From positions 1 through 64,000 of the forward strand of contig JAQUBZ010000012.1 in assembly GCA_028686425.1 (NCBI GenBank): 64,000 nt of DNA. The letters run 5' to 3'. The notes under the pieces were generated by a model. The model was not told the DNA's origin. It made no database searches and was given only the letters and a program-made list of their open reading frames with translations. The translations under genes and the position numbers were made by a program. Positions 1 through 64,000 of the stretch are shown piece by piece. The number at the start of each line of letters is the position of its first letter. Within the stretch, counting starts at the first letter, position 1. Origin of the DNA: Bacteroidales bacterium. GTDB lineage: Bacteria > Bacteroidota > Bacteroidia > Bacteroidales > UBA932.

Positions 1-218
1 ACATCGTGGATTTATCATTATTGAGGGTAAATTGTCTTGAAGATGTAGGGACGGTTACTGTATCTGTAAGGAACACATCCACAGGTGATGTGATTACCGA
101 TTCGTTCAACTCCGTTAGCGGGCAGGCATTTATCCCTGTTTCCAATGATTCCGGTACGTATATTTTGAGTATTATAACCGGTACGGGGAAATATTACAGA
201 GGAGTCTATCAATTGTAG
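1..218 (+). CDS. C-terminal end of a small secreted protein (DUF3244-like), cut by the window edge
   Basis: The reading frame is already open at the first base and ends at TAG 216-218, so only about the last 72 residues are visible. They look like one small beta-sandwich: alternating hydrophobic strands, a repeated T-V-[TS]-V pattern, and a Y-x-L-S-I-x-T-x-x-G-K-Y-Y-x-G ending. This resembles the small DUF3244-type proteins of Bacteroides, but the match is by pattern only. The GTG at 6 is an internal codon by this reading. It is followed by 55 bases and then a TPR regulator on the same strand. The function is unknown. Confidence 0.4.
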   Translation, partial: IVDLSLLRVNCLEDVGTVTVSVRNTSTGDVITDSFNSVSGQAFIPVSNDSGTYILSIITGTGKYYRGVYQL

Positions 219-273
219 AGTATAAGAAATCAACCTATTAACAAAAACCTATTATACTGAGAGTTGTATCTTT

Positions 274-1941
274 ATGAAAAAGTATTTATTGCCGATTATT
301 TGTTTATGTATCATCTCTTCCTGCAGGCATTCCGATCAATGGGAAGTGCTGTGCGATATTGACAGTTTTATTGATGAACGACCCGATAGTGCATTGGTTG
401 TGGTGGACAGTATTGACGTAACCAGGCTGGTCGGAGATGAAGAACAGGCCAAATACTCGCTTCTCAAATCGATGGCTTTAGATAAAAATTATATCGATCT
501 CAAAAGCGATTCTATAATCAGCGTTGCCCTTGACTATTACGGAAAAAGGAAACTTTCTAAAGAGAAAATGCTTGCCTATTATTATGACGGCGTAATTCTG
601 TTCAATAAAAAAGAGTACCATGAGTCGATAATCTCACTTTATACTGCCGAACAATATGCAAGACAACTTGACGACAAAAAGTACCTCGGAATTATCTTAC
701 TCACCGAGGCCCATATCTATACTGCTTTCAATATCGGACCGAAAGAGCTTGACTGTGCCACAGAGGCACATAATATATTCGCAGAACTTGGCATAAAAAA
801 ATATTATCTTCAGTCTTTGTACCGATTGGCAACCGCTTATCAGAATAACAGGCTCTACGACAAAGCCGATTCATTATACTCCGATTCATACAACCCTATT
901 ATGGCCTTCGGTGACACTTCAATGATGAAAAATTATCTGATGCCTTATGCCACGTGCCTCGTAATCCAGCCCGACAAAGATCCCGACAAGTCGATCGAAT
1001 TATTTACAAAAGTTGTCAGAGATTTGCGCAGGCCGATGGATATACGTCATGTATCCATCTTTGCATACGCTTACCAACTTGCCGGCAAGCCTGATATGGC
1101 CGATAAACTATTGAAAAAAGTAGAATCATCCCCGGATTCGTATTATTGGCAATTTAGAATTTACAGACTTCGTGGAGACATTCATAAGGCATACGATTAT
1201 TTAAGATACTCAGCTACTCACCAGGACACTACCGTCAATAACATCCTGAACAATTCTATTTTACAGACACTTGATGATTATCACGCCCTTCAAAGTCGCA
1301 CTATCAAAGAGGAAAATGATGATTTGAAGTTGTTAATTGTGATAATAGCTCTATCGGTATTGATAATTATCATTGTTGCCTATATGATTATCAAGAATAA
1401 GATACGCAAATTTGATAATGATGCTTTATTGATGAAAGAAATAGCCGACAGGCAAATGAAGAATTTTGAAAACGATTTGAATAAGACTCAAAACAGCATA
1501 AGTGACCTGAGAGCATACATCAAAACCAATAAGAAATCACAATTTGCCATATTGCGCACATTATGCGAAGAATTAACTCTTATCGAAAGCCGTTCTGAAG
1601 AAACGTCTTTCATCAAAAACCGAATATTTCCGATTCTGACTTCCATAATCTCCGACAGAGGGGCAAATTCAGAATTTGAAAAGCTGATAAATGACTATAC
1701 TGATGACAGCATGAAAAAGTTGCGCAAAGAAATGAAGGGTAAGATGCGGGAAGATGACTTTGTCATCATCTGTTACTTTATTGCAGGATTTGATTCATCC
1801 CTGATATCTCGTCTCATGGGGAAAAATATTGGAAAAGAAGATATTTATTCGCGTAAACATCGTATCAAAAAACGACTAAAAGAATCCAACATCAATATTG
1901 TCGCTATCAATGAGACATTCTTTGACGAATCAGAGCAATAA
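274..1941 (+). CDS. Membrane-anchored TPR protein with C-terminal helix-turn-helix (putative one-component regulator)
   Basis: 555 residues. The N-terminus is a lipoprotein-type signal (lipobox ISSC, Cys17). Residues about 25-340 are helical TPR-like repeats. A single strong membrane segment lies at about 351-375 (LLIVIIALSVLIIIIVAYMI), followed by a Lys/Glu/Asn-rich coiled coil (about 380-430). The C-terminal part (about 490-545) reads like a LuxR/sigma-type helix-turn-helix: a D-x-x-x-I-C-Y-F-I-A-G-F segment, then SSLISRLMG, a spacer with IYSRKHRIKKRLKES, then the end. The layout implies a periplasmic TPR sensor, one membrane pass and a cytoplasmic DNA-binding tail. Proteins of this architecture often sit beside propeller-lipoprotein genes in Bacteroidales. 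A propeller gene follows 28 bases downstream. A role as local regulator is inferred; the targets are unknown. Confidence 0.75.
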   Translation: MKKYLLPIICLCIISSCRHSDQWEVLCDIDSFIDERPDSALVVVDSIDVTRLVGDEEQAKYSLLKSMALDKNYIDLKSDSIISVALDYYGKRKLSKEKMLAYYYDGVILFNKKEYHESIISLYTAEQYARQLDDKKYLGIILLTEAHIYTAFNIGPKELDCATEAHNIFAELGIKKYYLQSLYRLATAYQNNRLYDKADSLYSDSYNPIMAFGDTSMMKNYLMPYATCLVIQPDKDPDKSIELFTKVVRDLRRPMDIRHVSIFAYAYQLAGKPDMADKLLKKVESSPDSYYWQFRIYRLRGDIHKAYDYLRYSATHQDTTVNNILNNSILQTLDDYHALQSRTIKEENDDLKLLIVIIALSVLIIIIVAYMIIKNKIRKFDNDALLMKEIADRQMKNFENDLNKTQNSISDLRAYIKTNKKSQFAILRTLCEELTLIESRSEETSFIKNRIFPILTSIISDRGANSEFEKLINDYTDDSMKKLRKEMKGKMREDDFVIICYFIAGFDSSLISRLMGKNIGKEDIYSRKHRIKKRLKESNINIVAINETFFDESEQ

Positions 1942-1969
1942 TTTTTAACATAATGATTATTAATAATTT

Positions 1970-3022
1970 ATGACCAATATACCAGAACACGGATTTATAA
2001 AGCCTTTAGCCATATTTATGCTAATATGGCTATTTACGTCATGCTCTTCAGACAGAAACAGAAGCAGCCAGTATGTAATTGAAGTCGATCCGACTTCCTT
2101 CACTGAGATTAATCTAAATGATTGCAAAAGTGTTGTGATTTCCGACACCACATTGCTTATCGGAGTAATACGACAAGCATTATCAGACAACAACTATCAC
2201 TACATACATTCCAATTATAAATTATTTCTATTTGATAAGGATGGCAGATTTATCTGTAAAATAGGAGAACGAGGAAGAGCAGGAAACGAATATTCAAGTC
2301 TCCATTATTTTTGGCTTGAGGGTGAATCTATTTATCTTTATGACTTCAATGGAGGTAAAATATTCAATTATTCCACTAATAATGAACTTCTTTCCACTAA
2401 CAGAATCAGCAGAAATGGTGATAATGAATATGCTTTTACTTACATTGTACCTTTGAAAGACGGTTATTTAGGACGCTGTGTATGGGACGGTGTTGCCGGT
2501 ATATCTCCCGCATTAGCTTATTACTCAAGTGATTTTAAATTTGAACATACCATAGGGGATTTATCTATCAATAGCGGTTTAAGGCTTGGTTTCCCCCTGA
2601 CCAAGAGCAAGGACGGTGCTCTGTATTGGAATCCGTTTGGCAACAAAATATATTTTATAGATGATACTCAGACTGTTTCTACACGATACACTATATCTTT
2701 CGGCAAGTATAGTTTTCCGGACCTTGCATCATATAAAGACGATTATGATGTGTTAGACCTTGCAATGAACGAAGATTGGAGACGAAATCACGCCGGATCG
2801 TTCAGCTATGTGTTTGAAAATGACAACATCACCTACTTTATTTATGGTATGGACGATAAAATGCATATTTTGAAATATAACTGCAAAACTCATCGTTACA
2901 ATAACTTCAGATTGGAAACGTCAGACGATGAAACTATACAAAGTTGTTCGTCTGACGGCAAAAACATCTATATATATGTCGAATCAGAGAAAGGATTGGT
3001 AATATACAACTTGGGAAAATAA
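1970..3022 (+). CDS. 6-bladed beta-propeller lipoprotein
   Basis: 350 residues. The signal peptide ends in a lipobox (LFTSC, Cys about 25), so the protein is probably an outer-membrane or periplasmic lipoprotein. The body has repeated four-strand blades. These include the family hallmark after blade 2, KIGERGRAGNEYSS, a variant of the G-x-G-x-G-P-G-E-Y turn of Bacteroidetes 6-bladed propellers, and recurrent Y-x-x-D-x-x-G-K-I-x-x-Y motifs. The length fits the family (about 340-400). It follows the TPR/HTH gene by 28 bases and is probably cotranscribed with it. No enzymatic residues are recognisable. These lipoproteins accumulate as paralogues around NVEALA peptide genes; their biochemical role is not established to my knowledge. 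Confidence 0.7.
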   Translation: MTNIPEHGFIKPLAIFMLIWLFTSCSSDRNRSSQYVIEVDPTSFTEINLNDCKSVVISDTTLLIGVIRQALSDNNYHYIHSNYKLFLFDKDGRFICKIGERGRAGNEYSSLHYFWLEGESIYLYDFNGGKIFNYSTNNELLSTNRISRNGDNEYAFTYIVPLKDGYLGRCVWDGVAGISPALAYYSSDFKFEHTIGDLSINSGLRLGFPLTKSKDGALYWNPFGNKIYFIDDTQTVSTRYTISFGKYSFPDLASYKDDYDVLDLAMNEDWRRNHAGSFSYVFENDNITYFIYGMDDKMHILKYNCKTHRYNNFRLETSDDETIQSCSSDGKNIYIYVESEKGLVIYNLGK

Positions 3023-3150
3023 CTCATTTGTCATCATATAATAATCTAACATACTGCAATTTATGAACAACACGACTTTTCGATGGATTATTGCAATCGT
3101 TGTGACTGTTATTTGCAAATTAAGCAAGACCATACTATTTCCTAAATGGG
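3023..3150 (+). pseudogene. Fused remnants of a propeller gene start and a tolC-like gene
   Basis: Bases 3063-3106 repeat the first ~44 bases of the propeller gene at 6822, including its ATG, with one mismatch; the similarity then stops. Bases 3123-3150 (agcaagac..., then ttcctaaatggg) match 9209-9236, which itself continues a tolC-derived fragment. A 31-codon frame starting at 3063 runs through both pieces, but it is a chimera with no downstream gene body. I read the stretch as a recombination scar left by loss of a paralogous locus. The hip promoter follows immediately. Confidence 0.6.
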
Positions 3151-3168
3151 AAATATAATGCACATTTA

Positions 3169-3201
3169 TTTGGAAAATAAAAGAAAAGGCTCTATTTTTG
3201 T
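3169..3201 (+). promoter_or_regulatory. Promoter of the hipBST-type operon
   Basis: TTTG at 3169-3172 and TATTTTTG at 3194-3201 are separated by 21 bases. They match the Bacteroidetes -33/-7 consensus (TTTG, about 20 bases, TAnnTTTG). The first codon of the operon is at 3226, giving a leader of about 20 bases. Confidence 0.6.
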
Positions 3202-3225
3202 ACCAAAGAGGCAAAATATTGCACT

Positions 3226-3429
3226 ATGGATTTTTATTCAATTATACGAGAACGCCGTGCCTTGTTGAGTTTGACTCAACAGGATTTAGCGGATTACACC
3301 GGGTTGAGTTTGCGGATTATCAGGAGTATCGAGGCCGGCAAGGGTAATCCCTCTATGAGTACGCTTACCAAAATAGCCGAAGCACTTGGATTGGAATTAG
3401 TATTGAAAGTAAAAGATATGAGTAAATGA
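3226..3429 (+). CDS. hipB: HipB-like XRE-family antitoxin/DNA-binding protein
   Basis: 67 residues, almost entirely one XRE helix-turn-helix: LTQQDLADYTGLSLRIIRS (recognition helix), then IEAGKGNPSMSTLTKIAEAL, ending in a short LELVLKVKDM strand as in HipB. It is the first gene of a three-gene operon whose stop overlaps the next start (ATGA at 3426). In HipBA and HipBST systems this protein dimerises, binds operators in its own promoter and holds the kinase in a repressor complex. Autorepression is expected here by analogy. The family call is firm; operator positions were not resolved. Confidence 0.85.
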   Translation: MDFYSIIRERRALLSLTQQDLADYTGLSLRIIRSIEAGKGNPSMSTLTKIAEALGLELVLKVKDMSK

Positions 3430-3746
3430 GACAGGCACAAGTTTTCAGTAATGGCGTGTTATCAGGTCTGCTGACGGAGACCGATAGCGGAGAATATATT
3501 TTCAGCTATGATGATTCATTTTTGATAGACGAGAAGCAGACGTCAATCAGCTTGTCATTTCCAAAGAACAAGCGAGAGTTTTCATCCACAAAACTGTTTC
3601 CTTTCTTTTACAATATGTTATCCGAAGGAGCAAATAAGACAACCCAGTGCCGGAGTTTGAAAATTGATGAAAACGATGCGTTTGGATTATTGTTGGCAAC
3701 GGCACATACCGATACTATCGGGGCCATAACAGTGAAAAAGATATGA
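3426..3746 (+). CDS. hipS: HipS-like small subunit (separate HipA N-terminal subdomain)
   Basis: 106 residues corresponding to the N-terminal subdomain that is part of HipA in E. coli K-12: a V-x-x-x-G-V-L-S-G-x-L start, Y-x-F-S-Y-D, a L-S-x-S-F-P strand and the L-F-P-F-F-Y-N-M-L-S-E-G segment, ending before the kinase core. It overlaps both neighbours by 4 bases (ATGA at 3426 and 3743). A free N-terminal subdomain of about 100 residues, encoded between hipB and the kinase, is the defining feature of the HipBST type known from enteropathogenic E. coli, where HipS rather than HipB neutralises the kinase. That functional assignment is inference for this locus. Confidence 0.8.
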   Translation: MRQAQVFSNGVLSGLLTETDSGEYIFSYDDSFLIDEKQTSISLSFPKNKREFSSTKLFPFFYNMLSEGANKTTQCRSLKIDENDAFGLLLATAHTDTIGAITVKKI

Positions 3747-4738
3747 GAAAGATAGAAGTTTGCCCCGGCAACTTAACTCCGGGATTTGACACGTATAGTC
3801 CTTCTTGTCTTCGTAAATTGTTCGATGGCAAAAAAGTTTCGCCTATATTGGATTTTGATTTTGATGCAGAGAGTATAGACTTTGCGGAGCGTATCAATCA
3901 ATTATCTATATCGGGAGTGCAGGAAAAGTTGTCGGCAGTTGTGGATAATGGAAAAATCGTTCTTACATCAATTGGACAGCAAGGGCGGTATATCATTAAG
4001 CCTGCTCCGAATTACAAGCACTTGCGCTTCCGTCATCTAATACCTGCCAACGAACATCTGACAATGCAAATCGCCAAACAGGTATTTAAGATAAATGTTG
4101 CCGAAAACGGACTTGTCTTCTTTGCTGATAATGAAGCCGCATATATTACGAAACGATTTGATTTTGATGCGGAAGGAAACAAAATCAAGCAGGAAGATTT
4201 TTCATCATTGGCTCAAAAAACCGCTTCTACGCACGGCAAAGATTTCAAATACACAGGGAGCTACGAAGATGTAGCAGCTCTTCTGAAACGTAACGTATCG
4301 GCATGGCAGGTGGAAATGAGCAAACTGTTTACCATTATTGTATTCAATTATCTATTTGCCAACGGTGATGCTCATTTGAAGAATTTTTCATTACAACAAT
4401 CTGCTGACGGAGACTATTTGCTATCCCCTGCATACGATTTAATGAATACATCCATTCATGTGCAGGACGAAGATTTCGCTCTGCAAGGCGGCTTAATACC
4501 GCAAAGCGAACATTCACAAATTTACTGCACCAGTAAACACCCCTGCAAGGAGGACTTCATCACGTTTGCAAATCGTATAGGAGTATTGCCACAGAAACGG
4601 GACGCAATTATCACACTGTTTTCAACGGAGAATCCACTTACCGGTGATTTGATTGACCGCTCATTCTTGGACGATACTACAAAACGAATGTACAAACGCT
4701 CTTACCAAGAAAGATTGAGCAGGTTTTTGAGATGCTAA
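3743..4738 (+). CDS. hipT: HipT-like Ser/Thr kinase toxin
   Basis: 331 residues, the HipA kinase core without the N-terminal subdomain. The Gly-rich autophosphorylation loop reads LSISGVQEKLS, with Ser55 and Ser57 forming the S-I-S pair typical of HipT rather than the single Ser of HipA. The catalytic loop is ANGDAHLKNFSL (about 210-221), followed by the metal-binding LSPAYDLMN. All residues expected of an active kinase are visible. In characterised systems the target is an aminoacyl-tRNA synthetase (GltX for HipA, TrpS for HipT); the target here cannot be read from sequence. It is last in the hipBST-type operon. The following ~260 bases contain no gene and lead to the NVEALA promoter block. 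Confidence 0.85.
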   Translation: MRKIEVCPGNLTPGFDTYSPSCLRKLFDGKKVSPILDFDFDAESIDFAERINQLSISGVQEKLSAVVDNGKIVLTSIGQQGRYIIKPAPNYKHLRFRHLIPANEHLTMQIAKQVFKINVAENGLVFFADNEAAYITKRFDFDAEGNKIKQEDFSSLAQKTASTHGKDFKYTGSYEDVAALLKRNVSAWQVEMSKLFTIIVFNYLFANGDAHLKNFSLQQSADGDYLLSPAYDLMNTSIHVQDEDFALQGGLIPQSEHSQIYCTSKHPCKEDFITFANRIGVLPQKRDAIITLFSTENPLTGDLIDRSFLDDTTKRMYKRSYQERLSRFLRC

Positions 4739-4790
4739 AATAGTATTTTATTTGTAAAAAAGGGTAATATTTACACAATGTGAGAAATTT

Positions 4791-4926
4791 AGTGTCGTTA
4801 AAAACCACTGATGTAATTTTTTAATTTTTCACTTATGGATAATATACTGTTTTTCAGCCTATTATAAGTAGGTGAATGTAAGGAATTATTTTTGGTGGAT
4901 TGCATGCACCCACCTACCTTTGCATA
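4791..4926. repeat. Conserved promoter block upstream of NVEALA gene, copy A
   Basis: About 135 bases from agtgtcgtta to tttgcata align without large gaps to 13242-13377. Shared stretches include gatgtaatttttt, cttatgga, gaatgtaaggaatt and ggtggattgcatg. Each copy ends about 50-75 bases before a small Cys-rich secreted peptide gene. Between the end of hipT (4738) and 4790 I see nothing further. A small gccc/gggc hairpin (4973-4984) lies in the leader. Confidence 0.8.
4891..4922 (+). promoter_or_regulatory. NVEALA promoter A with dyad in the spacer
   Basis: TTTG (4891-4894), a 20-base spacer and TACCTTTG (4915-4922) fit the Bacteroidetes sigma consensus. The spacer holds an inverted repeat, GGTGG (4894-4898) and CCACC (4910-4914), around a gcatgc palindrome. 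The same arrangement is at 13342-13373. The dyad lies exactly where a repressor would block polymerase, so it is a candidate operator (inference). Confidence 0.75.
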
Positions 4927-4999
4927 AAAGAATACTGACATATTCTATAAAAGAAATATTCAAATATTAACCGCCCTTTTGGGCATAAAACAAATTAAA

Positions 5000-5251
5000 A
5001 TGAGAAAAAAAACAATCACCATTGTTGGATCATTCTTGATCTTTGCTATGTCTATTGGGTTATATGCCAATAGTCTTCAATTTATCGAACAATTAAGTCA
5101 ACAAAATGTTGAAGCACTGACTTATGAAGAATGTTTTAATAAGCCTGGCTACAATGATGGACATTGTGAGACCGACGGAACTATTTACCTTTGTGCAAAT
5201 AAGGGTTTTTTAGAGCGTAGAGATTGTGTCAAAGATACAGCTATTGACTAA
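5000..5251 (+). CDS. NVEALA-family secreted Cys-rich peptide
   Basis: 83 residues from ATG 5000. The upstream TTG at 4979 in the same frame is rejected because the ATG is followed directly by a normal signal peptide: MRKK, then a hydrophobic core to about residue 23 (LYAN). The family signature NVEALT follows at about residues 37-42. The C-terminal 40 residues carry four Cys (ECF, HCE, LCA, DCV) and many charged or polar residues, compatible with two disulfides. NVEALA proteins are small Bacteroidetes proteins of unknown function, usually found in runs with propeller lipoproteins. It lies under the conserved promoter at 4891-4922 and is followed 3 bases later by a DUF4221 lipoprotein gene. 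Confidence 0.8.
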   Translation: MRKKTITIVGSFLIFAMSIGLYANSLQFIEQLSQQNVEALTYEECFNKPGYNDGHCETDGTIYLCANKGFLERRDCVKDTAID

Positions 5252-5254
5252 GCT

Positions 5255-6385
5255 ATGTACGTCTATCGCAATTTACTAAATTGCTTATTAATACTGCTGT
5301 TTCTGAATTGTTCATGTTCAATAAACATGAACAATTCAGAAACACCTATTATTGATGATCCAGTATTTTTGTCTTTGGTTGATAGCATAAAACTTCCATT
5401 AGATTCCATTACATCTCCAATAATTACAGCATCTTGCTATAAGGATGGCATGTATTCATTTATGAAATCTAACCATAAAGAGATTGTATTTTATGATTAT
5501 TACCTTCAAAAGGAAATTAACAGAGTAATTGTGCAATATCCTATAAGTTCATATCAAATTATTGACAGCAATCACATCGTTTGTTATAATTATTCAAAAA
5601 ATATCTTATTTAAAGTTAATCTGAATGGCAATACATTGAGCAGTTATAAGATAATGCCCACTATAGACCTCTTTCCAAGTCCTATTGCTAAAACTTCACC
5701 GATTATAGTTAGTGGTGATACCATCATCTTTACAGGGCATATAGGTGGGGAAAGTCATCATGAAAAAAAGAATAATAGGCCTACTACCGGAATATATGAC
5801 ACCAAAAAAAAATCTATCGAATACAGTGTTCAATATCCTGACATTTACAATAAATATCATTTTGGGGGCTCTCTCATGCGATGGATATATAGCGACTATA
5901 ATGATTCGAAAAGAACAATACTATATAGTTTCCCCGCATCACACTACATTTATGAATCTTGCATTGATGATATAAGTAAGCTGAATCAATTCTATGCTGG
6001 AAGTATCCATATCACTCAAATAAAGCCTATGGCGAGGAGCAAAATGAGGGCATTTGGCAGCAATGCAAGAAACAAGTATTTTGCAACCACTCCTAGTTAT
6101 TCAAATATTTTATATGATAAATATAACGATGTGTATTACAGGATAGCAGAACAACCATCAAGTGATTTTGATGCGGGATCAGGATGGCATAAAGAAATAT
6201 CCGTAATCATTCTTAATAATAATTTCGACATTATTGGAGAAACATATATCGGAGTTGTTAATCCTATTAACAGGTATTGTTGTTTCGTTAATGAAAAAGG
6301 ATTGCATATAATGGAACCATCTAATAAAGATGAAAATAGCATAGCTTTTAATATATATTCAATAAAAAACAAAATAGATGAATAA
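5255..6385 (+). CDS. DUF4221-family lipoprotein
   Basis: 376 residues. A hydrophobic N-terminus ends in a lipobox region (LFLNCSC). The rest is beta-rich and propeller-like. The middle contains the landmark RTILYSFPASHYIY at about 222-235, which I associate with DUF4221, a Bacteroidetes-specific family related to the 6-bladed propellers. It starts 3 bases after the NVEALA peptide gene and its end overlaps the start of the next gene (6378), so it belongs to the same transcript. Base composition is clearly more A+T-rich than in the flanking core genes. The function is unknown; an outer-surface or periplasmic scaffold or binding role is only a guess. Confidence 0.7.
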   Translation: MYVYRNLLNCLLILLFLNCSCSINMNNSETPIIDDPVFLSLVDSIKLPLDSITSPIITASCYKDGMYSFMKSNHKEIVFYDYYLQKEINRVIVQYPISSYQIIDSNHIVCYNYSKNILFKVNLNGNTLSSYKIMPTIDLFPSPIAKTSPIIVSGDTIIFTGHIGGESHHEKKNNRPTTGIYDTKKKSIEYSVQYPDIYNKYHFGGSLMRWIYSDYNDSKRTILYSFPASHYIYESCIDDISKLNQFYAGSIHITQIKPMARSKMRAFGSNARNKYFATTPSYSNILYDKYNDVYYRIAEQPSSDFDAGSGWHKEISVIILNNNFDIIGETYIGVVNPINRYCCFVNEKGLHIMEPSNKDENSIAFNIYSIKNKIDE

Positions 6386-6815
6386 AAAGATATTTTCACT
6401 TCTCGTTGTAATAGCATTTTCTTTTATTCTTAAATCATGCAGTCAACCAATTGATTTTCCTCCAATCGTTACTAATTATATACCTGACACTCTTATTAGA
6501 GACATTAAATATTTAGTAATAATTCCAAATAATGGATGTGGTGGATGTATATCGTATGCTGAAGATTATTACAATAAACACGACGATTCTAATATTTATT
6601 ATATTTTTACAAATATTCTTTCTTTAAAAGAATTACGTTATAAAGTACATCTTAGGAACAAGAACACTTTTATTGATACAAACAATATGGTATATATGTT
6701 ATATCCGGAAGATATGAATTTATATCCGGCAATTATTACTCTTCAAAAAGGGAAAATTGTAAAAGAAAATTATCAATCAATCTACGAAAATGGATTTTTA
6801 TTAATAAAACAATAG
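6378..6815 (+). CDS. Thioredoxin-fold lipoprotein with CGGC motif
   Basis: 145 residues. The signal peptide ends in a lipobox (FILKSC). After about 20 residues comes YLVIIPNNGCGGCISYAE: a beta-strand followed by C-G-G-C at the start of a helix, the thioredoxin active-site geometry. A later Y-P-A-I-I strand supplies the expected Pro. At about 125 mature residues it is short for a TlpA protein, so the fold is compact. It overlaps the DUF4221 gene by 8 bases and precedes a propeller gene by 6. Its position in a locus for a four-Cys secreted peptide suggests disulfide formation or exchange on that peptide (inference). The paralogue at 14773 has CNEC instead. Confidence 0.6.
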   Translation: MNKKIFSLLVVIAFSFILKSCSQPIDFPPIVTNYIPDTLIRDIKYLVIIPNNGCGGCISYAEDYYNKHDDSNIYYIFTNILSLKELRYKVHLRNKNTFIDTNNMVYMLYPEDMNLYPAIITLQKGKIVKENYQSIYENGFLLIKQ

Positions 6816-6821
6816 TACATT

Positions 6822-7892
6822 ATGAACAACACAACTTTTCGATGGATTATTGCAATCGTTGTGACAACTTTGTTTGCCACATCCTGCAATAAAGCATATA
6901 GCGGATTGAGAGTTGATCTGGCAAGTTCAATCAACAAAACCGACTATATTGACAGTCTTCATTTCAAATCACTTGACATTACCCCTATAGGTGATGATTT
7001 TCCCTTGAAAAATCCAAGAATATTTGATGTCAAAGATGATTTGATTTTTCTTACAAGCAATAAAAATATCGTTATTCTTGATAAAAATTCAGGGCTGATG
7101 ACATCCTTTAGCAGACACGGTCGCGGACCAGAAGAATACCTTTCATTGTTTGGATGTTGCACCGATAAGGACGAGCAGGTTATTTATGTTGCGGGAATAT
7201 CGGATTCAAGACTGATGTCATACGATTATGACGGGAATTTTATCGCAAAACACATATTCGATTCAAAAGTAACGGATGTACGCTGTGATAGTGACGGCAA
7301 TCTATGGCTGTGTCTGAAAGGAGGGCCATATAGTATTGCAAAACTTGACCAATATTATAATATCGCCGCAAATTACGCTCCGGAAAAGAACATTGAAGAG
7401 CAGCGTGGGATGGTTGTATTCAATGGCATCAACAAGTTTAATGGTGATATTTATTTCAATCCTGTAAATTGTGATACAATCTATAATTTAAGCTCTAAAG
7501 AATATCTGTTAGTCAATCAAGGGCATTTCAAGATGCCGGACGAATTATATATGGCTGTAGGTAACGAGGAAATGCAGGATAAATATATCTTCATCCAATC
7601 ATACTGTGTCTCGAATGACTTTTTCTTCACCGAGTACCTCTATCAAAGGAAATATTATTGTGATGTTTGGAATGCAAAAAATCACACTTTAATCTTTCGT
7701 AATGTTATAACAAGTGAGACGGATATTCCGTATATTCATGTCCCTATCGGTAACGGAGTTCTTCCATTTTGGCCGACATTTATAGCAAACGGCAAGTTAT
7801 ATGCTGTTGTTGACGGTTATACCGCGCATACTCTGTTCCCGGAACAATACTCTGACAATTCTAACGGATTTATAGTTGAAATTGAAATCTGA
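6822..7892 (+). CDS. 6-bladed beta-propeller lipoprotein
   Basis: 356 residues from ATG 6822. The signal is MNNTTFRWIIAIVVTTLFATSC with lipobox ATSC (Cys22). The family turn appears as SRHGRGPEEYLS (about 94-105), with several D-x-x-G-N-F/L blade endings. The first 44 bases are duplicated with one mismatch at 3063-3106, showing that a paralogue once stood at that position. It is part of the NVEALA locus A transcript, 6 bases after the thioredoxin-fold gene and 28 before a BF3164-like gene. I see no catalytic residues and the ligand is unknown. Confidence 0.7.
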   Translation: MNNTTFRWIIAIVVTTLFATSCNKAYSGLRVDLASSINKTDYIDSLHFKSLDITPIGDDFPLKNPRIFDVKDDLIFLTSNKNIVILDKNSGLMTSFSRHGRGPEEYLSLFGCCTDKDEQVIYVAGISDSRLMSYDYDGNFIAKHIFDSKVTDVRCDSDGNLWLCLKGGPYSIAKLDQYYNIAANYAPEKNIEEQRGMVVFNGINKFNGDIYFNPVNCDTIYNLSSKEYLLVNQGHFKMPDELYMAVGNEEMQDKYIFIQSYCVSNDFFFTEYLYQRKYYCDVWNAKNHTLIFRNVITSETDIPYIHVPIGNGVLPFWPTFIANGKLYAVVDGYTAHTLFPEQYSDNSNGFIVEIEI

Positions 7893-7920
7893 TTGAAATA
7901 TTAACCAATAACAGTACCCA

Positions 7921-8982
7921 ATGAGGAGAAACCAACTATTATTAAATTGTATTTGTGTCCTAATGACGTGCTTCATTGTCTGCATTTCCTGTTCAAGGAG
8001 CACGGATGAGTATAATGCTCCTGTGTTTAAAGAAACTGTTGAAGTAGCGCTTGAGGTTTTGAATGATGATATTTCATTTACCTACGGGACAATTGACTGT
8101 GTTGATACTCTTCTAATTATAAGCAACAAGACCACTCTTAATAAGAATACTTTTCACATATTTTCTGCAAACAGCGGTAAATACATAAAAAGTTTTGGAT
8201 CGGTAGGAAGAGGACCGGGAGAAACGTTGTTTACAGCTCCTAATTTTAGTACTGATTACAATAACAGTAGAATGTATGTGTATGATACCCCTCTACATAA
8301 GCTTATTGAATACGATATATCCAAAGTATTAAATGGAGATGTTCATTATGCCTCAGATATAAAAATGGAGGAAGACAACGGTCATATTCTAACCTCGCGT
8401 TTTTACTCATTGGATGATAGATTATTTTTATGGGTAGATCAGCGATTCGTTATAGGGAGTACATCAAACATAATATCATGCTATGGCTCTTATCCCCGAC
8501 TGGATGAACCCGAAGAATATAAAAAATTAGAACGCTCGTATTTTGACAGACTGAGTTATACAAGAGTTTCACCAAATAAGTCAAAATTTGCTCATGCAAC
8601 ATATAGCGGGTGTATTTTAGAAACCTTTTCTTGTATAAATAACACTATTACACCTATTGCCATTAACAGATTATATAGACCAATATACGAAAATAAATAT
8701 AAAAATGAAAATTATCCTCATGTCTTTCAATCCAATAAAGCAATTTGCGGAATAAAAAATTTGGCGTGCACTAACGAATACATTTATGCAACCTATTCCG
8801 ACATACCTAAGGAGTGCTCATATAAGTCTATTGCTGTCTTTGATTGGAATTGTCAACCGGTCAAATTATTATCATTTGAAGATAAAATACAGTACATGTA
8901 TGTCCTCTCCGGAGACAAAGCGGGTTTTGCCCTCGCAGAGCGTGAAGATGGAATTGTATATTTGGCCAGATTTGAATTATAA
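7921..8982 (+). CDS. BF3164-like propeller lipoprotein (paralogue of the gene at 13717)
   Basis: 353 residues. The lipobox is IVCISC, followed by SRSTDEYNAPVFKE. The glycine turn SVGRGPGETLFTAP (about 97-110) is typical of BF3164-like, TolB-like 6-bladed propellers. Residues about 25-105 are almost identical to the protein encoded at 13717, as are the last ~35 (from QYMYVL to ARFEL). The middle is much more diverged, suggesting gene conversion or uneven selection. Identity with the other locus continues past the stop codon (acttaaatgcttatgaaaa) and then breaks into a deletion scar. It is the last intact gene of locus A. Confidence 0.75.
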   Translation: MRRNQLLLNCICVLMTCFIVCISCSRSTDEYNAPVFKETVEVALEVLNDDISFTYGTIDCVDTLLIISNKTTLNKNTFHIFSANSGKYIKSFGSVGRGPGETLFTAPNFSTDYNNSRMYVYDTPLHKLIEYDISKVLNGDVHYASDIKMEEDNGHILTSRFYSLDDRLFLWVDQRFVIGSTSNIISCYGSYPRLDEPEEYKKLERSYFDRLSYTRVSPNKSKFAHATYSGCILETFSCINNTITPIAINRLYRPIYENKYKNENYPHVFQSNKAICGIKNLACTNEYIYATYSDIPKECSYKSIAVFDWNCQPVKLLSFEDKIQYMYVLSGDKAGFALAEREDGIVYLARFEL

Positions 8983-9023
8983 ACTTAAATGCTTATGAAA
9001 ATTATTTGATTAATCATGTATAT
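8983..9023 (+). pseudogene. Scar: fragments of the thioredoxin-fold and signal peptidase genes
   Basis: The first bases (acttaaatgcttatgaaaa) repeat the start of the thioredoxin-fold lipoprotein gene at 14773. Without a gap follows tttgattaatcatgtatat, which repeats an internal piece of the signal peptidase gene (about 15615-15633). The next base begins the repeat at 9024. The order is the same as in locus B, with everything between deleted. This shows that locus A once carried those genes. Confidence 0.7.
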
Positions 9024-9158
9024 ACTCGGGATTCAACATAAAAAGAGTGGGTTTTTACAACAACAGAGTGGGTTTTAACTTTTCCAAAGAGGTAATAACT
9101 CAGTAATTTTGCATCATATTATTGCGGAGCAATGTTTCTGGGCAAGATTGTATTGTAA
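9024..9158. repeat. Duplicate of the tolC operon promoter region, copy 1
   Basis: About 135 bases (actcggg to gtattgtaa) align with 17656-17789, the region in front of the intact tolC operon. The alignment includes a pair of AGAGTGGGTTTTTAC / AGAGTGGGTTTTAAC direct repeats at 9044 and 9065 (21-base period) and a TAATTTTG -7 element at 9104-9111. This copy drives only gene remnants. Confidence 0.8.
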
Positions 9159-9168
9159 CTCCACTGCT

Positions 9169-9236
9169 GCTGGAACAGTATAATAGGTTGTATTCAGCAG
9201 TACAGAACAGCAAGACTATATCTTTTCCTAAATGGG
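9169..9236 (+). pseudogene. Fragment of a tolC-like outer-membrane factor gene
   Basis: Bases 9169-9216 align with 18077-18124 inside the intact tolC gene with roughly 8 mismatches in 48, for example gcagtacaga next to cagc.agac. The next ~20 bases (ttttcctaaatggg) correspond to about 18325-18340, so an internal deletion separates the two pieces. The same junction recurs at 3123-3150. The fragment is non-functional. It proves that the duplicated unit extended from the propeller gene into tolC. Confidence 0.65.
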
Positions 9237-9271
9237 GGCAGTCGCAAAATACCCAAAATAAATATAATAAT

Positions 9272-9829
9272 ATGAAAATAAATTAAATACTGTAGCAAAA
9301 GGGGATGCTTTTGAGAATATGGTTTTTCATTAAAATGAAAGAGTTGCTGGAGTCCGACAAGTTGGGGCTCTCCCCAATCCATAGCAAGATATTTCAAAAG
9401 AAAGAGTATCAATGAAAAACAGGAAATACAATTATATTTGATATTGCCATCGAATCGTATCATCCTAATAGTGATGAGTGCTCAACATTAACCCTTATAG
9501 AATGTAAGGATTATAAATCTCCCATTGAAGTTAATCAGTTACGTAATTTTGTGGCAAGTATTGATGATGTTGGCGGTAATAAAGGTTATTTTATTACCAC
9601 AAGCCACTTTCAACAAGGGGCAATCAAGCATGCAAGAAGTTATAAGATCGGCCTTGCAAAATTTAACAAACAAAATCTGGATGCTGAGGAATGGGTATTA
9701 AGACGAGTTGGTTATCAGAATCACCAAAAAAGACAGACTATTTTAGAAGAATTATGTTCATCAAATACATCACAAAATGATTTTGTTGCCATCTGTGGTT
9801 ATGACTATTATTCCAATTTTCTTGGTTAA
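9272..9829 (+). pseudogene. Decayed Mrr-like restriction endonuclease
   Basis: Reading through, the product would begin near ATG 9272 and contain KGDAFENMVFH, then (after a frameshift near 9328) MKELLESDKLGLSP, then an in-frame TGA at 9413-9415. After that comes an intact half with IIFDIAIE, LIECKDYKSPI and GYFITTSHFQQGAI. The D...ECK pattern is the PD-(D/E)xK core and the TTSxFxxGA helix is typical of Mrr-type restriction endonucleases. One frameshift and one nonsense codon make it inactive. The intact 3' part from 9551 would lack the first catalytic acidic residue if translated alone. It is followed directly by the first copy of the KKAVAK repeat. Confidence 0.65.
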
Positions 9830-9875
9830 AAAGGCTGTAGCCAAGATGGCCAAAAGGCAGAGGAAAGATTAAAAG
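9828..9875 (+). repeat. ~40-bp dispersed direct repeat, copy 1
   Basis: The unit aaggctgtagccaagat, then (a/g)(a/c)ccaaaag.cagaggaaa, occurs here, at 11230-11268 and at 13147-13198, all in the same orientation. In one frame copies 1 and 3 encode V-K-K-A-V-A-K-[MI]-[AT]-K-R-Q-R-K, like a basic protein C-terminus. The three copies bracket the ATPase gene and the GNAT/Fic genes. Bases 9876-9965 hold only a short A+T-rich leader for the ATPase. Confidence 0.75.
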
Positions 9876-9965
9876 CTTCGCGTGAAGTTATTTATTTTGA
9901 GAATAATTGCTTGAAGGTTTCGAGTGTATTCTAAACTTTTGTACATTTGCAGAAAAATATAGAAT

Positions 9966-11234
9966 ATGGACGAAAGATTTGAAACTTTAAAGAAATATAA
10001 CCTATGGGAGGGGAATGCTCTGCCTATTGGATATTTACGCGCTGACTATACACAAAAGATAAATTCATATATTGGTAACAGATTGGTTAAAGTGCTTGTC
10101 GGGCAACGAAGAGTGGGGAAAAGCTATATTCTGCGCCAATTGGCTATGCAGTTGATTGCAAGTGGTGTCGACAAGAAAAACATATTCTTTCTAAACAAAG
10201 AGTTCTCCGATTTTGATTTTATCAAGACCTACACAGACCTTGATGAATTGGTGAAATTGTACAAGCGACAGATTAATCCCCAAGGCCGTATCTATCTTTT
10301 TATTGACGAGATACAGAACATCGAAGGTTGGGAACATATAGTTAATTCATACTCGCAAGATTATGTTGATGAGTATGAGGTATTCATCAGCGGCTCCAAT
10401 TCAAAAATGTTATCCGGCGAACTATCCACATTGCTATCGGGTCGCTACGTTGATTTTAAGATATTGCCTTTATCGTACCATGAATATTTGGGTATAGCTC
10501 AAAAAGAGGACATCAAGCAGAGTTACATTGACTATATGCAAACAGGCGGTATGCCCGAACTCTTTCAGCTCTCCAATGAGGAAGTTAAACGGAACTATAT
10601 TGAAGCATTGAAAGATACCATTTTACTGAAAGACATTATTCAAAGATATAACATCAAGGATACCAAGTTACTTGAGGATATTTTTGTTTATTTGATAAAC
10701 AATGCCGCAAATCTGCTTTCAGTGCGTAATATAGCGAACTACTTCAAAAGCAGTGGCCGCAAAACAAGTTACGACACAGTAGCTGCCTACATCGGTTATA
10801 TCGAAAATACATATTTGATTCATCGAGTAGAGAGATTCAATATCAAAGGCAAAGAGACGATAGCAGGTAATTGTAAATACTACGCCAATGACCTTTCATT
10901 CAATAATTACCTATATCGAGGCTTTGGCTATGGTATCGGCTATATGCTCGAGAACTTAGTATACCTCGAACTTGTTCGTGGTGGGTATAACATTTATGTG
11001 GGCGCTATTAAAGACAAAGAGGTGGACTTCGTCGCAATTAAAGGCGATAGAACAATCTATATTCAGACAACATATATGTTGATAGACAAACAAACCATTG
11101 AACGAGAATATTCTCCGCTTGAGGTCATCGATGACTCGTTTGAGAAAATTGTGGTATCGTTGGATGATATTGCACAACCGTCAAGAGGAGGAATACGGAA
11201 TATTCAAGCGTGGAAGCTATCTGATATATTGTAG
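9966..11234 (+). CDS. AAA-type ATPase with DUF4143 domain
   Basis: 422 residues. The Walker A motif VLVGQRRVGKSYIL lies at about 41-54 and Walker B with hhhhDE (IYLFIDEIQNIEGW) at about 110-123, followed by ISGSNSKML (sensor 1-like). The C-terminal DUF4143 part contains a winged-helix-like segment and a PD-(D/E)xK-like patch (LVYLELVRGGY, KEVDFVAIK, YIQTTY). This architecture is very common in Bacteroidales genomes, often as solitary genes in variable regions; its physiological role is not established. It sits between repeat copies 1 and 2; copy 2 begins in the last codons of this gene. Confidence 0.8.
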   Translation: MDERFETLKKYNLWEGNALPIGYLRADYTQKINSYIGNRLVKVLVGQRRVGKSYILRQLAMQLIASGVDKKNIFFLNKEFSDFDFIKTYTDLDELVKLYKRQINPQGRIYLFIDEIQNIEGWEHIVNSYSQDYVDEYEVFISGSNSKMLSGELSTLLSGRYVDFKILPLSYHEYLGIAQKEDIKQSYIDYMQTGGMPELFQLSNEEVKRNYIEALKDTILLKDIIQRYNIKDTKLLEDIFVYLINNAANLLSVRNIANYFKSSGRKTSYDTVAAYIGYIENTYLIHRVERFNIKGKETIAGNCKYYANDLSFNNYLYRGFGYGIGYMLENLVYLELVRGGYNIYVGAIKDKEVDFVAIKGDRTIYIQTTYMLIDKQTIEREYSPLEVIDDSFEKIVVSLDDIAQPSRGGIRNIQAWKLSDIL

Positions 11235-11268
11235 CCAAGATAACCAAAAGTCAGAGGAAAGATTAAAA
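11230..11268 (+). repeat. ~40-bp dispersed direct repeat, copy 2
   Basis: tgtagccaagataaccaaaag.cagaggaaagattaaaa aligns with copies at 9828 and 13147. It starts in the final codons of the ATPase gene, whose TAG stop is part of the repeat. This suggests that the repeat is a boundary at which modules were joined. Confidence 0.75.
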
Positions 11269-11301
11269 CTGTTCTAAATAGAATATTTAAAATACCCAAT
11301 A

Positions 11302-11841
11302 ATGAATATCGAGTTTAAACCAATATATAACGAATGTGAAGTCTTCAGGAACGACGTAAGGCGTGTACTGTCAATCGCCGTGAATGAAACGTTTGGAGAC
11401 TTTGAAGACGAATCGGCAAACCCTGAGGAAGTAATTGCAGATGCCGACATAGATATGACGATGCAACAGCCATCGGAAGAAGTTTATTTCATTGAAATAG
11501 ACAAGGTTCGTGTTGGTGCAATCGCGCTGAACATCAATACTGAAAGCGATGGCGGCTGCCGTGGAAAGTTGGATCTTTTTATCATCTATCCCGAATATCA
11601 CAGCAAAGGTTATGGCACAAAAATAATTCAAGCCATCGAGCAGAAATATCCCGAGGTTCGCGTGTGGGAACTGATAACGCCATATTTCGAGAAACGAAAC
11701 ATCCATTTCTATGTAAACAAATGCGGCTACAAAATTGTAGAGTTCTTCAATGCAAAGCATATCGACAAAGCCTATTCCGAGAGAAGAGGCGACATGCGGT
11801 CTTTTGAGAAAGAGTATTTTAGATTCGAGAAGGAGGTCTAA
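11302..11841 (+). CDS. GNAT-family N-acetyltransferase
   Basis: 179 residues. The acetyl-CoA binding motif A is LDLFIIYPEYHSKGYGTKII (about 91-110), with the Q/R-x-x-G-x-G/A loop present as S-K-G-Y-G-T. The preceding strand (VGAIALNI) and the later HFYVNKCGYKIVEF strand-helix match the GNAT fold. The N-terminal 40 residues are acidic. The substrate is not predictable. It lies alone between repeat copy 2 and the convergent Fic gene, with 19 bases between the two stop codons. Confidence 0.8.
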   Translation: MNIEFKPIYNECEVFRNDVRRVLSIAVNETFGDFEDESANPEEVIADADIDMTMQQPSEEVYFIEIDKVRVGAIALNINTESDGGCRGKLDLFIIYPEYHSKGYGTKIIQAIEQKYPEVRVWELITPYFEKRNIHFYVNKCGYKIVEFFNAKHIDKAYSERRGDMRSFEKEYFRFEKEV

Positions 11842-11860
11842 TACATTTTGCCGGCGACTG

Positions 11861-12895
11861 CTAAAAATAGGTCTTCACCGCGAACTCTTCTTGGTCGATA
11901 AAAATCTGTTTGAAGGCATAGATATTGTTCTGCTCGTAAAAAATCAACATCGCCTTTTTGTAGTCAATAGAATCTACTGTGCGGAATGAAATTGGGCAGT
12001 AGTTATTGGCAATCAAAATGGCATTGCTCACGATACGGGCAGTGCGCTTGTTGCCGTCGTTGAAAGGCTGAATGTAGGACAATAGCAATAATACAAGTAG
12101 AGCTTTTTCAAATATGTTGGCACGGCTATTTATCAGTTCACAGGTCTGTTCCAATGCCTCACGAATCTGAAACTCGTTGTCTAATGGGCGGTAGTTTGTA
12201 CCAGTGATGCCGACACGCCTGATTCGTATATTACGCTCTACCGGTAACTCCTTGATAAGGATAGAGTGAATCGTTTCTAGTTTGGCAACGTTGAGCTCTG
12301 AGAGATACTCCGGATTGTCGAGAATAAAATCCAGCGCATCTTTGTGGTTGAGCAACATCACCGCCTCATCTTTACTTTTCCCTTGGGCAGTCTCTTTTTC
12401 TTTGAGCAGTTTTTCTGTTTCAAGCAGCGAATAGGTGTTGCCCTCTATTTGCGATGATTTCCAGCTAAGGTCAATGCCCAATCGCTCCATTTCACTGCGG
12501 TATCCATTTTCGGAAAGCGTCGATATATTCTTGCGGAATGTCTCTTGCAGGGCGTTTAATTGCTCAAACTCCGCCTTTGTAAAGATTGCTGGTGTTGCAC
12601 GAAGAGCCGGTATCAACTCAAAATTGTACTGACCGATTATCTGACGTTCATCGACTTCCTTTTCAAAGTAGGTCGCAATATCAACCGGCATAAATAATTG
12701 ATAGGACGGCGAAATTGAATAGCGGCTGGATTTCGATTTGCCGGTTACGACGACAACTCCATCGGCAACCAACTTTGCCAACTCACGTCTCACCGTTGCA
12801 TATGACGCCTTTACACCTGCTCTTTCTGAAATCTCGGAAGATGACAGTTTTGGATTTGCCTTTATGAAATCTAATATCTGCTCACTGTTACTCAT
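11861..12895 (-). CDS. Fic-domain protein with N-terminal winged helix and degenerate active-site motif
   Basis: 344 residues. An N-terminal winged helix (about 5-60: LSSSEISERAGVKASYATVRREL) suggests DNA binding. The Fic core follows. The inhibitory helix SSQIEGN (147-153) matches (S/T)xxxE(G/N), as in self-inhibited Fic proteins. The catalytic loop reads YIQPFNDGNKRTARI: the His of HPFx(D/E)GN(G/K)R is Gln276, and Gly is Lys in GNKR. With the catalytic His missing, standard AMPylation is doubtful. The protein may be a regulator or have another activity. Its promoter carries a TTTTGCTCAAAA palindrome, compatible with autoregulation through the winged helix. Confidence 0.8.
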   Translation of the reverse strand: MSNSEQILDFIKANPKLSSSEISERAGVKASYATVRRELAKLVADGVVVVTGKSKSSRYSISPSYQLFMPVDIATYFEKEVDERQIIGQYNFELIPALRATPAIFTKAEFEQLNALQETFRKNISTLSENGYRSEMERLGIDLSWKSSQIEGNTYSLLETEKLLKEKETAQGKSKDEAVMLLNHKDALDFILDNPEYLSELNVAKLETIHSILIKELPVERNIRIRRVGITGTNYRPLDNEFQIREALEQTCELINSRANIFEKALLVLLLLSYIQPFNDGNKRTARIVSNAILIANNYCPISFRTVDSIDYKKAMLIFYEQNNIYAFKQIFIDQEEFAVKTYF

Positions 12896-12916
12896 AATCG
12901 TTCGTCTTTCTGCTCA

Positions 12917-12945
12917 CAAATATAATACTGTTTTGCTCAAAACAA
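12917..12945 (-). promoter_or_regulatory. Promoter and palindrome upstream of fic
   Basis: On the minus strand, TTG (12943-12945), an 18-base spacer and TATATTTG (12917-12924) fit the Bacteroidetes consensus. The palindrome TTTTGCTCAAAA (12931-12942) fills the spacer and could be the operator for the winged helix of the Fic protein itself (inference). Confidence 0.55.
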
Positions 12946-12998
12946 GTAAAAAGTGGGCAGAATATTTAATTTATGATGAGCAGAAAGGTTATTTACTA

Positions 12999-13230
12999 TG
13001 ATAATTCAGGCGGATTCTGACAACTCGCTGAACAAAATTATAATAACTCACCGAATGAAATAACAATATTCAGCCGAACGATTATCCGCTAACTCGCCAG
13101 ATAAGTATTCAAAAGTTATCTCCCCATAGTGGATAGCCGATGATGTAAAAAAGGCTGTAGCCAAGATAACCAAAAGGCAGAGGAAAAAATTAAAAGCTCT
13201 TGACGGACAAGAGGGGAAAAATACATAATG
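12999..13230 (+). pseudogene. Decayed coding remnant ending in the dispersed repeat, copy 3
   Basis: In one frame the sequence reads from ATG 12999 (MIIQADSDNSLNKII...) through single TAA and TAG stops to WIADDVKKAVAK, then ITKRQRKKLKALD and the stop near 13228. The part 13147-13198 is copy 3 of the dispersed repeat (aaggctgtagccaagataac, caaaaggcagaggaaa). I do not recognise the family. The repeat looks like the 3' end of a once-longer gene that also survives as fragments at 9828 and 11230. Confidence 0.45.
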
Positions 13231-13241
13231 GGAGAAGTAAA

Positions 13242-13377
13242 GTGTCATCAAAAAACTCCCGATGTAATTTTTTGATTTTTCGCTTATGGACAATACGCTG
13301 TTTATCAATCTATTACAAATAGACGAATGTAAGGAATTTTATTTGGTGGATTGCATGTACCCACCTACCTTTGCATA
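13242..13377. repeat. Conserved promoter block upstream of NVEALA-like gene, copy B
   Basis: About 135 bases aligned with 4791-4926. Conservation is highest over the -33/-7 region and its dyad, and clear over the upstream ~90 bases, where substitutions are mostly transitions. No open frame in it is conserved between the two copies, so the conservation is not explained by coding. Confidence 0.8.
13342..13373 (+). promoter_or_regulatory. NVEALA promoter B with dyad in the spacer
   Basis: TTTG (13342-13345), a 20-base spacer and TACCTTTG (13366-13373). The spacer again holds GGTGG (13345-13349) and CCACC (13361-13365). The only difference from copy A inside the spacer is one base (gcatgc to gcatgt). 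The leader to the peptide ATG at 13424 is about 45 bases. Confidence 0.75.
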
Positions 13378-13423
13378 GCAAGTCTGAGAAAAACTCAGAC
13401 GCTCAATTTAAAAAATAATACTT

Positions 13424-13717
13424 ATGAAACAATTCTTTGCAATTTGCATTGTCATTGCAGGTGCCATGACAGTTGCGTTTGCCACTAAATCCTTTAGTTA
13501 CTCCAATCCTGCAAAAGACAGTATCGTTGAAGCCAACATTGAATGTCTTACAGACGATGAGCCTACTATTACAGGAAAATGCAATCCAGGAGTAGAAGAG
13601 TGTTTCTTTTCTTGCAAAAAATGTGGTGCTCAGTATTATAGCAACAAAAATCACGATAAAGAGGGAGAAGCCTACGAAGTAAGTGGAATCTGTCTTGTCT
13701 GCAAAAAGGAACTTTAA
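13424..13717 (+). CDS. NVEALA-like secreted Cys-rich peptide with CxxC pairs
   Basis: 97 residues. The signal peptide spans about 1-20 (MKQFFAICIVIAGAMTVAFA). A stretch IVEANIECLTDDE (33-45) aligns with the NVEALA signature of the peptide at 5000 (N-V-E-A-L-T). The mature part has seven Cys: ECLT, GKCNP, ECFF, SCKKCG and ICLVCKK. The last two form C-x-x-C pairs like a small zinc ribbon or disulfide knuckle. It is preceded by the conserved promoter block and its stop overlaps the next gene (TAATG at 13715). Peptide export followed by oxidation or metal binding is plausible; the activity is unknown. Confidence 0.7.
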   Translation: MKQFFAICIVIAGAMTVAFATKSFSYSNPAKDSIVEANIECLTDDEPTITGKCNPGVEECFFSCKKCGAQYYSNKNHDKEGEAYEVSGICLVCKKEL

Positions 13718-14766
13718 TGCAGCCTCGTTCCTTTATATTGATTTTCATCATTATACTCATCCACATTTCATGTTCAAGAAACACGGATGAGTATAATGCT
13801 CCTGTGTTTAAAGAGACTGTTGAAGTAGCGCTTGAAGTGTTAAATGATGATATATCATTTACATACGGAACTATTGACCGTATTGATACTCTTCTGATTA
13901 TAAGCAACAAGACCACTCTGAACAAGAATACTTTTCACATATTTTCCGCAAACAGCGGGGCCTATATCAAGAGTTTCGGAGCTTCGGGAAGAGGGCCTGG
14001 GGAAACATTTTTTACAGCTCCCAAATTCAGTATTGATTACAAAACCAGAAAAATCTACGTTTATGATACCAATTTGCGAAAACTTATAGAGTATTCATTA
14101 GATAAAATTTTGAATGGCGATACAATATTCTGGATGGAAATGTCAATGCCGGCAAGTGAAAAAAATCATATTTTGACTACAAAATTTTACTCTCTAAACA
14201 ACGGGATATTTTTGTGGTCAAATAACAGGTTTATTATTGGAAATACCTCAAAAGTACTATCAGTTTATACGGATTATCCTAAATTAGATGAACCGGACGA
14301 GTACAAAAAAGTAGAACATTCATATTTTGATTATTTAAGTTACATGAACGTATCTCCTGATAAGTCAAAATTTGCCCATGCAACATATAGTGGATTGATT
14401 TTAGAAACATTCTCTTGTGATAGTGAAACCATTAAACCAATTGCAATCAATAAGTTTTTCAATCCTATTTATCAATGTGAAAATAAGAATGTTAATTATC
14501 CTCGTGTGTACCCATCTGACAAAGCTAAAGGATGTATTAGAAACATCACATGTACCGATCAATATATTTATGCCACCTATTCAGAGCAGCAAAAAGCATT
14601 GGTTGGAAACACAGTTGCTGTCTTTGATTGGAATTGTCAACCTATCAAATTATTATCATTTGAAGATAGAGTACAGTACATGTATGTCCTCCCCGGAGAC
14701 AAAGCGGGTTTTGCCCTCGCCGAGCGTGAAGACGGAACTGTATATTTGGCCAGATTTGAATTATAA
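13717..14766 (+). CDS. BF3164-like propeller lipoprotein (paralogue of the gene at 7921)
   Basis: 349 residues. A short signal peptide ends in lipobox IHISC, followed by SRNTDEYNAPVFKE. The family turn is ASGRGPGETFFTAP. The first ~100 mature residues and the last ~35 are nearly identical to the protein at 7921, while the middle has diverged. The start overlaps the stop of the NVEALA-like peptide gene, so the two are translationally coupled. This supports a direct functional link, for example binding or surface presentation of the peptide (inference). Confidence 0.75.
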   Translation: MQPRSFILIFIIILIHISCSRNTDEYNAPVFKETVEVALEVLNDDISFTYGTIDRIDTLLIISNKTTLNKNTFHIFSANSGAYIKSFGASGRGPGETFFTAPKFSIDYKTRKIYVYDTNLRKLIEYSLDKILNGDTIFWMEMSMPASEKNHILTTKFYSLNNGIFLWSNNRFIIGNTSKVLSVYTDYPKLDEPDEYKKVEHSYFDYLSYMNVSPDKSKFAHATYSGLILETFSCDSETIKPIAINKFFNPIYQCENKNVNYPRVYPSDKAKGCIRNITCTDQYIYATYSEQQKALVGNTVAVFDWNCQPIKLLSFEDRVQYMYVLPGDKAGFALAEREDGTVYLARFEL

Positions 14767-14772
14767 ACTTAA

Positions 14773-15309
14773 ATGCTTATGAAAAAACTATTCTTGATGT
14801 TGTGTGGTATTGTGCTGTTGTTCCAATCATGTGAGTCCGGTAAACCTTCCGTAAAGGCAGAACTGAATAAAATGATTGGCAGCAGAGTAACATATCCAAG
14901 CGAAATGATGTTGTTGAACAATAACAATCGGATGATTGAGGACTATATGAATTCCGTTTACAAAGTCATATCATTTGTTGATTCAATACAATGTAATGAG
15001 TGCAAGGCAAAAGCCTTATTGCCATGGAATGAATTATTTCCGATGTACAAAAAACTCGGCATACCGGTATTGACTATTGTCAGCACCCCCGATTTATCTT
15101 CTTTTAATAATGCCGTCAAAGAAATCGGCATAACGTTCCCCTATATGTATGACATACACGATGAATTTGCAAAAAACAATCACATATCCTACAATGAATC
15201 GCTGAGAGTATTCCTGACAAGGAATGACACTATCATATTTGTCGGAAATCCGGCACATAACAATACTATTCACGAAATGTACATCAACAAACTGACCCAT
15301 ATTGAGTGA
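14773..15309 (+). CDS. Thioredoxin-fold lipoprotein with CNEC motif
   Basis: 178 residues (a second ATG at 14779 is equally possible). The lipobox is LLFQSC. The core has a strand YKVISFVDSIQCNECKAKAL with C-N-E-C at the start of the helix, then VLTIVSTPD, ITFPYMYD and SLRVFLTRND. This is the order of a redoxin/TlpA-like fold, although the C-x-x-C sequence is unusual. Its start lies 6 bases after the propeller gene and its stop overlaps the GTG of the signal peptidase gene. It is the counterpart of the CGGC protein at 6378. A role in thiol chemistry on the seven-Cys peptide is inferred from context. Confidence 0.6.
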   Translation: MLMKKLFLMLCGIVLLFQSCESGKPSVKAELNKMIGSRVTYPSEMMLLNNNNRMIEDYMNSVYKVISFVDSIQCNECKAKALLPWNELFPMYKKLGIPVLTIVSTPDLSSFNNAVKEIGITFPYMYDIHDEFAKNNHISYNESLRVFLTRNDTIIFVGNPAHNNTIHEMYINKLTHIE

Positions 15310-16130
15310 ATAGATTATTTAAAATAATCCGTATTGTTGTCGGTGTGATAATCCTGCTTGTTGTAATTAATTTCACGCGCAGGATCTTCATCATGGATAG
15401 TTTTGTGGTACCTAAAAGTGCATCAATGTATCCTACTTTGATGTATGGAGACAAGGTGGCTGTGGACAAGACTTTGTTTGGGGCGCGAATTTACAAAAGT
15501 TTCGATTTTAAGCCTGGAGCCGGACTTGAATCGTTCAGAACTCGTGGAAGTCGAAAGATAAGGCACAATGATGTGTTGATTTTCAATTTTCCGATTCATA
15601 ATGGCAGAATTGAATTTTTGATTAATCATGTATATGCAAAAAGATGTATCGGGATTCCGGGAGACAGTGTCAGTATCGTTGACGGATTCTACAAATGTAA
15701 CAATTATGACGGTATTTTCGGAAACAGACAAAATCAAGAAGAATTGAGAGACTATACATACGTAATTGACACTTCTCTTATGCAAACTATCCCCTATAAT
15801 GATCAATCTGATTGGAATATTCTGAATTTCGGCCCTGTATATGTTCCACGAAAAGGAGATGTAATATTGATAGACAGCATCAATTATCCGCTATACAAGA
15901 GAATTATCACATACGAGGATAGTACTTTCAGCAATAGAACATGCCTTTACAGATTTAGGGAAAATTATTACTTCGTGGCCGGAGATAATGTTGCAAACTC
16001 TTATGATTCACGATATTGGGGATTTTTACCGGAAGAATTCATTATTGGCATAGCTTCAAAAATACTTTATTCCAAAGATCGACTCAATGGCAAATACCGC
16101 AAAGAGAGATTTATGATGAATATCGAATAA
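15306..16130 (+). CDS. lepB: Type I signal peptidase (S26), locus-dedicated
   Basis: 274 residues from GTG 15306, which overlaps the previous stop (GTGA). One N-terminal membrane segment (about 8-24) is followed by box B SASMYPTL with nucleophile Ser40, and by the general-base box with Lys112 in YAKRCIGIPGDSV. The late GDN box (GDNVANSYDSRYWG) and EEFIIGIA complete the family. All catalytic elements are present, so it should be an active periplasm-facing signal peptidase. Its place inside the peptide locus, apart from housekeeping lepB, suggests a dedicated substrate. A fragment of a former second copy survives in the scar at about 9003-9023. Confidence 0.85.
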   Translation: MNRLFKIIRIVVGVIILLVVINFTRRIFIMDSFVVPKSASMYPTLMYGDKVAVDKTLFGARIYKSFDFKPGAGLESFRTRGSRKIRHNDVLIFNFPIHNGRIEFLINHVYAKRCIGIPGDSVSIVDGFYKCNNYDGIFGNRQNQEELRDYTYVIDTSLMQTIPYNDQSDWNILNFGPVYVPRKGDVILIDSINYPLYKRIITYEDSTFSNRTCLYRFRENYYFVAGDNVANSYDSRYWGFLPEEFIIGIASKILYSKDRLNGKYRKERFMMNIE

Positions 16131-16150
16131 CCTGTAAACAATGTATTAAT

Positions 16151-17626
16151 TTGAAAAACACGAAAACCATAACTGTAATCGATATTCTGTCAGGGATGCT
16201 GTTTATCTATGCCCTGATTAGTTATTACCTTACCTCTCAATATATTGCATCTGAACAATTACTCAAACTGTTTGTTTGTGCCTTTGTGTATGTCGGGGTC
16301 AGAATGTCGATGGCAATAATTCCAAGGACCTGGATAAAATATGTTTCGTTGTTAATCCCTCTGGCAGGTGGATATGAAGCAATTGTGGGAATTTTGCAGG
16401 GACTTGAAATCATTTCTTCCAACAATCAGAATTTTATGATTACCGGGACATTTCTTAATCCGGGGCCTTATTCGATTGCAATTGTGGGCGCATTGTGTTA
16501 TTGCATCGCATGTTTTGAAAGGAAAGAACAGACAAAGTGGGTAAAATATCTCTGCATCGCCTGCTGTATTCTTTGCGCATTGGTATTACCTGCAACTCAA
16601 AGTCGGACAGCATTTGTGGCATTGGGAGCATGCTGTCTTATAATATACCGTAAACGGCTTAAATTAAGAAATATACTGATTATCGCACTTATCGCAGTTG
16701 CAGCAGGTACCATGTTGTATTATTTTAAGAAAGAATCGGCGGACGGAAGAGTTTTCATTTGGCTGATAAGCTTGAAGGCTGTTTTTAGCAGCAAATGGCT
16801 ATCAGGGTATGGATTAGGAGGATTCAGGCCGACTTATGCCACTTTTGCAGAAGAATATTTCAGCAATCACCCCGATACTCACTTTCTTTCTGTGGCAAGT
16901 TGTCCCGAATATTCTTTTAACGATTATATTCAGATTGGAGTCGAGCTCGGGATTATCGGAATAATATTGGCCGTTTCTCTGGCTGTCACAGCGATAAAAG
17001 CCTTAATAAAAAACAATACGGCAATAGGCTATTCTGCTCTTGCAGTGCTGATTTGTTCGTTATTTTCATATCCTTTCAATCTCCTCCAATTTCAAGTGTT
17101 CGCTACTTTCTGTCTTGCCATAGGGGCTGTATATTGCCAAAAAGAGCAGAAACATGGTATTGCCACAAACGCTATACTCTCTATAGTGGCAGTTATTTCA
17201 ATTCTGTTGTCTGTCAAATCAAACAACTCCCGCTCAAGCCTGTTGGACGATCATTACTATTTTTCAATGGGGCAACATCTTAATAGTGAGCATCTTTATA
17301 ATGAAAGCAATCAATATCTTCTGAAAGGATTGATGATGTCTGACGATCCGATGTTTTATAATGTCATGGGGCGCAATTATCAGAGTCTTGGGGCATACAA
17401 GTTGGCTGAGGAGAGTTATTTTAAGGCTTTTGGAATACTTCCCAACAGAATATATCCCCTGAAATTACTGATGGATTTATACAAAGAGACCAAAGAAACA
17501 GACAAATTGATAAATATCGCAACTAAAATCATTAACTTTAAACCCAAGATTGTCTCCGACTATACCGACGAAGTCCAAAAAGAAGCACAACAAATTTTAG
17601 ACACCAATATCCATACTTATGAATAA
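16151..17626 (+). CDS. O-antigen ligase/polymerase-like membrane protein with C-terminal TPRs
   Basis: About 491 residues from TTG 16151. ATG 16196 is an alternative; a start at 16016 would overlap the signal peptidase by more than 100 bases. About ten membrane segments span residues 10-385. The Wzy_C-type region contains QSRTAFVALG and a large loop with SGYGLGGFRPTYATF, NHPDTHF and NDYIQIGVELGIIG, which matches O-antigen ligase/WaaL and oligosaccharyltransferase-like proteins. The last ~100 residues are TPR-like (LYNESNQYLLKGL, YKLAEESYFKAFGILPN). Proteins of this class transfer lipid-linked glycans. Here, beside a secreted peptide and a signal peptidase, the acceptor may be a peptide or protein (inference). 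Confidence 0.75.
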   Translation: MKNTKTITVIDILSGMLFIYALISYYLTSQYIASEQLLKLFVCAFVYVGVRMSMAIIPRTWIKYVSLLIPLAGGYEAIVGILQGLEIISSNNQNFMITGTFLNPGPYSIAIVGALCYCIACFERKEQTKWVKYLCIACCILCALVLPATQSRTAFVALGACCLIIYRKRLKLRNILIIALIAVAAGTMLYYFKKESADGRVFIWLISLKAVFSSKWLSGYGLGGFRPTYATFAEEYFSNHPDTHFLSVASCPEYSFNDYIQIGVELGIIGIILAVSLAVTAIKALIKNNTAIGYSALAVLICSLFSYPFNLLQFQVFATFCLAIGAVYCQKEQKHGIATNAILSIVAVISILLSVKSNNSRSSLLDDHYYFSMGQHLNSEHLYNESNQYLLKGLMMSDDPMFYNVMGRNYQSLGAYKLAEESYFKAFGILPNRIYPLKLLMDLYKETKETDKLINIATKIINFKPKIVSDYTDEVQKEAQQILDTNIHTYE

Positions 17627-17655
17627 GCTTACAATTACTCTATTGAATTTTACAA

Positions 17656-17789
17656 ACTCGGGGTTCAACATAAAAAGAGTGGGTTTTAACAACAACAGAG
17701 TGGGTTTTAACTTTTCAATTGAGGTAATAACTCAGTAATTTTGCATCATATTATTGCGGAGCAATGTTTCCGGGCAAGATGTATTGTAA
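17656..17789. repeat. tolC operon promoter region, copy 2 (duplicate of 9024-9158)
   Basis: About 134 bases identical over long stretches to 9024-9158, differing by a few substitutions and single-base indels. Here it stands in front of an intact tolC gene; there it stands in front of tolC debris. Confidence 0.8.
17676..17743 (+). promoter_or_regulatory. tolC/RND operon promoter with two direct repeats spaced 21 bp
   Basis: AGAGTGGGTTTTAAC occurs at 17676-17690 and 17697-17711, exactly 21 bases apart (two helical turns). The -7 element TAATTTTG follows at 17736-17743, and I see no good -33 TTTG. Tandem direct repeats with this period just upstream of a weak promoter are typical of activators such as LytTR response regulators (inference). 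No such regulator is encoded in the window. The leader to ATG 17838 is about 85 bases. Confidence 0.6.
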
Positions 17790-17837
17790 GTCAGGTTTTT
17801 ATTTTTTATCTTTGTGAGATGACAAGTTATGTTAATT

Positions 17838-19343
17838 ATGAACAGGTTTTTTAGATTTATATTATTTGCAGCAGGGACACTGCTGTTGGGTTGCGGGGGC
17901 GGATCGGCCCATGCACAGGAGAGTTTCAGTATCGAAATGGGACTTGGAGAGGTGATTACTACAGCACACGAGCAATCACCTTCTGCTGTGCTGGCCCGCC
18001 ACAATTTTGTGGTAAGTTATTGGCAATATCGTACTTACAAAGCGCAATATCTACCATCGCTCAATCTGCAGGGGTCGCTGGGGCAGTATAACAGGTCGTT
18101 TTCGGCAGTACAGAGCAGCGAGACCGGAGAGATCAATTATGTCTCAAACAACAATATGCGCAACTCCCTCGGCCTATCTATAGATCAGAATATTCCGTTT
18201 ACAGGAGGTTCACTGTCAGTCATTACTTCACTCAGCCGCCTGGACCAGTTCTCTCCGCTCAACAAGATTACTTATAATTCTGTCCCTATCAATATCTCTT
18301 ATAATCAGCCAATTAATGGATATAACTCCCTAAAATGGGAAAAGAAGATAGAGCCTAAAAAATACGAGTTGGCAAAGCGCCATTATCTGGAGACGATGGA
18401 AGCTATCTCCGTAACGGCAGTGGGGTATTTCTTCGACCTTCTTATTGCTCAAAACAGAGTGGCGATGGCAATAAAGAGCCGTGACAACACTCGGCAATTG
18501 TACAACATTGCAAAGGAGAGATTCAATATCGGGAGCATCACAAAAGATGAACTGCTCCAACTCGAATTGAGACTTCTGAATGACGATATTTCAATCCGTG
18601 ACAATCAGACCAGTGAGGGAATGGCCATGCGCAAGTTAAGGACCTATCTCGGATACAACGAAAGTGTCAAACTTGTGCTCAAAACTCCTGAAGAGAATCC
18701 TCAATTTACTGTATCTGTGGAAGATGTGATGGCCCGTGTCTGGGAGAACTCTTCAGATATCCTCAACAATGAGATCAACTCCCTGTCGGCCGAAAAAGCT
18801 ATTGCGCAGGCAAAGGCGAACAGCGGTCTGAAAGCTTCATTGTATGCGCAGTTCGGGCTTAATCAGGTGGCAGAAGGATTGGACAACGTTTACAAATCCC
18901 CTCTTGATCAGGAAGTAGTGGGATTAACCCTATCCGTTCCAATCATTGACTGGGGGCTTGGGCGCGGACGTGTCAAAGTGGCCAAAAGTCAGGCGCAGGT
19001 CATAGAGTCCCAGATTGAGAAATCCATCAACACACTTCGTGAAAATATTGCCCTACAGGTGATGCAGTTCAATCTGCAGGGGCCTCAGTGCGAGGTGTCG
19101 CGCAAGGCGGCGGATGTAGGTCTGATGCGTTATAATTTTGCCAAAGAGCGGTTTATGAACGGATCTATCGGCGTTACGGACCTCAACACGGCCCAATCGG
19201 AGATGGACAATGCCAACCTCCGTTATCTCGAAGATTTGAGCAACTACTGGAAATATTATCACAATATACAGCAGATGACCTTGTATGACTATGTCAAGGG
19301 GCATAAAATAGAACAGAATTTTGAAGAATTAAGCAAAGAATAA
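17838..19343 (+). CDS. tolC: TolC-family outer-membrane efflux channel
   Basis: About 501 residues from ATG 17838 (ATG 17829 is also possible). The signal region contains both a lipobox-like LLLGC and an AHA-Q type site, so lipidation is possible but not certain. Two OEP repeats follow: long helices such as EAISVTAVGYFFDLLIAQNRVAMA and ENIALQVMQFNLQ separated by beta-strands (MRNSLGLSIDQNIPFTGG and VVGLTLSVPIIDWGLGRGR). The length and the IDWG/GRGR motif fit TolC-type channels of tripartite pumps. It is the first gene of a tolC-adaptor-RND-RND operon with gaps of at most 4 bases. A fragment of a paralogue is at 9169-9236. Confidence 0.88.
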   Translation: MNRFFRFILFAAGTLLLGCGGGSAHAQESFSIEMGLGEVITTAHEQSPSAVLARHNFVVSYWQYRTYKAQYLPSLNLQGSLGQYNRSFSAVQSSETGEINYVSNNNMRNSLGLSIDQNIPFTGGSLSVITSLSRLDQFSPLNKITYNSVPINISYNQPINGYNSLKWEKKIEPKKYELAKRHYLETMEAISVTAVGYFFDLLIAQNRVAMAIKSRDNTRQLYNIAKERFNIGSITKDELLQLELRLLNDDISIRDNQTSEGMAMRKLRTYLGYNESVKLVLKTPEENPQFTVSVEDVMARVWENSSDILNNEINSLSAEKAIAQAKANSGLKASLYAQFGLNQVAEGLDNVYKSPLDQEVVGLTLSVPIIDWGLGRGRVKVAKSQAQVIESQIEKSINTLRENIALQVMQFNLQGPQCEVSRKAADVGLMRYNFAKERFMNGSIGVTDLNTAQSEMDNANLRYLEDLSNYWKYYHNIQQMTLYDYVKGHKIEQNFEELSKE

Positions 19344-19347
19344 AGAT

Positions 19348-20445
19348 ATGATTATGAGAAACAGATTGAGTGTATTGTTAATTATGGCATCCGTTGTCGT
19401 TGCTGTTGCGGCAACATCATGCAAGGGAGAAACGGACAATTCCGCAGGAGATGCCGCCAAAGCCGACTTTGCGTCAGAAAAGAATATCGTTGACACCATG
19501 AGGCTCATAAAGAGAGACTTCTATCGAGAAGTGATCAGCAATGGTACATTAGTGGGGACATCGAGGGCCGAACTTAAATTCGTATCACAAGGAGAAATAG
19601 CCAAGGTATATGTCAAAAACGGAAGTTATGTCCGCAAAGGGGATCCGATTGCACAGCTCAGCACAAAATCTATGGAACTTGCAACCGAAAAGGCAGACCA
19701 GAATCTGGAAAAAGCCCGGCTTGATCTCTATGACAAACTGATTGGGTACGGTTACGGCAGCGACACATCAAAAGTACCTGCCGAACAGCTTAAGATGGCC
19801 AAAATACGTTCGGGATACAATTCTGCCGAATATGACCGCAACGTGGCCTATTACAATATGGACAACGCAACATTAAGGGCTCCGTTTTCAGGGATTGTGG
19901 CAAATCTGAAGGCTAAACCTTACGAACAGAGCAAAGACAATATATGTCTGATTATTGACAACTCCTCTTTTGACGTAGCTTTCAATCTGCTCGAATCGGA
20001 AATATCGTATATTTCGGTAGGACAGATTATCAGGGTCTCCCCTTTTGTCGATCTCAGTGCAGAATATTCCGGACGGATTAAAGAAATCAATCCTTACGTT
20101 GACGAAAAAGGGCAGATAAAAGTTGTGGCAAGCGTGACAAATAAGGGTGGAAGGCTCATAGAAGGGATGAATGTAAAAGTATTTATCGAGAGCAGTCGTA
20201 CCAAACAACTTGTCGTGCCGAAGAGTGCAGTGGTCATCCGTGACGGATATGATGTGATATTTACCCTCAATACCGCGACTAACAAGGCGCAATGGGTCTA
20301 TGTAGATGTGCTGCAGAGCAATTCCACACACCACGTGATATGCGGATGCAAAAAGAAAAGCACTATTCTGAATGAAGGTGAAACTGTCATTATCAGCGGC
20401 AACCTCAACCTTGCAGACGGAAGTAACGTAGAAATCAGGAACTGA
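19348..20445 (+). CDS. RND periplasmic adaptor (membrane fusion protein), lipoprotein
   Basis: 365 residues. The lipobox is AATSC (about Cys24). The lipoyl/barrel-sandwich halves are GEIAKVYVKNGSYVRKGDPIAQL (about 78-100) and ATLRAPFSGIVANL (about 172-185), flanking a short helical hairpin. The beta-barrel and membrane-proximal parts follow (VPKSAVVIRDGYDVIF). This order is diagnostic of HlyD/AcrA-type adaptors. The hairpin is shorter than in AcrA. The stop overlaps the ATG of the first RND gene (TGATG at 20443), so subunit synthesis is coupled. It links the inner-membrane pump to the TolC channel. Confidence 0.88.
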   Translation: MIMRNRLSVLLIMASVVVAVAATSCKGETDNSAGDAAKADFASEKNIVDTMRLIKRDFYREVISNGTLVGTSRAELKFVSQGEIAKVYVKNGSYVRKGDPIAQLSTKSMELATEKADQNLEKARLDLYDKLIGYGYGSDTSKVPAEQLKMAKIRSGYNSAEYDRNVAYYNMDNATLRAPFSGIVANLKAKPYEQSKDNICLIIDNSSFDVAFNLLESEISYISVGQIIRVSPFVDLSAEYSGRIKEINPYVDEKGQIKVVASVTNKGGRLIEGMNVKVFIESSRTKQLVVPKSAVVIRDGYDVIFTLNTATNKAQWVYVDVLQSNSTHHVICGCKKKSTILNEGETVIISGNLNLADGSNVEIRN

Positions 20446-23400
20446 TGCTCAAGAATCTGATACAACGACCGGTGGCAGTGACAATGACGATTATCGCCAT
20501 TGTCATTGTGGGAGTGGTCTCCATCGGGAGGCTGCCTATATCGCTGATGCCGAGCGTGGATATTCCGCAGATTACGGTACAGTTTACAAAAAGTGGCGCC
20601 TCGGCACGCGAAATAGATGAGACAATCATCAAACCTCTTCGACAGCAACTGATTCAGGTTCCTTCCCTTAGAGAGCTGAAATGTGAAGCGAATTACGGAG
20701 GTGGCAATATCTTTATGCAGTTTGCTTACGATTCGGACATAGATTTCAATTTTATAGAAGTCAACGAAAAAGTAGATCGTGCTTTGCAAAGTCTGCCTAA
20801 AGAGATTGAACGACCAAAGGTTATAAAGGCCAGCGCCACCGATATACCCGTATTTTTCATCAACATTACCGCTACAAATCAAAGCACGGAAAAGTTCATG
20901 GAACTTGGCAGATTTGCCAAAGAGGTGATTTCCAAACGAATAGAGCAAATACCACAAGTAGCCTTGGTCGATATAAGCGGCATATTGGGTTCACAGATGA
21001 TTATTGAACCTGACAACGAGAAACTTACCTCCCTCGGAATAAATGCAGCTACGCTGGAAAGAGCCATCTCCGCCAATAACATTTCTCTCGGCAATCTCTC
21101 AATAAAAGACGGATATTACCGATGGAATATACGCTTTGATTCCGAAATCAGAAGTCAAAGCGACATAGAAAACATATTTTTAAATATTGATGGAAGAATA
21201 TATCGCTTTAAGGAGATAGCCTCGGTACATGAAGAGGCGGCTCAGGCATCCGGAACTGTGTGGAGTGATGGCAAACGGGCCGTCACAATGGCCGTAATCA
21301 AACAGAGTGACGCACAAATGTCCGATCTTCGCAATGCTCTTTTAAAATTGATGGATAATTTTGAGAAAGAATACCAAGGAATCGATTTTGAGGTAACACG
21401 CAACCAGACGGAACTCCTCGACTACTCAATAGACAATCTCAAATCCAACATCTTGGTGGGAGCGCTGCTTGCTATCCTGATTATCTTCCTGTTTATGAAG
21501 GATTTTCGCTCTCCCATCCTTGTAACCATCACCATCCCTCTATCCCTTATCGTTTCGCTTCTGTCGCTCTATCTGCTGGGTATCAGCATCAACATAATAT
21601 CGCTTTCGGGACTAATCCTCGGCATAGGCATGATGGTGGACAACTCCATCATCGTAATAGACAACATAACACAGCACTGGGAACGTGGAGAACCGCTTAA
21701 AGAAGCCATCGTTTCCGCCACCTCGGAAGTTGTGATGCCGATGATAAGCTCTGTACTCACAACCTGTGCCGTATTTATCCCGCTGATATTCCTCAGCGGC
21801 ATTGCCGGAGCACTGTTCTATGATCAGGCAATGGGTGTCACCGTGGCATTGGTCAGTTCGCTGGTTGTGGCTGTACTCGTAATTCCGGTCTATTTTTTAG
21901 TATTGTACAAGCACAAAACCAAGGTAGAAGAAAATCACCTGCTGAAGCGTCTGCACGGATGGGACTTTACGGCGGCATACGAGAGAGGATTGAAGTGGGT
22001 ATTCAGACACCAGAAACTCGCATGGTGCATCTTTTTAATGTTGATTGCAGGTTCGGCATGTCTGTTCGTCTTGCTGCCCAAATCAAAGCTTCCCCCGCTC
22101 ACTCACGATGAAATTGTATTTGACGTGGACTGGAATCAGCAGATTACCATTGAAGAGAGCGGTAATCGCGCTTTGGCTCTTATTTCGGATATAGAACATA
22201 TCAAACAGTACGATATAATGGTCGGAAAGCAGGATTTTCTCCTCTCCCATACGGGAGACATATCCGCTTCACAGGTCAAATTTTACATAAAAGCCGACTC
22301 TCCGAAGGATTTGGAAAAGATTGAACCGCTGCTGACAAATCGCCTCAAAACGGAATTTCCGGAAGCCAATTACGGTATCTCCAATGCCACCAACATATTT
22401 AACCTGATATTTTCAGAAGATGAGGCAGATCTTGTCTCAATGATAAAGAATCGCAACGGCAAAGCTCCCGAACCTGACGAACTCAACAGATTGTTGGGTC
22501 AAATCAAGAGTGAACTGCCAGATGTCTATATCGAACCCGTATTGTGGCAGGAGCAGATACTGTTCATCACAAATCAAGAGAAAATGTCCCTTTATGGACT
22601 GACTTACAATGATATATACTCCACATTGAGCCGTGCCACTAAAGAAAATACACTGTTTTCGATTACATCGGGCACATTTGCCATTCCTGTGCGAATAAGT
22701 GACAACTCGTCCGAAAGAGATCTGCTTTCACTGCAGGTCAAAAACGAACAAGGGGTGTATGTGCCCCTCTCCTATGTCCTTTCAGAGAGAAGGGTACGGG
22801 ATATGAAGAGCGTTGTAAGCGGCAAAGACGGAGATTATTATCCTCTCAACATAATGGCTCCCGACAAGGATATTCCGATAATTGTGGAGACAATTGATCG
22901 CATAGCCCATCAAAGCGGAGAGTATTCAGTCACTCATCAGGGAGCATATTTCAGCGACCGTGCAATGATTAAGGAACTTATGATTGTACTGATTATTTCG
23001 CTGCTGTTGCTGTTTTTTATCCTTGCGGCACAATTTGAAAGCATCATCCAACCCTTCATAATACTGTCAGAAATCGCAGCCGACTTCTTCGGAGCACTGT
23101 TTGCCCTGCTGTTATGCGGGTCGGGAATCAACTTGATGTCCCTTATCGGCATAGTTGTAATGTGCGGTATCGTAATCAACGACTCCATCCTGAAAGTGGA
23201 TACCATCAATCAGCTGCGCAAAAGCGGTCTCCATCTGATTCATGCCATTATGCTGGCCGGATCGCGCCGTCTGAAACCTATTATCATGACCAGCCTCACC
23301 ACTATTCTGGCAATAGCTCCATTCCTTATACGTGGCGATATGGGAAGCGATCTGCAGTTTCCGCTTTCGGTAGCATTGATTGGAGGTATGATACTCGGTA

Positions 23401-23462
23401 CTGTGGTCAGTATATTCTTTATTCCTGTACTTTATTACGAAATCTATAGAAGAAGGCGTTAA
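20445..23462 (+). CDS. RND efflux permease, subunit 1
   Basis: 1005 residues. The N-terminus is MLKNLIQRPVAVTMTIIAIV, then the large periplasmic loop and TM2-6, with GMMVDNSIIVIDN in TM4, where AcrB has the Asp-Asp proton relay (here Asp-Asn). A second half of the same layout ends with the TM10 stretch GIVVMCGIVINDSILKVD and the TM11-12 motif RLKPIIMTSLTTILAIAPF. The full HAE-type 12-TM architecture is present. The Lys of the AcrB TM10 relay is absent, as in several Gram-positive-like and Bacteroidetes RND clades. It is followed directly (0 bases) by a second RND gene, which suggests a heteromeric pump like MdtBC. Confidence 0.88.
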   Translation: MLKNLIQRPVAVTMTIIAIVIVGVVSIGRLPISLMPSVDIPQITVQFTKSGASAREIDETIIKPLRQQLIQVPSLRELKCEANYGGGNIFMQFAYDSDIDFNFIEVNEKVDRALQSLPKEIERPKVIKASATDIPVFFINITATNQSTEKFMELGRFAKEVISKRIEQIPQVALVDISGILGSQMIIEPDNEKLTSLGINAATLERAISANNISLGNLSIKDGYYRWNIRFDSEIRSQSDIENIFLNIDGRIYRFKEIASVHEEAAQASGTVWSDGKRAVTMAVIKQSDAQMSDLRNALLKLMDNFEKEYQGIDFEVTRNQTELLDYSIDNLKSNILVGALLAILIIFLFMKDFRSPILVTITIPLSLIVSLLSLYLLGISINIISLSGLILGIGMMVDNSIIVIDNITQHWERGEPLKEAIVSATSEVVMPMISSVLTTCAVFIPLIFLSGIAGALFYDQAMGVTVALVSSLVVAVLVIPVYFLVLYKHKTKVEENHLLKRLHGWDFTAAYERGLKWVFRHQKLAWCIFLMLIAGSACLFVLLPKSKLPPLTHDEIVFDVDWNQQITIEESGNRALALISDIEHIKQYDIMVGKQDFLLSHTGDISASQVKFYIKADSPKDLEKIEPLLTNRLKTEFPEANYGISNATNIFNLIFSEDEADLVSMIKNRNGKAPEPDELNRLLGQIKSELPDVYIEPVLWQEQILFITNQEKMSLYGLTYNDIYSTLSRATKENTLFSITSGTFAIPVRISDNSSERDLLSLQVKNEQGVYVPLSYVLSERRVRDMKSVVSGKDGDYYPLNIMAPDKDIPIIVETIDRIAHQSGEYSVTHQGAYFSDRAMIKELMIVLIISLLLLFFILAAQFESIIQPFIILSEIAADFFGALFALLLCGSGINLMSLIGIVVMCGIVINDSILKVDTINQLRKSGLHLIHAIMLAGSRRLKPIIMTSLTTILAIAPFLIRGDMGSDLQFPLSVALIGGMILGTVVSIFFIPVLYYEIYRRRR

Positions 23463-26400
23463 ATGAAAAGACTTCCCTCATTTTCGGTGATATTGGTGTT
23501 TGTCGTGCTCACAATCGTGGGGGCGGGAATGATTCCGATGCTCAATATCCAATATTCGCCGTCTCAAAAGGGAAGCGCAATCACCATCAGCTACGGATGG
23601 AGCGGAGCCTCCGCCAAATTGGTTGAGAGTGAAGTCACATCTAAGATAGAAGGCATAGTGAGTTCCGTGCCGGGAGTAAAAGAGGTCAGTTCAATTTCTA
23701 AAAAAGAGGGAGGAAGTGTAACTGCAATCCTGAAAAATAAAAAAGAGATGGAAATGGTGAGATTCGACATCTCGTCCATGCTCCGACAGATATACAGCAA
23801 GCTTCCGGACGGAGTGACATATCCGATTATTTCGGGATCGGCTTCCGGTGTTGAAATGAAGGCCATTATCACCTACACCATCAATGCCGACCTGCCGACT
23901 CAGCAGATAGAATACTATACTCAGGAACATATCGTAAAAGAGCTCGCACTAATAGACGGAGTCAGTTCCGTAAATCTGTCCGGAGCCACCCCTTTCTATA
24001 ATGAAGTATCATTTGATCCCGAGAAAATGCACACTTACGGCATTTCTATCGGAGAATTGACTTCGGCTGTAAGGAGCGCAGTTTCGGACTCGAAAATTGT
24101 CGGCAGTCATAATCAGACAGGAATTCTTCTAAAAAACGATACGGATATCAGCCAACTTGCCGATGTCCCCGTCAAAACGGTAAATGGACACATTATCAGG
24201 GTCTCGGATGCAGCTTCCATCAAATATAAAGAAAAACTGCCGTCAAACTATTATCGCATCAACGGACTCAATACCATCAATGTGACGGTCTATCCCGAAC
24301 AATTTGTAAACACCCTTGAACTTTGCGATGCAGTGAAAGAGAAGATGGAATCGATGAAAAGTGGCTTCCCCGACAAATTTTCAGCAATAATATCATACGA
24401 CTCATCCATCGAACTGCGAAAAGAACTCAACAAAGTGGTGGAACGAACCATCCTGTCGGTGCTTATATTGCTGGTGTTCGTGCTAATTACATCGCGCAGT
24501 TGGAGATACCTGCTTTCAATAGCTTTCTCGCTTACTGCCAATGTATTGATAGCTTTTATATTCTATGTGATGTTTGATCTGGAAATTCATATATTTTCGC
24601 TTGCGGGGATTACAGTGTCGCTTGGAATCATAATAGACACCTCTATTGTGATGATCTCTCACTATAGTTACTATCGCAACAGAAATGTATTTATTTCGAT
24701 ATTGGCGGCCCAATTGACCACTATTGGGGCATTGGCGGTAATATTCCTCCTACCGGAGCGACAAAAGGCCGATTTGAGCGATTTTGCGGCAGTAATCATA
24801 GTCAATCTGGCCATTTCGCTTCTAATCTCAATGTTGCTCATTCCTGCATTGTGGGATGAACTCGGGAGAAAGGAATCCATCTCATTTGCCAAAATGCGCA
24901 ACGCAAGGCGAGTTGTGAAATTCAACAAATGGTACGAAAAATATATTATTCTCATAAAGAAGTACAAATGGGCAACTTTTGCAGTAATGGTACTTGCTTT
25001 CGGGCTGCCCTTCAATGAGTTACCAGATAAGGTCGGAAATGAAGCCCGCAGTACTTACGGAGCGGAGGGGGCTAAAAAGCAGGAAGAAAATAACCTGTTT
25101 GAAAAAGTCTATAATGCCACACTCGGCACCGATTATTTCAAGCAGAATCTTAAAAAGCCTCTTGACAAGATATTTGGAGGAAGTATCGGACTTTTTCTCA
25201 AATATACCACGGGGAATATGTACCGTCAGGTGGAACGACCTTCTCTGCAAATCTCGGCTGCCCTTCCCGACGGATGCACTATCGGACAGCTAAACGAAAT
25301 TGTCCTGAGTATGGAAAACTACCTTACTCAGTTTGATCAGATTAAGATGTTCTCCACACGTATTACCAGCTATCGCAATGCACGAATCACAGTCGAGTTT
25401 AAAGAGGATTGCGAACGATCTTTCCCTTATATGCTCAAGCAGGAGGTCATCTCCAAAGCGATAGATTTCGGAGGAGCAGCATGGAGTGTTACCGGAGTTG
25501 ACGATCAGAATTTCAACAACAATATAGCATCATTCGGCGGGGGCGGAGAGAGAATCACAGTAACAGGATACAACTATGACAACCTCTACCGCTATTGCAT
25601 GGAAAGCGTAAACGAACTCTCCAAGAATCCGCGTGTCGAGAATGCCCAACTTGCCGATGGTTCAGGTTACGGATGGGGCAGCATCTCATCAACATCCAAT
25701 GAGTATTTCATCGAGTATGACCCATATACCCTCGCAGCCAACAATCTGACCCTATATGATGCATACTCAGCCCTGCGTGAACAACTCTATAACCAGCGTG
25801 TAGGTTCATATTATGAAAACGGAGCTGTTACCGCCATTAACGTTGCAAGTAATACACATTCATCTTTTGATGTATGGAATCTGTCTAATGAGTACATAAA
25901 GATGGGAGACGATGCTCCTGCAATCAAATTTGCGGATTTGGGACACATAGAGAAGAGAAGCAGCGGTATCGATATCTACAAGAAAAACCAGCAATATGCC
26001 ATCAACATCTCCTACAGCTTCATAGGAACCTATAAATTATCACAGCGAGTGATGAACAACGAAATAGAGCGCCTCAACGATGTAGTACTGCCGCTCGGTT
26101 ATAGTGCAAAGTCCGAATCTTATAGTTGGAGAAAAGATACCGGTCAATCCATCCTGCTTTTGGGGCTTGTCATTGCCATTATCTATTTCGTATGTGCCAT
26201 ATTGTTTGAGTCCCTGACATATCCGCTGATAATAATAGGATTGATTCCGCTATCGTTTGTAGGAGTATGGCTTATCTTTGCCGCGACAGGTTGCAGTTTC
26301 GACCAGGGAGGATTTGCCTCGCTCGTATTTCTGTGCGGCCTTGTCGTCAATGCCGGAATCTATTTGCTTAATGAGTATAAAATACAGGCTGTCAGACGTT

Positions 26401-26669
26401 GCCGCAATATCAGAGAGACCTCCGATGTCTTTGTCAGGGGAGCCTCTGTGTCTTATGTCAGAGCTTATGTCCGCGCATACAATCACAAAGTCGTTCCGAT
26501 CATGCTTACCGTCCTCTCCACACTGCTCGGCCTGATTCCTTTCCTGTTTGACGGTCCGGACGAGGTATTCTGGTTTGCTTTTGCCATCGGAACCATCGGC
26601 GGACTTGCATTTTCGCTCATAGCCCTGATATTCTTCATGCCCGCCTGGGTCAGAATGAAAAAAAGGTGA
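23463..26669 (+). CDS. RND efflux permease, subunit 2
   Basis: 1068 residues. It has the same 12-TM layout as its neighbour but is clearly diverged. TM4 reads GIIIDTSIVMISH (Asp-Thr at the relay) and TM10 FASLVFLCGLVVNAGIYLLNEY, again without the relay Lys. The extra length lies in the periplasmic loops (about 500-560). It starts on the base after the TAA of subunit 1. Two adjacent, non-identical permeases after one adaptor suggest a hetero-oligomeric tripartite exporter. The substrate is unknown; the position next to the peptide locus makes small peptides a speculative option. Confidence 0.87.
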   Translation: MKRLPSFSVILVFVVLTIVGAGMIPMLNIQYSPSQKGSAITISYGWSGASAKLVESEVTSKIEGIVSSVPGVKEVSSISKKEGGSVTAILKNKKEMEMVRFDISSMLRQIYSKLPDGVTYPIISGSASGVEMKAIITYTINADLPTQQIEYYTQEHIVKELALIDGVSSVNLSGATPFYNEVSFDPEKMHTYGISIGELTSAVRSAVSDSKIVGSHNQTGILLKNDTDISQLADVPVKTVNGHIIRVSDAASIKYKEKLPSNYYRINGLNTINVTVYPEQFVNTLELCDAVKEKMESMKSGFPDKFSAIISYDSSIELRKELNKVVERTILSVLILLVFVLITSRSWRYLLSIAFSLTANVLIAFIFYVMFDLEIHIFSLAGITVSLGIIIDTSIVMISHYSYYRNRNVFISILAAQLTTIGALAVIFLLPERQKADLSDFAAVIIVNLAISLLISMLLIPALWDELGRKESISFAKMRNARRVVKFNKWYEKYIILIKKYKWATFAVMVLAFGLPFNELPDKVGNEARSTYGAEGAKKQEENNLFEKVYNATLGTDYFKQNLKKPLDKIFGGSIGLFLKYTTGNMYRQVERPSLQISAALPDGCTIGQLNEIVLSMENYLTQFDQIKMFSTRITSYRNARITVEFKEDCERSFPYMLKQEVISKAIDFGGAAWSVTGVDDQNFNNNIASFGGGGERITVTGYNYDNLYRYCMESVNELSKNPRVENAQLADGSGYGWGSISSTSNEYFIEYDPYTLAANNLTLYDAYSALREQLYNQRVGSYYENGAVTAINVASNTHSSFDVWNLSNEYIKMGDDAPAIKFADLGHIEKRSSGIDIYKKNQQYAINISYSFIGTYKLSQRVMNNEIERLNDVVLPLGYSAKSESYSWRKDTGQSILLLGLVIAIIYFVCAILFESLTYPLIIIGLIPLSFVGVWLIFAATGCSFDQGGFASLVFLCGLVVNAGIYLLNEYKIQAVRRCRNIRETSDVFVRGASVSYVRAYVRAYNHKVVPIMLTVLSTLLGLIPFLFDGPDEVFWFAFAIGTIGGLAFSLIALIFFMPAWVRMKKR

Positions 26670-26860
26670 GCAATCGGCGGTGGATAGTGCGAAGGCGTTG
26701 GTGGAGATGTTTGAGAGAAAGATAAAGGCAAAAATCAATGAACAATGGACAATTGACAATGAAGAAAGAAAAATATTATGATGTCAGAAATGGATATGGA
26801 AGGGAAAATAAGGGATTACATTGACGGCATACGTTATTAAAGACTGACTAAAAGAAAAAT
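26670..26860 (+). other. Intergenic stretch with a possible type I specificity-subunit remnant
   Basis: Bases about 26675-26780 hold a short open frame reading AKALVEMFERKIKAKINE. This resembles the coiled-coil C-terminus of HsdS-type specificity subunits, which commonly neighbour DUF1016 nuclease genes. A second 16-codon frame starts near 26788. Neither is a complete gene. The stretch is probably debris of a restriction-modification locus, judged by motif alone. Confidence 0.3.
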
Positions 26861-27883
26861 ATGGCAAAACACGAGATAAAAACATCGGATATGAACAACG
26901 ATATTTTCAGCCAAGCGGAAGACATTCTCAATCGGGCAAAAACAGTTGTAATAGCAACAGTAAACAAAGAAATGGTACATGCTTACTATAAAATTGGCGA
27001 AATGATAGTGTTTGAAGAGCAGAAAGGAGAATTGCGTGCCGAATATGGGCAATATCTTGTCAAAGAACTTTCGGAAAGACTTACCCTGAAATTTGGCAAA
27101 GGTTTCTCTGTTACCAATATCAAGCAAATGCGTACATTTTTTCTTACCTATTCAAAAGGTCAGACACTGTCTGACCAATTTAATTTGAGTTGGTAGCATT
27201 ATCTGTTTTTGATGAGAATTGACAATTTACAGGAAAGAACATTTTAGGAGATTGAAGCCTCTAACGCTTCGTGGAGCCTTCGTGAAATGAAACGTCAGTT
27301 TGAATCAGGGCTATATGAAAGATTGGTACTGAGCAGAGATAAAGATGAAGTGAAAAAATTGTCGGAGGTAGGATTGATAGTGGAGCAACCATCTGATGCC
27401 GTGAAAGACCCATATATTCTGGAATTTTTAGGACTGCCCGAACAACAGCACTATTCGGAGTCGGAACTCGAACAACGATTGATTGACAAACTCGAAGATT
27501 TTTTGCTTGAACTTGGCAAGGGTTACACATTTGTAGGAAGACAAGTGCGAATATCGTTTGATGAAAAACATTTTTATGTAGATTTGGTGTTTTACAATAG
27601 GTTATTGCAATGTTTTGTACTAATTGACCTTAAAATAGGTGAAATATCCCACCAAGATTTGGGACAAATGCAGATGTACGTAAACTATTACGACCGATTT
27701 GTTAAGTTGAATCACGAAAATAAAACCATTGGAATTGTGCTTTGCAAGAAAAAAGACAACACCTTGGTAGAAATCACTTTGCCTGAAAACAACCATCAGA
27801 TTTTTGCCAGCAAGTACCAAACCGTATTGCCATCGAAACAAGAATTGAAACAACTTATTGACAATAACGACATTGAGATATGA
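26861..27883 (+). pseudogene. DUF1016/YhcG-type PD-(D/E)xK nuclease, interrupted by two TAG codons
   Basis: One continuous frame of about 340 codons encodes the DUF1016 N-terminal domain (VNKEMVHAYYKIGEMIV, LSERLTLKFGKGFSVTNIKQMR) and the nuclease domain (YTFVGRQVRISFDEKHFYVDLVFYN, then CFVLIDLKIGEI). Two in-frame TAG stops interrupt it: W-TAG-HYLFLMRIDN (27194-27196), where Ser is usual, and F-TAG-EIEASNASWSLREMKRQF (27245-27247), where Tyr is usual. No frameshift is present. The catalytic D...DLK pattern remains. The 3' part could restart at ATG 27287, but the domain linker would be lost. These proteins usually accompany type I restriction systems. Confidence 0.75.
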
Positions 27884-28146
27884 AAGCTATTGAAAATCAA
27901 TACCGATATTTCTTTAATGGATATAATGGCATTAGACAAAGTTCAGAAACGGCTGCCAATAGAGTAATGGCAGACTATGTACAGAATAAAACGTTCAATA
28001 AAAAATATTATAGTGACCTTGTATATGAATTAATCAAAAAAACAGAATTAATAGGAACAAAACGTAAGAAAATAAATAGTCTATTAATTACAAAATGGCA
28101 ATGTCCGCGTTACTACCCACAAACCCCTAATTGTAAATTGAAATAA
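27880..28146 (+). CDS. Hypothetical 88-residue protein
   Basis: 88 residues starting with an ATG that overlaps the stop of the DUF1016 pseudogene (ATGA at 27880), so it was probably cotranslated with it. It is rich in Tyr, Asn and Lys (YRYFFNGYNGIRQSSETAANRVMADYV). The last ~15 residues are Pro/Cys-rich and look like out-of-frame extension, so it may be the truncated start of a longer protein. No family is recognised. There is no signal peptide or membrane segment. Confidence 0.35.
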   Translation: MKAIENQYRYFFNGYNGIRQSSETAANRVMADYVQNKTFNKKYYSDLVYELIKKTELIGTKRKKINSLLITKWQCPRYYPQTPNCKLK

Positions 28147-28241
28147 AGATGACTAAAATGAAAACGAAAATATTTGACTATTAAGAAATACTTAATAGTT
28201 CAAAACGAGGGAAATCGGCAAACTCCGAGCAACTAACTCTG

Positions 28242-28281
28242 AAAAAAAGCCGCTCTCAATAAAGAGGAGCGGCTTTTTTAT
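28242..28281 (-). terminator. Rho-independent terminator after glyA
   Basis: On the minus strand a GCCGCTCCTC stem with a short loop is followed by a run of T. The plus strand reads aaaaaaagccgctctc aataaa gaggagcggctttttt, so it can act in both directions. It lies 16 bases past the glyA stop. Bases 28147-28241 hold nothing else that I recognise. Confidence 0.85.
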
Positions 28282-28296
28282 TCATTCGACGGCTTG

Positions 28297-29577
28297 TTAC
28301 CATCTGTTCAGTGGAAGGCCGCTCATCTTCATGCGGACCTGTTCCTTCACCTGAGCAATGACCTTTTCGTCTTCGATATTGCTCAGCACCTTGTCGATAA
28401 GATCGACGATGCCCGGCATATCCTTTTCAACCAATCCGCGTGAGGTAACGGCAGGAGTACCTACTCTGATACCTGAAGTCTGGAATGGAGAACGGCTGTC
28501 GAAAGGAACCATATTCTTGTTGACGGTAATGTCGGCACGTACAAGTGTCTTTTCAGCAACTTTACCTGTCAGATCGGGGAATTTTGAACGAAGGTCGATC
28601 AACATCAGGTGGTTGTCTGTACCGCCGGATACAACGTGGTATCCTTTGGCGATAAATGCAGCAGCCATTGCAGAAGCATTTTTGCGGACCTGTTCCTGAT
28701 ATGCCTTGAACTCCGGCTGAAGAGCTTCATAGAAAGCAACAGCTTTGGCTGCAATACAATGTTCAAGAGGACCGCCCTGAATACCAGGGAATACGCTTGA
28801 ATTGATGACAGCCGACATCTTCTTGATTTCGCCTTTAGGAGTCTTGATGCCCCATGGGTTATCAAAGTCTTTTCCGATAAGTATAACGCCTCCACGAGGG
28901 CCTCTGAGGGTCTTATGTGTGGTAGAAGTGACGATATGAGCATATTTTACAGGGTTCTTCAAAAGACCGGCAGCGATAAGACCTGCAGGGTGAGCCATAT
29001 CGACCATGAAGATTGCACCTACCTTGTCGGCGATGGCGCGCATTCTTTCCCAATCCCACTCTCTCGAATAAGCTGAAGCTCCACCGACAATCAATTTCGG
29101 TTTGTATTCCAAAGCCTTGCGCTCCATATCATCGTAATCGACCAGACCGGTTTCCTGATTAAGTTGATAAGCGACTGCATGATAAAGAATACCTGACATG
29201 TTTACAGGAGAACCGTGTGTAAGGTGCCCGCCATGTGCAAGGTCAAGACCCATAAAAGTGTCTCCCGGTTTCAGACAAGCCATAAATACAGCCATATTGG
29301 CCTGAGCACCTGAGTGAGGTTGAACATTTGCATATTCTGCGTCAAACAACTTGCACAATCTGTCAATGGCCAATTGCTCGACCTGATCAACAACTTCGCA
29401 ACCGCCATAGTATCTTGCTCCGGGATATCCTTCAGCATACTTATTGGTAAGTACTGAACCTAAAGCTTCCAATACTTGGTCGCTTACGAAATTTTCGGAA
29501 GCGATAAGCTCTATTCCGTTTTGCTGGCGTTCTTCCTCTTTTCTCAAAAGATCGGAGATTTGTACGTCTTGTTTCAT
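28297..29577 (-). CDS. glyA: Serine hydroxymethyltransferase
   Basis: 426 residues, the usual length. It interconverts serine + tetrahydrofolate with glycine + 5,10-methylene-tetrahydrofolate in the cytoplasm. Landmarks are [20 protein letters not shown] at the N-terminus, [15 protein letters not shown], the [16 protein letters not shown] segment, and the PLP-lysine motif [15 protein letters not shown] with the Schiff-base Lys. It is transcribed alone from the minus strand, with a clear promoter (29622-29650) and terminator (28242-28281), and is divergent from the TrmH-type gene. Confidence 0.97.
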
Positions 29578-29621
29578 AATTTTAATATTTTATTGTAAGT
29601 TTGTATGTTAATAACAAACTG

Positions 29622-29650
29622 CAAATATAGCCTTAATTACTTGATTGCAA
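29622..29650 (-). promoter_or_regulatory. glyA promoter
   Basis: On the minus strand TTG (29648-29650), an 18-base spacer and TATATTTG (29622-29629). The leader to the glyA ATG at 29577 is about 40 bases. The -33 region lies at the start codon of the divergent gene's upstream region. Confidence 0.6.
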
Positions 29651-29655
29651 TCATA

Positions 29656-30204
29656 ATGTTTAGAAAACTTTTTAACAACGAATTGAATCGAATAAGCGTG
29701 GAAGAGTTCAAGAATGTTACTAAAACACCTATTGTACTTATACTTGATAATATTCGCAGTCAGCATAATATAGGGGCTGCTTTCAGAACTTCAGACGCTT
29801 TCTGCCTCGAAAAGATATATTTGTGCGGAATATGTGCCACCCCTCCCACTCCGGAAATTCACAAATCTGCTCTCGGAGCCGAATTCAGCATGGATTGGGA
29901 GTATGCCGACAATGCCATTGATGTGGTACGCAGGCTCAAAAGCGAAGGATATGTCATTGTAAGTGTCGAGCAGGCTGAACATTCTACGATGCTTCACAAT
30001 TTTACTCACGAGCAGGGTAAGAAGTATGCTTATATTTTTGGAAACGAGGTGAAAGGGGTTCAACAGGAAGTGGTTGATGAAAGCGATCTCTGTGTGGAAA
30101 TCCCCCAGTTCGGCACAAAGCATTCATTGAATGTCTCTGTATCGATAGGTGTAGTACTGTGGGAGGTCACCAGAAACGACATAAACAGATTGTCCAACAA
30201 ATAA
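29656..30204 (+). CDS. TrmH/SpoU-family RNA 2'-O-methyltransferase
   Basis: 182 residues from ATG 29656, chosen over upstream in-frame starts because the conserved part begins just after it. The three SpoU motifs are all present: IRSQHNIGAAFRTSDAF (motif 1), YIFGNEVKGV (motif 2) and IPQFGTKHSLNVSVSIGVVL (motif 3). This indicates a knotted SAM-dependent methyltransferase acting on the ribose of tRNA or rRNA; the exact substrate cannot be read off. It has only the catalytic domain, without the L30e-like N-terminal domain of RlmB. The next gene, pqqD-like, starts 12 bases later, so it probably shares a transcript with the peptide-processing genes. Confidence 0.88.
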   Translation: MFRKLFNNELNRISVEEFKNVTKTPIVLILDNIRSQHNIGAAFRTSDAFCLEKIYLCGICATPPTPEIHKSALGAEFSMDWEYADNAIDVVRRLKSEGYVIVSVEQAEHSTMLHNFTHEQGKKYAYIFGNEVKGVQQEVVDESDLCVEIPQFGTKHSLNVSVSIGVVLWEVTRNDINRLSNK

Positions 30205-30215
30205 AACACATAATA

Positions 30216-30482
30216 ATGAGAATTAACAATAAGCTTAAAATAAGAACAATAGCAGGAGAATCGGTGGTGATAATGAACTCTGCCGGCTCTGCCGACATGA
30301 CAAAAGTCATCTCTTTGAACGGTACAGCCAAATGGCTGTGGGACAATCTTTCCGATAAAGAGTTTAGTGAAGGAGATGTTGCAGATCTTCTTTGTTCTCA
30401 TTACGATGTACAATCTTCTGTTGCTCAGGTTGATGCAAAGGCATGGGTGGCCAAAATGAAGGATTGTGGAGCAATTGTTTAA
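30216..30482 (+). CDS. PqqD-family peptide chaperone (RiPP recognition element)
   Basis: 88 residues from ATG 30216. It has the PqqD fold pattern: KLKIRTIAGESVVI (beta-hairpin), then VISLNGTAKWLWDNLS, FSEGDVADLLCSHYDV and an amphipathic C-terminal helix. The hallmark is L-N-x-x-[AG]-x-x-[IL]-W. Such proteins bind the leader of a precursor peptide and present it to modifying enzymes in RiPP pathways. The 3' end overlaps the next gene by 17 bases. No precursor gene, radical SAM enzyme or cyclase is adjacent, which is unusual. Confidence 0.8.
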   Translation: MRINNKLKIRTIAGESVVIMNSAGSADMTKVISLNGTAKWLWDNLSDKEFSEGDVADLLCSHYDVQSSVAQVDAKAWVAKMKDCGAIV

Positions 30483-32154
30483 GATAATACCTCAAGAATA
30501 TAGGAAGAAGGGGTTGAAAGTTGCTCTTCTCGTTCCGTTCAAGGCTGTAATAGAGTTAGTCGGAGTTGCAGCGCTGATTCCGATGTTGCTCCTCGTTTTG
30601 AACAAGGAGGCTTTCGTCGGCTCATTTTTAGAAAAAATATACGATTTTGCGGGATTTACCGACTCTTTCAGCTTTGCGACAGCCGTTTCTATTTCGATAG
30701 TTATCATTTTGATTATCAAAAGTATAATAAGTTTATGGATAGTCAATTATCAGAATAACTATCTTCTCTCTTTATATGGCTATTTTTCGGGACGATTGTT
30801 CAGTAATCTGTATAACAAGGGTTTACTTTTCATCAAATCATCAAATTCTTCCGAATTGACCTATAATATCAGTGCCGTATGTTATAGTTTCGTGGTTTCT
30901 TATCTGTCCGGAATTATGCATCTGGCGGGTGAGTTTATTTTCGCGGTGTTGATGCTGACCGGATTGATGCTGTATTCCGTCAAGGCTGCCCTGCTGTCAT
31001 TTGCCGCGTTTGTCCCCGTAATACTGATTTATCTGATTGCTGTAAGAAAGCCGCTCTCAAGATACGGCAGGCTTGAAAACAAGGCGAAGCGCAAGCAGTA
31101 CAAGTTGATTAATGAAACTTTCAGGGGATATGCCGAGGTAGAAGTGAATGATGCTTTTCCCCTTATCAGGGAGCGATTTTCCGAAGGGTTGAAAGATATA
31201 GCTTCATATAGGGTAAAGTCAAGTCTGATGCAGACTATTCCAAGTTATCTTGTTGAAATAGTGGTAGTGGTAGTTGTTGTCGGAATGCTGATTTTCGGTA
31301 TTGATGCAAACAATCCTGCCAACGTGATGTTTATCGGGGTCTTTTCAGTGGCTCTTCTCAGGCTGTTGCCGACGGTAAAATCCATAATCAGTTCATGGTC
31401 CGCCATAAAAGCCACAAAATATACTCGTGACGTGGTATCGCAAATAGACGATGCATGCGGTTACAAATATTCCTATAAATATAGTCCCGATTCCGAAATA
31501 ATATTTTCAGACGCAATAAGGGCGAGTGAATTGTCATTTTCTTTTCCTTCGGGAGAAGTGTTGCACTATCCGCCGTTCAAGATTAAAAAGGGCGAAAGAT
31601 ACGGTATCAAAGGGAGGACCGGAGTAGGTAAAACCACTCTGTTTAATTTATTGCTCGGTCTTTATTTTCCTGAAAATGGAATAATTGAAATAGATGGTGT
31701 GCCACTGACGGGAGAAAATGTGGAGCAGTGGCACAAGATAGTGGGGTATGTACCGCAGGATGTATTTATTTCGGATGCTTCTGTAGCTGAAAATGTTGCC
31801 CTCGGATACGAGCCGTGCAATATCGATCGCGAGAGGGTGCAATCCGTACTTGAGCAGGTCTCCCTAAAGAGCTTTACGGATAGTCTGCCGGACGGAATAG
31901 ATACTGTAATCGGAGAGAATGGAAACAGGGTGTCGGGAGGGCAGAGACAGCGCATCGGCATTGCCCGTGCCCTTTACAAACGGGCGCAGGTGCTGTTTTT
32001 CGATGAGGCTACTTCTTCTCTCGATTCTCAAACCGAAAATGAGGTCAATCAGGCCCTTGAGTCTCTATCTATACAGAAGAAAGAATTAACGATAATTGTA
32101 ATATCTCACAGAGAGAGTACTTTGGCTTTTTGTGATAACATTTTGGAGATTTGA
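30466..32154 (+). CDS. ABC exporter, fused membrane and ATPase domains
   Basis: 562 residues from GTG 30466. Six membrane segments span about 20-330 without an N-terminal C39 peptidase domain. The ATPase domain has Walker A GRTGVGKTT (about 383-391), Q-loop GYVPQDVF, signature VSGGQRQRIGIARAL (about 488-502), Walker B VLFFDEATSSLD and the His switch VISHR. It is a type IV half-transporter that should homodimerise. Overlap with the pqqD-like gene and close spacing to the kinase-like gene support export of a modified peptide or a related envelope molecule (inference). Lipid or glycan export is the alternative. Confidence 0.9.
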   Translation: MEQLFKIIPQEYRKKGLKVALLVPFKAVIELVGVAALIPMLLLVLNKEAFVGSFLEKIYDFAGFTDSFSFATAVSISIVIILIIKSIISLWIVNYQNNYLLSLYGYFSGRLFSNLYNKGLLFIKSSNSSELTYNISAVCYSFVVSYLSGIMHLAGEFIFAVLMLTGLMLYSVKAALLSFAAFVPVILIYLIAVRKPLSRYGRLENKAKRKQYKLINETFRGYAEVEVNDAFPLIRERFSEGLKDIASYRVKSSLMQTIPSYLVEIVVVVVVVGMLIFGIDANNPANVMFIGVFSVALLRLLPTVKSIISSWSAIKATKYTRDVVSQIDDACGYKYSYKYSPDSEIIFSDAIRASELSFSFPSGEVLHYPPFKIKKGERYGIKGRTGVGKTTLFNLLLGLYFPENGIIEIDGVPLTGENVEQWHKIVGYVPQDVFISDASVAENVALGYEPCNIDRERVQSVLEQVSLKSFTDSLPDGIDTVIGENGNRVSGGQRQRIGIARALYKRAQVLFFDEATSSLDSQTENEVNQALESLSIQKKELTIIVISHRESTLAFCDNILEI

Positions 32155-32156
32155 TT

Positions 32157-33071
32157 ATGAGTGTCGATCATTATATCATAGGTGGACTTGGCGTTCAAAT
32201 AACATCAGATCTTTCGGCTCCTCTCTCACGCATAGGAGGGTTTTCCCTATTCGCAAATGACCATGGATCCGACTTTTCTCTTTCTCTGAAAATGGATACG
32301 ACATCGTCAGGAGATGAATTGGAAGCCCATTATGCAGATTTTATAGAGGACAGGCTGATTTACTCGGTCAATACTGAAGAACTTGGGACGCTATATCATT
32401 ACTCCGATTCGGAAGGGAGATATATTTTCAGAATGGTCGAGCCTGACGGTAAAAGGACCATAATTGTGATTGACTGCAATTCCGGAGGACAATTAATTGA
32501 TGTCAAGTCCAATTGGGACGAAATAAGAAGTGCAGGTGCATTGAGATTTTCACTATGGGTGGCCTATTCGATTACTTCCGCATACAATCTGAGGATTCCT
32601 ATTCACTCTTCGACTATAGTATATGACAGAAAGGCTGTGCTGTTTTTAGGTGAATCGGGTACAGGCAAGAGTACACATACGAAGTTGTGGCTTAATAATA
32701 TCCCGGGAGCTTTCTTACTGAATGACGACTGCCCGATAGTCAATATTGTTTCTGGCCAAGTTGTAGTATATGGCTCTCCATGGAGTGGCAAGACACCTTG
32801 CTATGTCAATGAACATTACCCCGTTGCAGCTTTTGTGAGGATAGTTCGTGCTCCATACAACAAGATGACGAAGCTCTCCAATCTCGGTGCATTTGCAGCA
32901 TTATATCCATCCTGCCCGCCGGCATTGGCCAATGACACACCACTTTCCGATATTATCTGCCAAATATTGTCTTCAATTATCGAAAGAGTACCGGTGTACA
33001 GGCTGGAATGTCTTCCGAACAGCGATGCAGCACTTCATTCTTTTAATACTATCTTTACAGATGAACAATAG
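32157..33071 (+). CDS. HPr kinase/PEPCK-like P-loop protein
   Basis: 304 residues from ATG 32157. The Walker A motif LFLGESGTGKSTHTKLW (about 161-177) and the LLNDDCPIV segment (about 186-194) are the ATP-binding and acidic motifs of HprK-like kinases. The pattern IPIHSSTIVY before the P-loop and GSPWSGKTPCY after it match the HprK-like proteins found in lasso-peptide and other RiPP loci, rather than the genuine PTS regulator HPrK/P. A possible role is phosphorylation of a peptide Ser/Thr. It overlaps the S26-like gene by 11 bases. Confidence 0.75.
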   Translation: MSVDHYIIGGLGVQITSDLSAPLSRIGGFSLFANDHGSDFSLSLKMDTTSSGDELEAHYADFIEDRLIYSVNTEELGTLYHYSDSEGRYIFRMVEPDGKRTIIVIDCNSGGQLIDVKSNWDEIRSAGALRFSLWVAYSITSAYNLRIPIHSSTIVYDRKAVLFLGESGTGKSTHTKLWLNNIPGAFLLNDDCPIVNIVSGQVVVYGSPWSGKTPCYVNEHYPVAAFVRIVRAPYNKMTKLSNLGAFAALYPSCPPALANDTPLSDIICQILSSIIERVPVYRLECLPNSDAALHSFNTIFTDEQ

Positions 33072-33549
33072 CACCACTATACCAAACAATATCTTCTTTT
33101 CCGAGGTGGAGTCTATGATAAAGGAGGGGCAGAAAGTCAGAATCAAAGTTATCGGGACAAGTATGCAGCCAACCTTCAGACATTCGAGAGACGAAATCGT
33201 CCTATCTTCTTTTGAACCAATGCAACTTTTGCCCTTGAGCGTCGTCTTATTTAATAGGACACCCTCATCAAAATGTGTTCATCGGATTGTAAGGAGGAAC
33301 GGAGATATTCTCTTCATCAGAGGGGACGGCAATTACGGTTCGTTTGAAATAGCTAATGTTGAAGATGTTACAGCTTTGGTTGTCGGTGGAACAATGCGTG
33401 ATGGACGTCCATTTTCAATTAATGACTTAAAATGGAAGAGATGGTCGGCTTTCTGGGTAAAAATATATCCCCTGAGGCTCGCCTATTTCAGGACAAAACA
33501 TTTTTTAGGAACTATATATAGAAAACTTTTTAAACATATTACCTTATGA
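33061..33549 (+). CDS. S24/S26-family peptidase with Ser-His type active site
   Basis: 162 residues from ATG 33061. The nucleophile motif is VIGTSMQPTF (Ser34). The general base is probably His74 in CVHRIVRRNG, as in SipW/Sec11-like signal peptidases that use His instead of Lys; Lys71 is nearby. A GDGNY motif (about 88-92) corresponds to the GD(N) box. There is no clear N-terminal membrane anchor. The basic, aromatic C-terminal part could be membrane-associated. Similar small peptidases occur with PqqD- and HprK-like genes in RiPP-type loci, where they may remove leaders. Its stop overlaps the next ATG (ATGA at 33546). Confidence 0.75.
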   Translation: MNNSTTIPNNIFFSEVESMIKEGQKVRIKVIGTSMQPTFRHSRDEIVLSSFEPMQLLPLSVVLFNRTPSSKCVHRIVRRNGDILFIRGDGNYGSFEIANVEDVTALVVGGTMRDGRPFSINDLKWKRWSAFWVKIYPLRLAYFRTKHFLGTIYRKLFKHITL

Positions 33550-36044
33550 AACAATTTCTACTGATACTTTTGACGGGGCTGTTGATATTTTCCCCTGTTC
33601 AAATGGATGCACAGCGCAAAAACAAACGTCAGGCACAAAAAAGCGAGCAAACCGCAACTCCTGCCGACAGTACCAAAAAACAAGCTCCGAAAGGGCCTGT
33701 CTCTATCGAAAAATTCCTAAAAAAGGATGCTTCAAAAATGGAAGGAATGACCACTGTTTATAAGCAGGACGACAAATATTATTTTGCCATTCCCGATTCA
33801 TTATTTGGCAAAGAACTATTGTTGGTGTCAAGAGTATCCAAATCGGCAGCAGGGATGAGAGGTTCTTTCAGCGGATATGCAGGGGATCAGATTAACGAAG
33901 GACTTTTCAGATTTGAAAAGGGGCCGAATAACAAGATATTCCTCCGCTCGGTGTTTACGAGAGAACGCTCCTTAAGCGAGGATCGACCGATGTATCGCAA
34001 TTTACAGAACTCCAATCTCAATGCAATTGTAGGCTCATTCGACATCAAGGCATGGAACAATGAGAAAAACCTCTTCATAATTGATGTGACCGACTTCTTC
34101 ATGGCAGACTCCGAACTGTTCTATTTTTCAAAGAGGGGCAAATCATCTTTCAAACTCGGAGGTCAGGATAAAGAGAAATCTTACATCGAAAGCATCAAGA
34201 CATACCCTATCAATACCGAAGTGAAGGTTGTAAAGACTTTTGCTAAACAGGAATCTGCCGGAACTGCCACATTTGAGTTCAACTGCTCTTTTGTGATGCT
34301 TCCCGAAGTGCCTATGACACCGAGATATTATGACGAAAGGGTGGGCTATTTTACAGCAAACTATACCGATTTCGACAAAAATCCGCAAGGTGTCGAAAGT
34401 GTCAAGATGATTACACGCTGGCGCCTTGAGCCTAAACCTGAAGATATTGAAAAATATAAGAGAGGAGAACTTGTCGAACCTGTCAAACCTATTGTATTCT
34501 ACATTGACCCTACAACTCCTAAAAAATGGGTTCCATATCTGATACAGGGTGTAAACGACTGGCAGCCACTATTTGAAAAGGCCGGTTTCAAAAATGCAAT
34601 TTATGCTCTTGAAGCTCCGACTGCGGAAGAGGATCCTACATGGTCTTTAGACGATGCAAGACACTCTGCAATAGTTTACAAACCATCTGATATTCCTAAT
34701 GCAAGCGGTCCTCACGTACACGACCCTCGTTCGGGCGAGATTATCGAAAGTCATGTCAATTGGTATCACAATGTGATGTCTCTGCTTCGCAACTGGTATT
34801 TCATCCAGTGCTCACCTGTCGATACAGCTGCACGCAAGATGGTATTTGATGATGAACTTATGGGGCAACTTATCAGATTTGTATCTTCTCACGAAGTTGG
34901 TCATACTCTCGGACTGCGCCACAATTTTGCAGGTTCTGCTCAATTTACGGTCGAGCAGCTCAGAGATCCTAAATTCCTTGCAGAACACGGACACACTACA
35001 TCTATCATGGACTATTCAAGATTCAATTTTGTGGCTCAGCCCGGTGACAATATTCCTCGCGAATGTTTGTTTCCTCGCCTTGGAACTTATGATTTCTGGG
35101 CCATCGAATGGGGTTACAGACGTTTTCTCGACATTGAAGATCCTGACAAAGAGCTCTCTATGCTTAATAAGTGGGTGATTGACAAGACCAAGGATCCTTT
35201 GTATTTCTTTGGTACCGAATCAAGTCCGAGCGATCCCCGTTACCAATCTGAAGACCTCGGCTCAAACCAGATGGAAACATGTTCTCTCGGAATCAAGAAT
35301 CTTCAATTTATAATGGACCACCTGATTGAATGGACTTCCGAACCTAATAAAGACTATTCCAACCTGAAAATACTTCACAACGAAGTCATTTCTCAATATC
35401 GCCGTTATATCGGTCATGTTGCCAAATGGGTTGGAGGTGTATATGAGACACCTAAGACTGTCGAAATGGAAGGTGATATTTACACCCCTGTTCCAAAAGA
35501 ACGTCAGGTTGAGGCGATGAATTTCTTGAACAAATACGTCTTCCAGCCTCAGGAATGGCTTGTCCCTGACGATATTATGAATAAATTGGTTTCCAAACCC
35601 GAACTTGTACTCGACAACACCTACAAGAGCGTATTCTCCGCACTGCTTGTCAAGAGAGTGATGTTGAATCTTTATGAAGCAGAGCTTCAAAATGGCTCAA
35701 AAGCTTACACCATGAATGATTTGTTCAAAGACCTTAACAAAAATGTATGGGGCAATCTCGCTTCCGGAAAAACTGCCAATCCTTATCAACGTCTGCTTCA
35801 AAAGTCTTATACAAATGCACTTTGCGGACTGTTTACGGGAGAAACTTCCATTATGAGACCGGGAGTGTCAATGGCAAAGGACAATACTGATATTGTATCG
35901 ACTATTTACTATCAGCTGACAGACCTTCAGAAAAGACTGAAATCTTCACCTGCTACCGATATTACTACCAAAGCGCATAATGCCTATTTAGTAAAAGTGA
36001 TTGATCAGGCTATTGAAGACGGACTGAAAGGAAGTAAAAAATAA
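33546..36044 (+). CDS. Secreted zinc metalloprotease (DUF5117/DUF5118 type)
   Basis: 832 residues. A signal peptide at 1-22 ends QMDAQ. A Lys/Gln/Pro-rich linker (about 23-50) is followed by the DUF5118/DUF5117 region (FLKKDASKMEGMTTVYKQDDKYYFAIPD). The zinc site SHEVGHTLGLRHNF lies at about 448-461 (H-E-x-x-H-x-x-G-x-x-H, metzincin-type), with a Met-turn candidate SIMDYS about 45 residues later. It is a common Bacteroidetes periplasmic or outer-membrane protease. What is notable is its 4-base overlap with the S26-like gene, which ties it to the putative peptide maturation operon. A bidirectional terminator follows. Confidence 0.88.
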   Translation: MKQFLLILLTGLLIFSPVQMDAQRKNKRQAQKSEQTATPADSTKKQAPKGPVSIEKFLKKDASKMEGMTTVYKQDDKYYFAIPDSLFGKELLLVSRVSKSAAGMRGSFSGYAGDQINEGLFRFEKGPNNKIFLRSVFTRERSLSEDRPMYRNLQNSNLNAIVGSFDIKAWNNEKNLFIIDVTDFFMADSELFYFSKRGKSSFKLGGQDKEKSYIESIKTYPINTEVKVVKTFAKQESAGTATFEFNCSFVMLPEVPMTPRYYDERVGYFTANYTDFDKNPQGVESVKMITRWRLEPKPEDIEKYKRGELVEPVKPIVFYIDPTTPKKWVPYLIQGVNDWQPLFEKAGFKNAIYALEAPTAEEDPTWSLDDARHSAIVYKPSDIPNASGPHVHDPRSGEIIESHVNWYHNVMSLLRNWYFIQCSPVDTAARKMVFDDELMGQLIRFVSSHEVGHTLGLRHNFAGSAQFTVEQLRDPKFLAEHGHTTSIMDYSRFNFVAQPGDNIPRECLFPRLGTYDFWAIEWGYRRFLDIEDPDKELSMLNKWVIDKTKDPLYFFGTESSPSDPRYQSEDLGSNQMETCSLGIKNLQFIMDHLIEWTSEPNKDYSNLKILHNEVISQYRRYIGHVAKWVGGVYETPKTVEMEGDIYTPVPKERQVEAMNFLNKYVFQPQEWLVPDDIMNKLVSKPELVLDNTYKSVFSALLVKRVMLNLYEAELQNGSKAYTMNDLFKDLNKNVWGNLASGKTANPYQRLLQKSYTNALCGLFTGETSIMRPGVSMAKDNTDIVSTIYYQLTDLQKRLKSSPATDITTKAHNAYLVKVIDQAIEDGLKGSKK

Positions 36045-36063
36045 AGATAACATAACGAAAATA

Positions 36064-36101
36064 AAAAAGTTGGCAATCTATTCGGATTGCCAACTTTTTT
36101 A
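36064..36101. terminator. Bidirectional Rho-independent terminator
   Basis: Stem AAGTTGGCAATC / GATTGCCAACTT with a tattcg loop, flanked by A-run and T-run. It sits between the convergent metalloprotease gene and the minus-strand TPR/rnf run and can serve both. Confidence 0.9.
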
Positions 36102-36122
36102 TTTTGTTGAATTGCAAATCCC

Positions 36123-36395
36123 TTACGGATTCATCAGATCTGTGTTGACAAAGCGTATAATGTCGTATATGGACTCAATGGCTGCATCGGCAGGACCGTC
36201 AGGTTCAAGCATTTTTGCCTTATTATAGGCATTAATGGCATCACCCCATAACTGTTGTCTGCGATAGATTCCGCCAAGAAGGTACCATCCCTGAGCATTA
36301 TCCGGCTCTTTTTCCAATAGTTCGTGCAATGAAGAATGAGCTTCATCTATCATGCCGTTGCAAAGTAGCTGCTCTATATCTTTTAATGACTGCAT
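36123..36395 (-). CDS. Small TPR protein
   Basis: 90 residues that form two to three TPR units (IDEAHSSLHELLEKEPDNAQ, GWYLLGGIYRRQQLWGDAIN, AYNKAKMLEPDGPAD). There is no signal peptide, so it is cytoplasmic. It is the last gene of the long minus-strand run, 24 bases after rnfA, and is likely cotranscribed with the rnf genes. Such TPR proteins mediate protein contacts. The partner is unknown; an Rnf-related role is only suggested by position. Confidence 0.75.
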   Translation of the reverse strand: MQSLKDIEQLLCNGMIDEAHSSLHELLEKEPDNAQGWYLLGGIYRRQQLWGDAINAYNKAKMLEPDGPADAAIESIYDIIRFVNTDLMNP

Positions 36396-36419
36396 ATCGA
36401 TCCGATTTTAGCGGCAGGG

Positions 36420-37031
36420 TTAAACCAATCCCGAAAATCCCATGAATGCCATTGCCAAAATACCGGCCGTAATCAGAGCGATTGGAACTCCTTTGAATGC
36501 CTTAGGTATCTTGCTCAACTCAAGTTGTTCTCTTATACCGGAGAACAGAATCATCGCCAGACTATATCCTAATGCGGTTGCAACTGCAAATACGACAGCC
36601 TGAGGCAGATTCATCATGCTCGGATTAGCTGTGCCGACATTGTTGATAAAGTCGTACTCATTTGTAACAACCTGTATGGCAACACCGAGAACAACGCAGT
36701 TGGTAGTAATCAACGGAAGAAATATTCCCAGAGCCTGATATAGTGAAGGACTTATTTTCTTCAGAATAATTTCAACCATCTGCACAAGACCGGCTATTAC
36801 AAGAATAAAGCAGACTGTCTGCATAAATTCGATATGCCACCGTACAAGCAATCCCTGCAACAGATATGTAACCAAAGTAGCCAAAGCCATGACAAAAGTA
36901 ACGGCAGCAGACATTCCCACTGCTGTATTGACCTTCTTTGAAACTCCAAGGAACGGACATATTCCCAAAAACTGGGCAAGTACTATGTTATTTACAAATA
37001 CCGCCGATATGATAATTATAATGTATTCCAT
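36420..37031 (-). CDS. rnfA: Rnf complex subunit RnfA
   Basis: 203 residues with six membrane segments. GICPFLG near the N-terminus and TTNCVVLG in the middle supply the Cys residues of the intramembrane [2Fe-2S] cluster shared with RnfE. RnfA is a core membrane subunit of the Na+- or H+-coupled ferredoxin:NAD+ oxidoreductase. Gene order rnfB-C-D-G-E-A is the standard one. It starts 2 bases after the rnfE stop. Confidence 0.95.
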
Positions 37032-37033
37032 AA

Positions 37034-37621
37034 TTAAGCCTTTTTATCTGTTATTTTTCTAAACAATACCATCAGATAACCGAGTGCGAGAAAAGCTCCG
37101 GGAGCCAGCACAAATGCAAGCATTCCGTCTGAGTCAATGAGCTTCATTCCAAAGAACGAGCCGCTGCCGAGAAATTCTCTGATACATCCGAGCACTGTAA
37201 GTGCAATAGTAAATCCCAAGCCGACCCCGATACCGTCAAGGGCAGAGTCTCCGACATTGTTTTTGTTGGCAAAGGCCTCTGCACGGCCAAGAACTATGCA
37301 GTTTACGACAATCAGAGGAATAAACAATCCCAAAGTTTCATAAAGAGAAGGTATATAAGCCTGAAGCAAAAACTGCAAAATAGTCACAAATGCGGCAATA
37401 ATGACAATGTAAGAGGGTATTCTTACCTTGTCCGGAATTATTTTGGCAACAGCCGAAATGGCGATATTGGACAAAATCAAGACAAATGTGGTGGCCAATC
37501 CCATACCCATACCATTGATTGCTGAGGTTGTAGTTCCCAATGTAGGACACATACCAAGCACAAGAACAAATGTAGGATTGTTCTTTACAATACCATCAGT
37601 TATTAATTTTAATTTTCCCAT
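37034..37621 (-). CDS. rnfE: Rnf complex subunit RnfE
   Basis: 195 residues with six membrane segments, homologous to RnfA in inverted topology. Cluster Cys motifs are [12 protein letters not shown] and [14 protein letters not shown]. The C-terminal [15 protein letters not shown] is basic. It lies between rnfG and rnfA with gaps of 6 and 2 bases. Confidence 0.95.
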
Positions 37622-37627
37622 GATAAT

Positions 37628-38203
37628 TTACTTTTGAGATTGAACCTTTAAAAATATCTGATATGCAATATCCACTCCCTTTAGAAATGCTCTTGAAGAG
37701 ATTGTGGACGCGGTAATAGCATCAATATCGCCACCATCCTTCTTAACGGTGATATTGGAAGAAGCAGGATTGAGACCTTTGAGCTGAGCCCTTGTAGGAA
37801 TGTTTTCATCCGTCAATTTTGCTCCAAGTCCCGGAGTTTCCGAAAGATAAACGATTGATGTGTTGTAAATCGTACCATCTGAGGTGAATCCCACCATCAT
37901 GGTGATAGGACCACCGAAGCCGGATGATTTGACCTTGATTGCGTATCCGACGGCCTGTCCCTCTTTTTTGGCAGGATATACTTCACTCTCTTTTCCGTCA
38001 AACTCCACTTTGAACATCTCTTGAGAAGGGATGTTGTCAAATTGGGGAACCACAGAAGATATAGCTTTGTTGATTTTGGCAACATCGGCCTGTCTGATAG
38101 GCTCTGCAGTGACAGAATATACAACACCGAGGATGGCCGAGCAGACAAGACAAATTGAAGTCAGTACCAATACCATATTGGCAAAAGAAGATTGTTTAGC
38201 CAT
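37628..38203 (-). CDS. rnfG: Rnf complex subunit RnfG (FMN-binding)
   Basis: 191 residues from the ATG at 38203. The longer upstream frame is rejected because a GGAGGTG ribosome-binding site stands 6 bases before this ATG and MAKQSSFANMVLVL is the normal N-terminus. One membrane anchor (about 9-30) and a periplasmic FMN domain follow. The flavin-attachment region reads DAITASTISSRAF, with the Thr of the S/T-G-A-T-type motif kept although the Gly is replaced. The start overlaps the rnfD stop by 8 bases. Confidence 0.93.
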   Translation of the reverse strand: MAKQSSFANMVLVLTSICLVCSAILGVVYSVTAEPIRQADVAKINKAISSVVPQFDNIPSQEMFKVEFDGKESEVYPAKKEGQAVGYAIKVKSSGFGGPITMMVGFTSDGTIYNTSIVYLSETPGLGAKLTDENIPTRAQLKGLNPASSNITVKKDGGDIDAITASTISSRAFLKGVDIAYQIFLKVQSQK

Positions 38204-39197
38204 TATGCACCTCCTTCCCGAATCTTGCGGGTTTACAATATTTATTGAGCAACGGAACTGTTGCATTCATAATCAAAATAGCAAAAGAGACTCCTTCCGG
38301 ATATGATCCGAAATAACGAATCAGTACCGTAATAACACCTATTCCCACACCATAGATAATCATACCTTTGGTCGTCATCGGAGATGTGGCATAGTCTGTC
38401 GCCATAAAGATAGAGCCGAGAAGTACACCGCCTGTAAGAATATTGAATGCAGGGCCTGTAAAATGAGCAGGGTCAATCAAGTTGAAGATTAACGTCATAA
38501 CAAATATGGTACCCACAATGGCAACCGGAATGTACGGCTTGATAACCCTTCTGACAAGCAGATATATAAATCCCAGAATAAGAGCCAGAGCCGAAACTTC
38601 ACCGACAGAACCGCCCATTTTGACAAAGAGCATCTGTTTGGCTGAAAAATCGTTTGCTGCAAGAATATCGGGCAGTGACTGTCCTGCTGCAAGCCCCTCT
38701 TTAACCAAGGCAAGAGGTGTTGCACTTGACACAGCATCAATCCCATCTCTGAACCATGATTGAGGAATACTCCAGTCGGTCATAAGTGCAGGAAATGAAA
38801 TTAACAGAAAAACACGTCCCACAAGAGCAGGGTTGAATACATTTTGCCCAAGACCTCCAAAGGTCATCTTGGCAATACCGATAGCAACTATAGAACCGAT
38901 GAGAATAAGCCACCACGGTGAATTGGGTGGCAGGTTCAAAGCAAGCAGCACACCCGTAAGGGCGGCCGAATAATCATTGATTGTAACTTTGGTGTGAAGT
39001 AGATATTTCTGAATCAGATATTCCACCAAAACACAAGTAAAGGCTCCGACTATCACGAGCTTGATAGCCGAAAATCCGAAAAAGTAAATAGAGACGAGCA
39101 GCGATGGCGAAAGAGCGATGATGACATCTCTCATCAAAGACTTCGTATTCTCTTTACTATGGATATGAGGAGCCGGGGATACTATTAGTTTTCTCAT
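38196..39197 (-). CDS. rnfD: Rnf complex subunit RnfD (FMN-binding membrane subunit)
   Basis: 333 residues with about nine membrane segments. IDAVSSATPLALVKEG contains the Thr that carries covalent FMN in RnfD/NqrB. The N-terminus PAPHIHSKENTKSLMRDVIIAL is typical. It lies between rnfC (8-base gap) and rnfG (8-base overlap). It carries electrons across the membrane within the Rnf complex and is thought to contribute to ion transport. Confidence 0.95.
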   Translation of the reverse strand: MRKLIVSPAPHIHSKENTKSLMRDVIIALSPSLLVSIYFFGFSAIKLVIVGAFTCVLVEYLIQKYLLHTKVTINDYSAALTGVLLALNLPPNSPWWLILIGSIVAIGIAKMTFGGLGQNVFNPALVGRVFLLISFPALMTDWSIPQSWFRDGIDAVSSATPLALVKEGLAAGQSLPDILAANDFSAKQMLFVKMGGSVGEVSALALILGFIYLLVRRVIKPYIPVAIVGTIFVMTLIFNLIDPAHFTGPAFNILTGGVLLGSIFMATDYATSPMTTKGMIIYGVGIGVITVLIRYFGSYPEGVSFAILIMNATVPLLNKYCKPARFGKEVHNG

Positions 39198-39205
39198 AAT
39201 GTATT

Positions 39206-40543
39206 CTATTTCTTAGGTCTATTGCGCATAATTTTAATCACTTCCGCCTTGTTGATTCTGATGATGTCAAGTAGCGGAATATTTGCAGGGCATGTATATA
39301 GGCAGCAGCCGCACTCTATACAGTCAAATATTTTTTCTTTTTCCAAATCGTCATATCTGTTTCCCGCCCGACAAAGTTTGTTCAGCAAATACGGTTCAAG
39401 TCCCATAGGGCAGGCTTCTGTACATTTGCCGCATCTGATGCAATTGCCCTCTTCTTTGCGCCTGGTCTCTTCTTCGGTCATAAGAAGAAAAGCGGAAGTG
39501 CCTTTCAAGGTGGAGGCGTCAATGTTCGCAACGGCTTTTCCCATCATAGGACCGCCACTGATAAATTTGGCTGCATCTTTCGGAAGGCCGCCGACAGCAT
39601 CGAGAATTTTAGAGAACGGAGTACCTATTCTGAGCAGAAAGTTTCTCTGTTCAGTTACACAATGTCCTGTAACTGTCACAACTCCCTCAAATAGAGGTTG
39701 ATTCTTTTGGACAGCCTCATATACGGCCAATGAAGTACCTACATTTTGAACGACAACCCCGACATCGATAGGAAGTCCCATTGAAGGAACTCTTCTGCCT
39801 GTAACAGAGTCAATAAGCTGTTTTTCACCACCTTGAGGATATTTTTTCTTAAGAGTTACAATTTCTATTTGAGGAAAGGCCTCTGCTGCCTTTTTCATAG
39901 AAGCAATAGCCTGAGGTTTGTTTTCTTCAATTCCCACAAATGCCTTGTCAACATTCAGGGCTTTCATCATAATTGCCGCACCGATTAGAATTTCCTCCGG
40001 TCTTTCTTTCATAATACGGTCGTCTGCCGTAACGTACGGTTCACATTCCGAACCATTTAGAATCAGAAATTCCGCCTTTTTGTCTTTTGGGGGATTAAGT
40101 TTGACGTGAGTCGGAAAAGCCGCTCCACCCAAACCTACAATTCCCGCATTTTTTATTTTTTCGATAATTTCTTCGGATGAATAAGGAATGTCCCTTTTGA
40201 TATCGGGTGTACGATCTATTTCTTCACACCATTCATCTCCCTCGACTGCTATCACTACATGAGTGACGGGATTACCTGCCAAATCGGGCAGCGGTTCAAC
40301 AGAAGTCACCGTTCCGGAAACGGAAGAGTGGACAAATCCTGAAATAAATCCTGTCGGTTTTCCAATCACCTGTCCCACCCTTACTTTGTCTCCTTTTTGT
40401 ACAATCGGTTCGGCAGGAGCTCCAAGATGTTGTGCCATAGAGATATATGCAGTATCAAGTACGGGAAACACCTCTATAATGGCATCGGATGTCAATTTAT
40501 TGTCATTAGGGTGAACACCACCAATTTTAAAAGTTTTTTTCAT
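39206..40543 (-). CDS. rnfC: Rnf complex subunit RnfC (NADH-side FeS/FMN subunit)
   Basis: 445 residues from ATG 40543 (MKKTFKIGGVHP), with GGGAGGA upstream. Soluble domains include the Gly-rich IVGLGGAAFPTHVKL and the FMN/NADH region LILNGSECEPYVTADD. Two [4Fe-4S] motifs lie near the C-terminus: CIRCGKCTEACPMG and CIECGCCLYTCPANIP. It oxidises or reduces NAD(H) on the cytoplasmic face. It starts 15 bases after the rnfB stop. Confidence 0.95.
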   Translation of the reverse strand: MKKTFKIGGVHPNDNKLTSDAIIEVFPVLDTAYISMAQHLGAPAEPIVQKGDKVRVGQVIGKPTGFISGFVHSSVSGTVTSVEPLPDLAGNPVTHVVIAVEGDEWCEEIDRTPDIKRDIPYSSEEIIEKIKNAGIVGLGGAAFPTHVKLNPPKDKKAEFLILNGSECEPYVTADDRIMKERPEEILIGAAIMMKALNVDKAFVGIEENKPQAIASMKKAAEAFPQIEIVTLKKKYPQGGEKQLIDSVTGRRVPSMGLPIDVGVVVQNVGTSLAVYEAVQKNQPLFEGVVTVTGHCVTEQRNFLLRIGTPFSKILDAVGGLPKDAAKFISGGPMMGKAVANIDASTLKGTSAFLLMTEEETRRKEEGNCIRCGKCTEACPMGLEPYLLNKLCRAGNRYDDLEKEKIFDCIECGCCLYTCPANIPLLDIIRINKAEVIKIMRNRPKK

Positions 40544-40557
40544 AGATATTCCTCCCA

Positions 40558-41463
40558 TTAATTTTCTTGTTGTACAGTTGATTCCTTCTCAATAGTCTGA
40601 GGCTGAGGTTCGGTATGAGGTTCGGTAGCGCTCTTTGGAAGTTTGATTGGGAAATTGACTGCCCAAATAGCCTTCGTAGGGCATTCCTCAACACATTTAC
40701 GACAAAGCTTGCATTTTGTAAAATCAATATATGCAAGATTGTTTTCTACGGTAATGGCCCCGAAAGGACAAACTTTGGCACATTTGCCGCAACCGATACA
40801 TCCGACTGCACAAGCTTTGCGAGTGACAGCTCCCTTGTCCTTACTCAAACATGAAACATATACCCTTCTCTCTTTAAGTCCTTTATTTCTCAGTTCAATG
40901 ATGGATTTAGGGCAAGCCTTGACACAAGCCCCGCAAGCTGTACATTTATCCTGATTGACTTCAGGAATACCTCTCTTGGGATCAATGTGAATTGCATCGA
41001 ATTTACATACAACCTCACAATCCCCTTTACCGAGACAGCCGTACTTGCATCCGGTGTCTCCGATATAGAGAGAAGACATGACTTTGCAGGATGAATACCC
41101 CTCAAAGTTATTGATTTTGGCCCTGTTGTCAATAGTACCATGACATCTGACAACAGCCACCATTGGTTCTTTCGCCTCAACTTCCTGTCCGAGAGCCTTT
41201 GCAATTTCGGCCATAGTCGGATTACCGCCTACCGGGCAGAAGAAAGAACCTATACTTGGTGCCTTGACCACATTTTCGGCAAATGCACGACAACCTGCCT
41301 GTCCGCATCCGCCGCAATTGGCTCCCGGCAAGATAGATTCTACGATATCAATCCTCGGATCTTCCTCAACCTTGAATTTTTGTGCAACAAAATAGAGCAC
41401 TACGGAAAACAAGAGTCCCAAGACACCCAAACATGCAATTGTTAAAATAATAGTTGTACTCAT
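40558..41463 (-). CDS. rnfB: Rnf complex subunit RnfB (ferredoxin-side multi-FeS subunit)
   Basis: 301 residues. An N-terminal membrane anchor (about 5-27) is followed by the CGGCGQAGC-type cluster motif (GANCGGCGQAGCRAF). Several [4Fe-4S] motifs then follow (CTACGACVKACPKS, CIGCGKCAKVCPFG, CKLCRKCVEECPTK), plus a Cys-rich insertion (GCKYGCLGKGDCEVVC). It ends in a Pro/Glu/Gln tail. It accepts electrons from ferredoxin. The first base pairs overlap rseC (41460-41463). Confidence 0.95.
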   Translation of the reverse strand: MSTTIILTIACLGVLGLLFSVVLYFVAQKFKVEEDPRIDIVESILPGANCGGCGQAGCRAFAENVVKAPSIGSFFCPVGGNPTMAEIAKALGQEVEAKEPMVAVVRCHGTIDNRAKINNFEGYSSCKVMSSLYIGDTGCKYGCLGKGDCEVVCKFDAIHIDPKRGIPEVNQDKCTACGACVKACPKSIIELRNKGLKERRVYVSCLSKDKGAVTRKACAVGCIGCGKCAKVCPFGAITVENNLAYIDFTKCKLCRKCVEECPTKAIWAVNFPIKLPKSATEPHTEPQPQTIEKESTVQQEN

Positions 41464-41897
41464 TTATTTATTTTTTCTATAACAAATGTAAATACTTTGG
41501 ATATTTTATTCCTAAACAGGAAGACGATAAAATAGTAAACGGCCACTCCTATAATAGATCCTAACCCCATAACAATCTCACTATACCCCAATACGGACAA
41601 AACAAGCAGAAGTGTCAGAAGAATGGCTAAAGGGATGACATACGAAATCCACACAGCTTTCAATCCCAAAGACGATTTGAGCAGAATATTGACTGTTTCT
41701 CCCACTTCAAACTGTTCCACAAGTGTACTTATGCTGTATGGGACTTCTATTATCCTGATAGATTCATCGGAAGCCGCACATACACCTTTCGCGTGGCAGC
41801 TTGCACAGGCAGATTTATTCAATATCTCCACACTGATGTAATCGGGAGATATGTCGATTATTTTTCCTTCATGTGCAATTGTATCCTTATTTTTCAT
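41460..41897 (-). CDS. rseC: RseC/MucC-family (SoxR-reducing system) protein
   Basis: 145 residues. The N-terminal cytoplasmic part has four Cys (CASCHAKGVC plus one more upstream position lacking) in the typical ACASCHAKGVCAASD motif, then two membrane segments (about 77-98 and 105-125). RseC-type proteins accompany rnf genes widely; in E. coli the rsx/rseC products keep SoxR reduced. Here it precedes rnfB with a 4-base overlap, so it is part of the Rnf operon. It may deliver electrons or help assembly (inference). Confidence 0.85.
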   Translation of the reverse strand: MKNKDTIAHEGKIIDISPDYISVEILNKSACASCHAKGVCAASDESIRIIEVPYSISTLVEQFEVGETVNILLKSSLGLKAVWISYVIPLAILLTLLLVLSVLGYSEIVMGLGSIIGVAVYYFIVFLFRNKISKVFTFVIEKINK

Positions 41898-42814
41898 TAT
41901 TTTGATATTAAACTTGTAATCGGATATTTAACACCGGTGTATTTCGAGATTCTGCCATTGATGGAGCCGACAGCTACCGGAGCCGAAAAGTATAGAGGCA
42001 GCCTGTTGTCATCATCCGAAAACCACATATAAATCTTCTCTTCTCCATAGAAAACTCCTTCTTGAGTCTCATCTGTCGATGTATCGGCTATACTTCCTAT
42101 ATCAAAACGAGAATTTTCTTTTGCACTATCTTCGCTTTTACCATGGTCCACATCTCTCGGTTTGACGGCGAGGGCAAATTTGACCGTTTTGAAAGTTCCA
42201 AGTCCGTCTATTTTTTTGTTTTCCTTTTTATCGAATCTTATGGCAATATCGACCACATTTCGGTCAATGGCGATAGTAAAAAATGCTTTCTCACCTTTAA
42301 TCAGCTTGTTGAAATCCAATGTTCTCATTGTGTAGAACAAATTGATTATATCCCTTATAATCACACCTTCGTTAAATGTGGTATCTCTTCTGGTCCTCCC
42401 CTTTTTGTCCACAATGGCCCTCATCTCAGCCCCGTTATTACTCCACGTGTACCAATTTTTTGCTGTAAATCCCCCTTCATATACATCTCTGTGAAAATAA
42501 AGCGGAGAGAGGTCTTTTGAATAGAATTTGGACTCATACAGGTCGCGAACCTTGAAAAACGAATCCCAGAATTTGTAGGTGGAAGCATTGGCCACCAAAT
42601 GAAAATACGGCTCTTTTCCACTCTCTTTAACCTCTGTAAATGTAAAATTCACAGCAGCAATATCGGCATTGAATCCCCATTTGTAATGTATCACCAATTC
42701 CATATTTTCACCGCTCTGAAACGGATATGAATGGCTTTGGGAAAAAAGAGGAACTGACAAAAAGGATGTCGCCATCAAAAACAAAAGACTTACTATCAAA
42801 TAATGTTTGTTCAT
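41897..42814 (-). CDS. DUF3108 secreted protein
   Basis: 305 residues. A signal peptide (1-25, ending LFSQS) is followed by YPFQSGENMELVIHYKWGFNADIAAVNFTF, the beta-strand start of DUF3108 proteins, and PLYFHRDVYEGGFTAKNWY. It ends with the family's LPLYFSAPVAVGSINGRISK. Probably a periplasmic beta-barrel-like lipid- or envelope-related protein; the function is not established. Its stop is 1 base into rseC, so it is coupled to the Rnf operon. Confidence 0.82.
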   Translation of the reverse strand: MNKHYLIVSLLFLMATSFLSVPLFSQSHSYPFQSGENMELVIHYKWGFNADIAAVNFTFTEVKESGKEPYFHLVANASTYKFWDSFFKVRDLYESKFYSKDLSPLYFHRDVYEGGFTAKNWYTWSNNGAEMRAIVDKKGRTRRDTTFNEGVIIRDIINLFYTMRTLDFNKLIKGEKAFFTIAIDRNVVDIAIRFDKKENKKIDGLGTFKTVKFALAVKPRDVDHGKSEDSAKENSRFDIGSIADTSTDETQEGVFYGEEKIYMWFSDDDNRLPLYFSAPVAVGSINGRISKYTGVKYPITSLISK

Positions 42815-42841
42815 ATAATTGTGCTTTTAATAAATAAGGAT

Positions 42842-44347
42842 TTAGTTGTCAAATTCCGTACCCGGCTGCATGGAATCACTATTCATTTTTGATCCATGCT
42901 GCTCATATCTAACACTCGGGGCACTTGTGACAACATCATTATACACGGAAGTATCGTTAATATCGATAAACTTCGTCTCACTCTTGAGAAATCTCATCTT
43001 TATATCTCTAAGCTCACCATTACGGTGTTTTGCAATAATCAGATCGGTTTCTCCCGGAACTGAACCCTCTTCGGGCACTCCTGCCATTTCGGGACGGTGA
43101 ATGAACATAACTATATCCGCATCCTGTTCGATGGCTCCCGACTCTCTCAAGTCACTCAACTGAGGTCTCTTGTTGCCTCCACGGATTTCAACCGAACGAT
43201 TCAACTGTGAAAGGGCTATAATCGGGACATTCAATTCTTTTGCTATAGATTTGAGGGAACGTGAAATAGATGACACTTCCTGCTCCCTCATCCCTCTCAA
43301 TTCGGGAGGTCCTGTCATCAGCTGAAGGTAGTCAATGATAATCAGCTTGACATGGGAGTTATTGACCAGCCTTCTCGCTTTTGAGCGAAATTCATATATT
43401 GAAAGAGATGGCGTATCGTCTATCCAAAGTGGAGCCCTCGACAATGCTTTTACCCCATTGTTCAACTGTTCCCACTGCTTTATATCCATCTTTCTCGATC
43501 CGCGTATCATATCGTTGGAAAGTCCCGTTTCTCCAACCATTAATCTTTTAACCAACTGTGTACCCGGCATTTCCAATGAGAAAAAAGCCACAGGAGTATT
43601 ATTTTCGACCGCCATATTCCTTGCCATGGTCAGTACAAATGCCGTCTTACCGACAGAAGGTCGGGCGGCAACAATTATCAAATCGGATTTCTGCCATCCG
43701 AAAGTAACTTTATCGATATTTGTAAAACCGGAAGAGATGCCGCTTAATCCGTCTCCCCTTTTCTGACTCTCTTCAATGTCGTTAATAGCCTGAGTAATAA
43801 TATCTTGAATAGGAGATGTCTCCCTTTTCATATTTTTCTCGGCCAAAGTGAAAATATCTTCTTCCGCCGTATCGAGCAATTCATCTACAGGCAGAGTATC
43901 ATCGTAAGCGCTCTTCTGTACCTTATAGGCAATAGAAATCAGCTCCCTCTGTATAAATTTCTGAAGAAGTACTTTGGTATGATACTCAACATGGGCAGCA
44001 GCACCTATTTTAAGGCTCAACTGACTGAGATACGCAACTCCACCAATCTCTTCCAACTCTCCCGATTTGGTCAATTCATCCGAAACGGTAAGAATATCGA
44101 CCGGATCATTTCTTTTGGAAAGATTGGCAATTGCAGTAAAGATTTTTTTGTGTGCATCTTTATAAAAGCACTCTGATGTAACCTGATCGAGAACATCCGG
44201 AATGACATTAGGCTCAAGAATCAGCGCCCCCAAAACCGCTTCTTCGATATCAACGGCTTGAGGAGGTTTGCGGCCTCCTATCTCCTCTCCGAGAGCAGCG
44301 ATATTAACCTTAACCTTCTTCTTGTACTCTTTGTCATTTTTAGCCAT
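42842..44347 (-). CDS. dnaB: Replicative DNA helicase DnaB
   Basis: 501 residues. The N-terminal helical domain (about 25-130: PPQAVDIEEAVLGALILEP) is followed by the RecA-like motor: Walker A ARPSVGKT (228-235), Walker B LIIIDYLQLM, ALSQLNRSVE and the DLRESGAIEQDAD motif. It unwinds DNA ahead of the replisome as a hexamer. Full length and no intein. It lies 6 bases after the zinc-ribbon gene and 27 before DUF3108. Confidence 0.96.
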   Translation of the reverse strand: MAKNDKEYKKKVKVNIAALGEEIGGRKPPQAVDIEEAVLGALILEPNVIPDVLDQVTSECFYKDAHKKIFTAIANLSKRNDPVDILTVSDELTKSGELEEIGGVAYLSQLSLKIGAAAHVEYHTKVLLQKFIQRELISIAYKVQKSAYDDTLPVDELLDTAEEDIFTLAEKNMKRETSPIQDIITQAINDIEESQKRGDGLSGISSGFTNIDKVTFGWQKSDLIIVAARPSVGKTAFVLTMARNMAVENNTPVAFFSLEMPGTQLVKRLMVGETGLSNDMIRGSRKMDIKQWEQLNNGVKALSRAPLWIDDTPSLSIYEFRSKARRLVNNSHVKLIIIDYLQLMTGPPELRGMREQEVSSISRSLKSIAKELNVPIIALSQLNRSVEIRGGNKRPQLSDLRESGAIEQDADIVMFIHRPEMAGVPEEGSVPGETDLIIAKHRNGELRDIKMRFLKSETKFIDINDTSVYNDVVTSAPSVRYEQHGSKMNSDSMQPGTEFDN

Positions 44348-44353
44348 AAAGGA

Positions 44354-45175
44354 CTATTCTTTTTCAAAATCGGAACTTACAAGAATACGTCCGCAGTATT
44401 CACAGACAATAATTTTCTTGCTTGATGCTATATCTAATTGTCTTTGAGGCGGTATTTTGTTGAAACAGCCACCACAGGCATCTCTTTTGACAGTAACTAC
44501 AGCAAGTTTGTTTTTGGCATTGGAACGGACTTTGGTGTAAGCCGCCATCATTCTGTCATCTATTTTGGATGCAAGTTCACCTCTGTGAGCAAACAAATCG
44601 GCCTCTTCTTTTGATGTCTCTTCAACAATGGTTTCCAACTCTTTCTTCTTATTGACAAGATCGACATCACGTCCTGCAAGGAGTGATTTTGCCTCATCCA
44701 AAGTAGCTTTCTTCTCTGCGAGAAATACATTGCCCTCTTTTATCTTCTTGTCGCAGGCGAGTTTCTCCAACTCCTGATACTCAATCTCTTTGGAAAGAGA
44801 ATCGTATTCTCTGTTATTCTGAACGTTATCACGCTGAGACTCATACTTGGCAATAGCTTTCTTGCTATCTTCAATTTTGTGTTTATAATCGGAAATACTT
44901 CTGTCTGTTTCTTTGATTTCAGCCTGAAGATTTGAGATTCTTGTCTTTAGTCCGGCAATTTCATCTTCAAGGTCCTGAACTTCCAGTGGCAGTTCTCCTC
45001 TCAAAAGATAGATTTTGTCGATTTGTGTGTCTGTCAATTGTATTTGATACAGAGTATGCAGCTTCTGCTCCATAGCAATTGTATCGGCTTCTCCCATATT
45101 TTTGGAAAGGGATATGAATGTCTCTCTCGGATCTATTGGGGGAGCAATTACTTTGTTTACCTTCTTTGTAGCCAT
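44354..45175 (-). CDS. Coiled-coil protein with C-terminal C4 zinc ribbon (CdsZ/DUF164-like)
   Basis: 273 residues. The N-terminal 35 residues are followed by a long Lys/Glu-rich coiled coil (about 40-200). The C-terminal zinc ribbon has C-x-x-C pairs: DACGGCFNKIPPQRQ and IIVCEYCGRIL. The family (zf-RING_7, often called zinc ribbon domain protein) is nearly universal in Bacteroidetes and next to nif3-like genes. The role may be nucleic-acid or protein scaffolding; the exact function is not settled. It lies 7 bases from the nif3-like gene. Confidence 0.88.
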   Translation of the reverse strand: MATKKVNKVIAPPIDPRETFISLSKNMGEADTIAMEQKLHTLYQIQLTDTQIDKIYLLRGELPLEVQDLEDEIAGLKTRISNLQAEIKETDRSISDYKHKIEDSKKAIAKYESQRDNVQNNREYDSLSKEIEYQELEKLACDKKIKEGNVFLAEKKATLDEAKSLLAGRDVDLVNKKKELETIVEETSKEEADLFAHRGELASKIDDRMMAAYTKVRSNAKNKLAVVTVKRDACGGCFNKIPPQRQLDIASSKKIIVCEYCGRILVSSDFEKE

Positions 45176-45182
45176 AATTTAC

Positions 45183-45944
45183 TTAATAGTAATATATTGG
45201 ATTGTTATTATTTCTTGTTGCACGAACTGCAAAGGTATGTATTTTTTTTGTAAGAACGGATAATAACCTGTTCACGATGTCTATCTCGCTCTCATAATGT
45301 CCGATATCCATTACCATAAAGTCATTTTCACAAAAGAAATGATGATATGAAATATCTGCCGTTATATATACATCCGCACCGGAAAGTCTTGCCGTCTCAA
45401 TAAATGAAGATCCGCTTCCACAGCACGTAGCCACCTTTGTAATTAACTTATTTACAGGCTTTGAAGTCTTCACAGCCTTCAAAGAAAATCTGTTAATGAC
45501 GAATGTGCGAAACTCATCCGCAGTCATAGCCTGAGGAAGGTATCCAACGCGGCAAAGACCGGAAGAGTCAAGATTTTCCACATTTTGAAGATTGAGTTTT
45601 TCTGTCATCAGAGTATTGACACCTCCTGATGCCTTATCTGCGTTTGTGTGAGCCGAATACACCACAATATTGTGCTTTATTGCAAGGTATATGGCTTCTC
45701 CCAAAAAGGTGTTCGGGTCAATCTTTTTAATACCGTCAAATATCAGCGGATGGTGGGTGACTATCATATTGTCTCCCGAATCCACAGCTTCTTTTATCAA
45801 TTCGGGGGTACAATCCAATCCTATTAACACTCCCTTTATCTCTTCATCCGGACTGCCTATGCAAAATCCGGCATTGTCCCACTCTTCCTGAGTCTGCAGG
45901 GGGGCGAATTGTTCAATTATCGATGCAATTTCTTTAGCTTTCAT
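45183..45944 (-). CDS. Nif3-like dinuclear metal-centre protein
   Basis: 253 residues from ATG 45944 (GTG 45950, overlapping the merR-type stop as GTGA, is the alternative). Motifs: WDNAGFCIG, GLDCTPELIKEA, the metal ligands in MIVTHHPLIFDGIKKI, VVYSAHTNADKASGGVN and a late DIGHYESE. The length is that of the short YbgI type without the inserted domain. It forms toroidal hexamers with two metal ions per subunit; a hydrolase activity is suspected in the family. Confidence 0.9.
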   Translation of the reverse strand: MKAKEIASIIEQFAPLQTQEEWDNAGFCIGSPDEEIKGVLIGLDCTPELIKEAVDSGDNMIVTHHPLIFDGIKKIDPNTFLGEAIYLAIKHNIVVYSAHTNADKASGGVNTLMTEKLNLQNVENLDSSGLCRVGYLPQAMTADEFRTFVINRFSLKAVKTSKPVNKLITKVATCCGSGSSFIETARLSGADVYITADISYHHFFCENDFMVMDIGHYESEIDIVNRLLSVLTKKIHTFAVRATRNNNNPIYYY

Positions 45945-45946
45945 GG

Positions 45947-46285
45947 TCACAGGTTGTCATGCACTTGAAGCAGACACTCTTTAATTTCTTTTAGTTTATC
46001 TATTATCTCGACACGATGATCGGTACCTTCTTTATTGTCTGTCATCCTTTTCCGTGCCCCTTCAAGAGTCAATCCCTGTTCTTTGACAAGGTGGTATATA
46101 ATCTTGAAATTTGATACATCGGACGGGGTAAAAAGTCTGTTTCCCTTGTTGTTCCTTGCCGGCTTGATAAATTTGGGAAATTGTTCGGCCCAAAATCTCA
46201 CGAGAGACGTATTTTCACCCAGCATGGCTGAAACTTCCCCCATTGTGTAATATAGTCTGCCTTCTTGTAAAATATCTTCTTTCAT
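45947..46285 (-). CDS. MerR-family DNA-binding protein
   Basis: 112 residues. The MerR winged helix appears as YYTMGEVSAMLGENTSLVRFWAEQFPKFIKPARNN, then GNRLFTPSDVSNFKIIYHLVKEQGLTLEGARKRM. A short C-terminal helix replaces an effector domain. It is part of the conserved MerR/Nif3-like/zinc-ribbon neighbourhood of Bacteroidetes. Its targets are unknown. Confidence 0.9.
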   Translation of the reverse strand: MKEDILQEGRLYYTMGEVSAMLGENTSLVRFWAEQFPKFIKPARNNKGNRLFTPSDVSNFKIIYHLVKEQGLTLEGARKRMTDNKEGTDHRVEIIDKLKEIKECLLQVHDNL

Positions 46286-46289
46286 AGTA

Positions 46290-47252
46290 TTAATCCATTG
46301 ATTGACCTGTATTTAACGCAATCATCATCATCTCATGATAAGTAACCGGTGTAAGCCCTGCAAAAAAATAATTAATCGGCTCTACGGCAACGTTATCTTT
46401 TATAACCTCATAGTGAAGATGTGGAGCAAACGCAGTCCCTGACGACCCCACTCTCCCTATCACGGCCCCCTGTCTGACCACTTGTCTTTCCCTTACAAGA
46501 ATATCGCTTAAGTGAGAATATGTGGTCTGTATCCCGTTACCATGATTTATAACAATTTTGTTACCAAATCCTTTAGAAGATCTCGTTATGCGTTCCACTA
46601 TACCGTTGGCTGAACACAATACCTCCGTTCCCACGGGAGAGAGCAAATCTATACCTGTATGATCTCTTATAGTCTTATAGAACGGATTGACTTTCTGCCC
46701 TATGGATGCTCCCGTCTGGGCTATGGAGAAATTCTTGACAGGAATTATCGCCGGAATAGCCGATACGTTTTCACCAAGTTCGGAGAGCTTGTTATTGATA
46801 TTTCCAATCCATTCGTTGACATGTACTATTGTATTGTCCAATTTGATTCCCTTGACATGAGAGTCCCATATCAAGTTAGTCTCCTCTTCTGCATATATGT
46901 CATCTATGTTGTTATCTTTAGCCGTTTTACCGGAAAGGACCAGCTCCGGAGGGTCGGCATTGAACACATTATTGTATATCTCCTTGTCTTTAATCTGCAG
47001 ATTAGTGATGACATTATCGATAATGTCAACCTTTTCGGCCATCCCGGCATATTCCTGTTCGAGATATTTGTTTTCGGCAATAATCTTTTTCTCTCTATCG
47101 GTATTGACACACAATACAAACACGGCATAGAAGCCTGCTGCCACCAATATGCTCAGAATAAGATACTTAACCGCTATACCCAAACCTCTCCAAAATGAAA
47201 GTTTCCTCTCGTCAAATCTCAATTCTTCTTTATTGAATATGAACTTTGCCAT
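46290..47252 (-). CDS. M23-family peptidoglycan endopeptidase-like protein
   Basis: 320 residues. A cytoplasmic stub is followed by one membrane segment (about 27-50), a coiled-coil-like periplasmic part and the LytM domain: IRDHTGIDLLSPVGTEVLCSANG (first metal ligands H and D) and FAPHLHYEVI (H-x-H). Metal-binding residues are intact, so it should be an active Zn-dependent DD-endopeptidase-type protein. It is a paralogue of the next upstream gene; similar N-termini (FIFNKEELRFDERKLSFWR and YVFNKETLSYEAAKTPVKT) show tandem duplication. Confidence 0.88.
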   Translation of the reverse strand: MAKFIFNKEELRFDERKLSFWRGLGIAVKYLILSILVAAGFYAVFVLCVNTDREKKIIAENKYLEQEYAGMAEKVDIIDNVITNLQIKDKEIYNNVFNADPPELVLSGKTAKDNNIDDIYAEEETNLIWDSHVKGIKLDNTIVHVNEWIGNINNKLSELGENVSAIPAIIPVKNFSIAQTGASIGQKVNPFYKTIRDHTGIDLLSPVGTEVLCSANGIVERITRSSKGFGNKIVINHGNGIQTTYSHLSDILVRERQVVRQGAVIGRVGSSGTAFAPHLHYEVIKDNVAVEPINYFFAGLTPVTYHEMMMIALNTGQSMD

Positions 47253-47255
47253 TAT

Positions 47256-48224
47256 TTACCCTCTCGTTTTGCCGTTTTCAATCATCTCCTGATACTCGTC
47301 AGGGGTCAAGTCGGTGGTAAAATAGTTCCAAGGATTAACTGGTTTGCCTTTATAAATAACTTCGTAATGAAGGTGCGTTCCCTTTGATCTGCCGGAATTG
47401 CCCATCTTTCCAATCTGATCGCCTCGCGACACAATCTGTCCCAATTTGACAGTGGACTCCTTAAGGTGTGCATATCTTGTTTTGTAGCCGAATCCGTGGT
47501 CAATAATCACATAGTTGCCATATCCGAGAAAACTCGTGACAATATCGGTCACCATACCGTCCCCTGTAGCGTATATCGGCTCTCCGGAAAGTCCCGATAT
47601 GTCTATCCCGCTATGCATCCTCATATTTCCCAAAAACGGATCGGACCTATATCCGAAAGAACTTGACATTCTGTTGCGCGATGCAGTGGAGACAGGATAA
47701 ATTGTAGGCACGCACGATGCCATATCCCCTGCCCTCTTGGCTAAAATGGAGACTTCGTCAAACGATCGGGACTGTATATATGCTTTTTTGGCGAGAATAT
47801 CCATTTTCATTACCGAAGAGATAATAATATCGGCATCTTTAAATTGTTCAAGATGAGAATATCTGTCAACTCCCCCGAATCCTGCATTTCGTACCTCTGC
47901 GGAGATTTCATCCATACCGAAAATCGGACGATAGACAATATTGTCCCTCATCTGAATTTCAAGTAAAATATTATTTTCCTCGTCAAGTTTCTGATTCAAC
48001 ATTTCAAGTTTGGAGAGCAACTCTGCATTTCTATTTTCCAAAATAAGACTTTTGATAGACTCCTTCCCCAAAACATTTGTCTGAACATAATAGCATCCGA
48101 TAAAGAGAGCCAGCCCCAGCACAACAACTATAGAGACTCTTAATAATCTGGTCTTTACGGGCGTTTTAGCCGCCTCGTAAGAGAGTGTTTCCTTATTAAA
48201 AACGTATTGATTTTTCCTAAACAT
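47256..48224 (-). CDS. M23-family peptidoglycan endopeptidase-like protein
   Basis: 322 residues, same layout as the gene at 46290: cytoplasmic stub, membrane segment (about 28-50), periplasmic helix and LytM domain with MRMHSGIDISGLSGEPIYATGDG, VIIDHGFGYKTRYAHL and GTHLHYEVIYKGKPVNPWNY. All metal ligands are present. It is the first gene of the minus-strand run, divergent from alaS. Two such membrane-bound M23 proteins in tandem are typical of Bacteroidetes cell-wall remodelling clusters. Confidence 0.88.
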   Translation of the reverse strand: MFRKNQYVFNKETLSYEAAKTPVKTRLLRVSIVVVLGLALFIGCYYVQTNVLGKESIKSLILENRNAELLSKLEMLNQKLDEENNILLEIQMRDNIVYRPIFGMDEISAEVRNAGFGGVDRYSHLEQFKDADIIISSVMKMDILAKKAYIQSRSFDEVSILAKRAGDMASCVPTIYPVSTASRNRMSSSFGYRSDPFLGNMRMHSGIDISGLSGEPIYATGDGMVTDIVTSFLGYGNYVIIDHGFGYKTRYAHLKESTVKLGQIVSRGDQIGKMGNSGRSKGTHLHYEVIYKGKPVNPWNYFTTDLTPDEYQEMIENGKTRG

Positions 48225-48251
48225 TGGCTTTTACCCGATTATATATCATTG

Positions 48252-48287
48252 CAAATTTACAAAATTTGGATAAAAAAACTAATTTTG
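48252..48287. promoter_or_regulatory. Divergent -7 elements between the M23 gene and alaS
   Basis: On the plus strand TAATTTTG (48280-48287) precedes the alaS ATG at 48311. On the minus strand TAAATTTG (48252-48259) precedes the M23 ATG at 48224. I see no convincing -33 TTTG at the right distance for either, so these are tentative. Confidence 0.4.
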
Positions 48288-48310
48288 TGCCAAAATTATA
48301 AATAATTGAT

Positions 48311-50929
48311 ATGACTTCTAAAGAAATTAGAAAAACATTTTTAGACTTTTTCGCTTCAAAAGGGCACACCATCGTTCCATCAGCACCGATGGTAGTTAAG
48401 AATGACCCTACACTGATGTTTACAAACGCAGGGATGAACCAATTTAAAGATTGGTTCCTGGGGAACACTCCGATTCAATACACCCGTGTCGCGGATACGC
48501 AAAAATGTTTAAGAGTGAGCGGCAAGCATAATGACCTTGAGGAAGTAGGACACGATACTTACCATCATACCATGTTTGAGATGCTGGGCAACTGGAGTTT
48601 TGGAGATTATTTCAAAAAAGAGGCCATCGGTTGGGCATGGGAACTTCTGACCGAGGTTTACAAACTCGACAAGTCAAGGTTATATGCTACCGTATTTGAG
48701 GGATATGGACCTGACGGTCTCGACATGGACACCGAGGCAAGAGATTATTGGCTGCAATATCTGCCTGCCGACCGGATTATAATGGGCAACAAAAAAGACA
48801 ATTTCTGGGAGATGGGCGACACCGGCCCCTGCGGTCCGTGCAGTGAAATTCACATAGATCTCAGGACCGATGAAGATAGAGCCGAAATTTCAGGAGCCGA
48901 AATGGTCAACAAGGGGCACCATCTCGTAATCGAAATATGGAACCTCGTGTTCATCCAATATAACCGCAAAGCTAACGGGCAGTTGGAACCGCTACCGGCA
49001 AAACATGTTGACACAGGCATGGGATTGGAGAGATTGTGCATGGCGCTCGAGGGCAAATTCAGCAATTATGAAACAGATGTCTTCACAAATATGCTTGAAG
49101 CCATTTCAAGGCTGAGCAATATCCCTTACAACGCCGATACTGAAATAGGTATTGCAATGAGAGTCATTGCCGACCATATAAGAGCCATAAGTTTCTCTAT
49201 CACAGATGGGCAGTTACCGTCTAACGTCAAAGCGGGATATGTGATTCGCCGTATCCTCCGCCGCGCCGTCAGATACGGATATACCTTCCTGAATATGCAT
49301 GAGCCTTTCTTATGCAAACTTGTACCACAACTTGTTTCGGACATGGGAGAAGCATTTCCTGAACTTACAAAACAGCAGGCTCTTATCGAAAGGGTCATCA
49401 AAGATGAAGAAGAAGCATTCCTCCGCACTCTCGACAAAGGGATCAAACTTATGGATGTTATCATGGAGAAATCCAAAGGGAGCAAAATTATCTCCGGAGA
49501 AGATGCCTTTACCCTTTACGACACTTTCGGATTTCCTATCGACCTGAGCGAACTTATTGCCAAGGAAAATGGATATACCATAGATATGCCCTCATTTGAG
49601 GTTGAACTCGGTAAACAAAAACAGCGTGCAAGAAATGCAACAGCCGTTGAAGAGGGAGATTGGATTCAGCTTCATCCATTTACAGCCTGCCAATTTACAG
49701 GTTATGACAATGTGGAAGAAGATGTCTCTATAATGAAATACCGTACCGTCAAGGCTAAAAATAAAGAGTTGTACCAACTTGTATTCGACAAAACGCCTTT
49801 CTATGCCGAAAGTGGCGGACAGGTAGGAGACAGCGGCTATATCGAATCCGCATCGGGTGAAAAAATCACCATAATCAACACAATAAAGGAAAATAACCTG
49901 TTTATCCACATTGCAGATAGAATACCTGTCTCTGCAGATGAACAATTTCATGCAGTAATAGACCTTGAAAGACGTACCAACATCACAAACAACCACTCTG
50001 CCACACACCTTCTTCACTTTGCACTGAGACAGATTCTGGGAACACATATTGAGCAAAAAGGGTCGGCTGTCAACTCTTCTTCTTTCAGATTTGACTTTTC
50101 ACACTACGAAAAAATCTCCCCCGAACATCTAAAAGATGTGGAACATCTTGTAAATAAGCTGATTCGCCAGAATGTCGTCAAGCAGGAATTTAGAAATGTT
50201 CCAATCGAGCAGGCACGACAGATGGGAGCAATGGCCCTCTTCGGAGAGAAATACGGTAATTCGGTGCGTGTAATCAAGTTCGGTGACTCAATAGAGCTCT
50301 GCGGTGGAACTCATGCTGCCGCCACAGGTCAGATAGGATTCTTCAAAATCATTTCCGAGTCGGCTGTAGCTGCCGGAATCAGAAGAATTGAAGCGACTAC
50401 AGGGGCTCATGCAGAGACCATTATTGATAATATGGAAGACAGAATAGCCTCTATCAAAGAACTCTTCGGCAATTCTCCCGATATGGTGGCGAGTGTCATC
50501 AAGCTTATTCAGGAAAACGAATCATTCCGCAAAACCATTGAAGATGTAGAAAGAGAGCGAATGATCGAATTGAAAGAATCGCTTATCAAAGACAGCAAGA
50601 TTCTTAACGGAATCCGTGTTCTTACACTTAGAAGTGGCTACTATATTCCGGATGCCATTAAAAATGTCGCATTTATGCTATACAAGGAACTTACAAACTC
50701 GGTATTTGTCGCCGCTTTTGAAACACCTGACAAAAAGGCCTGCCTTACACTCATGTACACCGACGATCTGGTCAAAAACGGAGCCAATGCCGCTAATGAC
50801 ATCAAAGAGGTTTCAAAACTGATTCAAGGCGGTGGCGGAGGACAAAATTTCCTTGCAACTGCAGGTGGCAAGAATATTGAAGGACTTTCTGAAGCTGCAG
50901 GCAGACTGATAGAACTTGCAACAAAATAA
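48311..50929 (+). CDS. alaS: Alanyl-tRNA synthetase
   Basis: 872 residues, full length. Charges tRNA-Ala in the cytoplasm. Class II catalytic domain at the N-terminus ([47 protein letters not shown]). The editing domain has the zinc-binding H-x-x-x-H in [11 protein letters not shown] (about 562) and [13 protein letters not shown] (about 664-676). The C-terminal C-Ala domain ends with [14 protein letters not shown]. It is followed by the LptF/G-Fmt fusion after 3 bases. Confidence 0.97.
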
Positions 50930-50932
50930 TAG

Positions 50933-53350
50933 ATGAAAAAACTCGATCGTTTCTTATTGTCTTCATTTGTAGGACCGTTTTTCCTTACATTTTTCATTGT
51001 CATATTCGTTTTGGCATTGCAGATGTTATGGTTATATATAGATGAACTTGTAGGAAAGGGATTGGGATTGGGAGTAATATTCGAGTTTATGGGGTGGGCC
51101 TCCGCCACCCTTATTCCTACGGCTCTGCCGCTGGCCACATTGTTGGCCTCCATTATGACCCTCGGAGGGCTCGGTGAGCATAATGAACTGCTGGCAATGA
51201 AAGCCGCCGGCATATCCCTGAAAAGAATTTTAGTTCCTCTCATTGTACTTTCAGGCGGAATTTCCATAGGAGCGTTTTTTGCATCCAATGACCTTATTCC
51301 CGTTGCATACAACAAGATTTATACTCTGCGACAGGATATTGTCAATACAAAAGAAGAAATAAAAATCCCATCGGGAACTTTTTACGATGGCATTGACGGA
51401 TATATACTCCGTATGGATGGCAGAAATGACGAGACGGGAATGATGTACAATCTCATGATTTACGATCATACCTCCAACAAGGGAAATATAAGCATGACAT
51501 TGGCGGATTCAGGATCGATGCATATTACCCCGGACAAGAGCAAGCTTATTTTCGATTTGTATAACGGATGTTCGTACCAGGAGACCAACAGTATGCTATA
51601 TCGTGATACTACAATCAATTTGCAGAGATTGTATTTTACAGAGCAGACTTTAATGATTTCCCTTGAAAATTATTCTTTTACACGTTCCGAGGGAGAACAA
51701 TTCGGAGACGAAGTCATGTCTCAGGATTTGAAATCTCTGCGCCATGACCGAGACTCTTTGTCAAAAGTTTATGACACGCTGTTCGGTACCCAATATAGAA
51801 GATATATTTCAGGAGCCGGCCTTGACTATCTGTACCAGCTTGATACGGCACGAAATCAACGCATCAAGGGGATTTTTCAGCTTGACACACTCTACGCATC
51901 ACTTCAGGAGGAGAGTGAACTGGAAGCAGTCCGAATGGCTATCGACAAGTCCGAAATTTCTGTTGATGTAATTCAGAATTTTAAAGTAGAAGATTACAGG
52001 TATATCGACCCGATCCGCAGAATAGACATCGAAAGCAATCGTAAATTCACGCTATCGATTGCCTGTCTTATATTTTTCTTCATAGGAGCACCGCTTGGAG
52101 CCATCATCCGAAAAGGAGGACTTGGAACTCCCGTAATCATATCGATGTTTTTCTTCCTCGTCTATTACATTATAGATATTATAGGCAAAAAGCTTGCACG
52201 AGACGGAGCTCTCAACCCATTTGAGGGAACTTTCATAGCAACCGCCGTATTGCTTCCAATCGGAGTTTTCCTCACATGGAAATCGACAAGAGATTCATCC
52301 CTGTTCAACATGGACTCATATAAGATATTTTTCTCTACCCTTTGGAGCGGTATTTGCGAGTTGTTCCAAAACATCAAAAATCTGTTCAGGAAAGAGGGAG
52401 GAAGGGTACGCATTGTGTATATGGGAACTCCGGAATTTGCAGTAGGACCGCTAAAAGCGTTGATAGAAGCGAAATATGATATTGCAGCAGTCGTAACAGT
52501 CCCTGATAAACAGAGCGGAAGAGGATTGAAAGTAACAGAGAGTGCAGTCAGACAATTTGCCAACGAACAAAATCTAAAAGTACTACAACCCGTATCACTC
52601 AAAGATCCGACATTTTTGGAGGAGCTTAAAGCACTGAAGGCCAATCTTTTTATAGTGGTGGCTTTCAGGATGTTGCCTAAGGAAGTATGGTCAATTCCAC
52701 GCCTTGGAACATTTAACCTCCATGCTTCACTTCTGCCTCAATACAGAGGTGCCGCTCCAATAAATTGGGCAATCATCAACGGTGAACGCCTTACGGGTGT
52801 TACCACTTTTATGATTGATGAACAAATAGATACGGGGAATATCATATATCAGGAACAATGCGCCATTGAAGATTACGACAATGTCGGCTCTTTGCACGAC
52901 AAACTTCAGTCCATCGGATCAGATCTTGTCATAAAAACAGTAAAAACCATAGCAGACGGCAAGTTGAAAACTATCGTTCAGGACAATTTCGACAAACTGC
53001 AATCCGCCCCGAAGATTACCAAAGAGACATGCCACATAGATTGGAACAAAAGAGCGGTCACCATCGAAAGACTTATCAAAGGATTAAGTCCTTATCCTGC
53101 TGCTTTTTCCACTTTATCGGCAGATGGAGAAACTGTCAATGTCAAAATATTCGAAGCTTTCGTTGTTGAAAACCGGAATGACAACTCCATTCCGGGAACA
53201 ATTTATTCTGACGGAAAAACTTACTTGGAAGTTAAATGCAGGGATAAATCGATAAAAATATTGAATCTTCAGCTTGCGGGCAAGAAACGCCTCAATATTA
53301 AGGAATTTTTAGCAGGTTTCAGGGAACCCGAAAAATATAAGTTCGTCTGA
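50933..53350 (+). CDS. In-frame fusion: LptF/LptG-type permease + methionyl-tRNA formyltransferase
   Basis: 805 residues in one uninterrupted frame. Residues 1 to about 491 are a complete YjgP/YjgQ permease: TM1-3 (about 10-120), periplasmic jelly-roll, TM4-6 (about 375-455) and a cytoplasmic tail ending FRKEGGR. Residues about 492-805 are a complete Fmt: RIVYMGTPEFAVGPLKAL, then the formyl-tetrahydrofolate site with FNLHASLLPQYRGAAPINW (catalytic Asn and His), IDEQIDTG (Asp) and the C-terminal OB domain. The position of the Fmt start Met is GTA (52406-52408), preceded by gagggaggaaggg, a purine-rich site that looks like a relic ribosome-binding site. GTG 52415 or ATG 52421 could still start a shorter Fmt. 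LPS transport and initiator-tRNA formylation share no pathway. Confidence 0.9.
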   Translation: MKKLDRFLLSSFVGPFFLTFFIVIFVLALQMLWLYIDELVGKGLGLGVIFEFMGWASATLIPTALPLATLLASIMTLGGLGEHNELLAMKAAGISLKRILVPLIVLSGGISIGAFFASNDLIPVAYNKIYTLRQDIVNTKEEIKIPSGTFYDGIDGYILRMDGRNDETGMMYNLMIYDHTSNKGNISMTLADSGSMHITPDKSKLIFDLYNGCSYQETNSMLYRDTTINLQRLYFTEQTLMISLENYSFTRSEGEQFGDEVMSQDLKSLRHDRDSLSKVYDTLFGTQYRRYISGAGLDYLYQLDTARNQRIKGIFQLDTLYASLQEESELEAVRMAIDKSEISVDVIQNFKVEDYRYIDPIRRIDIESNRKFTLSIACLIFFFIGAPLGAIIRKGGLGTPVIISMFFFLVYYIIDIIGKKLARDGALNPFEGTFIATAVLLPIGVFLTWKSTRDSSLFNMDSYKIFFSTLWSGICELFQNIKNLFRKEGGRVRIVYMGTPEFAVGPLKALIEAKYDIAAVVTVPDKQSGRGLKVTESAVRQFANEQNLKVLQPVSLKDPTFLEELKALKANLFIVVAFRMLPKEVWSIPRLGTFNLHASLLPQYRGAAPINWAIINGERLTGVTTFMIDEQIDTGNIIYQEQCAIEDYDNVGSLHDKLQSIGSDLVIKTVKTIADGKLKTIVQDNFDKLQSAPKITKETCHIDWNKRAVTIERLIKGLSPYPAAFSTLSADGETVNVKIFEAFVVENRNDNSIPGTIYSDGKTYLEVKCRDKSIKILNLQLAGKKRLNIKEFLAGFREPEKYKFV

Positions 53351-53979
53351 TGAAACATATCGTCATTTTGGCAAATGGCCAATTCCCTTCCTCAAGGGTC
53401 GTGCGTGACATTTTGAATAATGCCGACGTAATCATCTGCTGCGATGAAGCAACCGAGAAACTCATCAAATTCGGGATAGTGCCGACATTTATTGCCGGAG
53501 ATATGGATTCGCTTTCCCCTGAAATTCAAAAAAAATACCGTTCTCTGATATTCAAGTCGGAGTGTCAGGAGACAAATGATCTTACCAAGGCATTTAACCT
53601 CGCCAAGACACTTTCTCCATCAGAAATTGATATTTTGGGAGCCACGGGAGGGAGAGAAGACCACACTCTCGGTAATATTTCACTCCTTTTGGACTATGCC
53701 AAATCGGTTGCCTGTCCCGTTAAGATGGTAACCGACTATGGAAAATTCATCGCCATACACGACACTGCCACTTTAAGTTGCCCTGTCGGAAGACAAATCT
53801 CCATTTTTGCTTTTGACAATAGTCTTAAAATAAAATCGGCAGGATTGAAATATCCTACCGATAATGTAATTTTTGACTCGTTGTGGAAAGCAAGTCTTAA
53901 TGAAACCTCCCAAGAGAGTTTTACTCTGACTTTATCACACCCTTGCGGTGTCCTGCTGTTTTTTGCGAACCGCAAGTAG
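53350..53979 (+). CDS. Thiamine pyrophosphokinase
   Basis: 209 residues. Motifs of the TPK catalytic domain: VIICCDEATEKLIKFGIVPTFIAGDMDSLSPE, ETNDLTKAFNLA (Asp/Thr for Mg-ATP) and DILGATGGREDHTLGN, then the B1-binding beta domain. Transfers pyrophosphate from ATP to thiamine to give TPP. The ATG shares its A with the fusion's stop (TGATG), so the gene is coupled to it. Its 3' end overlaps the convergent SDR gene by 45 bases. Confidence 0.9.
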   Translation: MKHIVILANGQFPSSRVVRDILNNADVIICCDEATEKLIKFGIVPTFIAGDMDSLSPEIQKKYRSLIFKSECQETNDLTKAFNLAKTLSPSEIDILGATGGREDHTLGNISLLLDYAKSVACPVKMVTDYGKFIAIHDTATLSCPVGRQISIFAFDNSLKIKSAGLKYPTDNVIFDSLWKASLNETSQESFTLTLSHPCGVLLFFANRK

Positions 53980-54903
53980 CATATCGTCTATCATCTCATC
54001 CAATCCCCATTTTGGACACCATCCCCACTCTTTGCGAGCGCAGGAGTCATCCATCATGTCCGGCCATGAAGCTGAAATCGCAGCTTTGACCGGGTCAACG
54101 TTATAATCGAATGTAGCTTGAGGAATGCGTTTCTTGATTGCAGCAAACAACTCGCGCGGATTGAAACTCATTGATGTGATGTTGAAACTATTTCTGTGGA
54201 CAAGTCCGGAAGGATCGGCCTCCATCAACTCTGTAACCGCATTAAGAGCATCCGGCATGTAAATCATATCCATGTATGTCTCTTCAGGGACTTCACAGGT
54301 GTAATGGTTACCCTCTTTAATTATTTCATAAAATACTTCGACAGCATAATCGGTTGTGCCACCTCCCGGCAGTGCTCCGTTGGAGATGATGCCCGGGAAT
54401 CTCACACTGCGGGTATCAACACCGAAGCGTGTGAAATAGTAGTCACTTAGTAATTCTCCGGAAACCTTACATACACCATAGATGGTGTTGGGTCTCATAA
54501 TAGTATCCTGTGGAGTCTTGTTGTGTGGAGTATTTGCTCCGAACGCTCCTATGGAACTTGGGGTAAACACCGCACAATTATTGTCTTTGGCAATATTGAG
54601 AGAGTTGAGCAGGGCACCCATATTCAGGTTCCATGCCAATTGAGGATTCTTTTCACCTTTTGCGCTGAGAAGAGCGGCAAGATTAAAGATTGTATCAACT
54701 TTGTATTTTTTTACAAGTTCGCTGAAAGCAGCACCGTCAAGGGCATCGAGCTTTTCACCAATTGCATTTGCACGCAATTTTTCGACCATATCATCTCTTA
54801 AATCTGCGGCAATAACATTATCTTTACCGTAGTTTTTTTGAAGATGTGGAACCAATTCCGTACCTATTTGCCCGCCGGCACCTACTACCAATATTCGTTT
54901 CAT
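53935..54903 (-). CDS. NAD-dependent epimerase/SDR, L-threonine 3-dehydrogenase-like
   Basis: 322 residues from ATG 54903 (upstream frame rejected; MKRILVVGAGGQIGTEL is the Rossmann start). Further motifs: VIAADLRD, NLAALLSAKGEKNP, TPSSIGAFG and YGVCKVSGELL (catalytic Y-x-x-x-K). The substrate loop MDMIYMPDALNAV fits the SDR-type L-threonine 3-dehydrogenases, which convert threonine to 2-amino-3-oxobutyrate. Other nucleotide-sugar epimerases remain possible. The 3' 45 bases overlap the thiamine pyrophosphokinase gene tail to tail. Confidence 0.8.
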   Translation of the reverse strand: MKRILVVGAGGQIGTELVPHLQKNYGKDNVIAADLRDDMVEKLRANAIGEKLDALDGAAFSELVKKYKVDTIFNLAALLSAKGEKNPQLAWNLNMGALLNSLNIAKDNNCAVFTPSSIGAFGANTPHNKTPQDTIMRPNTIYGVCKVSGELLSDYYFTRFGVDTRSVRFPGIISNGALPGGGTTDYAVEVFYEIIKEGNHYTCEVPEETYMDMIYMPDALNAVTELMEADPSGLVHRNSFNITSMSFNPRELFAAIKKRIPQATFDYNVDPVKAAISASWPDMMDDSCARKEWGWCPKWGLDEMIDDMLLAVRKKQQDTARV

Positions 54904-54929
54904 ATTATAATTTTTAGTCAATCTGACCG

Positions 54930-54946
54930 CAAAAGTAATAAATTTG
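54930..54946. promoter_or_regulatory. Back-to-back divergent -7 elements (SDR gene and queG)
   Basis: TACTTTTG on the minus strand (54930-54937) and TAAATTTG on the plus strand (54939-54946) abut with one base between them. From the plus element the start site falls at or within a few bases of the queG ATG (54953), so the queG mRNA may be nearly leaderless. -33 elements are weak. Confidence 0.45.
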
Positions 54947-54952
54947 TACTTA

Positions 54953-55861
54953 ATGAGTGAATTATCTAACATAATTTCGATTGCCAATCTCTCGAAAGAA
55001 TTGGGTTTTCTCGATTACGGTGTCTCAAAAGCGGGAATAATCGGAGAAAACGATTTCCCATTTTCAAAATATATTGCAGAGGGAGCAAATGCCTCAATGG
55101 ATTACCTTTCCAAAAATGTGGAAAAAAGAAAAGATCCATCTCTTCTGGTCGAAGGTGCAGAGAGCATTCTTTGTTTTTTGGCCCCATATAGCAGTAAGGG
55201 GGCGGCAGTGGCCTCGTTTGCACTTGGAGAGGATTATCACAAAGTAATCAAAGACAAACTATATATTGTCCTCGAACAATTAAAAGCGGAGTCTTCCATT
55301 GCCGGAGTGAATGACTTTAAGGGAAGAGTATTTGTGGACAGTGCTCCTATCAAAGAGCGATATTGGGCAGCCAGAGCAGGGCTTGGCTTTATTGGTAAAA
55401 ATCATTTTCTCATATCTCCGGATTTTGGATTGAGAACCTTGATTGGAGTTATTGTCTGCAATATCCCATTTAAAAACTTCGAGAAGCAAAAAGGGATAAT
55501 CAAGAACAAGTGTGGAGATTGTCACAAGTGTATTGACGTGTGTCCCAACGGAGCTTTGGACAATCCGGATTATCTCGATGCTCGAAAATGTATTTCATAT
55601 CACACTATCGAAGACAAATGTCTGTACAATACACATCCCATCAATTACAATGGGCAAATCTTCGGATGCGAGGCATGTCTGAAAGTATGTCCCATGAACA
55701 AGGATATTCCCTCATGGAGGGAATTTGAAACAAATGCCGACTATTTATTATCTTTGACACGAGAAGACTGGGCCGATATGGATGAGGAAAATTTTCTGAA
55801 AAGGTTTGCCGACTCATCTCTTATGCGGGCCGGGCTTGCAAAAATTAAAAACAATTTATGA
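54953..55861 (+). CDS. queG: Epoxyqueuosine reductase QueG
   Basis: 302 residues from ATG 54953 (a TTG at 54944 in frame is less likely). Catalyses the last step of queuosine synthesis, reduction of epoxyqueuosine in tRNA, using cobalamin and two [4Fe-4S] clusters. Landmarks: VFVDSAPIKERYWAARAGLGFIGKNHFLI, CGDCHKCIDVCPNGAL and CEACLKVCPMN (cluster Cys). The C-terminal HEAT-like domain of longer QueG proteins is missing; 302 residues is on the short side. tgt, which acts earlier in the same pathway, is 8 kb downstream. The stop overlaps the GSCFA start. Confidence 0.9.
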   Translation: MSELSNIISIANLSKELGFLDYGVSKAGIIGENDFPFSKYIAEGANASMDYLSKNVEKRKDPSLLVEGAESILCFLAPYSSKGAAVASFALGEDYHKVIKDKLYIVLEQLKAESSIAGVNDFKGRVFVDSAPIKERYWAARAGLGFIGKNHFLISPDFGLRTLIGVIVCNIPFKNFEKQKGIIKNKCGDCHKCIDVCPNGALDNPDYLDARKCISYHTIEDKCLYNTHPINYNGQIFGCEACLKVCPMNKDIPSWREFETNADYLLSLTREDWADMDEENFLKRFADSSLMRAGLAKIKNNL

Positions 55862-56712
55862 TGAAACTTCAGACATCTGTAGAAATCACCCCCATGGATG
55901 AGAAATCCAAAATCACTTATGCCGACAAAATATTATTTATGGGCTCATGTTTTGCGACTGAGGTAGGAACAATCATGAGGGAGTACGGATTTGACATTAT
56001 GCTTAACCCTTTCGGAGTTCTATACAACCCTGCATCCATCTCATCCTCCATAGAAAGGTTGTCCACAGGCGATTTGTTTTCGGAGGGTGATGTAATTTGT
56101 TCTCAAGGCAGATATACCTCTTTCTTCCACCATAGTTCCTTTTCAAGGGACACGGCAGAAGATTTTTTGGACAATGCAAACAAATCTCTCGCAGCAGACT
56201 CTGCTTCATTTTCGGAGATTAACACCTGCATCGTAACACTTGGGACATCGTGGGTATTCCGACATATCAAACGCGACATAATCGTCTCCAACTGCCATAA
56301 AATCGTTCCTCAAGAATTTAGAAGAGAGAGACTTTCCATTGAAGACATTACCTCCATGCTTGGCGAAATCATATCATCTTTTCCATGCAGGAAATGGATT
56401 TTCACTGTCAGCCCCATCCGTCATCTCAAAGATGGCGCACACGGCAATCAGCTGAGCAAAGCCACCCTGCTTCTTGCCATTGAACAGCTTCAAGAGCGTT
56501 TCGGCAACGTATTCTATTTCCCAGCATACGAGATTATGATGGACGAATTGCGTGATTACCGTTTCTATGCCGAAAATATGACACACCCTTCACCTCAGGC
56601 TGTAAGATATATCTTCGAGCAGTTTACACGATACGCAATATCCGAATCCGAATTTGCAAAAATGGCCCTGGCGGAAAAAGAGTTGAAAGCAGGCAGGCAC
56701 AGATTACTCTGA
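55858..56712 (+). CDS. GSCFA-domain protein
   Basis: 284 residues. The defining motif is LFMGSCFATEVG (about 25-36), then NPFGVLYNPASISSSIERL, YTSFFHHSSFS, IVTLGTSWVF and PIRHLKDGAHGNQLSKATLL with late FYFPAYEIMMDELRDYRFY. The family is a SGNH-hydrolase-like group of unknown substrate; in some taxa it links to polysaccharide biosynthesis. It has no signal peptide. It is coupled to queG (ATGA overlap) and converges on the A2M gene, overlapping it by 9 bases. Confidence 0.88.
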   Translation: MMKLQTSVEITPMDEKSKITYADKILFMGSCFATEVGTIMREYGFDIMLNPFGVLYNPASISSSIERLSTGDLFSEGDVICSQGRYTSFFHHSSFSRDTAEDFLDNANKSLAADSASFSEINTCIVTLGTSWVFRHIKRDIIVSNCHKIVPQEFRRERLSIEDITSMLGEIISSFPCRKWIFTVSPIRHLKDGAHGNQLSKATLLLAIEQLQERFGNVFYFPAYEIMMDELRDYRFYAENMTHPSPQAVRYIFEQFTRYAISESEFAKMALAEKELKAGRHRLL

Positions 56713-59700
56713 CACCCCTTTTGTCGTAATAGTGGCAGAACCTGTATGCCCGCGATATTCCTTGGCGTAGAGCGATTCTATCTGGACAAGAGCCGATGAG
56801 AAACGTCCGACCTGTGTGACATAAAATCTCTCTTCAATAACGGTTTTGCCTTCAGGAAGAAGTTCATAATAGTAATTGGTCTGAGAACTCTTCACCTCTC
56901 GGTAATAACCTCCCCACGAATATCCGCTTCGCTCATTTTCAGGATAGAAACAAGCAGGACGCATGGCCTGCATCTCTACAAAACTGCGATTTTCGCTATT
57001 CTCAATCTTATATTTTGCAATAATCTCATCACCGACAGAAAGAAGATCTCCGTCTTTAATGATTTGACCATCGGACGCCCTTGTAAACTCTCTTTCTATC
57101 GATATTTCATTACTACTTGGCACGACCTGCTCCATTTTGGTAGTATAGGTATAATACACAGCACCGAGCTTCAAATCTTTGGCATTGCTTGATATAAGAG
57201 CATGAACGGCATCCGTTGTCGCAACGGTATTTTCCCATGCCTGATTATGCTTCTGGAGCAAAAGCCAGGTGGCAATGCCTTCAACCATTTTCTTATTTCC
57301 AAGATGTGAAAACAAATCAATCAATTGGGAATGTGCATATATTTCACTGTTCATCAATCCCCTGTATGGCATGACGGCATTAGGAAAATAACAACCTGCA
57401 GTATTGTTTTCGACAGCATAGTCCGATAAAGAGGCTGCAAGGAAACTGATTCTTTCCTTAAATGATTTTTGCCAATATTGAGTATCGCCACATCTGAGAA
57501 GCGTACTGCATAGCTGTCCCTTTAACAAGATCGGGAGCTTCTGCCACTTATCAGCGGTATTGTCAAGATATGATCTGAACGCCTTGTCCGCATCTTTTGA
57601 CAGAGGTATTTCCAAATACTCAGACCGAACTGCAAAATACTGAATCATAGAGAAATATGCTGGTTTCCGGTCGTAGTTGTGTATTTCGGATATTCTTGCA
57701 TCCGTATATGCAACGGCCCCCTCTATCAGTTTTTGTTCCTGTTCGTTGAAAGTAATTGCACCGACAGATTTCAACTGATTCATTTTTTCAAGGAAGAATA
57801 GTGTAATCATATCGGACGATTTCATACCATTAAACCATGTAAAGCCTCCGTCTTCGCGTTGAAGTGTCTTTAATTTGGCAACAGCCTCACTTCTGAAAGC
57901 CTCGCTCTTGGAGTTGTCTATGGTCTCTCCTTTTGATATTGATAATATCTTTTCGCGCATTTGGTTAATATATAATGCTGTTATCCAAGCTATTGCATTA
58001 TCAGATTCCGGTTTCACGGCCATAGGAAGCGACTCTTTGACAGCCGACAGTGTGGAATATTCGGCATATTCGATTGTAGGATTTTTTGCCCCGATACGGT
58101 TACGCAACTGCTTCTCATAATATTTGTGACCATGTCTGCCACCCATCACGAATGAAGCCGCTTCTGTAATGGTGATTTGAGAAGGAATAATGGTAATCAG
58201 ATGCTGCTCTCCATCACTTGTGTTTCCGGCCCGGAATACTATTTTCACACCAAGTTTTGAGATAGTCGCCCCTTTTGAGGTCGTTGTAGGAACATCGATG
58301 CTCCATGCAACCTCTCCCTGAGATCCGGCAAGTAAATCGAGGCGGACGTCATCCGTCCCTTTCACTTTGAGAATCTCTTTTGTGGCGTCATCATACAATT
58401 CGATGTGTGCTGTCCCCTTTTTCTCCACGTTGGAAAGATTTACCACTTTACTCTTCAAAATGATTTTGTCTCCCTCTCGCACAAATAACGGAATATTGGG
58501 AACCACCATCAGCTCTTTCTGAACCACAAAGCTCTTTATTTCCATTCCGCTCTTCAAATCTCTGGTGTGTGCCATCACAAGCACTTTATACGTTGAAAGC
58601 AAGTCATTGGTCTTATACTTGATTTCGGCTTTGCCATCCTCGGAAATACGTATATGAGGATAAAAAGCGATAAGTTCGCTGAAATCGGAACGAGGAATAA
58701 AAGGCTCTTGTACGGCATCTTCCGCCATTGCATCCATGGTTTCAACCTTGCCGGCCACTGCCATCTCTGACAATACCGGAGCCGAATCATATTGGACCAT
58801 CTCCTCTTCCACCGCCATATCCGATGTCGAAGAATTTTGGGTGACGGCCAATCCTGCCGACATGGATTTAGTGCCAAGCCCTCTTATTAAGTACCTGCGT
58901 ATCGGTCTCAGAGTTGTAATGACATTCGGGCAATTTGTATATATCACATCCATCAATGGGCTGAAATGGAATGAATTGCACCCCATCCTATCCGAAGTAA
59001 TATCGTATATGGACACCATCGCCTCCGAAGCGGGAGCCTTGATAATAAAGGTCTCTTCGGTGTTCGGAGTGGTCTTGTCTTTAAATGACTCTATTGCGAG
59101 AGCTATTTTGGTATCGTTCGGGCGCGTAAACTGATATTGTCTGTCAATCGCTTCTCCGCCTCTGAATCCGAACAGAGAGAGCTGTATGCTGCTTCTGTAT
59201 TCATCCTTGTATGGAAGTGAAATGCGTATCATTTCATTCTGAAGGTGGAGAGCTTTGCGATAGTGGCACTTGTCGTTGTCGAAGAGTTCCATTTCAAGAT
59301 ATAGGTCGTCTTCGGATGTCCCGAGCATAAATTCTATACCGTTGACCGTCTTGACCGGATAGTAGAACCATTTGGCCTCAACCGGAACCTTTTTGTCCTC
59401 CGTACTAAACAAAATTATCTCTTCTACACTTTCTATCTTCTTTCCTCTGTATTCAAATTCGGAAGAAATCTTGTAACATCCCGATGGGAGTTGTGCAAAA
59501 TCATATTTGACGGCCGTGTTTGAATGGAAACTTCCCGTATCTATTACAGTGCTGTCCTTCCTTACAATATATTTGCCATCAACGGAATATGGAGCCCCAT
59601 AGAGTGAAGTGACATTGATTGTAAACTCCCTGAGAGTGTCTTTCTCGGTTAAAAGTGTTGACTTATGCCATTGGGTACTCTGTTTAAAATCAACCGAACT

Positions 59701-61569
59701 TCGTAAAGGTATATCCGAAACCGGAACCGATATTTGTGTTTCGTGTGTCTCCCCCTGAGGATCTGTAACTTTGACCATTACATTGTATGAGGCCGAAACA
59801 ATCTCCCCATCATTTGCTTTTTCGTCCTCTATAGCGGGACGTTGAGCCACAAAATTCAGTTCAAAACGACCGTCATTGTCAGATAGGACTTTACCCGAAA
59901 ATACCTTCTCTCTGCCAAAATAATATATATGGCGGAAGTCATTGTAGAAAGGAGATCTATATACCTCATATTCAACCACCGCATTTGCAACGGAGAAACC
60001 TGCATAGTTGTCAATCTTCCCCTCCTGCTTTATCACATCATTGAACCCATACACTTCTGAAGAGCTGATAAGCCTGACTGAAAATGTGGGACGTTTGTAC
60101 TCTTCTACACTGATGGCACATGAATTATAATTTTTATCCTGTATGATGTATCTTCCGTTTTTACTCCCTTCAGGGATAAAGAAATACCCGCTCGCAGAGC
60201 CCATGTCATTGGTCACCAACTTGACTGAAGATATTGTGTCACCTGATGACTGATGTCTGAAAGTAAGCTCTACAGGGGCATTGGCAAGTACTTTTCCTTT
60301 TTCTCCATTAGATTTGTAACATATAATTTTAAAAAAGATGGTATCAGTCGGTTTGTATAAAGTCCTGTCGGTAAAAATTACCATATCGGCATATTCGGCA
60401 GAAACATCTTCGTACACAGTGTTGAATCTCTGCAATCCAACCAGCGGAGAATAGATATTATTTCCGTCTTCCACTCTGATACTGTATTGATAAACATCCT
60501 TTATATCCACTTCCGGTAACTGCAGCCGTGTAAATCCGTCTGCTTTATATGTTTTAGTCGATTTGGGCTTCAATTTCAGCACTCCTTTCAAATTTTCCCC
60601 GTCAGAGTGCCTGAAGAGAGAGACAGAAGGATTGGAGTACGGTTCTCCCGTAAGCAGGTTGGCGGCATAAAATTCGGCACCATCACCGCGAAACCGAAGT
60701 CCTGCTGCAACAGAACACACATTCAAATCTTTTAACACCTTTACGTTTCCTGCATCAAAATAGAGAATGTATATCCCCTCTCTGGTCAGATCCGTCTTAA
60801 TTTCCTTTGATTCATAGATATTATATTCATTTTTAAAGTCTGAAAACGACAAGGAAGCCACTTTCTCACTATGCTTCTGTACCGCCTTGACGGCCTGTTC
60901 GGAATAGCCTGAAAGAAGATAATTGTCTTCAAGTCGGTAAATATCCACTTTAACTTCGGCAATATTCTTTCCGCTGATTTTCCATACAATATCTTTGGTT
61001 GGAAGTATCTGCCCGTCAACACCCGACACATTCATCGCCTGACTGTCCATCTGGTTGACCAGCTCCTTAAGATATGGAACATATCTCGATTCATTATGGT
61101 ATTTCGCTATTGCCTCTTGACAATATTGCTTCAGCTCCAGATACTCTTTAGCGCTCTTTGTGTCGGAACGATCTATCTCCTGCCTCTTCCTTCGGGCATT
61201 TTCATATATAAGCATCGCCACTTTGGGATTACCCTGATACTTCTCGATATTCGCTTCGAGACTGCTGTACATTTCATTTCTGAGGGAATCGAACACCGGA
61301 TAATATTTGCCGGCCTCTTTCCAATTGTACTCTCTCAGTCTGTCGTATATTGCCTCAGAAGCATATAGCTGTTCCAACTGATTTCCGGTTTTTTGAGCTG
61401 CCGACTCTATCTGTTTCAGATATGTGACAGCCGTTTGCGGCTTACCGTCTTTCTCCGCTTTGGCAACTTTCTCCCAAAGCCCCGAATATTGATTATCATT
61501 CATAGTTTGAGCATTAATTGTAACGACCAATGAAAAAACAAAAGTCAAGAGTAATGTTAATCGCTTCAT
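56704..61569 (-). CDS. Bacterial alpha-2-macroglobulin-like protein without thioester
   Basis: 1621 residues. A Sec signal peptide (1-20, ending NAQ) without lipobox. N-terminal helical part, then MG domains, including the YADMVIFTDRTLYKPTDTIFFKI segment (about 390-412) and a bait-like region. The A2M domain (FPHIRISEDGKAEIKYKTNDLLSTYKVLVMAH-type segment, positions about 985-1015) and an alpha/alpha toroid (thioester-like) domain follow. Where thioester-containing A2Ms have C-x-E-Q, this protein reads KPESDNAIAW, so no covalent trap is expected. Class: large periplasmic or secreted A2M of Bacteroidetes, probably protease-inhibiting or envelope-protecting. It is divergent from a serpin gene. 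Confidence 0.85.
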   Translation of the reverse strand: MKRLTLLLTFVFSLVVTINAQTMNDNQYSGLWEKVAKAEKDGKPQTAVTYLKQIESAAQKTGNQLEQLYASEAIYDRLREYNWKEAGKYYPVFDSLRNEMYSSLEANIEKYQGNPKVAMLIYENARRKRQEIDRSDTKSAKEYLELKQYCQEAIAKYHNESRYVPYLKELVNQMDSQAMNVSGVDGQILPTKDIVWKISGKNIAEVKVDIYRLEDNYLLSGYSEQAVKAVQKHSEKVASLSFSDFKNEYNIYESKEIKTDLTREGIYILYFDAGNVKVLKDLNVCSVAAGLRFRGDGAEFYAANLLTGEPYSNPSVSLFRHSDGENLKGVLKLKPKSTKTYKADGFTRLQLPEVDIKDVYQYSIRVEDGNNIYSPLVGLQRFNTVYEDVSAEYADMVIFTDRTLYKPTDTIFFKIICYKSNGEKGKVLANAPVELTFRHQSSGDTISSVKLVTNDMGSASGYFFIPEGSKNGRYIIQDKNYNSCAISVEEYKRPTFSVRLISSSEVYGFNDVIKQEGKIDNYAGFSVANAVVEYEVYRSPFYNDFRHIYYFGREKVFSGKVLSDNDGRFELNFVAQRPAIEDEKANDGEIVSASYNVMVKVTDPQGETHETQISVPVSDIPLRSSVDFKQSTQWHKSTLLTEKDTLREFTINVTSLYGAPYSVDGKYIVRKDSTVIDTGSFHSNTAVKYDFAQLPSGCYKISSEFEYRGKKIESVEEIILFSTEDKKVPVEAKWFYYPVKTVNGIEFMLGTSEDDLYLEMELFDNDKCHYRKALHLQNEMIRISLPYKDEYRSSIQLSLFGFRGGEAIDRQYQFTRPNDTKIALAIESFKDKTTPNTEETFIIKAPASEAMVSIYDITSDRMGCNSFHFSPLMDVIYTNCPNVITTLRPIRRYLIRGLGTKSMSAGLAVTQNSSTSDMAVEEEMVQYDSAPVLSEMAVAGKVETMDAMAEDAVQEPFIPRSDFSELIAFYPHIRISEDGKAEIKYKTNDLLSTYKVLVMAHTRDLKSGMEIKSFVVQKELMVVPNIPLFVREGDKIILKSKVVNLSNVEKKGTAHIELYDDATKEILKVKGTDDVRLDLLAGSQGEVAWSIDVPTTTSKGATISKLGVKIVFRAGNTSDGEQHLITIIPSQITITEAASFVMGGRHGHKYYEKQLRNRIGAKNPTIEYAEYSTLSAVKESLPMAVKPESDNAIAWITALYINQMREKILSISKGETIDNSKSEAFRSEAVAKLKTLQREDGGFTWFNGMKSSDMITLFFLEKMNQLKSVGAITFNEQEQKLIEGAVAYTDARISEIHNYDRKPAYFSMIQYFAVRSEYLEIPLSKDADKAFRSYLDNTADKWQKLPILLKGQLCSTLLRCGDTQYWQKSFKERISFLAASLSDYAVENNTAGCYFPNAVMPYRGLMNSEIYAHSQLIDLFSHLGNKKMVEGIATWLLLQKHNQAWENTVATTDAVHALISSNAKDLKLGAVYYTYTTKMEQVVPSSNEISIEREFTRASDGQIIKDGDLLSVGDEIIAKYKIENSENRSFVEMQAMRPACFYPENERSGYSWGGYYREVKSSQTNYYYELLPEGKTVIEERFYVTQVGRFSSALVQIESLYAKEYRGHTGSATITTKGVSE

Positions 61570-61596
61570 AATAAAAAATTAATGATTAAGGGACAA

Positions 61597-61679
61597 CCAA
61601 AAATATGCCACAAATAAAGTACTGTTTTATGTGCAGTATTTTGATTATATTGCGTTTTAAAGATAATGAATTAAATTTG
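61597..61679. promoter_or_regulatory. Divergent promoters between the A2M and serpin genes
   Basis: For serpin: TTG (61650-61652), 19 bases, TAAATTTG (61672-61679). The ATG at 61686 follows within 7 bases of the -7 element, so the mRNA is nearly leaderless. For A2M on the minus strand: TATTTTTG (61597-61604) with no clear -33. The whole intergenic region is 116 bases. Confidence 0.55.
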
Positions 61680-61685
61680 ATTATC

Positions 61686-62903
61686 ATGCTGAAAAGAACA
61701 TTTCTCTTGCTATCTCTCTCTATAATGTTATTGCCGTCATGCGACAAAGCCACACCCAATGACATAACTGAGCGAGAAGATATAATCCTCACAAAGACGG
61801 AGACTGCCATTACTGCTGACATTAACTCATTTGCTTTTGACTTATACAAAGGATTGGGTAAAGTTGAACAAAAAGAGTTTTTTATCTCTCCGCTGAGTGC
61901 ATCACTCGCCCTCTCAATGACTTCCAATGGAGCTGCCGGAACGACACAGTCCCAAATGAGGGAAGTTCTCGGATTTTCAGAGTACTCTCAAGAAGAGATG
62001 AATCAGTTTTACAAAAAAATCACCGATGCTCTGCTGAAAGTTGATCCATCGACAACTATAGCCATTGCCAACTCCATCTGGGCCGACAATTCTCTCAAAC
62101 TGAATACCGATTTTGTATCTATGTCAAGCCGGTACTACAACGCTTTGGTCAAAAATGTGGATTTCGGCAACAGCAACGCGGTTGTACAAATCAACAAATG
62201 GTGTGCGGACAATACCGGAAATAAAATCACCAAGGTGATTGATCAAATTGATCACAGAGCGAAGGCTTTTTTGCTGAATGCGCTATATTTTAAGGGAATA
62301 TGGAAAGCCAAATTTGACAAGAACATGACAGAAGAGGCCTCATTTACCACCTTTACGGGCGAAAAGAAGAATCTCCCCCTTATGAATCGGCAAGGCTCTT
62401 TCGGTTACACTGAAAACAAGACATTTCAAGTGGCGGAACTGCCTTACGGGAATGAAGCTTTCAGCCTTGTAATCCTTCTTCCAAAAGAAAATGTGCCATA
62501 TAGCGAAGCTGTTTCCTCCCTGTCTTCAGAGAGTTGGAATAGAATAAACGAATCCATTTATTTCGACAACCTGGATATTTTTATTCCGCGAATAGATCTG
62601 GAATACGAAATCAAGTTGAACGATATCCTGAAATCTCTCGGTATGACAGATGCTTTTGATCCGAATATGGCCGATTTTATGAATATGTCCGATACACCGC
62701 TTTTTATAGATTTTGTCAAACAGAATACTTTCCTGAAGCTCAATGAAGAGGGAACAGAAGCTGCTGCCGTCACGGTTGTGGGGATGAAAGACAATGCTGT
62801 AGGGCCGGTCGAATATATTTCGTTCAGGGCAGACAGGCCGTTCATCTACATGATTAAGGAAAAAAGCACCGGAATAATCTTGTTTATGGGACAAAAAGGT
62901 TAA
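61686..62903 (+). CDS. Serpin-type serine protease inhibitor, lipoprotein
   Basis: 405 residues from ATG 61686. The lipobox is LLPSC (about Cys19). The serpin fold has FFISPLSASLALSMTSNGAAG, NSIWADNSLKLN, NKWCADNTGNKITKVI, FLLNALYFKGIWKAKF and the closing DRPFIYMIKEKSTGIILFMG. The hinge before the reactive-centre loop is EEGTEAAAVT, with small residues at P12-P9, the pattern of inhibitory serpins. The loop (VGMKDNAVG) leaves P1 uncertain (Lys or Asn). It would be surface-anchored, with the loop exposed, and act on external or periplasmic serine or cysteine proteases. Confidence 0.9.
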   Translation: MLKRTFLLLSLSIMLLPSCDKATPNDITEREDIILTKTETAITADINSFAFDLYKGLGKVEQKEFFISPLSASLALSMTSNGAAGTTQSQMREVLGFSEYSQEEMNQFYKKITDALLKVDPSTTIAIANSIWADNSLKLNTDFVSMSSRYYNALVKNVDFGNSNAVVQINKWCADNTGNKITKVIDQIDHRAKAFLLNALYFKGIWKAKFDKNMTEEASFTTFTGEKKNLPLMNRQGSFGYTENKTFQVAELPYGNEAFSLVILLPKENVPYSEAVSSLSSESWNRINESIYFDNLDIFIPRIDLEYEIKLNDILKSLGMTDAFDPNMADFMNMSDTPLFIDFVKQNTFLKLNEEGTEAAAVTVVGMKDNAVGPVEYISFRADRPFIYMIKEKSTGIILFMGQKG

Positions 62904-62921
62904 AAATTAGACCTTTTTATC

Positions 62922-62929
62922 TATCTTTG
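62922..62929 (+). promoter_or_regulatory. Likely -7 element of tgt
   Basis: TATCTTTG at 62922-62929 fits TAnnTTTG. It lies 19 bases after the serpin stop and 17 before the tgt ATG. I see no convincing TTG at the -33 position. It may let tgt be transcribed independently of serpin. Confidence 0.45.
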
Positions 62930-62946
62930 GGGGTTAAAGATTATTC

Positions 62947-64000
62947 ATGACTTTCAAGATAACAGAACAAGACAAGAGCGGTACGGTGGCAAGATGCGGT
63001 TTGATTCAGACAGATCACGGCTCCATTCGGACACCCATATTCATGCCTGTCGGGACAATAGGGTCCGTCAAGGGAATTTACCATAGGGATTTGTCCTCAG
63101 ACATCAAGGCTCAGATAATACTCGGAAATACTTATCATCTCTATTTGCGCCCCGGGCTTGATATTTTGCGTCAGGCCGGAGGACTGCACAAGTTTGCATC
63201 ATGGGACAAACCCATACTGACCGACAGCGGTGGTTATCAGGTATTTTCTCTTGCCCACAACAGAAAGCTGACACCAGAAGGATGCACGTTCCGCTCACAT
63301 ATTGACGGCTCGAAGCATATTTTTACCCCTGAAAACAACATAGAAACACAGCGTATAATAGGTGCCGATATAATCATGGCTCTCGATGAATGCTGCCCCG
63401 GGGATGCCGAGCGCAAATATGCCGAACAATCGCTTAAACTCACTCAGGCATGGCTCGAAAGATGTGTCAGACATTTTGACGAAACCGAACCCCTATATGG
63501 TTACAACCAGACATTCTTCCCTATTGTACAGGGGTGTGTCTATCCTGATTTAAGAATTGCCGCTGCCGAACACGCCGCATCACTCAATCGCGAAGGTTAT
63601 GCAATCGGAGGCCTCTCCGTGGGAGAACCTACTGAACAGATGTACGAAATGATTGAGGTTGTACATCCGGTATTGCCGCTTGACAAACCGAGATACCTTA
63701 TGGGGGTAGGCACACCGGCCAATATACTTGAGGGGATAGCAAGGGGAATAGATATGTTTGATTGTGTAATGCCTACACGCAATGGACGAAACGGCATGCT
63801 CTTCACATGGGAAGGGATGATAAATATCAAAAACAAAAAATGGGCTGATGATTTCTCTCCAATTGACCCGAATGGAACATCTTTTGTTGATAGCACTTAC
63901 ACTAAAGCATATTTGAGACATTTATTTATTGCAGGAGAGATGTTGGCCGCGCAAATAGCAAGTGAGCATAATCTCGCTTTCTATCTCGAACTTGTAAATA
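62947..64000 (+). CDS. tgt: Queuine tRNA-ribosyltransferase, cut by the window edge
   Basis: About 351 codons are visible from ATG 62947, with the frame still open at the edge; the usual length is about 375. Exchanges guanine-34 of GUN-anticodon tRNAs for preQ1 (bacterial Tgt). Motifs: RTPIFMPVGTIGSVKGI, ILGNTYHLYLRPG, the nucleophile/acid region LTDSGGYQVFSL (Asp), FFPIVQGCVYPDLR (Q-G-G/C region), YAIGGLSVGEP, GVGTPANILEGIARGIDMFDCVMPTRNGRNG (catalytic Asp in FDCVMPTR). The zinc-site Cys cluster would lie at or beyond the edge. queG, the final enzyme of the pathway, is at 54953. Confidence 0.95.
   Translation, partial: MTFKITEQDKSGTVARCGLIQTDHGSIRTPIFMPVGTIGSVKGIYHRDLSSDIKAQIILGNTYHLYLRPGLDILRQAGGLHKFASWDKPILTDSGGYQVFSLAHNRKLTPEGCTFRSHIDGSKHIFTPENNIETQRIIGADIIMALDECCPGDAERKYAEQSLKLTQAWLERCVRHFDETEPLYGYNQTFFPIVQGCVYPDLRIAAAEHAASLNREGYAIGGLSVGEPTEQMYEMIEVVHPVLPLDKPRYLMGVGTPANILEGIARGIDMFDCVMPTRNGRNGMLFTWEGMINIKNKKWADDFSPIDPNGTSFVDSTYTKAYLRHLFIAGEMLAAQIASEHNLAFYLELVN

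Follow-up and report, generated by a model that had tools for sequence, protein, structure and literature searches.

Five genes lie head to tail between positions 30,216 and 36,044 of the 64,000-nucleotide stretch of Bacteroidales DNA that we analysed (the window), and they raise the question whether they form a single peptide-maturing system, which of them belong to it, and on what substrate it acts. The initial annotation had described a minimal system for peptide phosphorylation, cleavage and export. This description held for four of the genes, a RiPP module with no radical SAM enzyme, cyclase or B2 protease and with precursors apparently encoded in trans; it did not hold for the fifth, a metalloprotease, which is not a member.

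The four-gene module and its boundaries

The first gene (30216..30482, + strand) encodes an 88-residue PqqD/B1-type RiPP recognition element (RRE; PF05402, E = 1.8e-12) and gave the only PqqD match in the source genome of 2.2 Mb and 51 contigs. It is followed by a PglK/MsbA-like ABC exporter with membrane and ATPase domains fused in one chain (30466..32154, +), in which Pfam calls ABC_tran and, as had been stated before, no C39 domain. Next come a predicted HprK-like peptide kinase of 304 residues counted from the ATG (32157..33071, +; from alignment and an AF2 model), a predicted soluble S26 leader peptidase of the SipW/SEC11 type with 162 residues (33061..33549, +; from alignment, profile and AF2 model) and the metalloprotease, recognized by its DUF4953/5117/5118 domains (33546..36044, +). 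The PqqD and ABC genes overlap by 17 bases, the HprK and S26 genes by 11, and the S26 and metalloprotease genes by 4, exactly as first described, with all five ORFs on the + strand; the gap between the ABC and HprK genes is 2 bases. An NTP_transf_5 gene is absent at this locus. At 26861-28146 of the window we also noticed a YhcG/PDDEXK nuclease gene that is apparently broken into several ORFs.

Of 100 genomes from the family of the source organism, 38 have an HprK homologue, and further homologues were found at no fewer than 80 additional named Bacteroidales loci. When 117 loci across the Bacteroidales were compared, the PqqD, ABC, HprK and S26 genes were neighbours in most of them, in two main gene orders, and a gene for an NTP_transf_5 protein (PF14907) often lay between them. 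PqqD, the ABC exporter, the HprK-like kinase and the S26 peptidase, often together with NTP_transf_5, are a conserved Bacteroidales module. Human isolates carry it complete: Phocaeicola massiliensis has the module and a peptide of the family described below, and Prevotella sp. oral taxon 299 has the module, with no peptide seen near it. Among cultured gut commensals, P. massiliensis TSDC17.2-1.1 and Phocaeicola sartorii have the full system. SpoU and GlyA were considered as partners and rejected, since they are not kept beside other modules, and genes nearby for AddAB, MATE and P-type ATPase proteins were dismissed as flanking genes specific to the lineage.

The metalloprotease had been counted into one five-gene system, but it was found next to the module at none of 37 homologous loci of the same family. 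Its orthologue is present in seven genomes of the same genus. In the six of these with enough flanking sequence to read the junction (L290-L295), glyA, spoU and the metalloprotease gene are contiguous with a short gap and the module is absent; in one of the six, TPR and Rnf genes follow the metalloprotease gene as they do in the window. No close homologue of the ABC exporter was detected in the 40 genomes of the genus that were searched. Because these six relatives have the metalloprotease gene straight after spoU, module-free, the four-gene module was probably inserted at an otherwise contiguous spoU–metalloprotease junction, the segment missing there being 30205..33545 of the window (no strand assigned). 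The metalloprotease gene is part of the flanking DNA, and its 4-base overlap with the S26 gene would be a by-product of the insertion.

The only relative of the PqqD profile in the PDB was TfuB1, a lasso-peptide RRE solved with its leader, and N35 and D73 are invariant among 14 homologues. The kinase and the S26 peptidase are so divergent that they score below curated cut-offs. The kinase has a P-loop, and H148, K169, D188 and D189 (numbered from P0001, which starts at 32163) are invariant in 39 homologues; they correspond to the His-Lys-Asp-Asp residues that are essential in lasso-peptide kinases (PMC9266682). In its AF2 model (pLDDT 89) the fold corresponds to those of PEPCK and HPr kinase. 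An N-terminal membrane segment is absent from the S26 protein; S34, H74, D89 and E96 are invariant in 39 homologues, with D89 or E96 as candidate catalytic acid, and the nearest profile matches were SEC11C/SEC11A. Its AF2 model (pLDDT 95) points to a signal-peptidase/LexA-type fold, with signal peptidase SpsB as the best match. Judging from conservation and these models, both the kinase and the S26 peptidase look functional.

A peptide family that accompanies the module

Inside the window no precursor was found, even with relaxed peptide models. All small ORFs around the modules were clustered without bias, and pattern and profile searches then widened the result. The clustering gave one convincing family, of peptides of about 35-60 residues with the consensus YxxPx[VI]E..EV.VE[KQ]GFAxS and a variable, acidic, often Trp-ending tail after it; single clusters were discarded as chance or non-coding if they recurred in nothing but close relatives or lay antisense to conserved genes. 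YxxP is present in 112 of 113 peptides and V, I, L or M stands at +5 in 85. The spacing from Tyr to the Gly of GFA is 15 in 57 of 59 peptides, and a Ser or, in some, a Thr lies two residues past GFx in 59 of 66. In a related group VICxS replaces GFAxS. Per-site pS exceeded pN in all 13 of the 13 pairs that were sufficiently similar, and the peptides are therefore coding. The family is uncatalogued, as no Pfam or NCBIfam model matches it.

The peptide genes are mostly dispersed away from the module, with a maximum of 12 per genome. The source genome has three candidate precursors matching the family (C28:16901-17029, - strand; C9:12262-12396, - strand; C17:1716-1853, + strand), all on contigs other than that of the module and none linked to it, in agreement with the earlier supposition that the precursor is encoded elsewhere. 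At some other loci the peptide lies within the module or beside it: between the ABC and HprK genes (L032), immediately 3' of the S26 gene (L033), after the ABC gene (L063/L066) or as the first gene of the operon (L237); in G147 it leads the order peptide-HprK-S26-PqqD-NTase-ABC. NVEALA peptides had also been put forward as a possible substrate; this is unlikely, as the window contains a single NVEALA-like ORF (5000-5251), which lacks YxxP and begins with a hydrophobic N-terminus of the secretion type.

The distribution of the peptides was compared between 38 HprK-positive and 42 HprK-negative genomes of the family. With the first peptide model, peptides were found in 17/38 and 0/42 genomes, respectively, and after addition of the VICxS model in 31/38 and 3/42; when the genomes that supplied the seeds were left out, the counts were 20/27 and 3/42. 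Counted by genus, the difference was 12/12 versus 2/17 (p=2e-6); the genomes are related and the p-values, which take phylogeny into account only through this count by genus, are thus optimistic, but the genus-level contrast holds. In an independent order-wide sample, restricted to non-seed genomes, the counts were 5/15 versus 2/230, and one of the two exceptions (G166) has PqqD and NTP_transf_5 genes. Seven of the 38 module-positive family genomes gave no peptide, which is perhaps due to limited sensitivity of the models. A peptide match on contig C10 of genome G283 (L236), where PqqD and HprK were undetected in the genome, has no clear start codon in its frame and is a possible remnant.

Mfa-like fimbrillins, which are among the neighbours of the peptides described below, are common in module-negative genomes free of peptides (16 copies in G017). 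Because such fimbrillin-rich genomes are peptide-free, the peptides track the module and not the fimbrillins, and fimbrillin content was rejected as the cause of peptide presence. Taken together, the motif, the linkage and the co-occurrence indicate that the YxxP...GFAxS peptides are the likely precursors of the module. Orphan PqqD/HprK/S26 loci would be explained in the same way, by precursors in trans that neighbourhood-based genome mining misses.

Peptide genes and downstream lipoprotein genes

For 110 distinct peptides the sequence extends far enough downstream to assess the next gene. In 85 of these cases (77%) the next gene lies directly behind on the strand of the peptide gene and encodes a lipoprotein signal, at a median gap of 17 bases, compared with 140 of 1821 control genes (7.7%). 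The paired lipoproteins comprise Mfa-like, FISUMP, BspA-type or other leucine-rich repeat, DUF4465 and M64 peptidase proteins as well as unknowns, and from their families we infer that they are surface exposed. From the position of the peptide gene directly upstream of the lipoprotein gene one may speculate that the mature peptide acts together with its lipoprotein at the cell surface. We tentatively suggest, as an idea that may well prove wrong, that one module per genome matures dispersed phosphopeptides, each of them co-made with its own surface lipoprotein of the fimbrillin-like, leucine-rich-repeat or FISUMP type and acting on it or anchored to it, so that the whole would serve surface display in gut and oral Bacteroidales.

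On contig C9 of the source genome, a 6-base unit, TATCAT on the + strand of L154, is repeated 9.5 times and fills the spacer between the peptide stop and the lipoprotein start (L154:5683-5739), a possible phase-variation tract. The lipoprotein frame behind this peptide (L154:3647-5830) appears as two ORFs of 238 and 465 aa, which suggests a frameshift or an assembly error.

Proposed pathway, alternatives and known systems

Linear polyphosphorylated peptides (LPPs) were described from the lpp cluster of Paenibacillus alginolyticus by Popov et al. in May 2026 (PMC13381572). It seems very likely to us that the four genes of the window encode a trans-acting maturation and export machinery, a Bacteroidota branch of the LPP-type RiPPs, with precursors elsewhere in the genome. 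PqqD would bind the leader of these small peptides through YxxPx[VI]; YxxPx[L/V/I] is the motif that binds lasso and LPP leaders to discrete RREs (PMC10368454, PMC13381572). The HprK-like kinase would then phosphorylate a conserved acceptor close to where the core begins, the Ser/Thr of GFA-x-S/T, and in many relatives, not at the window locus, the NTP_transf_5 protein may add a further group. The soluble S26 peptidase, with the substrate presented by PqqD, would cut within GFAxS, either between F and A or between A and x, and the exporter would carry the core, which is acidic and often ends in Trp, across the inner membrane. Should the Ser be the third residue, as it is in LPPs, cleavage would fall between GF and AxS and place the Tyr at -17, its position in lasso leaders; should the signal-peptidase preference prevail, it would fall between GFA and xS, with the Tyr at -18. 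The proposed order of binding, phosphorylation, cleavage and export, drawn by homology from LPP and lasso biochemistry, is well supported by the comparison with LPPs.

The module might instead act on another substrate, for instance a lipid-linked glycan carried by the PglK/MsbA-like exporter, or an unrelated peptide. The YxxP...GFAxS peptides would then serve the lipoprotein genes as partners, regulatory or structural, and would merely share genomes with the module. This is consistent with PglK being the best family match of the exporter, which aligns over its full length to WlaB/PglK, and with the linkage of most peptides to lipoprotein genes and not to the module. Polysaccharide genes also surround some modules. 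An exclusive association with lipid or polysaccharide genes, in which no peptide appeared, had been named at the outset as the pattern that would speak against a peptide system; what we found was some loci among polysaccharide genes, together with a peptide family. The peptides, moreover, bear the leader motif that PqqD proteins of this class bind and a kinase acceptor where one is expected, they follow the module and not the fimbrillin genes, and some lie in the module's own operon. We therefore regard another substrate as improbable. A degraded or split lasso cluster, with its B2 protease and cyclase elsewhere, would account for the PqqD, kinase, NTP_transf_5 and exporter genes shared with paeninodin-type clusters (PMC9266682) and for the same YxxPxL motif, but the S26 peptidase is a conserved part of the module, neither a macrolactam cyclase nor a B2 protease is present in the module of the window or recurrent among the neighbour clusters of the 117 loci, and the acidic cores have no conserved ring-forming pattern; this origin is very unlikely. 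A five-gene system including the metalloprotease, perhaps working on NVEALA peptides, is hardly credible, for the 4-base overlap that favours it is outweighed by the 37 loci and the six module-free junctions mentioned above.

Returning to the trans-acting machinery, its nearest counterparts can be compared part by part. The S26 protein shares with the SipW/SEC11 peptidases (S26B) the GxSMxP and HR motifs, the Ser/His pair and the signal-peptidase-type fold; it differs in having no transmembrane segment and in being encoded in a RiPP module. With the phosphorylated lasso peptides paeninodin, pseudomycoidin and Bsf, the system has in common a B1-type PqqD, a His-Lys-Asp-Asp kinase, an ABC exporter, a YxxPxL-type leader at similar spacing and, in relatives of the window module, NTP_transf_5, whereas the macrolactam cyclase and the B2 cysteine protease are missing from the module and an S26 serine peptidase stands in place of the protease.

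The likeness to LPPs is closer. Their gene set is K, B, S, D and N; in P. alginolyticus the HprK-like LppK polyphosphorylates Ser3, an S3T change abolished phosphorylation, and the SipW-like LppS requires the RRE LppB to cut the leader (all PMC13381572). A discrete RRE, an HprK-like kinase, a SipW-like soluble signal peptidase and an MsbA-like exporter are all present in the Bacteroidales module, cyclase and B2 protease are absent, NTP_transf_5 is frequent, and the peptides have a YxxPxV leader, a Ser conserved near the core start and a variable C-terminus. The catalytic residues of LppS (S29, H68, D93) compare with S34, H74 and D89/E96 here, where D93 may match E96. One Bacillota cluster was compared directly, on plasmid pNP243 of Butyrivibrio fibrisolvens (L286), where HprK, a 57-residue YxxPxL ORF, PqqD and S26 lie in a row; its proteins are homologous to those of Bacteroidales over most of their length (S26, 95 bits; HprK, 131 bits; PqqD, 68 bits, as against 23 bits for a second PqqD of the locus). 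This cluster lies in a polysaccharide locus, and its 57-residue ORF is Cys-rich and annotated as hypothetical.

The differences concern mainly the peptides. Their leader runs on as EV.VE[KQ]GFA, in contrast to the LPP consensus YxxPxVLxHQxIxFETxxS (PMC13381572), of which HQxIxFET is not conserved; the spacing from Tyr to Ser is 19 compared with 18, and some peptides have Thr at the acceptor position, although S3T in the LPP gave no phosphorylation. The Bacteroidales precursors are scattered and paired with lipoprotein genes, the window locus is missing the NTP_transf_5 gene found at many homologous loci, and the host belongs to the Bacteroidota, whereas LPPs were stated to be restricted to Bacillota (PMC13381572); our literature search found no description of a Bacteroidales version. 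On the sequence comparison, the module appears to be of the LPP kind, in a Bacteroidota variant whose leader tail differs and whose precursors are dispersed, present in several copies and paired with lipoproteins. A type of module earlier described as Bacillota-confined would thus extend across gut and oral Bacteroidales, human isolates included. LPPs were described with no function assigned to them. The tight pairing of precursor and lipoprotein genes suggests a testable role at the cell surface; surface display, if true, would give a first hint of the function of LPP-type peptides.
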